The notes beneath the pieces were generated by a model, which saw only the letters and a list, made by a program, of their open reading frames with translations, was not told where the DNA came from and searched no databases. A program made the translations under genes and the position numbers. DNA of 23,749 bases, taken from positions 1-23,749 of the IMG/VR virus record IMGVR_UViG_3300045973_000801. One strand, 5' to 3'. This DNA is from a virus. Within the stretch, counting starts at the first letter, position 1. Every line of letters starts with the position of its first letter. Of this stretch, positions 1 to 23,749 are shown in pieces.

Positions 1-139
1 CTGTCGCCTTGAGCAGTGCATTCCGGGCCACCGTCAGCGCATCCAGCTTGTGCCGTTTGTCTTCAGGTGAATCACTGGACCGACGAACCTCCCGCATCTC
101 AGCGTTGAAGTAGGGAGGGGGGAGAAACTGGACGGTCAC
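1..139 (-). CDS. Partial hypothetical protein running off the left edge
   Basis: On the minus strand a frame stays open from about position 240 to the window edge. From the GTG at 139 it reads 46 residues, and from the in-frame ATG at 97 it reads 32 residues, ending KLDALTVARNALLKAT at the edge. The hydrophilic, helix-prone composition looks coding. I see no strong ribosome binding site for either start, so the start is uncertain. It lies downstream of G on the same strand and could continue the minus-strand late operon. I do not recognise the family. It could also be a degenerate remnant, since the open frame extends upstream of 139 without any normal start codon. Confidence 0.4.
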   Translation of the reverse strand, partial: MTVQFLPPPYFNAEMREVRRSSDSPEDKRHKLDALTVARNALLKAT

Positions 140-281
140 AGAGTCCGGAAATCGGACCGGAGGCCACGCGGTTACAGGGAAGTCGGGCCACGGTTCAAAA
201 CTCTGATTTCCGGACAGTTTTGGGGTAAATGTAGGGAATATTCAGGTGATAAATAGGGGAAATTACCCGGCGCGGTACTGG

Positions 282-309
282 AAATACCCCACTTTGAAGC
301 CCGTTTAAA
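282..309 (+). repeat. Copy 1 of an AAATACCC..TTTGAAG..TTTAAA element
   Basis: This 28-nt stretch directly abuts the stop codon of G. It shares AAATACCC, TTTGAAG and TTTAAA, in the same order and on the same strand, with 19807-19832 just after mor. The two copies differ by a 2-nt indel and a few substitutions. The rest of the gap between G and the partial left-edge gene (140-281) holds an 11-bp inverted pair, GTCCGGAAATC at 143-153 and its complement at 205-215, and a weak 7-bp hairpin at 196-222. I see no other gene there. Confidence 0.5.
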
Positions 310-831
310 TCATCCTCGAAGGCGATTTAATACGAGGGCTAAGTGATCAGCCGCCACATCGGCGACCAGTTGCTGATCGCTTTCAGGGAAGCCGACCAAT
401 CGGCGAACCGGCAAGCCGGGGTGATTCACCCGCTTGCGATAGATGCCACCAAACTTGAGCGCCTTACCTTTCTTTGCTGTGATGACGTGGGCGCGTGATC
501 CGTCCTGATGGAAGATGGCCTTGAACCCATCGCCTTTATCGAAGCCGAGGCGCAGATTGTCGCCATGCACTTGATAGTGGAAATTGTCCAGCATCCGGCC
601 AGTTTTATTCAGCGGACCGCCTTTACGTTTTCCCTCTGCCAAGGTTGATGCGGCCAACGGTGCCCATGGCTTTCCATCTGGATCAAGCCCTTGATCGTGG
701 CGCTCCCGATTCACTCGTAATAGCGATTCGCCGAAGCTGCCGAGCATTTCCTGCGGTGTCGCGATCTCCTGCCGGACGGCTTCTAGGGCTGCCACTAGAT
801 GATCGGCTTGAAATTCAATCGTAAATTGCAT
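310..831 (-). CDS. G: Phage virion morphogenesis protein (Mu gpG-like)
   Basis: This 173-aa protein matches the phage virion morphogenesis family (Mu gpG type), which acts in head completion or head-tail joining. Visible family signatures are PDGKPWAPL near residue 51, a basic stretch followed by a NKTGRML segment, and HPGLPVRRLVGF near residue 137. The ATG at 831 has a GGAGC ribosome binding site about 8 nt upstream. It follows F on the minus strand, as in Mu. In Mu the next gene is the protease I, but here the strand continues into a short unrecognised frame, and I lies at the other end of the window on the plus strand. Confidence 0.9.
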   Translation of the reverse strand: MQFTIEFQADHLVAALEAVRQEIATPQEMLGSFGESLLRVNRERHDQGLDPDGKPWAPLAASTLAEGKRKGGPLNKTGRMLDNFHYQVHGDNLRLGFDKGDGFKAIFHQDGSRAHVITAKKGKALKFGGIYRKRVNHPGLPVRRLVGFPESDQQLVADVAADHLALVLNRLRG

Positions 832-898
832 ATGATTAGCTCCAGTGTGGCGATAGAAGACAGGCCCCCTGAAAGGGCAGACCCAATCAAAACCACCG

Positions 899-929
899 AA
901 CGCGGCTTTCAGGGCCGCGTTTTTTATTT
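899..929 (+). terminator. Terminator-like hairpin between F and G, U-tract on the plus strand
   Basis: AACGCGGC (899-906) pairs perfectly with GCCGCGTT (914-921) around a 7-nt loop. A run of T continues on the plus strand to 929. Read on the minus strand, the direction of the F-G operon, the stem sits just after the F stop codon but is followed by a mixed sequence with only short T runs. It therefore looks like an intrinsic terminator for antisense (plus-strand) transcription, and perhaps a weak attenuator or RNA-stability element between F and G. Confidence 0.55.
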
Positions 930-2219
930 CTTGAACAGCAATCGGCCGACACGCTGCTTATCAAAATACTTTAAGCGTGCCTTGGGGTTACTCGGTTCTG
1001 CAACGAAGGCTGTTGAACCTGTCCAGCCCTGACTGCCCCACTCAAAAACAGAAATCCCATATTCCCCCGTCCCATCAACCTCAAAGGCGCGCAAATAGCG
1101 GCGCTTCAGGCGCCAGCGCTTGGGTGAATTCGGGTTTGAATTGCTATGGGCGCGGTCTTCCTCCCATGCCCACCAGATTTCATCCGGCTCAATGATCGTC
1201 ATGGCCATCAAATTGACGTAACGCAGGCGATCAATTTTTTCTGGCTTGCTTAGCCACTTGAATTCGCCAGCACCATCCTCAAACAAGGCTTTCGTGATGG
1301 CCAGCGTGCTACCTGTCGCGTCATGAAAAGCAGCCCCTTTTTCCAAACTGGCGCCGAAGACATCCAGGAAGTCCTGCACAGCCACCTGTGGTGCAGTCTT
1401 AGCAGGGAGAATGGTGCTTGCCGGAATCTTGCTAGGAACTGGCAATGCGGTGCTCGGCGCGTGCGTCGGCCAAGTCGCGTCACGCTCTTGCAATACGGCA
1501 TCGTATCCGGTTAAAGGCTTGACTGTGTGCGGCTCAAGCCATGCCTTGCCGGGATTGTAGGCAAAGCCGGGATCAATCCCTTTAGGCACCATGACGGTGC
1601 GTGGATTGCTGCCATTCTTACCGATGATGCGCTCTTCCATTTCAATGGGTGGCGCTTCATCCGGCCCGGTCTTGCCGGCTTTCTTCCACTCTCGTTCCGC
1701 CTCGACCCGCGACAGCGAATATTTGCGGCATTTGCAGCCCCAGCCGTTTTGCGGCGTGTGGGTATCCCACCACGCATCGTCCAGCGGCAGGACCAAACCG
1801 TTCCATGCTTTGTGTTCAAGGCGCGGATGCTCAATAGTGGTGTGGCGATACATTGCATAAGGGCGCAGGTGCTTGACGGCTTGCATCTGCTGTTCGCGGC
1901 CGGCGTTGTAAGCCTGCGTCACATTGGTGTCGTAGATGATCTTGCTGCGCCAGCCGGGCGTGCCGTTATGTGCCCAGCCATGCTTGGCGACGATATCGCC
2001 GAACTCTTTTTTGAAGACATCGTAGCCACCAGCTTCTTTGGCTTTTGCGATCGCGTTGTACAGGTCTTCGACCAGGGCGTCATGGGCAGCGCCGGCCACC
2101 ACGAAAGCGTGGCTGTGCTGTTCCTGCCAGATGTCCGTCCAGCCGGAACTGGGTAGCTTGATCTTGGCCTTGAAAAAATCGATGGCTTCGGTAAATGGGA
2201 GGTAGGTTGGCGCGGGCAT
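924..2219 (-). CDS. F: Mu F-like head morphogenesis protein with C-terminal PBECR2-type nuclease domain
   Basis: Two regions are visible in this 431-aa protein. Residues 1-175 are the minor head (Mu F/SPP1 gp7) domain, with YDTNVTQAYNAGREQQ at 96-111, HPRLEHKAWNGLVLP at 131-145 and the CKCR cysteine pair at 162-165. After a Pro/Ala/Thr-rich linker (about 245-277), residues 278-431 resemble the PBECR2 family of phage-linked barnase/EndoU/colicin/RelE-like nuclease domains, including PDEIWWAWEE, a LKRRYLRAFEVDG strand and FEWGSQGWTGSTAF. The minor head protein is packaged with the portal, and the C-terminal domain may be delivered with the DNA. The start is ATG 2219, which overlaps the upstream stop (TAATG). 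An ATG 18 nt upstream lies inside the previous gene. The nuclease assignment rests on recalled family patterns. Confidence 0.85.
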   Translation of the reverse strand: MPAPTYLPFTEAIDFFKAKIKLPSSGWTDIWQEQHSHAFVVAGAAHDALVEDLYNAIAKAKEAGGYDVFKKEFGDIVAKHGWAHNGTPGWRSKIIYDTNVTQAYNAGREQQMQAVKHLRPYAMYRHTTIEHPRLEHKAWNGLVLPLDDAWWDTHTPQNGWGCKCRKYSLSRVEAEREWKKAGKTGPDEAPPIEMEERIIGKNGSNPRTVMVPKGIDPGFAYNPGKAWLEPHTVKPLTGYDAVLQERDATWPTHAPSTALPVPSKIPASTILPAKTAPQVAVQDFLDVFGASLEKGAAFHDATGSTLAITKALFEDGAGEFKWLSKPEKIDRLRYVNLMAMTIIEPDEIWWAWEEDRAHSNSNPNSPKRWRLKRRYLRAFEVDGTGEYGISVFEWGSQGWTGSTAFVAEPSNPKARLKYFDKQRVGRLLFKK

Positions 2220-2500
2220 TACGCTTCGTTTTCCCAACCTGCACGCGATCCACCATCGGTATCTTCATCATCTGGCGGTTCAGGAATTGTTGCGACCAGA
2301 GCATGAACGGCGTTGACGATATCGCTGATTTCAAACTCACGCCGATAGTCGCAAAGAGCCGCCCGAATGCTGTGAATGCCTTGTTCCCACCGGTCTTTTC
2401 TAACGATTACTCCATCTGACCGAAATTCGTAATCCTCGGGGTTGGCATCAACGAATTCAGGCCGGCGGAAATCGCGCTCGGTAACCTTCCGATGTGTCAC
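2219..2500 (-). CDS. Conserved small phage protein (THRKVTE type), unknown function
   Basis: This is a 93-aa acidic, hydrophilic protein beginning THRKVTERDFRRPEF, with a central YEFRSDGVIVRKDRWE segment and an acidic tail. I have seen similar short proteins between portal and F genes of Mu-like prophages, but no function is known to me. The start is the GTG at 2500, which overlaps the upstream TGA as GTGA. A GGAGG lies 8 nt upstream of it. An ATG at 2515 is in frame but lacks that support. The stop overlaps the F start codon, so this gene is translationally coupled on both sides. Confidence 0.7.
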   Translation of the reverse strand: MTHRKVTERDFRRPEFVDANPEDYEFRSDGVIVRKDRWEQGIHSIRAALCDYRREFEISDIVNAVHALVATIPEPPDDEDTDGGSRAGWENEA

Positions 2501-2748
2501 GTCCGATCCCTCCAAATAACAAACCTGCAGCTCGTTAAAAGCTCTTCAGTTGGCCGTGTTTTCTTGACCCTTGAGCCGCAGGCGTTTTTTCCCACCTGCA
2601 CGCATTCTTCCCAGTTACGTACCCCGGTTTGTCCGGTCGGTTTGGATTCGCAGAACTTGCTCGGCACCTCGGTGACTGGCTCTTTTTCATCACAGCCACA
2701 GCCGGCAAGCGCCACAAACAAGAGGAGTGCAGGAGTTCTCAAAGTCAT
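2497..2748 (-). CDS. Small putative lipoprotein in the head operon
   Basis: This 83-aa protein has a hydrophobic N-terminus (residues 3-15) ending in a lipobox, LAGC at 14-17, so it is probably exported and lipidated. The mature part carries further cysteines and is basic toward the end. Start and stop overlap neighbouring genes: ATGA with the hidden CxxC gene upstream and GTGA with the 93-aa gene downstream. That packing supports it as real. The function is unknown. A lipoprotein inside a packaging/portal cluster is odd, and superinfection exclusion is one speculative role. Confidence 0.6.
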   Translation of the reverse strand: MTLRTPALLLFVALAGCGCDEKEPVTEVPSKFCESKPTGQTGVRNWEECVQVGKNACGSRVKKTRPTEELLTSCRFVIWRDRT

Positions 2749-2966
2749 TTCAACCTCGGCTCAAAAAACTTGCCATTCCGTCCGCACCGCCACGGTAAGA
2801 AGCCGTTCCGTTCAATGAAAGCATGTTCGTTACACTTGTATTTAAACCGGGGAGTGCCATTAACAGGATCGATCCCGGTTTGTGTTTTTCCGCGTACGCA
2901 CAACGAAAAGTCCTTGTTGTAGTGTGCGCAGTGAATGCACAGACGTTGCTCATTTTTATAACTAAT
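2745..2966 (-). CDS. Small cysteine-rich (CxxC) protein, apparent ATT start
   Basis: Read from ATT 2966 on the minus strand, this 73-aa frame gives a convincing small protein: CIHC at 10-13, C23 after the HYNKDFSL segment, C45 and C61, with a TGIDPVNGTPRFKYKC stretch and FLPWRCGRNGKFFEPRLK at the end. The spaced cysteines suggest zinc binding. The only nearby ATG (2953) is in another frame. GGGAGG sits about 6 nt before the ATT, and the upstream reading in this frame is not protein-like, so an AUU start is the simplest reading. A single-base frameshift near the start is the alternative. The stop overlaps the lipoprotein start (ATGA). The coding frame is clearer than the start. Confidence 0.65.
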   Translation of the reverse strand: MSYKNEQRLCIHCAHYNKDFSLCVRGKTQTGIDPVNGTPRFKYKCNEHAFIERNGFLPWRCGRNGKFFEPRLK

Positions 2967-3208
2967 TCCCCACCTCCCACATCTGACCGGCCAGCAAGAT
3001 TCGCTTCCACCTGATTGCGCATTTTTTCGCGCAGTTCGGTAATGAATGTTTTTGGCCGTCCCTCAACCTCTGATTTCATGTTGTCTAGGGCCATACCTAC
3101 GATCTTGAATTCGGCAAGCCACCGACGATGCTCATGCCACTCCACATGCCACCGCTCAAGCTCTGCCATTTCATTTCCCGCAATCAACCATTTCAGCCAC
3201 TCACGCAT
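2750..3208 (-). CDS. Small head-operon protein, unknown; C-terminal half probably out-of-frame
   Basis: The start is ATG 3208, preceded by GAGGGG about 9 nt upstream and overlapping the portal stop. An ATG 9 nt upstream is less well placed. Residues 1-75 (MREWLKWLIAG, then a charged helical stretch through ELREKMRNQVEANLAG) look like a genuine small phage protein. After about residue 85 the frame runs through the CxxC gene in a shifted register and loses protein-like character (TTTRTFRCAYAEKH and onward) until the stop at 2750. The true product may end earlier through a lost or shifted stop: a TAG in the +1 frame lies exactly at the ATT start of the next gene. The tail ANLAGRSDVGGG resembles the end of the portal protein. 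Confidence 0.55.
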   Translation of the reverse strand: MREWLKWLIAGNEMAELERWHVEWHEHRRWLAEFKIVGMALDNMKSEVEGRPKTFITELREKMRNQVEANLAGRSDVGGGELVIKMSNVCAFTAHTTTRTFRCAYAEKHKPGSILLMALPGLNTSVTNMLSLNGTASYRGGADGMASFLSRG

Positions 3209-4757
3209 TTTTATCATCCCCTCTTCCTACATCCACACGCCCAGCCAGATTCGCCGCCGCCATCCCCTGTACCATGGCTTCAGCCCACTTCGGATCAGCC
3301 TTCAGCGTGGCAATCCCCTCTAGCGCCGCATCAAAGTCACCTGCCTCGGCGACGATGGCGCTGATTTGCTGGATCAGGGATTGCTCGAAAGGGGCGCACA
3401 AGGTGGCCAGCTGCGTACCGTAGGCGCTGGTGATGTCCGGATCGGCATTCGCCGTGCTGGCAAGCGCGACCAACCTAGTCAGCGCCGCATCGGCCGGGGA
3501 AATCGCGGGCGAAGGTTTGCCGGGCACGAGCAGCTTGGCGCCCTTGTCGGCACGCGGGATTTGCACGGCTTTGTGGGCCCACTCGACATCGATTTCCATA
3601 CCCATGTCAGCGGCCTTGCTCAGCACGTCGACCAGCTTGGCCTGATCGGGCGTTTCTTCCGTCTGGTACTCATATTCCGGCACACGATCCGGCGGGAACA
3701 TGGCGTTGATCAGGGCAATCGGGCGGACCACCTGGCTGTTCATGGTCGGCGTGATCTGGCTGACATCGTGTTCCATGATTTCGCGCCGCACCTTGTCGTG
3801 GATGTGGCCGAGGGCGTTGGTGCTCGTCTTGCCATCGGCCTGACTGGTCAGCGTGCCGCCCAGGATCGCCATGGATTGCTTGCGCTCCCAATAGGACGTC
3901 GCATTCAGGAAGTCATCGACTGTGCCGCTCTTCATTGCCTGGACGAAATCAATGCTCATATTGCTCGGTACTACACCCGCACCATCGTTGCCGATGTTGC
4001 GGACCGCCTTCAGCAGCTGGTCACGTTGCCCCTTGTCGATCCCGGCCGGATACTTGCCCAGACGCAACGGCAGGCCATACATTTCAAGAAAGCGCTGCAT
4101 GTCGCGGATGTTGTAGGCCTTGTAAGCGTAGGTCCATGCCAAGACACGGAAGAGTGCCGCCTGTTCGATGTAACCTGACTTTGCCCGGTGCTCGTGAACA
4201 ACCCAGCCCCACTCGCGTAACGCTTCCGGAACACCGTTTTTCACATACATTAATTGGCCGCTCGTGCGGTCGATCTGGAAAGCACGTTGTGGCACCCAGA
4301 CATAGCTTTTCGGATACCAGGTACTGCCGGTTTGCCAGTCGATCTCATGCGCCGATATGCCTTTACCGATGGCGTCGCACAGGTCGTATTGCATGTCTTC
4401 AAAACGCGGAATCTTGCGCAGGATGTCTTCCAGTTCATCAGTGCGGTCAATTTCAGACTGATTGGCATCCTCCGGTGGTGTCAGTTGCCAGCCGAGGCCG
4501 GTGACCGCCCGGCGACGCTTTGCCAGCTCACTGAAAATGTGCGCATCCTGCTCTTCGACCAGTTCAAACAACGTGGCTTGGTCGGTGATAAAGCCCTGGT
4601 CAGCCGCTGCAAAGGCGCTAGCCAGCCGGGCCGGGTCCAGGGTGTTGACCGACATGTAATTCAGGGTATTTCCCTGCGTTGACCGGGGGCCGGCCTGCAA
4701 TGCATCCAGCCCATTCCTTGCTACGGTCGACAGTGCGGCCTTGATCTGTTTAATCAT
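3201..4757 (-). CDS. Portal protein, DUF935 (Mu gp29 / H family)
   Basis: This protein of about 518 aa belongs to the DUF935 portal family of Mu-like phages. It forms the dodecameric ring through which DNA enters and leaves the head. Recognisable segments include GFITDQATLFELVEEQDAHI, the RRRAVTGLGWQL motif, the WYPKSYVWVPQRAF stretch, the RDMQRFLEMYGLPLRLGKY motif and ALGHIHDKVRREI. The C-terminus ends NLAGRVDVGRGDDKNA. Three ATGs (4766, 4763, 4757) cluster at the terminase stop. I chose the one forming ATGATTAA with that stop, which implies translational coupling. Longer readings would enter the terminase gene. It sits between the large terminase and F as in Mu. Confidence 0.92.
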   Translation of the reverse strand: MIKQIKAALSTVARNGLDALQAGPRSTQGNTLNYMSVNTLDPARLASAFAAADQGFITDQATLFELVEEQDAHIFSELAKRRRAVTGLGWQLTPPEDANQSEIDRTDELEDILRKIPRFEDMQYDLCDAIGKGISAHEIDWQTGSTWYPKSYVWVPQRAFQIDRTSGQLMYVKNGVPEALREWGWVVHEHRAKSGYIEQAALFRVLAWTYAYKAYNIRDMQRFLEMYGLPLRLGKYPAGIDKGQRDQLLKAVRNIGNDGAGVVPSNMSIDFVQAMKSGTVDDFLNATSYWERKQSMAILGGTLTSQADGKTSTNALGHIHDKVRREIMEHDVSQITPTMNSQVVRPIALINAMFPPDRVPEYEYQTEETPDQAKLVDVLSKAADMGMEIDVEWAHKAVQIPRADKGAKLLVPGKPSPAISPADAALTRLVALASTANADPDITSAYGTQLATLCAPFEQSLIQQISAIVAEAGDFDAALEGIATLKADPKWAEAMVQGMAAANLAGRVDVGRGDDKNA

Positions 4758-6522
4758 CGTCATCATCCCAATCGTCGGAGTGGCCGTTGGCGTAGCCCAA
4801 ACGGCCGGTACTGCGGCGGTCGCGACGTGATGACGCGGCCGAGGTGTAAATCCATTCGCCGGCAAACTGCGTTGCCAGTTTCCAAAGTTTTTCGAGGGCG
4901 TCTGGGCCGTCGTCGTGGTCAGCTTCTGGCCAGAACTTTGTTTGCGAGATCATCATGCTCTGCGATCGATGCAGCCTGATCTTTCCATTACCAAAGTGTG
5001 GCTGAAGGCTGATGATTCGTAGTTCTTTTTCAACGTCTTCATTCATCGGAATGCCAGGGAAAGCAATCCCGATCTCAGCAGACCGTTTGAGCAATTCCGT
5101 GTACATGAACTCTTGAAACTGGACTGTTTCGACGCCCCAGGCCAAACAACGGTACTCAGCTTCATATTCGACTGCGCGGCTAATGATCAGATCAGGAACA
5201 CGCCAGGCAATGTCGGCCTCAACGACATCAAGCACCATCGTGTTGCGATTCAGGCCGCCGACAAGAATGGCCGAGGGGTCGCGTTTCCTATTCCTTCTTC
5301 CCAGCGACGGGTCAATGGAACCGAAGAACAGCCAGTCATTTCGCCGATCCACCCAGAACTGGATGTTCTTGAACGGCGCCGTGTCGTCATTGCCGGCCTC
5401 GTTTTGTTGTTCCTGGTTGAATGCGTCGTGGTCCGTCGCCCGCATGCACATCAGGCGATACAGCGGGCGCACATCCGGCCATGACACGACAGCGCCGGCA
5501 TCCATGTCCGCTTTATTTGCCTGGTAGAAAGCCAGTGCCTCCGCCTCGGCGGATTCCTGTGCGCCTTCATCATCATTGGTCGCTGCCGAGGTGTAGATGC
5601 CTTCCCACTTGTCCCACAGGTCCATGCGATCCGGCCATTGCATGATCGACTTGAACACCTTGCGCCGCCAGCCCGGCTTACGCGATACGCGATTGATCGC
5701 GGCGTCGTAGTGCAGCGAGGTGCCCGGCCAGAAGATATCCATGCCGCCGGACGGGCCAGCCAGACCGACCACCGCTTTCAAGACAAAGGATTCGACCTTG
5801 TCGCGCTGATCCTTGTCACGCACGTTTTCATCGTTTTCCAGATCGTCCAGGAAGACGAGGTCCGGACGATGCGGGCCGTTCTTCATGCCGCGCATTTTCT
5901 TGCCGGTACCGCCCGTGCGAATCTTGATCCCGTTGGCCGTGACGACCGTGGTGGCCTGCCAGATGCGGCCTTGCCCGACGGCCTTGGGGAAGTCGGCAAT
6001 CAGACGCGGGTTGCTGTCCAATTCGGCCTTGATCGCCTCCAGCATTTCCGCTGCCTGTTCCAGCGTGTTCATGGTGACGACGATCATCCACTTGCGCGCC
6101 TTCGCCGAGGCTTTGGGTAACAACTCGGCGAGATAGTTGGCACGGCAGATACACCACAAGCTACCCAGCTGCGTTTCGTAGGTCGACTTCGCTTCACCGC
6201 GTGGTGCCTCATGCACTTCACGGCCATCGGTCAGCCCATCGATGACCTCCGGAAAGCGTTTGAAAATGAACTGCTGGAACAGTGAGAAGTGAGGTGTTGG
6301 CACGTAGTGCGGGAAGTAGGTCTGACAGAAAAACTGATAGTCGACCACGGCTCGCTCGCGTCGGGCCTTGCTCGCCGCCGGATCAATCGGGAAGGCTTCG
6401 CATTCCAGTTCAATGGTCTGGCGCAGCTCCTCAGAAAGCGCCTCCATGCGGCGCTGGAAGTCACCCAGGTTCTTGACCTCGGTGAGGTCTTCGTAGTCGT
6501 CGGACCAGTCAAACTCAGCCAT
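4750..6522 (-). CDS. Large terminase subunit (Mu gp28-like)
   Basis: This 590-aa motor ATPase/nuclease packages phage DNA. A Walker A-like loop is visible at residues 106-113 (APRGEAKS), in the place of the classical GxGKS. Walker B is DLVFLDDLE at 221-229, and the C-terminal RNase H-like nuclease begins with FGSIDPSLG in the second half of the protein. An acidic run (DDWDDDDD) closes the protein. The start is ATG 6522 (MAEFDW), overlapping the end of the small-subunit gene. The upstream in-frame ATG at 6591 lies inside that gene. The spacer between Walker A and the following strand (around residues 127-143) looks longer than I expect for the family. Confidence 0.93.
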   Translation of the reverse strand: MAEFDWSDDYEDLTEVKNLGDFQRRMEALSEELRQTIELECEAFPIDPAASKARRERAVVDYQFFCQTYFPHYVPTPHFSLFQQFIFKRFPEVIDGLTDGREVHEAPRGEAKSTYETQLGSLWCICRANYLAELLPKASAKARKWMIVVTMNTLEQAAEMLEAIKAELDSNPRLIADFPKAVGQGRIWQATTVVTANGIKIRTGGTGKKMRGMKNGPHRPDLVFLDDLENDENVRDKDQRDKVESFVLKAVVGLAGPSGGMDIFWPGTSLHYDAAINRVSRKPGWRRKVFKSIMQWPDRMDLWDKWEGIYTSAATNDDEGAQESAEAEALAFYQANKADMDAGAVVSWPDVRPLYRLMCMRATDHDAFNQEQQNEAGNDDTAPFKNIQFWVDRRNDWLFFGSIDPSLGRRNRKRDPSAILVGGLNRNTMVLDVVEADIAWRVPDLIISRAVEYEAEYRCLAWGVETVQFQEFMYTELLKRSAEIGIAFPGIPMNEDVEKELRIISLQPHFGNGKIRLHRSQSMMISQTKFWPEADHDDGPDALEKLWKLATQFAGEWIYTSAASSRRDRRSTGRLGYANGHSDDWDDDDD

Positions 6523-7009
6523 AACGCTTGCCCAAAATTGCCCCGACTTCTTCCAGGTGCGGTTGCAGCACACGCAGGGCTGACTGATCATGCTTCTTCA
6601 GGTACTCAGCCAGCGTTTTCAGCGTATCCAGCGACACCGACAGGCCGCTGAATTGCGGATTCAGGCGGCTGAAGGATTTGGCAAACTTGGAGTAAGCATC
6701 CGACAGCTGGGCAAGGATGGTGGCCTTGTCGTTGGCTGGGAGCGTTGATGTTTCCAGCTCGCGTGTCGTCGTAATGATCTGCCGGGCGATATCTTCCACC
6801 ATCTGCTTATTGAGATCGTCGACACCCTGCTCGCTGATGCGATAAGCCGCCCGAGCCGTATCCCAGTCATCGCCCTTGGCCTGCGCCCGCGTTTTCCAGT
6901 CCCGCGCCGTGTCGTAACTGACACCGCAGGTGACGGCCGCGCCATTCAAGGGCATGCCCTCGATGTACAGCTGGCGTACCTTGTCGCGGGTTTCCTGAGA
7001 ATGAGCCAT
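6515..7009 (-). CDS. Small terminase subunit-like protein (DUF1804)
   Basis: This 164-aa protein begins MAHSQETRDKVRQLYIEGM and contains a helix-turn-helix (GVSYDTARDWKTRAQ, about residues 29-43) followed by GDDWDTARAAY. This is the pattern of DUF1804 proteins found directly upstream of Mu-type large terminases. The expected role is recognition of phage DNA for packaging as the small terminase subunit. A longer helical C-terminal half follows. Its end overlaps the terminase start by 8 nt. Confidence 0.85.
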   Translation of the reverse strand: MAHSQETRDKVRQLYIEGMPLNGAAVTCGVSYDTARDWKTRAQAKGDDWDTARAAYRISEQGVDDLNKQMVEDIARQIITTTRELETSTLPANDKATILAQLSDAYSKFAKSFSRLNPQFSGLSVSLDTLKTLAEYLKKHDQSALRVLQPHLEEVGAILGKRYG

Positions 7010-7011
7010 GG

Positions 7012-7380
7012 CTAGATGCGCTTGATCAGTTCAACCGCTGCTGCGGCCAAAGCGCCACCCACGCCACCACCCAGGGCAGAAAGCTTGGCCGTCTTTTCGA
7101 TCAGGCGCTTGTCTTCGGCTTCCAGATTGCTGACGCGGGTGCCGAGGCCATCGATGCGCTTGCCGACACTGGTTTCCAGATTTTCGATACGCTGGCCGAG
7201 GCTGTCTTCAATGCGGTCCATGCGCTCGGATTGGGCGTTTTCCATCCGGCGAATGTCAGACTTGATATCTTCAATGCGGGCCGTCAGGCCCTGGTGCATT
7301 GCATGCACGGCACCGGTTAGCTGGCCGATGCTGTGCATGATTTGAGCATTGTCAGTGCCCTGTTGTTTTTCGATGGTCAT
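7012..7380 (-). CDS. Coiled-coil protein with C-terminal membrane-like segment
   Basis: The central part of this 122-aa protein (about residues 30-95) is a long amphipathic coiled coil with repeated RIEDxxxxR/RIENLE/RIDGLGTRVSNLE heptads. The end (about 100-118) is a Gly/Ala-rich hydrophobic stretch that could be a membrane anchor. It lies between the lysis genes and the terminase and overlaps the Rz stop by ATGA. Proteins of this layout (DUF2730-like or XhlA-like) occur here in Mu-like phages, but I cannot choose between a structural and a lysis accessory role. Confidence 0.7.
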   Translation of the reverse strand: MTIEKQQGTDNAQIMHSIGQLTGAVHAMHQGLTARIEDIKSDIRRMENAQSERMDRIEDSLGQRIENLETSVGKRIDGLGTRVSNLEAEDKRLIEKTAKLSALGGGVGGALAAAAVELIKRI

Positions 7381-7886
7381 TCTTGGTCTCCCTGTTCGTA
7401 ATCAATTAGTGCGCCGAGTCGATCCCGGCAGGTGTCGTATTGGCGGATGGCGTGGTCAATCCACTCGGCGACATCGGTATCGGTGGCAGCGGCTGCATCC
7501 TCTGCAGCAGGCCGGCTGGCGGTTTCGGGCAGGCTGACAGGCCAGATGCCGGTTGAACTGTTGAGCAGGCGGACAGTGCCAGCGTTAAGGCAAGGCCGGC
7601 CAGTCGTAAGGCGTTTGATTTCACGGGTGTGTTCCTCGGCTTGGGTTAAGCGCGCTGCTTCTGAAGTGGCTAAACGCCCTTCGAGCAAGTCAGCACGCTG
7701 TGCGGCTTGAACATAGCGGCGCAGGGCCGCATCGGTGTTTTTCTGCCCCAGAATGGCGACATCGCGCTGCAGACGGACTAGTTCGGCATGGCTGATTTGA
7801 TAGCCGAACCAGCCACCGAGCAGGAGGCTGGCGGCAATCAAGAGGGGCTGCCCATAGAATTTGATGATGTCCCACAGGCCGATCAT
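7377..7886 (-). CDS. Rz-like inner-membrane spanin
   Basis: This 169-aa protein has a single N-terminal transmembrane helix (about residues 12-29, PLLIAASLLLGGWFGYQI) followed by a periplasmic coiled coil (30-90) and a GRPCLNAGTVRLLN segment common in Rz-like proteins. This is the architecture of an i-spanin, which with an outer-membrane lipoprotein fuses inner and outer membranes in the last step of lysis. The partner is encoded inside it in another frame (7406-7624). It follows the transglycosylase directly, with a 4-nt overlap. Confidence 0.8.
   Translation of the reverse strand: MIGLWDIIKFYGQPLLIAASLLLGGWFGYQISHAELVRLQRDVAILGQKNTDAALRRYVQAAQRADLLEGRLATSEAARLTQAEEHTREIKRLTTGRPCLNAGTVRLLNSSTGIWPVSLPETASRPAAEDAAAATDTDVAEWIDHAIRQYDTCRDRLGALIDYEQGDQE
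7406..7624 (-). CDS. Rz1-like outer-membrane lipoprotein embedded in Rz
   Basis: A second minus-strand frame wholly inside the Rz gene encodes 72 aa. It has a signal sequence and lipobox (LALTLALSAC, cysteine at residue 20), then a Pro-rich mature part (KPPAGLLQRMQPLPPIP and onward). Small size, proline richness, a lipobox and nesting within Rz together define Rz1-type o-spanins. The start is GTG 7624 with GAGGAA about 7 nt upstream. This makes the lysis cassette complete: holin, muralytic enzyme and both spanins. Confidence 0.8.
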   Translation of the reverse strand: MKSNALRLAGLALTLALSACSTVQPASGLSACPKPPAGLLQRMQPLPPIPMSPSGLTTPSANTTPAGIDSAH

Positions 7887-8527
7887 GCACAGACCCCTTG
7901 GCCCCAGCCGGCATAAGCCGGCTGAATCACCTTGATGATGCGGGTCGGATAGCCGCGATTCTCCGCGAAGGCCTCGTGGCTACGGCCGGCGTTGAATTGC
8001 TCAACTTGTCCCCACCAGCGGTTCCTGTGACCGCCGGAGACTTGTGTTTTTTCTTTATCGCGGATTAACCAGCCCAGCCCGCCGTTATAGGATGAAAGCA
8101 CCATGGCCATGCGGTCACAGTCGGTGTCTGACTTGATACGATCCCACAGCCAGCGGTCGTAAGCGGTCAGCGCGCGTAGTGCCCATGTCGGGTTATCCGG
8201 CTGGCGCTGGGCGAGTTCCGGGTTGATGCCGCCGATCCAGTCCGCCGTGGCCGGCATGAACTGAGCTAGGCCCTGGGCACCGACGCGGGAAACCGCTTGA
8301 GCATTCCAGCCGGATTCTTGATGCACCTGGGCGGCAAAGGTGGCGATGGGCGCATCCATGCCCCAGCTCAGGCGAGCGCTGCGCGTCAGATCGGCGCGGT
8401 ATTTGTGGGCAGTGGGTGGGATTTCGGCGGCATGTGCCTTGGGGGCCATAACCAGGGCGAACATCCCAAGCAGAATCGTCGCCAAAGCGACAAGGCAACC
8501 GCCGAGCAGAATTCGGAAGGGCGACAC
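7883..8527 (-). CDS. Lytic transglycosylase (SLT-type endolysin) with signal sequence
   Basis: This 214-aa protein starts at GTG 8527, two nt after the holin stop. An upstream in-frame ATG (8599) lies inside the holin gene. Residues 5-33 form a signal sequence or signal anchor ending in AHA. The lysozyme-like SLT domain follows: catalytic Glu at residue 71 in QVHQESGWNAQAVS, then GAQGLAQFMPATADWI (83-98), and a SSYNGGLGW segment. It cleaves peptidoglycan glycosidic bonds during lysis. Export by its own N-terminus suggests a SAR- or Sec-type endolysin activated through the holin/pinholin. Confidence 0.88.
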   Translation of the reverse strand: MSPFRILLGGCLVALATILLGMFALVMAPKAHAAEIPPTAHKYRADLTRSARLSWGMDAPIATFAAQVHQESGWNAQAVSRVGAQGLAQFMPATADWIGGINPELAQRQPDNPTWALRALTAYDRWLWDRIKSDTDCDRMAMVLSSYNGGLGWLIRDKEKTQVSGGHRNRWWGQVEQFNAGRSHEAFAENRGYPTRIIKVIQPAYAGWGQGVCA

Positions 8528-8528
8528 G

Positions 8529-8891
8529 TTAAGCCCCAAGCCCCATAGCCAGCATGGCGCAGCCGACGATGACGGCACGGCGCAGCATGGACAAGGCAAA
8601 GATTTGGGCTACAGAAGCATCAGCGTAGGCCCACGGATGGGCTTTATCCCGGCTATCAAACAAGCCATATTCATCGGCTTCCGGCTCAGGAACCTGTGCG
8701 TACCAGATGAACGAATCCGGCCGGGCATAGGGGAACAGTGAGCGGTCAAGCCAATAGCCAAGCACCCCTGCCGTACTGACCAGGGAGAGTTTGTAGAGGC
8801 TGACGCCCAGCTGCTGCGGGAACAGCAGCCAGATCAGGGAAAGCAGTAAAACCGTGGCAAGCAGCCACTCAAAAAGGCGGGGTAATTTCAT
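8529..8891 (-). CDS. Putative phage holin
   Basis: This 120-aa protein has two N-terminal hydrophobic segments (about residues 8-25 and 32-50), the conserved-looking SLVSTAGVLGYWLDRSLFPYARP, and a third hydrophobic helix at the C-terminus (about 100-120). This matches the small putative holin family found beside SLT-type enzymes in Mu-like prophages of proteobacteria. The start has a GGAGC about 8 nt upstream. It is the first gene of the leftward late operon, just downstream of the element at 8947-8977. Confidence 0.75.
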   Translation of the reverse strand: MKLPRLFEWLLATVLLLSLIWLLFPQQLGVSLYKLSLVSTAGVLGYWLDRSLFPYARPDSFIWYAQVPEPEADEYGLFDSRDKAHPWAYADASVAQIFALSMLRRAVIVGCAMLAMGLGA

Positions 8892-8946
8892 AGCGTAAGC
8901 TCCGGTCGTTCATGGGATATGACGACCAAAGGTTACGCGGGCGCGG

Positions 8947-8977
8947 GAGGGGGGATTAGGCGGGAAACGTTTCCAGC
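8947..8977 (-). promoter_or_regulatory. Late control element, leftward copy (GGAAACGTTTCC palindrome)
   Basis: Reading leftward, this 31-nt element matches 24 of 31 positions of 19925-19955, ungapped. Its core is the perfect palindrome GGAAACGTTTCC (8963-8974). It ends 55 nt before the holin start. The other copy is 40 nt before the protease start in the same orientation relative to transcription. Mor/C-type activators of Mu bind dyad sites upstream of promoters lacking a good -35 box, so this is a reasonable candidate for the late activator site. The binding protein is inferred. Confidence 0.6.
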
Positions 8978-9035
8978 GCAGAGGTTATGGGATTGCCGGG
9001 GTGTAATGCGTCGACCTTAATCGACAGGAGGCAGC

Positions 9036-9323
9036 ATGAAAATCGAAATGCACCAGGAGGAACTTATCGCTTCCTGGACAAATAGAATGGCGGTGCTTGC
9101 TCGCGATTCAGTCGATGAGCCTAATCCAATTGGGCAAAAAGCACTGTTTTACGGTGCGATGTGCATTCAACGATGTATTGAAGACCTCAAGAAAGACCGG
9201 CCGAACTCAATGCCAGCCGCTTCAGCAATTCCTTCAGCACGTCAAAAGTCATTGCTCCTCCCTTTTCTTTCACGGTTGCGAATGCTTTTTGCCATAGGTC
9301 GGGTTTTGTTGCTGCCTCGATAA
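9036..9323 (+). CDS. Small hypothetical protein on the opposite strand
   Basis: An AGGAGG sits 5 nt before the ATG at 9036, among the best ribosome binding sites in the window. The first 55 or so residues (MKIEMHQEELIASWTNRMA and onward, through CIEDLKKDRPNS) look like a small soluble protein. The remainder, from about 9200, is read antisense through the 3' end of the DUF2513 gene and is Ser/Leu/Arg-rich, so it may be an unselected tail. A GTCGA/TCGAC hairpin precedes the ribosome site. It lies between the two leftward units. I do not recognise it. Confidence 0.45.
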   Translation: MKIEMHQEELIASWTNRMAVLARDSVDEPNPIGQKALFYGAMCIQRCIEDLKKDRPNSMPAASAIPSARQKSLLLPFLSRLRMLFAIGRVLLLPR

Positions 9324-9552
9324 AGTCATGGCCTTCCCAAGTGAGCTTGCGGACGGCCACCCCATCAATTCCTTCTGGGCTACGTAAAACCCGGCCTTCA
9401 AGCAGGCCGGCGTCAATCAGTAGTTCAAGGTGCTCAAACAGCGTCGCTTCGTCGTACCCGGCTGGCGTGCTGAGATCAATATAAGACCGACCGGGAGGCC
9501 AAGACTCGACCTCCAGCAGGACGGTGCGGATCAGCTCAAAATTTCTTTTCAC
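9187..9552 (-). CDS. DUF2513 family protein
   Basis: This 121-aa protein begins MKRNFELIRTVLLEVE, has a winged-helix-like middle (YDEATLFEHLELLIDAGLLEG), then LTWEGHDFIEAATKPDLWQKA and VKEKGGAMTFDVLKELLKRLA. This is the pattern of DUF2513, small proteins of unknown function common in prophages and mobile islands. The fold suggests a DNA-binding or regulatory role. The start is GTG 9552 with GAGG upstream. It lies 20 nt downstream of the TIR/deoxyribosyltransferase-like gene and may be cotranscribed with it. Confidence 0.8.
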   Translation of the reverse strand: MKRNFELIRTVLLEVESWPPGRSYIDLSTPAGYDEATLFEHLELLIDAGLLEGRVLRSPEGIDGVAVRKLTWEGHDFIEAATKPDLWQKAFATVKEKGGAMTFDVLKELLKRLALSSAGLS

Positions 9553-9572
9553 ACGTTATTCCTCTAGTTTCC

Positions 9573-10448
9573 TTAAAATCTATTCACAGCCTCTCTTTGT
9601 ATTGCTTCGTGCAATGAACGTTTTATCATTTGGCGGTGCCTATCTTTCATGGCAATGTTTTCTGGAACATGTTTTTCCAAATAATTTTCGAGCAAATTGT
9701 TAAATGCTGGAGAGTCGGTTTTGATAAGTTCAATAATTGACACATTTTTGTTTTCTTTTAGATACTCTTGAACAAACCAATCCTCATTCCTTCTGCTAGT
9801 CATCACATCGGCCAAACCTAGCCCAGAGGCAAGGTCTAATGGCCTTCTCGGTTCACGTAAATGAACGGCTCTGCTCAGACCCCGAACCTCATCTCTTAAG
9901 TCACCGATTACCTCTAACAAGTACTCTTCTTTTCCGACTTTCTTTTCATCAATATTCGCCACAACAAACTGACCAAAGTGCTTCAGGAAGGTTGTGTATC
10001 CTTCAGTTTTAGAAGCCTTGTAGGTAGCAATAACCTTCTCGCGCAATTTGATTTTGAATGCCTGTATCGTGTGGTAGTGAAGGTCCCTCGGATACTCAAG
10101 GTGCTCTATCGGCGATGTGTCAAAAGAGTAATTTGTTTTGTCGTCCTTAATGATGATCGTTGGCTTATCAAACGCCAGTCTCATCCCGAGCTCAAACATT
10201 ACATTCGAATTTCTTGCGCTGACATCGCAAATGATCATTTCATTGTCGTGAATGTTCTGAACTATTCTTTTTTGAATGATGCCGATTTCGTTCGAATTGC
10301 TGACCAATTCGACAATGAAGTCTTCATCAGCAAGTGCCTCTTTAATAATCGTTCTGACTTCTTCCCAGTGGGATTCTGAGCAGCCATCAATTTGAGAGAT
10401 GGGCATGATCAGCCCGCATTTAGGTGGGCTTTTCTGTTTTTCAGTCAC
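9573..10448 (-). CDS. TIR/nucleoside deoxyribosyltransferase-like domain protein, candidate defence effector
   Basis: In this 291-aa protein the N-terminal 150 residues carry KCGLIMPISQID (about 10-21), an alternating helix-strand pattern, IIQKRIVQNIHDNEMIICDVSARNSNVMFELGMRLAF (about 57-93) and KPTIIIKDDKTNYSFD. The D-S-x-x-N-x-N-V-x-[FY]-E-L-G signature is typical of nucleoside 2-deoxyribosyltransferase-like and TIR-like domains that act on nucleotides, often in antiphage systems. Residues 150-291 are a helical region of unknown role (EEYLLEVIGDLRDEVRGL and SIIELIKTDSPAFNNLLENYL). The start is GTG 10448, overlapping the upstream stop by 8 nt. It is more AT-rich than the phage core, suggesting acquired cargo. 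The defence role is inference. Confidence 0.7.
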   Translation of the reverse strand: MTEKQKSPPKCGLIMPISQIDGCSESHWEEVRTIIKEALADEDFIVELVSNSNEIGIIQKRIVQNIHDNEMIICDVSARNSNVMFELGMRLAFDKPTIIIKDDKTNYSFDTSPIEHLEYPRDLHYHTIQAFKIKLREKVIATYKASKTEGYTTFLKHFGQFVVANIDEKKVGKEEYLLEVIGDLRDEVRGLSRAVHLREPRRPLDLASGLGLADVMTSRRNEDWFVQEYLKENKNVSIIELIKTDSPAFNNLLENYLEKHVPENIAMKDRHRQMIKRSLHEAIQREAVNRF

Positions 10449-10749
10449 GGGAACGCTCCCTTAACTGGCTGATGATGTCATCGCGCCACTGATTTTTATT
10501 TCTCACCACGACCCTGCCGCCCCGGCCAATTTTCTCGGCAAGCTCGCCAAGCAGCTGTGCATCTTTCGTTCGCCATCCATTGGCCATCGCCCACGGGGTG
10601 ATTTCAGATGCCAACAGCGACTCGCCTTCTTTGTAGAGAAGCTTGAATATTTCTTTGGCTGACGACTCATCCGAATAGTGTGATAAACCCGTCGAAAGAT
10701 TGACTCGGTTGGTCAGGCTTTTAAGGGCTTCTAAAACAAGTGGCGACAT
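10441..10749 (-). CDS. YoaC/DUF1889-like small protein, coupled to the TIR-like gene
   Basis: The order of features in this 102-aa protein (SSAKEIFKLL, EGESLLASEITPWAMANGWR, LGELAEKIGRGGRVVVRN, then a final helix) resembles E. coli YoaC (DUF1889) as I remember it. I rate this as a probable family match. It is predicted to be helical, cytoplasmic and of unknown function. The stop overlaps the start of the next gene by 8 nt, so the two are translated together and may form a pair such as effector plus regulator or immunity protein. The ATG at 10749 is preceded by AGGAATAACG, similar to the leader of the DUF2513 gene. Confidence 0.6.
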   Translation of the reverse strand: MSPLVLEALKSLTNRVNLSTGLSHYSDESSAKEIFKLLYKEGESLLASEITPWAMANGWRTKDAQLLGELAEKIGRGGRVVVRNKNQWRDDIISQLRERSRD

Positions 10750-10805
10750 ATCGTTATTCCTGTTTTATTTGGTTTCATTTTGATACATTGCTTGCAGGGA
10801 CTTTG

Positions 10806-11360
10806 TTATTGCAGCCGCGCCTCAACGTAAAACAGCCCTTTCCTCTTATCCTGCCATTTAATTGAATACTGCAAGTCATCCTGGCCAGCCGTTGTAATCA
10901 AGGTCGCTTTGCAAGACCGCAGCTCAGATTCGTTGTTGTACCCAAGTTCTTCAATTTGTTTTAGAGAAACAAAGCGGGTATTAGTCGCCTTCACCAAAGG
11001 AAGGTCGTTCACGATTTGTTCAAGCAGAGACGCCGTTTCTTTTGCTTCACACGGCGGCAACCCCTTGCCTTGTGATCCGCTCACAGCGACGACGACGATC
11101 AAGGTAATCAGAAAAAAATACCCGACCCATGATCCAACTTGCAGCCATTTCGGATCATCTGGTCGAGAAACGCTGCCGCGCTTCCGCAGGTACAACGGGA
11201 ATGCGACAACCCAAATCAAACCAGAAAATACAGACCAGCCAATGGGGCCAAAATCCAGAAATTTGCCGGAAGCCTGATGTTGTATTCCCAGTCGTTTTGC
11301 ATCTAGATAAACCCATACTGCGAAACCGAGCGAAATTAGTAATTGGTACCAAGTGTCCAT
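10806..11360 (-). CDS. Membrane protein with exported C-terminal domain, unknown
   Basis: The start at 11360 is supported by GAGGGT about 6 nt upstream. The ATG at 11372 overlaps that site, and 11405 is unsupported. This 184-aa protein has three hydrophobic helices: about residues 5-18, 38-55 and 73-92. The last is followed by a soluble domain (about 93-184) with two cysteines that could form a disulfide if periplasmic (LPPCEAKE and LRSCKATL). No family is recognised. It lies in the cargo block, separated from the YoaC-like gene by 56 nt. A role in blocking superinfection or host conversion is possible but not shown. Confidence 0.65.
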   Translation of the reverse strand: MDTWYQLLISLGFAVWVYLDAKRLGIQHQASGKFLDFGPIGWSVFSGLIWVVAFPLYLRKRGSVSRPDDPKWLQVGSWVGYFFLITLIVVVAVSGSQGKGLPPCEAKETASLLEQIVNDLPLVKATNTRFVSLKQIEELGYNNESELRSCKATLITTAGQDDLQYSIKWQDKRKGLFYVEARLQ

Positions 11361-11427
11361 TTTTACCCTCATTTTTTTGCAGCATCCGCTGCGAGATGAC
11401 AACAAGCTGAATAAAATATTTAGTGGT

Positions 11428-12342
11428 TCATTTCTGCATCCCTTGAACGGCTAGGAGCATCTGGCGCAATCCAATGACGGCATCGGTATGTGACATTCCG
11501 CCATGCCTTACCGTGGCATACATCGCCAATGTTTTTGTGCACTCATCAGGCGAAGAATAAGCAACGGGGATTTGTGGAATGAGTTCCAGAAGCTCTACTG
11601 TTGATGCAGATAGCTTTTCATCCCTCACGACTTTGGCTGTTTTGAAGGCCACGTTACCAATAAATTGTTCATCTGATTTACAGGCATTGCTAGCCACAGC
11701 CAATGCTTTTCTGATTCGATCAACTCGTGCGTCTGTTTCCGGAACAGGGGAGCCAGCATCAAGCATTGCGATTTTGGCTGGAAAGCTTAGTTCAGATTTG
11801 TTTTCTGCCCAGATGTCAGGATTGACAAGCGCAAGGTGATAAACCTGCTTGTCTTCAGTCATGATGCAGAAACGCGTTTGTTGTGCAGGCGTATCCTCGC
11901 AAGCGCTTTTTCCCAAATGCCCTTGTGCTTCAAGGACCATCTGCATCATTTCGACAGGGTCTTCACTTTCTGCATCCTTCCCCCGTGCCATGCGTAGGAG
12001 AATTCTTCCAGCCTTCGTGAGATCACCTGGGTTATTGAGTTTCTGGACATCAAGTTCGAGTAGCGCCCCTGTAAATTTATTGTTTAGGCCACTGATACGG
12101 AGTTGAGCGCCGGAAGAGGATAGTGGGCATTCAATAAGAATGTCCCGATTCCTTCCAATGTCCTTCGTTTCAATACAGTCGCGCGTCGCTAATGCGGGTG
12201 ATATTTGTTTTGCCAAGGTGTTATAGCGATCATGAAATGATGGCTGCTGCACTAGCTTCTGCTCCTGTACAGACCCCTTTTCAGACTGACTGCAGCCCGC
12301 CATGACGAAAATAAATAGCAGTGCCCAGATAAGCCCTTTCAT
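11428..12342 (-). CDS. Lipoprotein of unknown function in the repressor operon
   Basis: This 304-aa protein starts MKGLIWALLFIFVMAGCSQS: an N-terminal signal of about 15 residues and a lipobox, MAGC, with Cys at 17. The mature protein is soluble and mixed helix/strand, with a cysteine-containing segment DTPAQQTRFCIMTEDKQVYH near 160-180 and a helical C-terminus. I do not recognise the family. Its ATG overlaps the stop of the 69-aa gene (ATGA), which in turn sits 8 nt after the repressor, so it is most likely produced in lysogens. That makes it a lysogenic-conversion candidate displayed at the envelope. Confidence 0.7.
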   Translation of the reverse strand: MKGLIWALLFIFVMAGCSQSEKGSVQEQKLVQQPSFHDRYNTLAKQISPALATRDCIETKDIGRNRDILIECPLSSSGAQLRISGLNNKFTGALLELDVQKLNNPGDLTKAGRILLRMARGKDAESEDPVEMMQMVLEAQGHLGKSACEDTPAQQTRFCIMTEDKQVYHLALVNPDIWAENKSELSFPAKIAMLDAGSPVPETDARVDRIRKALAVASNACKSDEQFIGNVAFKTAKVVRDEKLSASTVELLELIPQIPVAYSSPDECTKTLAMYATVRHGGMSHTDAVIGLRQMLLAVQGMQK

Positions 12343-12548
12343 TTGCTCACCATCGCTGCTTTTCCCTTGTCAATCTCAGGCTCGCCCATGGGAAAACGGA
12401 AATGCACATGCAGGTTCTGGATGGTCACATTGCATATCGTTCCATCGCCAATGATGCCGACAGAGCCGATATTGCCCGGAGGGGAATTACGGATATCGCG
12501 TCCTGCAGATTGGCGGGTGACCGTTTTTGTGTTCTTACTTCCCGACAT
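12339..12548 (-). CDS. 69-aa protein sharing a motif with the repressor tail
   Basis: Residues 7-22 read KTVTRQSAGRDIRNSP, closely like the last 16 residues of the upstream repressor (SKTVNVTSQTAGRNIKN). The rest is GNIGSVGIIGDGTICNVTIQNLHVHFRF, a likely beta-rich repeat-like stretch. The AAGGAA ribosome site overlaps the repressor stop codon, giving translational coupling. The stop overlaps the lipoprotein start. The function is unknown. A shared interaction surface with the repressor, such as heteromer formation or anti-repression, is a hypothesis. Confidence 0.65.
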   Translation of the reverse strand: MSGSKNTKTVTRQSAGRDIRNSPPGNIGSVGIIGDGTICNVTIQNLHVHFRFPMGEPEIDKGKAAMVSK

Positions 12549-12556
12549 GAATTTCC

Positions 12557-12949
12557 TTAGTTCTTGATGTTTCGCCCGGCGGTTTGAGACGTGACGTTGA
12601 CAGTCTTGGATTTCTGCGTTTGCCCCGGCAAAGGGTCGCCGCCACCCAACATGAAGGCCAGCATGCGGCGACGGGTGGCTACGTCCAAGGCACGGTAGCC
12701 GTCCAGCAACACCTGTTCATCTGGCGTTAGGGCCGTGGCCGCTCTTTCGCCTGTCAGGATGTATTCGATGTTCGCGCCGGCCAGAGCAAAACTAGCCAAG
12801 GCTTCTGAGGCAATAGCTGCTTTTCCGCGCTCGTACTTCCCCCACATCTCCCTGCTGACACCACACATAGAGCCTGCTGCATCTTGGCTCAATCCAAGTC
12901 GTTTTCGTTCCTCTTGAAGACGGGGAGCGTAAAGAGAACAAAAGTCCAT
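12557..12949 (-). CDS. Cro/CI-type helix-turn-helix repressor
   Basis: This 130-aa protein has an N-terminal XRE-type HTH at about residues 10-65 (RLQEERKRLGLSQDAAGSMCGVSREMWGKYERGKAAI and the following helix), then ANIEYILTGE and a short helical region. It lacks a peptidase domain, so induction by self-cleavage is unlikely. The C-terminal 17 residues carry a VTSQTAGRNIKN tail that recurs in the next gene. It is transcribed leftward, divergent from ner, the position of Mu c. It probably binds the palindrome at 12965-12984. The ribosome site upstream of ATG 12949 is weak. Confidence 0.85.
   Translation of the reverse strand: MDFCSLYAPRLQEERKRLGLSQDAAGSMCGVSREMWGKYERGKAAIASEALASFALAGANIEYILTGERAATALTPDEQVLLDGYRALDVATRRRMLAFMLGGGDPLPGQTQKSKTVNVTSQTAGRNIKN
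12934..12945 (+). promoter_or_regulatory. Second operator-like half-site within repressor codons 2-6
   Basis: GAGAACAAAAGT here is identical over 12 nt to the minus-strand reading of the operator at 12965-12984, but the far half-site is not conserved. It overlaps the first codons of the repressor gene, so binding could autoregulate it. It is about 30 nt from the main operator, about three helical turns centre to centre. Confidence 0.5.
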
Positions 12950-12958
12950 AAATAAACC

Positions 12959-12987
12959 TTGACGATGAGAACTTTTGTTCTCATAAT
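12959..12987 (+). promoter_or_regulatory. Rightward early promoter
   Basis: TTGACG at 12959-12964 and CATAAT at 12982-12987 are separated by exactly 17 nt and match sigma-70 consensus in 5 of 6 positions each. Transcription would start near 12994, giving ner a leader of about 64 nt. The operator fills the spacer, so repressor binding would exclude RNA polymerase. A second, weaker candidate (TTGCGC at 13000, TAGATA at 13022) lies downstream. Confidence 0.7.
12965..12984. promoter_or_regulatory. Palindromic repressor operator
   Basis: ATGAGAAC and GTTCTCAT form a perfect 8-bp dyad around TTTT, inside the spacer of the early promoter. It is placed as expected for a Cro/CI-type repressor site. 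The assignment to the 12557-12949 product is inferred from position. Confidence 0.7.
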
Positions 12988-13057
12988 TTAGCCTATGGAT
13001 TGCGCGAATAGCAATTCACTGTAGATAAAAACTTAGCTTAACAGGAAAGGAGCATAT

Positions 13058-13285
13058 ATGCACCCGGAAGATATCAAGGCCGCGTTGAGAAAGCGCGGCT
13101 CCAGTCAAGCCATCTTGGCGCGGGAGCTGGGGGTGGCTATCACGTCTGTTCACAACGTGATTCACGGCGCTTGCAAGTCAGAGCGCATCGCCAAGGCCAT
13201 TTCAGAAGTCGTCGGCGTTGACCGTGCTCTTTTGTGGCCCAGTCGCTACGTCTCACGCGACCAACGTCTTCGCAACGCGGCATAG
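13058..13285 (+). CDS. ner: Ner-like transcriptional regulator
   Basis: This 75-aa protein has the Ner/Nlp fold signature: MHPEDIKAALRKRGSSQAILARELGVAITSVHNVIHG, with a recognition helix near residues 26-38, followed by ERIAKAISEVVGVDRALLWPSRY. In Mu, Ner represses early transcription once lytic growth has begun. It is the first gene of the rightward operon, with AAGGAG about 7 nt upstream, and diverges from the repressor gene. Confidence 0.9.
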   Translation: MHPEDIKAALRKRGSSQAILARELGVAITSVHNVIHGACKSERIAKAISEVVGVDRALLWPSRYVSRDQRLRNAA

Positions 13286-13294
13286 GGGAATCAC

Positions 13295-13420
13295 ATGTAT
13301 TTACGTCAACAAAACGGTCTAGAGCTTCACCATCTGAACTTCGAATTTCTTGATGCCATGATGGTGGTCTTGCGTTTTCACGGTGCCGAAGCAGCTGTGT
13401 GCTTTGCGGTGGGGTGCTGA
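13295..13420 (+). CDS. 41-aa hypothetical protein
   Basis: A short frame lies between ner and the H-NS-domain gene. It begins MYLRQQNGLELHHLNFEF and ends VCFAVGC. GGGGAA lies about 6 nt before the ATG, and the TGA is 2 nt before the next start (TGATCATG), the same junction spacing as elsewhere in the operon. The hydrophobic middle is too short to call a membrane segment. The function is unknown. The support is position and packing only. Confidence 0.45.
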   Translation: MYLRQQNGLELHHLNFEFLDAMMVVLRFHGAEAAVCFAVGC

Positions 13421-13422
13421 TC

Positions 13423-14559
13423 ATGGGGATCAAATATATCCACCCGGAAAATATCGGACTGGAATGGTCAGGCAAGGGACGCCAGCCGATTTGGGTAGCG
13501 AACTGGATCAACGATGGCGGCGCACTGGCCGATCTGGCGGTCGACGGTAAAACCCGGCCTGAAATCGATCTCGATATCGGCGGTGTCATTGATGCTGAAA
13601 CGCTGCCAGTAACAGATCAACAGGAAGCCGGGCAGCAGCAGCTTGAGGTTTGCCTGCGTGAATTCGGATTTCAGGCACTGACGGCTGAAGAGTTTATTCA
13701 GGCAGGTGCTGACGAATTTAATAAGAGCGTTGTCCATGCGTGCCGTGCCGGTGCGGCTTTTTGGGCGGCCCAAGAGGCGTTAAAAAATAAGTCCGGAATC
13801 CGGACTTCCGGCATGGATGAGTTGATTGCCGAGGTTGGACTGCCGAAACAGCGCGTTTATGAGGCCATTTCCATGGCGAAGTTCTACGCCCGGTTGCCCG
13901 AAGTTATGCGTAGCAAGGCGCTATCGCTTGGCAAATCAAATGCCCTTCTACTTGCCTCGCTCCCTCAGGAAGTCATTGATCAGGCCGCCGCATCCGGCAA
14001 TGACCTGATCGGCAAGGCCGACATGATGACGGTGGCCGAGCTGAAAGAAGAGCTGCGTCAGATGCAGCGACGCGAGAAAAACTACGAGGCCGAGCTGGAA
14101 CGCTCTGCTAACCAGATCAAGCGTCTCTCTGAAGACAAGCAGCGCACCACGGATTTCCTGCTGCGCACGGAAGAATTACGCGAAGAGTGCATGGCCCTGC
14201 AACTGGGCGCCGAACTGCATTTAAACAGCCTTCGCAAGCTGTTTGAAGAGACGGATTTACAGGCAACCGAGGGCACGCTGCAGGCCGAGCATGTCTGGGT
14301 GGTTGCCAACACGCTGGCGGCCCGGGCGCTTGACCTGCTTGAGTACCTGCAAGCGCGCGTGCCAGAAGGCATGCCGGAACGCCCGATGACCCAGCACATG
14401 CTGACGCCCGCTGAAGCGGCTCGCTGGCTGCTCGACTACCCCTTGATCGAAAACCGCTTCGCCGCTGAGCAGTCGGTGCGCGAATCGCGCCGTGCCGATG
14501 TTCGCCCACGTGGCCCTGGCCGTCCGAAAGGTGCTTCGAACAAGGGTGGCGAGGCCTAA
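13423..14559 (+). CDS. Early protein with N-terminal H-NS-type DNA-binding motif and C-terminal AT-hook
   Basis: This 378-aa protein starts at ATG 13423; the in-frame ATG at 13399 lies inside the previous gene. Residues 4-38 (YIHPENIGLEWSGKGRQPIW and following) match the C-terminal DNA-binding domain of H-NS-family proteins, with its W-S-G-K-G-R-x-P core, but at the N-terminus. Residues 80-180 resemble DUF3102-type or ParB-like helical regions (AAFWAAQEAL, GLPKQRVYEAISMAKFYARLPE). Residues 205-265 are coiled coil. The tail contains RPRGPGRPKGASNK, an AT-hook core. Two minor-groove binders on one coiled-coil protein suggest DNA bridging or recruitment. It sits just before the transposase. The function is inferred. 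Confidence 0.75.
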   Translation: MGIKYIHPENIGLEWSGKGRQPIWVANWINDGGALADLAVDGKTRPEIDLDIGGVIDAETLPVTDQQEAGQQQLEVCLREFGFQALTAEEFIQAGADEFNKSVVHACRAGAAFWAAQEALKNKSGIRTSGMDELIAEVGLPKQRVYEAISMAKFYARLPEVMRSKALSLGKSNALLLASLPQEVIDQAAASGNDLIGKADMMTVAELKEELRQMQRREKNYEAELERSANQIKRLSEDKQRTTDFLLRTEELREECMALQLGAELHLNSLRKLFEETDLQATEGTLQAEHVWVVANTLAARALDLLEYLQARVPEGMPERPMTQHMLTPAEAARWLLDYPLIENRFAAEQSVRESRRADVRPRGPGRPKGASNKGGEA

Positions 14560-14577
14560 GCCATGCGCGGGGGAGCC

Positions 14578-16230
14578 ATGATGAAACGCATTGAGCCGGC
14601 CAGCCCCGGTGGCGCACGGGCGGTCAAGCCGGTCGCTCAGGTGCTGGCGTTACGGCAGCGTGACCCTTGGCGCGAGGCCACCGAACGCGCCCGGCAGGTG
14701 GCGCTCAGTCGTGAGGGGGTGGTGGTTTATATCCGCTCGTTGATTGATAGCGGCGTCACGCAAAACAACGCGGTGGGGTTGCTGATTGAGCGTGGTTTGG
14801 CCGGCGCATTGCCCGTTCATGTTGCCACCATGCTGGCCGGTGCGGCTAAGGCTGGCCGCTCGGCTCCCTCTCGCTCGGCCATCTGCGAATGGTGCGCCCT
14901 GCACCGCGAAGGCGGCATCACTGCACTGCTGCCGGATCACAAGGGCCGCGTGGTGGAAGCCGCCGGTTGGTGGGGGCCGGCCCTTGAATACTTCAACGTG
15001 CCCTCAAAGCCCGATATGTCGGCGGTTTATCGCCGGCTGGTCGAAGTGGATCACTTTGCCGTCACGTATGACCAGGTGCGCGGCTACTTAACAGGAGTCC
15101 CTGCCATGCTTGGACGCAACAGCCCGGCGCGGATCGGCAAGAAGCTCTACAAGCTGACGGAAAAGGCCTTTATTCGGCGGTCGACCGCCAATGCCTTGCC
15201 CGGCGACGTGTATGTGGCCGACGGCTACCGGGTCGATAAATACCTCGCGCACCCGGTGACGGGCGATATCTGGCGCCCTGAATTGACGGTGGCGATGGAT
15301 ATGCGTAGCCGCATGCCGGTGCACTGGCGGGCGGATGAGCACGAAGGCACCTATGCCGTGCAGAACATGTGGGCTGAGTGTTTTGCTAAGTGGAACCACG
15401 TGCCGCCCTTCCTCTATGTGGATAACGGCTCGGGTTATAAAAACTTCCTGATGTCGGATGAGGCGGTCGGTTTTTATGCCCGCGCTGGCATTCAGCAAGT
15501 GATTCATGCCATCCCCGGTAACCCGCACGGCAAGGGCTGGATTGAGCGCTTCTTCCGCTCAATGCGCGATGACTTCCTCAAGCTCTGGCACCCCGAGTTG
15601 TACTGCGGTGATGACATGGCCCCAGAGGCGCTGAATCACACCGTGGCCGAGATCAAGGCCGGGCGCTTGAAATTGCCCTCGCTCGCAGAGTTTTCTGATG
15701 CGCTCAATGCCTGGATAGCGCGCTACATCAGCCGTCCGCATCCGGAAGATGCCAGCGTGACGCGGGCTGAACTGTGGGCGCAACTGGTGCCGATCCCGCC
15801 TTGCGGCAGCGTCACCGAACTGAAGCGTCAGGCCGTCACGCTCACCGTGCGCCGCGCCAGCATCAAGCATGGCAAGCGCGAGTACAGCCACCCCGATCTG
15901 CATGCCTTCAACGGTGAAAAGCTGGTCATGGAATACGACCTGATGGACGACCGTATTGCCGTGATGCGCACCCATAACGGGCGCTGGATTTGCGACGCCA
16001 ACCTGATCGTGGCGATGGATGCCATCGCACCGAACCGCCTGGAAGAAAAGCGCCAGCACCGGGTCGACGACGCGATGAAGCGCCTGCAAAAGAAGATGGA
16101 CGAACAACAAGCCCGCTCTGGCCGGGTCATCGACGCCGATGCCGTGGCCGATGGGGCGGCGCTGGAAGGCACGGCCACCCGTTTGCTTGGCGATGCCGGC
16201 GACGATGAAATCAATCTTTTCGATATTTAA
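14578..16230 (+). CDS. A: Mu-type DDE transposase (MuA-like)
   Basis: This protein of about 550 aa catalyses strand transfer for integration and replicative transposition. The RNase H-like core has the acidic triad, counted from the 14578 start: D215 in VYVADGYRVDK, D282 in LYVDNGSGYKN and E323 in HGKGWIERFFRSM. The D-D spacing of 67 equals that of MuA. The C-terminal Mu-type beta-barrel region follows (about 390-470) and then a charged helical tail, the probable contact for MuB and ClpX. The start is chosen at ATG 14578 or 14581, after GGGGGAG. The ATG at 14563 precedes that ribosome site. Confidence 0.95.
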   Translation: MMKRIEPASPGGARAVKPVAQVLALRQRDPWREATERARQVALSREGVVVYIRSLIDSGVTQNNAVGLLIERGLAGALPVHVATMLAGAAKAGRSAPSRSAICEWCALHREGGITALLPDHKGRVVEAAGWWGPALEYFNVPSKPDMSAVYRRLVEVDHFAVTYDQVRGYLTGVPAMLGRNSPARIGKKLYKLTEKAFIRRSTANALPGDVYVADGYRVDKYLAHPVTGDIWRPELTVAMDMRSRMPVHWRADEHEGTYAVQNMWAECFAKWNHVPPFLYVDNGSGYKNFLMSDEAVGFYARAGIQQVIHAIPGNPHGKGWIERFFRSMRDDFLKLWHPELYCGDDMAPEALNHTVAEIKAGRLKLPSLAEFSDALNAWIARYISRPHPEDASVTRAELWAQLVPIPPCGSVTELKRQAVTLTVRRASIKHGKREYSHPDLHAFNGEKLVMEYDLMDDRIAVMRTHNGRWICDANLIVAMDAIAPNRLEEKRQHRVDDAMKRLQKKMDEQQARSGRVIDADAVADGAALEGTATRLLGDAGDDEINLFDI

Positions 16231-16239
16231 GGGGAAACC

Positions 16240-17184
16240 ATGTCTGAAACCATCCAGTGGCCCAGCCACTACACCCAAGCCGACGTGGCGCTGATCGCCA
16301 TCGTCAAGGACTGGATTGCGGCTCGTGAATATACGCAGGCCGCGCTGGCCCGGCTGGCGCGTATCTCCGGCAGCAGTCTGAACCAGATCATCAAGGGCGT
16401 GTATGCGACCAGCCCGACAAAGTTGTTGACCTCGGTCGAGTCGGCTATGCGCCATGCCGATGAAACCAGCGGCCATACCGTGGCGGCGGTGGAAACCAGT
16501 GTCTTTCGCCTGGTCAATATTGCGTGCGACATGGCGCGGCGCTATCGCAATTTTGCGGTGGCCACCGGCTTTGTCGGCACCGGCAAGACCTTTGCGCTGA
16601 AGCACTACGCCAGCACGCACCCCAACACCTATTTCATCGAAGCGGCACCGACCATGACGCAGGCCAGCCTGACCAAGCAGCTTTATCGCGTCGTGGTCGG
16701 CCCCGGCAAAGGCAGCATCGCAGATAAATACGACGAACTGGTCGCCAGCCTGAAAAGCACTGACGCTTTGATCATCGTGGATGAGGCCGAGACACTGACC
16801 CCCGGTCAGTTGCATACGATCCGCCGCGTACGCGACATGGCGGGCATCGGCATCGTGCTGGCAGGAACGGAACACCTCTCCGGTTTGATCAAGCCGCTGC
16901 ACGGCCAGTTTGACCAGATTCGCTCCCGCGTCGGCTTCTGGCCGGAGACGATCCGCGCTATCAGCCAGGACGATGCCGCCGCCCTGGTGCAATCCGCCTT
17001 TGGCGCTGAAGAAGTCGCCGATGAAGTGATTGCCCGCCTGTACGCCTACTGCAAGGGCAGCGCCCGGATGCTGGTGGAGGGGTTAGTCGCCGGCATCAAG
17101 GAATTCCGCCGGGGCCGTGCCCTGGATATCAAGCTGGTCGACGCCGTCGCCAAGCAAGCCCTTTGTCTTCAATCACTCGCTTGA
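16240..17184 (+). CDS. B: MuB-like ATPase, transposition target-DNA activator
   Basis: Residues 16-60 of this 314-aa protein form an HTH (YTQAALARLARISGSSLNQI). The AAA+/ATPase domain has Walker A GFVGTGKT at 110-117 and Walker B ALIIVDEAE at 176-184, followed by a sensor-like VLAGTEHL. MuB binds target DNA nonspecifically, delivers it to MuA and gives target immunity. The small N-terminal HTH and the order A-B are as in Mu. It starts 9 nt after A with GGGGAAA upstream. Confidence 0.93.
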   Translation: MSETIQWPSHYTQADVALIAIVKDWIAAREYTQAALARLARISGSSLNQIIKGVYATSPTKLLTSVESAMRHADETSGHTVAAVETSVFRLVNIACDMARRYRNFAVATGFVGTGKTFALKHYASTHPNTYFIEAAPTMTQASLTKQLYRVVVGPGKGSIADKYDELVASLKSTDALIIVDEAETLTPGQLHTIRRVRDMAGIGIVLAGTEHLSGLIKPLHGQFDQIRSRVGFWPETIRAISQDDAAALVQSAFGAEEVADEVIARLYAYCKGSARMLVEGLVAGIKEFRRGRALDIKLVDAVAKQALCLQSLA

Positions 17185-17192
17185 GGTGTGCC

Positions 17193-17429
17193 ATGGAAAA
17201 CGTTATTCAAATATCCGCTGCGCCGCAGGTATTTAACCCGGTGTTCGTCATGCGCCTGGCCGAGGCCAACAAGGCCGTGCGCCAGTTGCGCGATTACGGT
17301 TGCAGCATCTTGAGTCAGGTCATCGGCGACCGCGAAAAGCCGACGGAAATTGTGGTTGACCGCAACCCGCACAAAACGCTGATCGGTTGCCCGAGCGTGC
17401 ATGTGACCTGCGTCCGGAGGTGGCAATGA
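17193..17429 (+). CDS. Small early protein, unknown
   Basis: This 78-aa protein starts at ATG 17193, preceded by GAGGTG. An in-frame ATG at 17163 lies inside B. It has a helical middle (VFVMRLAEANKAVRQLRDYG) and a strand-rich end with three cysteines. Its stop overlaps the next start (ATGA). No family is recognised. Confidence 0.65.
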   Translation: MENVIQISAAPQVFNPVFVMRLAEANKAVRQLRDYGCSILSQVIGDREKPTEIVVDRNPHKTLIGCPSVHVTCVRRWQ

Positions 17430-17695
17430 AACCGAATCAAGCCGGTCGCTGGACAGAACCCGAAGATACCGAACTTAAAAGCCTGCTGGCCTCGGGATTG
17501 GCGCGCTCCGTGATCGCCCAGCGCCTTGGTCGTCCGGAAAGCTCTATCCATACCCGCGTCGCTCACTTTGCGCTGAAGCCCGCTACTAAGCGCCGCCAGT
17601 GCATGTGCTGCGGCAATCAATTCAGCTCCGAGGGGCCGCACAACCGGCTGTGTGCTGCATGCCGGAAAAAACAAACATCCCCGTATCAACCTTAA
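17426..17695 (+). CDS. Small Myb/HTH plus zinc-ribbon-like protein
   Basis: This 89-aa protein has an N-terminal GRWTEPEDTELKSLLASG with RSVIAQRLGRPESSIHTRV, which is SANT/Myb- or HTH-like (about residues 7-45). A zinc-binding motif follows at about 59-79: a C-x2-C pair in CMCCG and a C-x2-C pair in CAAC around GPHNRL. It probably binds DNA. Such proteins recur in phage early operons, with no defined role known to me. The start is at 17426 with GGAGGTGGCA upstream. Confidence 0.75.
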   Translation: MKPNQAGRWTEPEDTELKSLLASGLARSVIAQRLGRPESSIHTRVAHFALKPATKRRQCMCCGNQFSSEGPHNRLCAACRKKQTSPYQP

Positions 17696-17712
17696 CCATT
17701 GGAGTAAAAAAC

Positions 17713-18330
17713 ATGTCAAAAACCGTAATCCCTGAAGGCTACCGCGCCGACGCTAATGGCCGTCTTGTGCCGGAGGCCATGATCAAGCCGATCGACCGCA
17801 CCCGTGATGAACTGGTGCAGGAGCTGGTGCGCCAGGCACTCGTGATGCACGATGCCCTGGTGGCTTTCAAAGGCCGCGTCTTTAACGACCTCAATGCCTT
17901 TGTTGATTTGTCTGCCGAACAGTACGACGTGAAGTTCGGTGGGAAAAAAGGCAACCTGACGCTCTATACCTTCGATGGACGTTACAAGGTGCAGGTCGCT
18001 ATCGCTGAGCACATGGTGTTCGATGAACGCCTGCAGGCCGCCAAGCACCTGATCGATGAGTGCATCACCGATTGGGCGCAGAGCAGCCGCGATGAAATCA
18101 AGGTGCTGGTGCAGTCGGCTTTTGATACTGACAAGGAAGGCAAGATCAACACCGGCCGCGTGCTCGGCCTGCGCCGTTTAGATATCAAGGATAAAAAGTG
18201 GCAACAGGCCATGACTGCCATCGGTGAAAGCCTGCAGGTGGTCGGCAGCAAGGAGTACGTGCGGTTTTATGAGCGGGTGGGCAACACCGAGAAGTACCAG
18301 CCAATCAGCCTTGATGTGGCGGCGGTGTAA
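17713..18330 (+). CDS. DUF3164 family protein
   Basis: This 205-aa protein has the family opening VIPEGYRADANGRLVPEAMIKPIDRTRDELV, a FVDLSAEQYDVKFGGKKGNLTLYTFDGRYKVQ core and a helical C-terminus with GRVLGLRRLDIKDKKWQQAM. DUF3164 proteins are standard in the early operons of Mu-like phages. Some are described in the context of sigma-like or DNA metabolism roles, but their function is not established. The start is ATG 17713 after TTGGAGT. Confidence 0.88.
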   Translation: MSKTVIPEGYRADANGRLVPEAMIKPIDRTRDELVQELVRQALVMHDALVAFKGRVFNDLNAFVDLSAEQYDVKFGGKKGNLTLYTFDGRYKVQVAIAEHMVFDERLQAAKHLIDECITDWAQSSRDEIKVLVQSAFDTDKEGKINTGRVLGLRRLDIKDKKWQQAMTAIGESLQVVGSKEYVRFYERVGNTEKYQPISLDVAAV

Positions 18331-18332
18331 TC

Positions 18333-18650
18333 ATGGATAACAACGTAAAAACTGGAATGACCGTAGTCCTTGAAGATCACGGGCAAGACTTTCTTGAGTT
18401 TGATCTCGATGAACGCGGCGAAATTATCGAGACTCGGCCATATCAAGGCAGGGTTTTGAATGGCCGCAAGGTGCTAAACAAAAATCTAGGCGTCGGCGAT
18501 AGATTATTGCTCGCTGCTGATGCTTTCGCCGGCAAGTCATTAACAATCAAATACCCGGTGGAATCGATAAAGTCACTGACGAAAGATACCGCTGTGCCAG
18601 CCATCGTCTTCTACCCCGCCGGCAGTCTTGGCGAGCCGCTGGAGAGCTGA
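18333..18650 (+). CDS. Small early-operon protein, unknown
   Basis: This 105-aa acidic protein is predicted mostly beta (GMTVVLEDHGQDFLEFDLDE, VGDRLLLAADAFAGKSLTIKYP). It is tightly packed, 2 nt after DUF3164 and 2 nt before the next gene. I do not recognise it. Confidence 0.65.
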   Translation: MDNNVKTGMTVVLEDHGQDFLEFDLDERGEIIETRPYQGRVLNGRKVLNKNLGVGDRLLLAADAFAGKSLTIKYPVESIKSLTKDTAVPAIVFYPAGSLGEPLES

Positions 18651-18652
18651 TC

Positions 18653-18868
18653 ATGGACGATATCGACATGCTGAACAAACAGGCGCAGTACCTTGAACGC
18701 GAGAACAGGAAGTTGCGCCGTACCCTTCGCGATGAATTCGCCCAAGCGGCCTTGACTGGATACCTTGCCTCATTTGAACCCACTGGGGAACCGACTGAGT
18801 TTTCACAAAGCATTGCTCGCGATTGCTATGTGATGGCTGATGCCATGCTGGAGGCTCGCAAATCATGA
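18653..18868 (+). CDS. Small early-operon protein, short coiled coil
   Basis: Residues 6-28 of this 71-aa protein form a charged coiled coil (LNKQAQYLERENRKLRRTL). The rest, DEFAQAALTGYLAS and then CYVMADAMLEARKS, follows a layout common to small phage proteins ending in DAMLxAR. The stop overlaps gemA (ATGA). The function is unknown. Confidence 0.65.
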   Translation: MDDIDMLNKQAQYLERENRKLRRTLRDEFAQAALTGYLASFEPTGEPTEFSQSIARDCYVMADAMLEARKS

Positions 18869-19314
18869 GCGACTTGCAAAAACATCACCTGCAGCTGGTG
18901 GGCATTGCCAAGTCTTGGGCGATGAAGCATCTGGCCGGCTGGTCGGACGATTGCCACCGCGATCTGCTGACACTCTCCGGTGGCAAGGCGGTCGACGGCA
19001 AGGTATCGGCCAGCACGCTGAACGTGCCGCAACTCAATGCAGTGCTGGAGAGCTATGAGCGCCGGGGCTGGCCGCGTCAAAAAAAGGTATTCGGCCAAGG
19101 CACGGCGGCCAAGACGGTGCCGCCGCGTATTGCGCACCTGGTGCGCTTGTGGGGCAGGCTGGGGGTAGCTGGCAAGGTCGAGAAAGCGACCCGGCCGGCA
19201 CTGCTCGCCTGGTGCGGCCGTCAGGTCGGGCATGAGGTAGGCGATCTCGATAGCCTGACTATCCCCGAGTGCCAGAAGCTGACCGAAGCGCTTAAAGGCT
19301 GGCTGGGGCGCTGA
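18865..19314 (+). CDS. gemA: GemA-like regulatory protein
   Basis: This 149-aa protein carries the GemA (DUF1018) features: HHLQLVGIAKSWA near the N-terminus, a central basic region, GTAAKTVPPRIAHLVRLWGRLG (about 76-97) and LTIPECQKLTEALKGW at the end. In Mu, GemA modulates host gene expression and DNA topology. It directly precedes mor, as in Mu (gemA-mor). The start overlaps the previous stop. Confidence 0.88.
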   Translation: MSDLQKHHLQLVGIAKSWAMKHLAGWSDDCHRDLLTLSGGKAVDGKVSASTLNVPQLNAVLESYERRGWPRQKKVFGQGTAAKTVPPRIAHLVRLWGRLGVAGKVEKATRPALLAWCGRQVGHEVGDLDSLTIPECQKLTEALKGWLGR

Positions 19315-19315
19315 C

Positions 19316-19762
19316 ATGGCCTACCGCCTGATGCCTACTGCACCGGATTATCAACCGTCCCAGCCGCTCCAGTGGCCGGCGGTGGATGATGATCTGCTGC
19401 GCACCTTGCCCCCTGTCTTGCGCGGGGTGGTGATGGCGCTGGGCTTTGTCCGTGCCCGTGGCTTCCTGGTGTTGCATGGCGGGGTCAATGTCAGTATTCC
19501 ACGGTACAAAACGGCCGCGCTGGGGCTGGAAGATGATGAACTGGCCCGCCTGCGGGAAGCACTGGTCCTGCACATGGATGCCGCCGGCCGGGTCTGGATG
19601 CCTAAAGCCGACAAGCTGTTCAACCGTGCCCGTGATACGCAGATCAGAAAAGACCGGAAAAACACCAGTATTTCGGCGCTGGCCCGAGCGCATGATCTGT
19701 CCAGCCGGCACATCCTGAACATCTGCCGGGAAGACGACGATAGGCAATTTGACCTGTTTTAA
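19316..19762 (+). CDS. mor: Mor-family transcriptional activator
   Basis: This 148-aa protein has the Mor/C fold: a dimerisation region with the strand-like GFLVLHGGVNVSIPRYKTAA, then a C-terminal HTH in NTSISALARAHDLSSRHILNI (about residues 120-140). Mor activates middle transcription in Mu, leading to late gene expression via C. No separate C gene is seen in the window, so this protein may act directly on late operons. The last codons form the left arm of a perfect inverted repeat. Confidence 0.88.
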   Translation: MAYRLMPTAPDYQPSQPLQWPAVDDDLLRTLPPVLRGVVMALGFVRARGFLVLHGGVNVSIPRYKTAALGLEDDELARLREALVLHMDAAGRVWMPKADKLFNRARDTQIRKDRKNTSISALARAHDLSSRHILNICREDDDRQFDLF

Positions 19763-19810
19763 GCGGTGGCCGGAAAACGCTGATCGGTCACCGCTTAAAA
19801 CAGGTCAAAT
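19747..19810. repeat. Perfect 22-bp inverted repeat across the mor stop
   Basis: Positions 19747-19768 and 19789-19810 are perfect reverse complements with a 20-nt centre. Pairing can extend three more GC pairs inward past a G-T. The left arm encodes the last five residues and stop of mor. A T-tract does not follow either arm. It could be a strong terminator or insulator between early and late operons, an attenuator, or a scar of rearrangement. Confidence 0.75.
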
Positions 19811-19832
19811 ACCCATTTGAAGACCATTTAAA
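19807..19832 (+). repeat. Copy 2 of the AAATACCC..TTTGAAG..TTTAAA element
   Basis: This is a direct repeat of 282-309 (same strand), 26 nt against 28 nt. It abuts the right arm of the inverted repeat here and the G stop codon there. Confidence 0.5.
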
Positions 19833-19924
19833 AAACGCTTTCGCGGCCTTGGGTATAGACAGGCCCCACTCTGCAGCGAAAACGCAGCACAGCGCGATTC
19901 TGAAGGTCGTCCCCGAATCGCCCG

Positions 19925-19955
19925 GCAGGAAACATTTCCAGCCTTAACCGCCGTC
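19925..19955 (+). promoter_or_regulatory. Late control element, rightward copy
   Basis: The core GGAAACATTTCC (19928-19939) is nearly palindromic. The 31-nt element matches 8947-8977 (minus) at 24 positions. It ends 40 nt before the protease start. A CGCCGT/ACGGCG hairpin (19949-19967) follows. The remainder of 19833-19924 shows no gene. Confidence 0.6.
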
Positions 19956-19972
19956 AGCTGAACGGCGAAGAT

Positions 19973-19991
19973 TGCTCCATCAACAGGAGCA
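19973..19991 (+). promoter_or_regulatory. Hairpin enclosing the protease ribosome site
   Basis: TGCTCC (19973-19978) pairs with GGAGCA (19986-19991), enclosing the AGGAG ribosome site of the GTG start at 19996. It might dampen translation of the protease relative to the internal scaffold start. Confidence 0.3.
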
Positions 19992-19995
19992 AGCC

Positions 19996-21012
19996 GTGCC
20001 GAACCCCACTCATTTCAAATCGACCATCGCCGCGCTGGTTTTTTCGCTGGCAGACACCGGGAGCTACCCGGCAGGCTGCAATGCGCACATCACGCCGGAT
20101 GGTGCTTTTCGTTCGGACGATGGCCGGCCGCGCTGTATGGATTGCGTTGAAGTCGATGACTGGCAGATGAATGCCGAAATCGCCGCCGGCTTGATTGCCG
20201 ATATGGAAAAAAGCGGCAAGCCGATCCTGTACGACTACGAGCACAACTCCCTGTATGGCGACAGCCGGGCTGCCGGCTGGATCGTCAAGCTGGTGTATGT
20301 CGCGGGCCGGGGGCTTTTTGGACAGGTGGAATGGACGCCGGATGCGGCGGAAGAAATCGCCAAGAAGGTGTATCGCTACAGCTCCCCACTTTTCTGCTTC
20401 AACGGCCAGACCGGTGCGGTCACCAAGCTGCTGTCCGTGGCCCTGACCAACAACCCGGCGCTGGGCGATCTGGGCGCGGTTGATCTGGCCCGCCGTGCCA
20501 CCCTGGCGAATCAATTTTTAACGACTGCCGGGGGTCTTCCCGGAAACAACCAATCAGGAGAGTCTATGACCCCCGAACAGTTGGCCGCGCTCACTGCCGA
20601 GCGTGATGGCCTCAAAACCAATGTGGCGGCCTTGACCGCTGAACGCGATGGCTTGAAGACGCAGGTGGTTGCATTGACCAGCGAACGCGATGCCCTGAAA
20701 ACCAAAGTCGATGCGGCTGAGGCGGAAAAGGCAAAGGTCGCTCTGGCGGCCGAGCAGGCCAAGCACACCGATCTGCTGACGGCCGCGCTGACCGATGGTC
20801 GTTTGACCCCAGCTCAAAAGGCTTGGGCAGAAAAGCAATCGCTGGTGGCGCTCACTGAGTACCTGGACGCCAGCAAGTCGCTGCCGATCACCCAGATGCA
20901 GGCTGATCTCAGCCACGGCAACGGTGGCCACGGGCTCACCCAGGACGAGCTGGCGATGTGCTCAAAGATGGGCGTCACCCCGGAAGATTTTGCCAAGGCC
21001 AAGAAGGCTTAG
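19996..21012 (+). CDS. I: Mu I-like head maturation protease with fused scaffold
   Basis: This 338-aa protein starts at GTG 19996 with AGGAG 7 nt upstream. A longer reading from a TTG (19972) runs into that site. Residues 1-180 are the protease domain, with ILYDYEHNSLYGDSRAAGWIVKL (about 75-97), YRYSSPLFCFNGQTGAVTKLLSVALTNNPALGDL and a preserved core His in YEHN. The C-terminal 148 residues are the scaffold region. In Mu, the protease cleaves the scaffold during head maturation, and a shorter internal product Z is the scaffold itself. It opens the rightward late operon. Confidence 0.9.
   Translation: MPNPTHFKSTIAALVFSLADTGSYPAGCNAHITPDGAFRSDDGRPRCMDCVEVDDWQMNAEIAAGLIADMEKSGKPILYDYEHNSLYGDSRAAGWIVKLVYVAGRGLFGQVEWTPDAAEEIAKKVYRYSSPLFCFNGQTGAVTKLLSVALTNNPALGDLGAVDLARRATLANQFLTTAGGLPGNNQSGESMTPEQLAALTAERDGLKTNVAALTAERDGLKTQVVALTSERDALKTKVDAAEAEKAKVALAAEQAKHTDLLTAALTDGRLTPAQKAWAEKQSLVALTEYLDASKSLPITQMQADLSHGNGGHGLTQDELAMCSKMGVTPEDFAKAKKA
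20566..21012 (+). CDS. Z: Internal in-frame scaffold protein (Mu Z-like)
   Basis: An ATG at 20566 lies in frame within I and is preceded by TCAGGAG, a better ribosome site than that of I. This predicts a separate 148-aa scaffold, MTPEQLAALTAERDG and onward, made in excess over the protease. Residues 7-60 are a three-unit coiled coil. The C-terminus (QDELAMCSKMGVTPEDFAKAKKA) resembles Mu-type scaffold ends. The Z analogy is from known Mu biology. Confidence 0.7.
   Translation: MTPEQLAALTAERDGLKTNVAALTAERDGLKTQVVALTSERDALKTKVDAAEAEKAKVALAAEQAKHTDLLTAALTDGRLTPAQKAWAEKQSLVALTEYLDASKSLPITQMQADLSHGNGGHGLTQDELAMCSKMGVTPEDFAKAKKA
20587..20712 (+). repeat. Three 42-bp tandem units coding 14-residue coiled-coil repeats
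   Basis: Units at 20587-20628, 20629-20670 and 20671-20712 encode ALTAERDGLKTNVA and close variants (ALTSERDALKTKV in the third). Each unit is two heptads. DNA identity is high but codon choices differ between units, so the array is not newly expanded. Confidence 0.8.
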
Positions 21013-21053
21013 GCCTAAGCACTGGCTGTCATTAACTCAATCAGGAGAAATAA

Positions 21054-21962
21054 ATGCCAACATCTGTTTTGACGCAAGCGCAAATCGATGCGCTAAAAAC
21101 CACGCTGGTCGCCCGCTGGAATGCGGGTCTGGTGCTGTCGCCCGACGACTGGAAAAAGATCGCCAAACTGGTCAAGAGCAGCGGTAAATCGAATACCTAT
21201 GAATGGCTGAGCCAGTTCCCGGCTTTCCGCGAATGGGTGGGTTCACGTTTGCACAAGCAATTTAAAGAAACCGCTTACACGGTGGTTAATCGCAAGTTTG
21301 AATCGACGGTTGATGTGCAGCGCACAGATATCGAAGATGACAATATTGGTCAGTACGGCACGCTGGCTGAAGGGGCCGGCCAGTCGGCCACTGATCTGAA
21401 AAATGATCTGGTATTCCAGGCCGTTGCGGCCGGCTTCACCTCGATCTGCTACGACGGGCAGTATTTCTTTGATACCGACCACCCGATTGCGGCTAATGAG
21501 GATGGTAGCGGCGCGATTGCGCCGGTCAGCAATATGCAGGCTGGTGCTGGTGCACCCTGGGTACTGCTCTGCACCAAGCGCGCTGCCGCGCCGATTTATT
21601 TGCAAGAGCGCCTGGCTGCACAGTTTGATTCGATTACCTCGGTGAACAACACCAATGTGTTCGATCTGGATGTCTTCAGCTTTGGCGGGCGTTGGCGCGG
21701 TGAAGCGGCTTATGGCTTCTGGCAATGTGCTTTTGGTTCCAAGGCTGATCTGACTGCTGCCAATTTCAACGCCGCTTTCACAGCGATGATGAAGCGGACG
21801 GGCGATGGCGGTCGCAAGCTCGGCATTGTTCCGGACACGTTACTCACCGGTCCGGACAACATGGCCGTTGCTGAAGCTCTGCTGAAAGCCAAAACCCTCG
21901 CCAATGGCGCCGACAACACCAACTACGAGAAGGTTGGTTTGATCGTCACGCCCTGGATGTAA
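21054..21962 (+). CDS. T: Major head subunit (Mu gpT-like)
   Basis: This 302-aa protein forms the capsid shell. Family features include YEWLSQFPAFREWVGSR (about 46-62), VNRKFESTVDVQRTDIEDDNIGQY (about 73-96), YDGQYFFDTDHP and LLTGPDNMAVAEALLKA. GGAGAAATAA precedes the ATG. It directly follows I/Z as in Mu. Confidence 0.93.
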   Translation: MPTSVLTQAQIDALKTTLVARWNAGLVLSPDDWKKIAKLVKSSGKSNTYEWLSQFPAFREWVGSRLHKQFKETAYTVVNRKFESTVDVQRTDIEDDNIGQYGTLAEGAGQSATDLKNDLVFQAVAAGFTSICYDGQYFFDTDHPIAANEDGSGAIAPVSNMQAGAGAPWVLLCTKRAAAPIYLQERLAAQFDSITSVNNTNVFDLDVFSFGGRWRGEAAYGFWQCAFGSKADLTAANFNAAFTAMMKRTGDGGRKLGIVPDTLLTGPDNMAVAEALLKAKTLANGADNTNYEKVGLIVTPWM

Positions 21963-21993
21963 CCCATACACCCCCCCAGCGACCCTGAGAAAC

Positions 21994-22017
21994 CCCGGCC
22001 CGCATTTGCGGGTCGGG
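21994..22017 (+). terminator. GC-rich hairpin after the major head gene
   Basis: CCCGGCCCGC (21994-22003) pairs with GCGGGTCGGG (22008-22017) with one G-T wobble and a 4-nt ATTT loop. There is no T-tract, and the next ribosome site follows directly. It may act as a partial terminator or protect the 3' end of the abundant head mRNA. Confidence 0.55.
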
Positions 22018-22031
22018 TCTGGAGATAGAAC

Positions 22032-22490
22032 ATGAGCAAGACCCTGTTTATCCGTATTCAGCCCAGCCAGAAGAGCGTTGAACGCTTCTTTCGCTGTGGC
22101 ATTGAATTTACCAAGGCCTGGTTGTCAGTGACTGATGTCGACACTGCAACGGCTCAGCGCCTGGAAGAAGAGCAAATGCTGGAGGTGTCGGAAACGCGAC
22201 CGGCGGAACTGGATGATGAGGCGCAGGCAGGTGATAGCGCACTGGCCCTTGTTCCAACCGCTGTCGTGGATTCCGGCGCCCCGGCAAATGCACCGACCGT
22301 TAATGAAAAACCAACTGATCCGGCAGCGACATTACTTGCCGTTACGGCTGCGATCTCGCAACTCGACAAGAGCGATCCGGGCCTTTTTACAGCAAGCAAC
22401 AAGCCGAAGACGGAAGCTATTGCAGCCATTACCGGTTGGCCGGTGACGGCAGCTGAGCGTGATGCTGCTCTGGTGGCGGAAGGCGCCTGA
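22032..22490 (+). CDS. HI1506-like phage protein (FluMu N-terminal domain)
   Basis: The N-terminus of this 152-aa protein, LFIRIQPSQKSVERFFRCGIEFTKAWLSV, resembles the FluMu_N domain. A flexible acidic, Ala/Pro-rich linker (about 55-100) follows, and then AIAAITGWPVTAAERDAAL, a short folded end typical of this family between T and the DUF1320 gene. It probably has a head or head-connector role, as its location suggests. The function is not established. Confidence 0.78.
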   Translation: MSKTLFIRIQPSQKSVERFFRCGIEFTKAWLSVTDVDTATAQRLEEEQMLEVSETRPAELDDEAQAGDSALALVPTAVVDSGAPANAPTVNEKPTDPAATLLAVTAAISQLDKSDPGLFTASNKPKTEAIAAITGWPVTAAERDAALVAEGA

Positions 22491-22492
22491 TC

Positions 22493-22990
22493 ATGGGATT
22501 CGCTACCCGCACTGATCTGCTCGCCCGGTCTAACGCTCGCCGCCTTGCTCAGTTGTCGGTCCCGACCGATATGGACATGGTGCCGGACGAGGCTTTGCGC
22601 GTGGCCATCGCGGGTGGCGATGTGTCTGGCTATAGCACCGCTGAGCAGCTGGCGCTGGCCGAGTCGCTGGCGACGATTGATAAAGCGCTGGGCGATGCCG
22701 ATGCCCTGATTTTGAGCTATGGCATCCCGTCGACCGTACAAACCACCTTACTGGCTCGCCTGGCCTCGGTGATTGCCTTGTATTACCTGCAAGGGGCTGA
22801 ACGGCTGGACAAGCAGGATGCCATTGCTTACGACGGGGCAATCAATACGCTCAAGTCGCATGCACGAGGCGATATGAACCTGATCCCGGCCGCCCCGACA
22901 GACCCGGTGCCATCGTCCGATCTGGCCTTCATTGAAAGCAAGCCGGGGCGTTATGGCCGCTATTCATGGCCTGATGAGGTGGGCTTGTGA
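22493..22990 (+). CDS. DUF1320 head-tail connector-like protein (Mu gp36/J)
   Basis: This 165-aa protein shows the DUF1320 layout: FATRTDLLARSNARRLAQLS, a long helical core with LSYGIPSTVQTTLLARLASVIALYYLQG (about 84-111) and KSHARGDMNLIP. It is probably a neck/connector protein linking head to tail. It begins 2 nt after the previous stop. Confidence 0.85.
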   Translation: MGFATRTDLLARSNARRLAQLSVPTDMDMVPDEALRVAIAGGDVSGYSTAEQLALAESLATIDKALGDADALILSYGIPSTVQTTLLARLASVIALYYLQGAERLDKQDAIAYDGAINTLKSHARGDMNLIPAAPTDPVPSSDLAFIESKPGRYGRYSWPDEVGL

Positions 22991-23466
22991 TCTCGCTGAC
23001 CCCGCTCATTAAGCACCTGGAAGCGAAGCCGGCCGGTTTTGATGGCCTGTGGTTTCGCAAGGTGGGCGGTGCCGCCGAATTTGCCAGCATCCGCATTGAA
23101 AACCTGCCGTTGCCGGCTGCATGGATTGTGCGTGCGGCTGACCGGGTGACGCATGCCGGCGAACGGGCTGAGGATGTAACGCTGGCGTTTGATGTAGTGA
23201 TCGCCATTGAGAACGTCCGCAGCCACGCCCAGGGCGATACCGATGATGCTTTGCTGAAATACCGTCAAGCCGTGAAATCCCTACTGCTCGGCTGGCAGAT
23301 TGAACCCGGCGTGCATCCGATCAAGTTTGCTGGTGGCCAGGTGCTTGAGTACACCGCTGGCGACCTTTACTGGCGCGACCGTTACCAGTTCGACGCCCTG
23401 ATTACCAATTATTTACCTGACCCACCCGCTTACAGCGGCCTCAAATTTACTGGAGAGCAACTATGA
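22987..23466 (+). CDS. Tail terminator-like protein (Mu gp37/K position)
   Basis: This 159-aa protein starts ISLTPLIKHLEAK, with LPAAWIVRAADRV, a beta-rich LAFDVVIAIENVR and FAGGQVLEYTAGDLYWRDRYQFDALI. This is the pattern of tail completion/terminator proteins that cap contractile tails. The start is GTG overlapping the previous stop (GTGA). The stop overlaps the sheath start (ATGA). Confidence 0.78.
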   Translation: MISLTPLIKHLEAKPAGFDGLWFRKVGGAAEFASIRIENLPLPAAWIVRAADRVTHAGERAEDVTLAFDVVIAIENVRSHAQGDTDDALLKYRQAVKSLLLGWQIEPGVHPIKFAGGQVLEYTAGDLYWRDRYQFDALITNYLPDPPAYSGLKFTGEQL

Positions 23467-23749
23467 TTTCTTTTAACCAGGTGCCTGTGGCACTACGTTA
23501 CCCCGGTGCCTTCATCGAGGTCGACGGTTCGCAAGCCGGCCTCGGTGGCGATATTCCTGCCGTGCTGCTAGTCGGTCAAAAACTGCCCAGCGGCATGGCC
23601 CCGGCTGGTGAGATTACCCAGCTGTCTGGCGTGCAGGATGCGATCAATAAGGCAGGACCCGGCTCGATGTTGGCGCAAATGGCCGCTCGTTATCGAGCGA
23701 TTGATCCGACGCTTGATCTCTATATGCTGCCCTATGCCGACAATGCGGC
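23463..23749 (+). CDS. L: Tail sheath protein (Mu gpL-like), partial
   Basis: The first 95 residues are present, then the window ends. They read ISFNQVPVALRYPGAFIEVDGSQAG, followed by VLLVGQKLPSG and a MLAQMAARYRAIDPTLDLYMLPYADNA segment. This is the usual N-terminus of Mu-type sheath proteins. It shows that the phage has a contractile tail. The ribosome site is GGAGAGCAACT. Confidence 0.9.
   Translation, partial: MISFNQVPVALRYPGAFIEVDGSQAGLGGDIPAVLLVGQKLPSGMAPAGEITQLSGVQDAINKAGPGSMLAQMAARYRAIDPTLDLYMLPYADNA

Follow-up and report, generated by a model that had tools for sequence, protein, structure and literature searches.

An H-NS-type DNA-binding domain at the N terminus of an early protein with an AT-hook-like tail in Mu-like phages

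In all H-NS-like silencers reviewed in PMC6936261, DNA binding is a C-terminal function and lies behind an N-terminal oligomerization domain. Members of this family (H-NS, Bv3F, Ler, and StpA; Pfam family PF00816) are about 105 to 135 amino acids long and contain a Q/R-G-R hook. The phage proteins described here share with them one complete DNA-binding domain and its fold but carry this domain at the N terminus of a chain of 378 to 449 amino acids, lack the oligomerization domain, and have KGR or KGK at the hook. PMC8501957 and PMC6070864 cite anti-H-NS proteins encoded by several phages, as well as the repression of the Mu early promoter by H-NS and its relief by IHF. T7 gp5.5, T4 Arn, and LUZ24 gp4 (Mip) are early phage proteins aimed at host silencers, as proposed below for the new protein. 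However, they bind the silencer, whereas the new protein would compete for its DNA sites. Phage EPV1 of "Candidatus Accumulibacter" (Skennerton et al. 2011, PMC3097231) encodes an H-NS that, like the domain studied here, was apparently acquired from the host. That H-NS is full-length and has the normal domain order, whereas in the proteins described here the DNA-binding domain alone is joined to a phage protein. The nearest described relatives, Burkholderia phage KS10 gp15 and Curvibacter phage TJ1 QDB70120.1 (phrog_18998), occupy the same locus upstream of the transposase and have a GRP tail. Their middle and helical parts are homologous to those of the new protein (26 to 29% identity), but they have no N-terminal H-NS domain.

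The window, i.e., the whole stretch of DNA analyzed, comprises positions 1 to 23,749 of the IMG/VR virus record IMGVR_UViG_3300045973_000801. Its early region and the parts of the fusion protein are as follows.

12557-12949, minus strand: Cro/CI-type repressor, divergent
12950-13057, no strand: AT-rich early control region, about 36 to 37% GC versus 56% for the window
13058-13285, plus strand: ner-like regulator (HTH_35) that opens the early operon
13423-14559, plus strand: fusion gene for the H-NS module/helical/AT-hook protein, 378 amino acids (open reading frame, with relatives at the same locus)
13429-13542, plus strand: module corresponding to the H-NS C-terminal domain, residues 3 to 40 (PF00816; AlphaFold and Foldseek)
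13474-13482, plus strand: K-G-R in the position of the Q/R-G-R minor-groove hook of H-NS, residues 18 to 20 (alignment with 2l92, Bv3F, WSGRGRQP)
13561-13581, plus strand: EIDLDIG motif, residues 47 to 53, matching the N-terminal EIDLGIG motif of relatives without the module
13813-14019, plus strand: helical middle, residues 131 to 199 (AlphaFold helices; weak DUF3102 matches in relatives)
14032-14250, plus strand: long helices, residues 204 to 239 and 247 to 276, probable coiled coil (AlphaFold; weak matches to coiled-coil families)
14503-14544, plus strand: AT-hook-like tail RPRGPGRPKGASNK, residues 361 to 374, with a GRP core (GRP conserved in relatives)
14563-16230, plus strand: Mu-type transposase, MuA-like (Mu-transpos_C, phrog_310)
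16240-17184, plus strand: MuB-like AAA transposition protein (AAA_22, phrog_296)

The remainder of the window is that of a Mu-like phage, with DUF3164, GemA, and Mor. In the loci examined, the gene order is constant (repressor, in some cases ner, fusion-family gene, transposase A, and B), and transposase A lies immediately 3' of the family gene with or without the H-NS module. L002 has a homologue of the ner-like gene, and an HTH gene occupies that place in KS10. The location between ner and the transposase given in the preliminary description is thus confirmed, and the gene order supports its placement of the protein in the early operon. An open reading frame of 41 codons (MYLRQQNGLELHHLNFEFLDAMMVVLRFHGAEAAVCFAVGC), below the 60-amino-acid limit for open reading frames, lies between ner and the fusion gene (window positions 13295 to 13420, plus strand). 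Another host-type nucleoid protein of this phage group, KS10 gp23, annotated as HU-beta, is encoded in the early region (L004, positions 11585 to 11857, plus strand).

The window protein starts with MGIKYIHPENIGLEWSGKGRQPIWVANWINDGGALADL. Pfam search matches residues 3 to 40 to the full length of the PF00816 profile (1-38/38) with an E value of 3.7e-9 and a score of 36.6 bits, above the curated cut-off of 25.6 bits. This bears out the H-NS-type DNA-binding domain that had been proposed for the N terminus, near residues 1 to 45, from the letters of the DNA. The AlphaFold model of residues 1 to 53 contains two short strands and one helix, with pLDDT of 71 to 87 by blocks over residues 1 to 40. 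In agreement with the domain assignment, the top three Foldseek matches of this model are the C-terminal domains of Ler (probability 0.94, TM-score 0.55 to 0.59), Bv3F, and Salmonella H-NS. Six matches were found among 350,542 chains, none of them at E ≤ 0.001, which is not surprising for a query of about 40 residues. Foldseek with the whole-protein model gave no useful match (best E value, 2.1), phmmer search against solved structures in the PDB gave only a weak match of the same stretch to Bv3F (E value, 0.28), and the NCBIfam search of the window protein returned no name. A chance PF00816 match is ruled out by the E value, seven further different sequences, and the fold matches. Likewise, a wrong start codon masking a longer protein is ruled out by in-frame stops located 0 to 5 codons upstream of the start codon in L005, L007, L022, and L095, so the module is truly N-terminal.

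Searches of phage records, which yielded KS10 gp15 and the TJ1 protein, followed by scans of viral contigs and genomes, reveal eight distinct carriers of the module: the window, L002/L006, L005, L007, L022 (a prophage in an Azonexus genome), L034/L090 (a prophage in genome G191), L094, and L095/L096 (identical, on two contigs). PF00816 is recognized by Pfam in L005, L006, L007, and L022 (E values from 1.2e-10 to 6.9e-13); in L034/L090, L094, and L095/L096, the module is assigned by motif and alignment at the same place. In L009, L010, L023, L024, L025, L026, KS10, and TJ1, the gene occupies the equivalent place but has no module. In overlapping draws of 399 genomes each from the order and from the family to which the Azonexus genome belongs, the whole-protein profile matched 34 genomes. 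Only two of these have the module, both already known, and the module-first layout is therefore rare. Literature searches on N-terminal H-NS domains, DUF3102 in phages, and H-NS domain fusions found no description of this layout, so the earlier statement that no such protein had been described holds within the libraries and papers searched. Within these limits, the layout is real, recurrent, and undescribed, and its component pieces are already known.

In carriers, the H-NS module is followed by a short variable segment, in most cases an EIDLGIG-type motif, the helical middle, long helices, and the GRP tail. Residues 81 to 377 of the window protein match phrog_18998 (E value, 5.4e-74). AlphaFold modeled the whole protein with moderate quality (mean pLDDT, 73.5; pTM, 0.36), with helices between residues 131 and 190 and at 204 to 239, 247 to 276, 284 to 312, and 329 to 360, and with low confidence at residues 42 to 67 and 369 to 378. 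The EIDLGIG-type motif is conserved at the N terminus of the family (window positions 13561 to 13581; L114, L116, L117, and L134) and looks like a short binding motif.

The middle of the protein had been described as DUF3102/ParB-like. No Pfam match to DUF3102 (PF11300) is seen in the middle of the window protein, but 2 of the 19 relatives have it (best E value, 0.00025); one of these, L007, scores 18.9 bits, below the family cut-off of 24.4 bits. The DUF3102 relationship thus receives weak support, and the ParB-like label is not established. The long coiled coil proposed for the next part corresponds to predicted helices 204 to 239 and 247 to 276; its coiled-coil nature is probable, and the protein might dimerize through these helices, judging from the model. 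None of the 19 aligned relatives departs from the GRP of the tail. Classic AT-hook tails are RRGRPKGSKNK in L025 and RGRGRPAGSKN in L007. The window protein has PGRP rather than RGRP and no Pfam AT-hook match, and its tail is predicted to be unstructured. Accordingly, of the proposed C-terminal AT-hook, the GRP tail is present, but the Pfam match is absent. This domain map now covers a gene whose product has been annotated only as a hypothetical protein in Mu-like Burkholderiales phages. With the H-NS domain at its front and the AT-hook-like tail, the protein represents a natural experiment in which DNA recognition is separated from filament formation.

Several relatives without the module start at or just before the EIDLGIG motif, for example with MSNDEIDLGIGG in L114, MDNEIDLGIGG in L116, and MTDIDLGLGD in L134. 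Most simply, therefore, the H-NS module would have been added in front of the existing N terminus of an older Mu-like phage family (KS10 gp15/phrog_18998). On the transposase tree, the carriers do not form one clade, and a single carrier clade is rejected (AU test, p=1.4e-23). The tree requires a minimum of 4 changes of carrier state, at least 3 of them forced by well-supported branches. The carrier L090 is sister to the noncarrier L023, and the nearest row to the window is the noncarrier L009. This distribution is compatible with gain, loss, or transfer alike. L005 and L007 retain the module and the GRP tail around a middle different from that of the other carriers; L005 still has the late helical part in common with them, and L007 as a whole is only 22% identical to the window protein. 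Nevertheless, the modules of L005, L007, and L022 are 76 to 84% identical to each other, despite the distant transposase and middle of L007. Because carriers are not a clade and two of them have the module before a different middle, the sequence data indicate that module and middle are swapped between phages.

The same sequence forms the C terminus of canonical H-NS proteins of Rhodocyclaceae, and each phage module shares 55 to 71% identity with its closest host counterpart. The Azonexus genome has both forms, the N-terminal phage module and a canonical C-terminal H-NS domain. Given the identity of up to 71%, the module was likely captured from a host-type H-NS, and a DNA preference like that of the host H-NS is expected. 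The module tree, based on 38 columns, is compatible with one capture or three. That some close relatives have the module and others do not suggests an accessory trait directed at the host, not a core function.

The first hook position is K in all eight phage modules (6 KGR and 2 KGK) and R in all 40 other distinct modules (37 RGR and 3 RGK). This pattern fits one capture followed by descent, or selection on the hook. The Trp/Gly/Arg core, from which the domain had been recognized, is kept in the close homologues that bear the domain, with the third hook residue changed from R to K in two of them. Neither of the two findings that the preliminary description would have taken as a refutation, a missing PF00816 match or a lost core, was obtained. 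As K for R is a conservative change, KGR and KGK may still bind AT-rich DNA, although the departure from the usual Q/RGR might lower the affinity of the module.

The swapping of middles between retained ends could also mean that the module is a passive specificity tag, one of several interchangeable tips with which phages and plasmids would raise the general DNA affinity of unrelated proteins, with the real function (e.g., replication or partition) located in the DUF3102-like/helical middle. H-NS domains are indeed found at the C termini of unrelated proteins, which are RMF-like in L033 and L035, ParB-like in L047, and winged-helix-like in L097. However, a tag explains neither why every phage copy starts its hook with K nor the close resemblance of the module to the host H-NS, and we consider it quite improbable.

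We tentatively favor, at somewhat less than even confidence, an early minor-groove binder that would compete for the AT-rich early control region with the H-NS of the host. In this scheme, the protein would be made early, from the first operon, dimerize through its long helices, and hold AT-rich minor grooves with both ends. The module would occupy host H-NS sites in the AT-rich region between the repressor and ner. Since it probably derives from H-NS and the H-NS oligomerization domain is absent, these sites would be taken without building an H-NS silencing filament, so that the early promoter, which serves ner, the fusion gene, and transposases A and B, would stay open once the phage infects or is induced. 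The preliminary description had offered DNA bridging, the countering of host H-NS silencing, and a bias in transposition targets; of these three functions, counter-silencing appears to fit best, by analogy, with the repression of the Mu early promoter. It would make the protein a competition-type antagonist, unlike gp5.5, Arn, and Mip, and a direct test of the dependence of H-NS silencing on site occupancy. On the other side, family members without the module keep the GRP tail and the place next to the transposase, so the basic job of the family must differ. In the fuller proposal, a captured host H-NS domain with an altered hook (R to K) would have passed repeatedly between Mu-like phages, placed at the front of an early two-ended minor-groove protein so as to displace the silencer from the early promoter; this is possible but rather doubtful. 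If true, silencing would be countered by taking the silencer's own DNA reader and not by binding the silencer.

Two predicted minor-groove readers on a long, probably dimeric protein could also bridge DNA. The protein might then be a phage-encoded silencer or regulator that silences host genes, such as those for defense, or its own genes via filaments or bridges on AT-rich DNA. There are precedents in the full H-NS of EPV1, a proposed repressor of host defense (PMC3097231), and in CgpS, shown to silence a prophage (PMC7074111). This role is improbable, as the H-NS oligomerization domain is absent and the gene belongs to the lytic early operon instead of accompanying a lysogeny gene.

A role as an accessory of transposition or target choice, acting with transposases A and B by bridging or bending phage ends or target DNA, is the main alternative, unlikely but less so. 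Here, the module would steer insertion towards or away from the H-NS-bound AT-rich chromosome. The adjoining transposase genes are compatible with this role, the GRP tail is invariant across the family, and H-NS acts on Tn5 transposition complexes (PMC3347997); however, gene adjacency by itself is weak evidence, and Mu itself is not known to carry a comparable gene between ner and A. Moreover, close relatives with transposases 75 to 83% identical have no module, which is hence dispensable for transposition as such.

The competition with H-NS that we favor would take place at the early control region. Within the analyzed DNA around the gene, AT content reaches or nearly reaches its maximum 0.3 to 0.8 kb upstream of the gene in most carriers. 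In the window, the early control region comes second, after positions 9530 to 9790 outside it, which have about 31% GC per 150 bases. Over 24 loci, the data do not support a higher AT content of the control region in carriers (p=0.27 and 0.49); only among near relatives, a subset chosen post hoc, do carriers and noncarriers differ (p=0.019). Because noncarriers also have an AT-rich control region, it is a plausible target and not functional evidence. A specific lack of IHF sites in carriers was uninformative as a candidate difference, since a consensus match is absent in nearly all loci.

Several other proteins encountered in the scans have an H-NS-type domain at the usual C-terminal position. 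A region similar by eye to ribosome modulation factor precedes it in phage-like L033 (positions 679 to 1644, plus strand) and L035 (754 to 1644, minus strand). It ends an open frame of 543 amino acids on the plus strand of L047, ParB-like by eye (WSGRGKQPAWVVAWL), and a phage protein in L097 that appears winged-helix-like by eye (2245 to 3138, plus strand; WTGRGKMPGWAKHLL).
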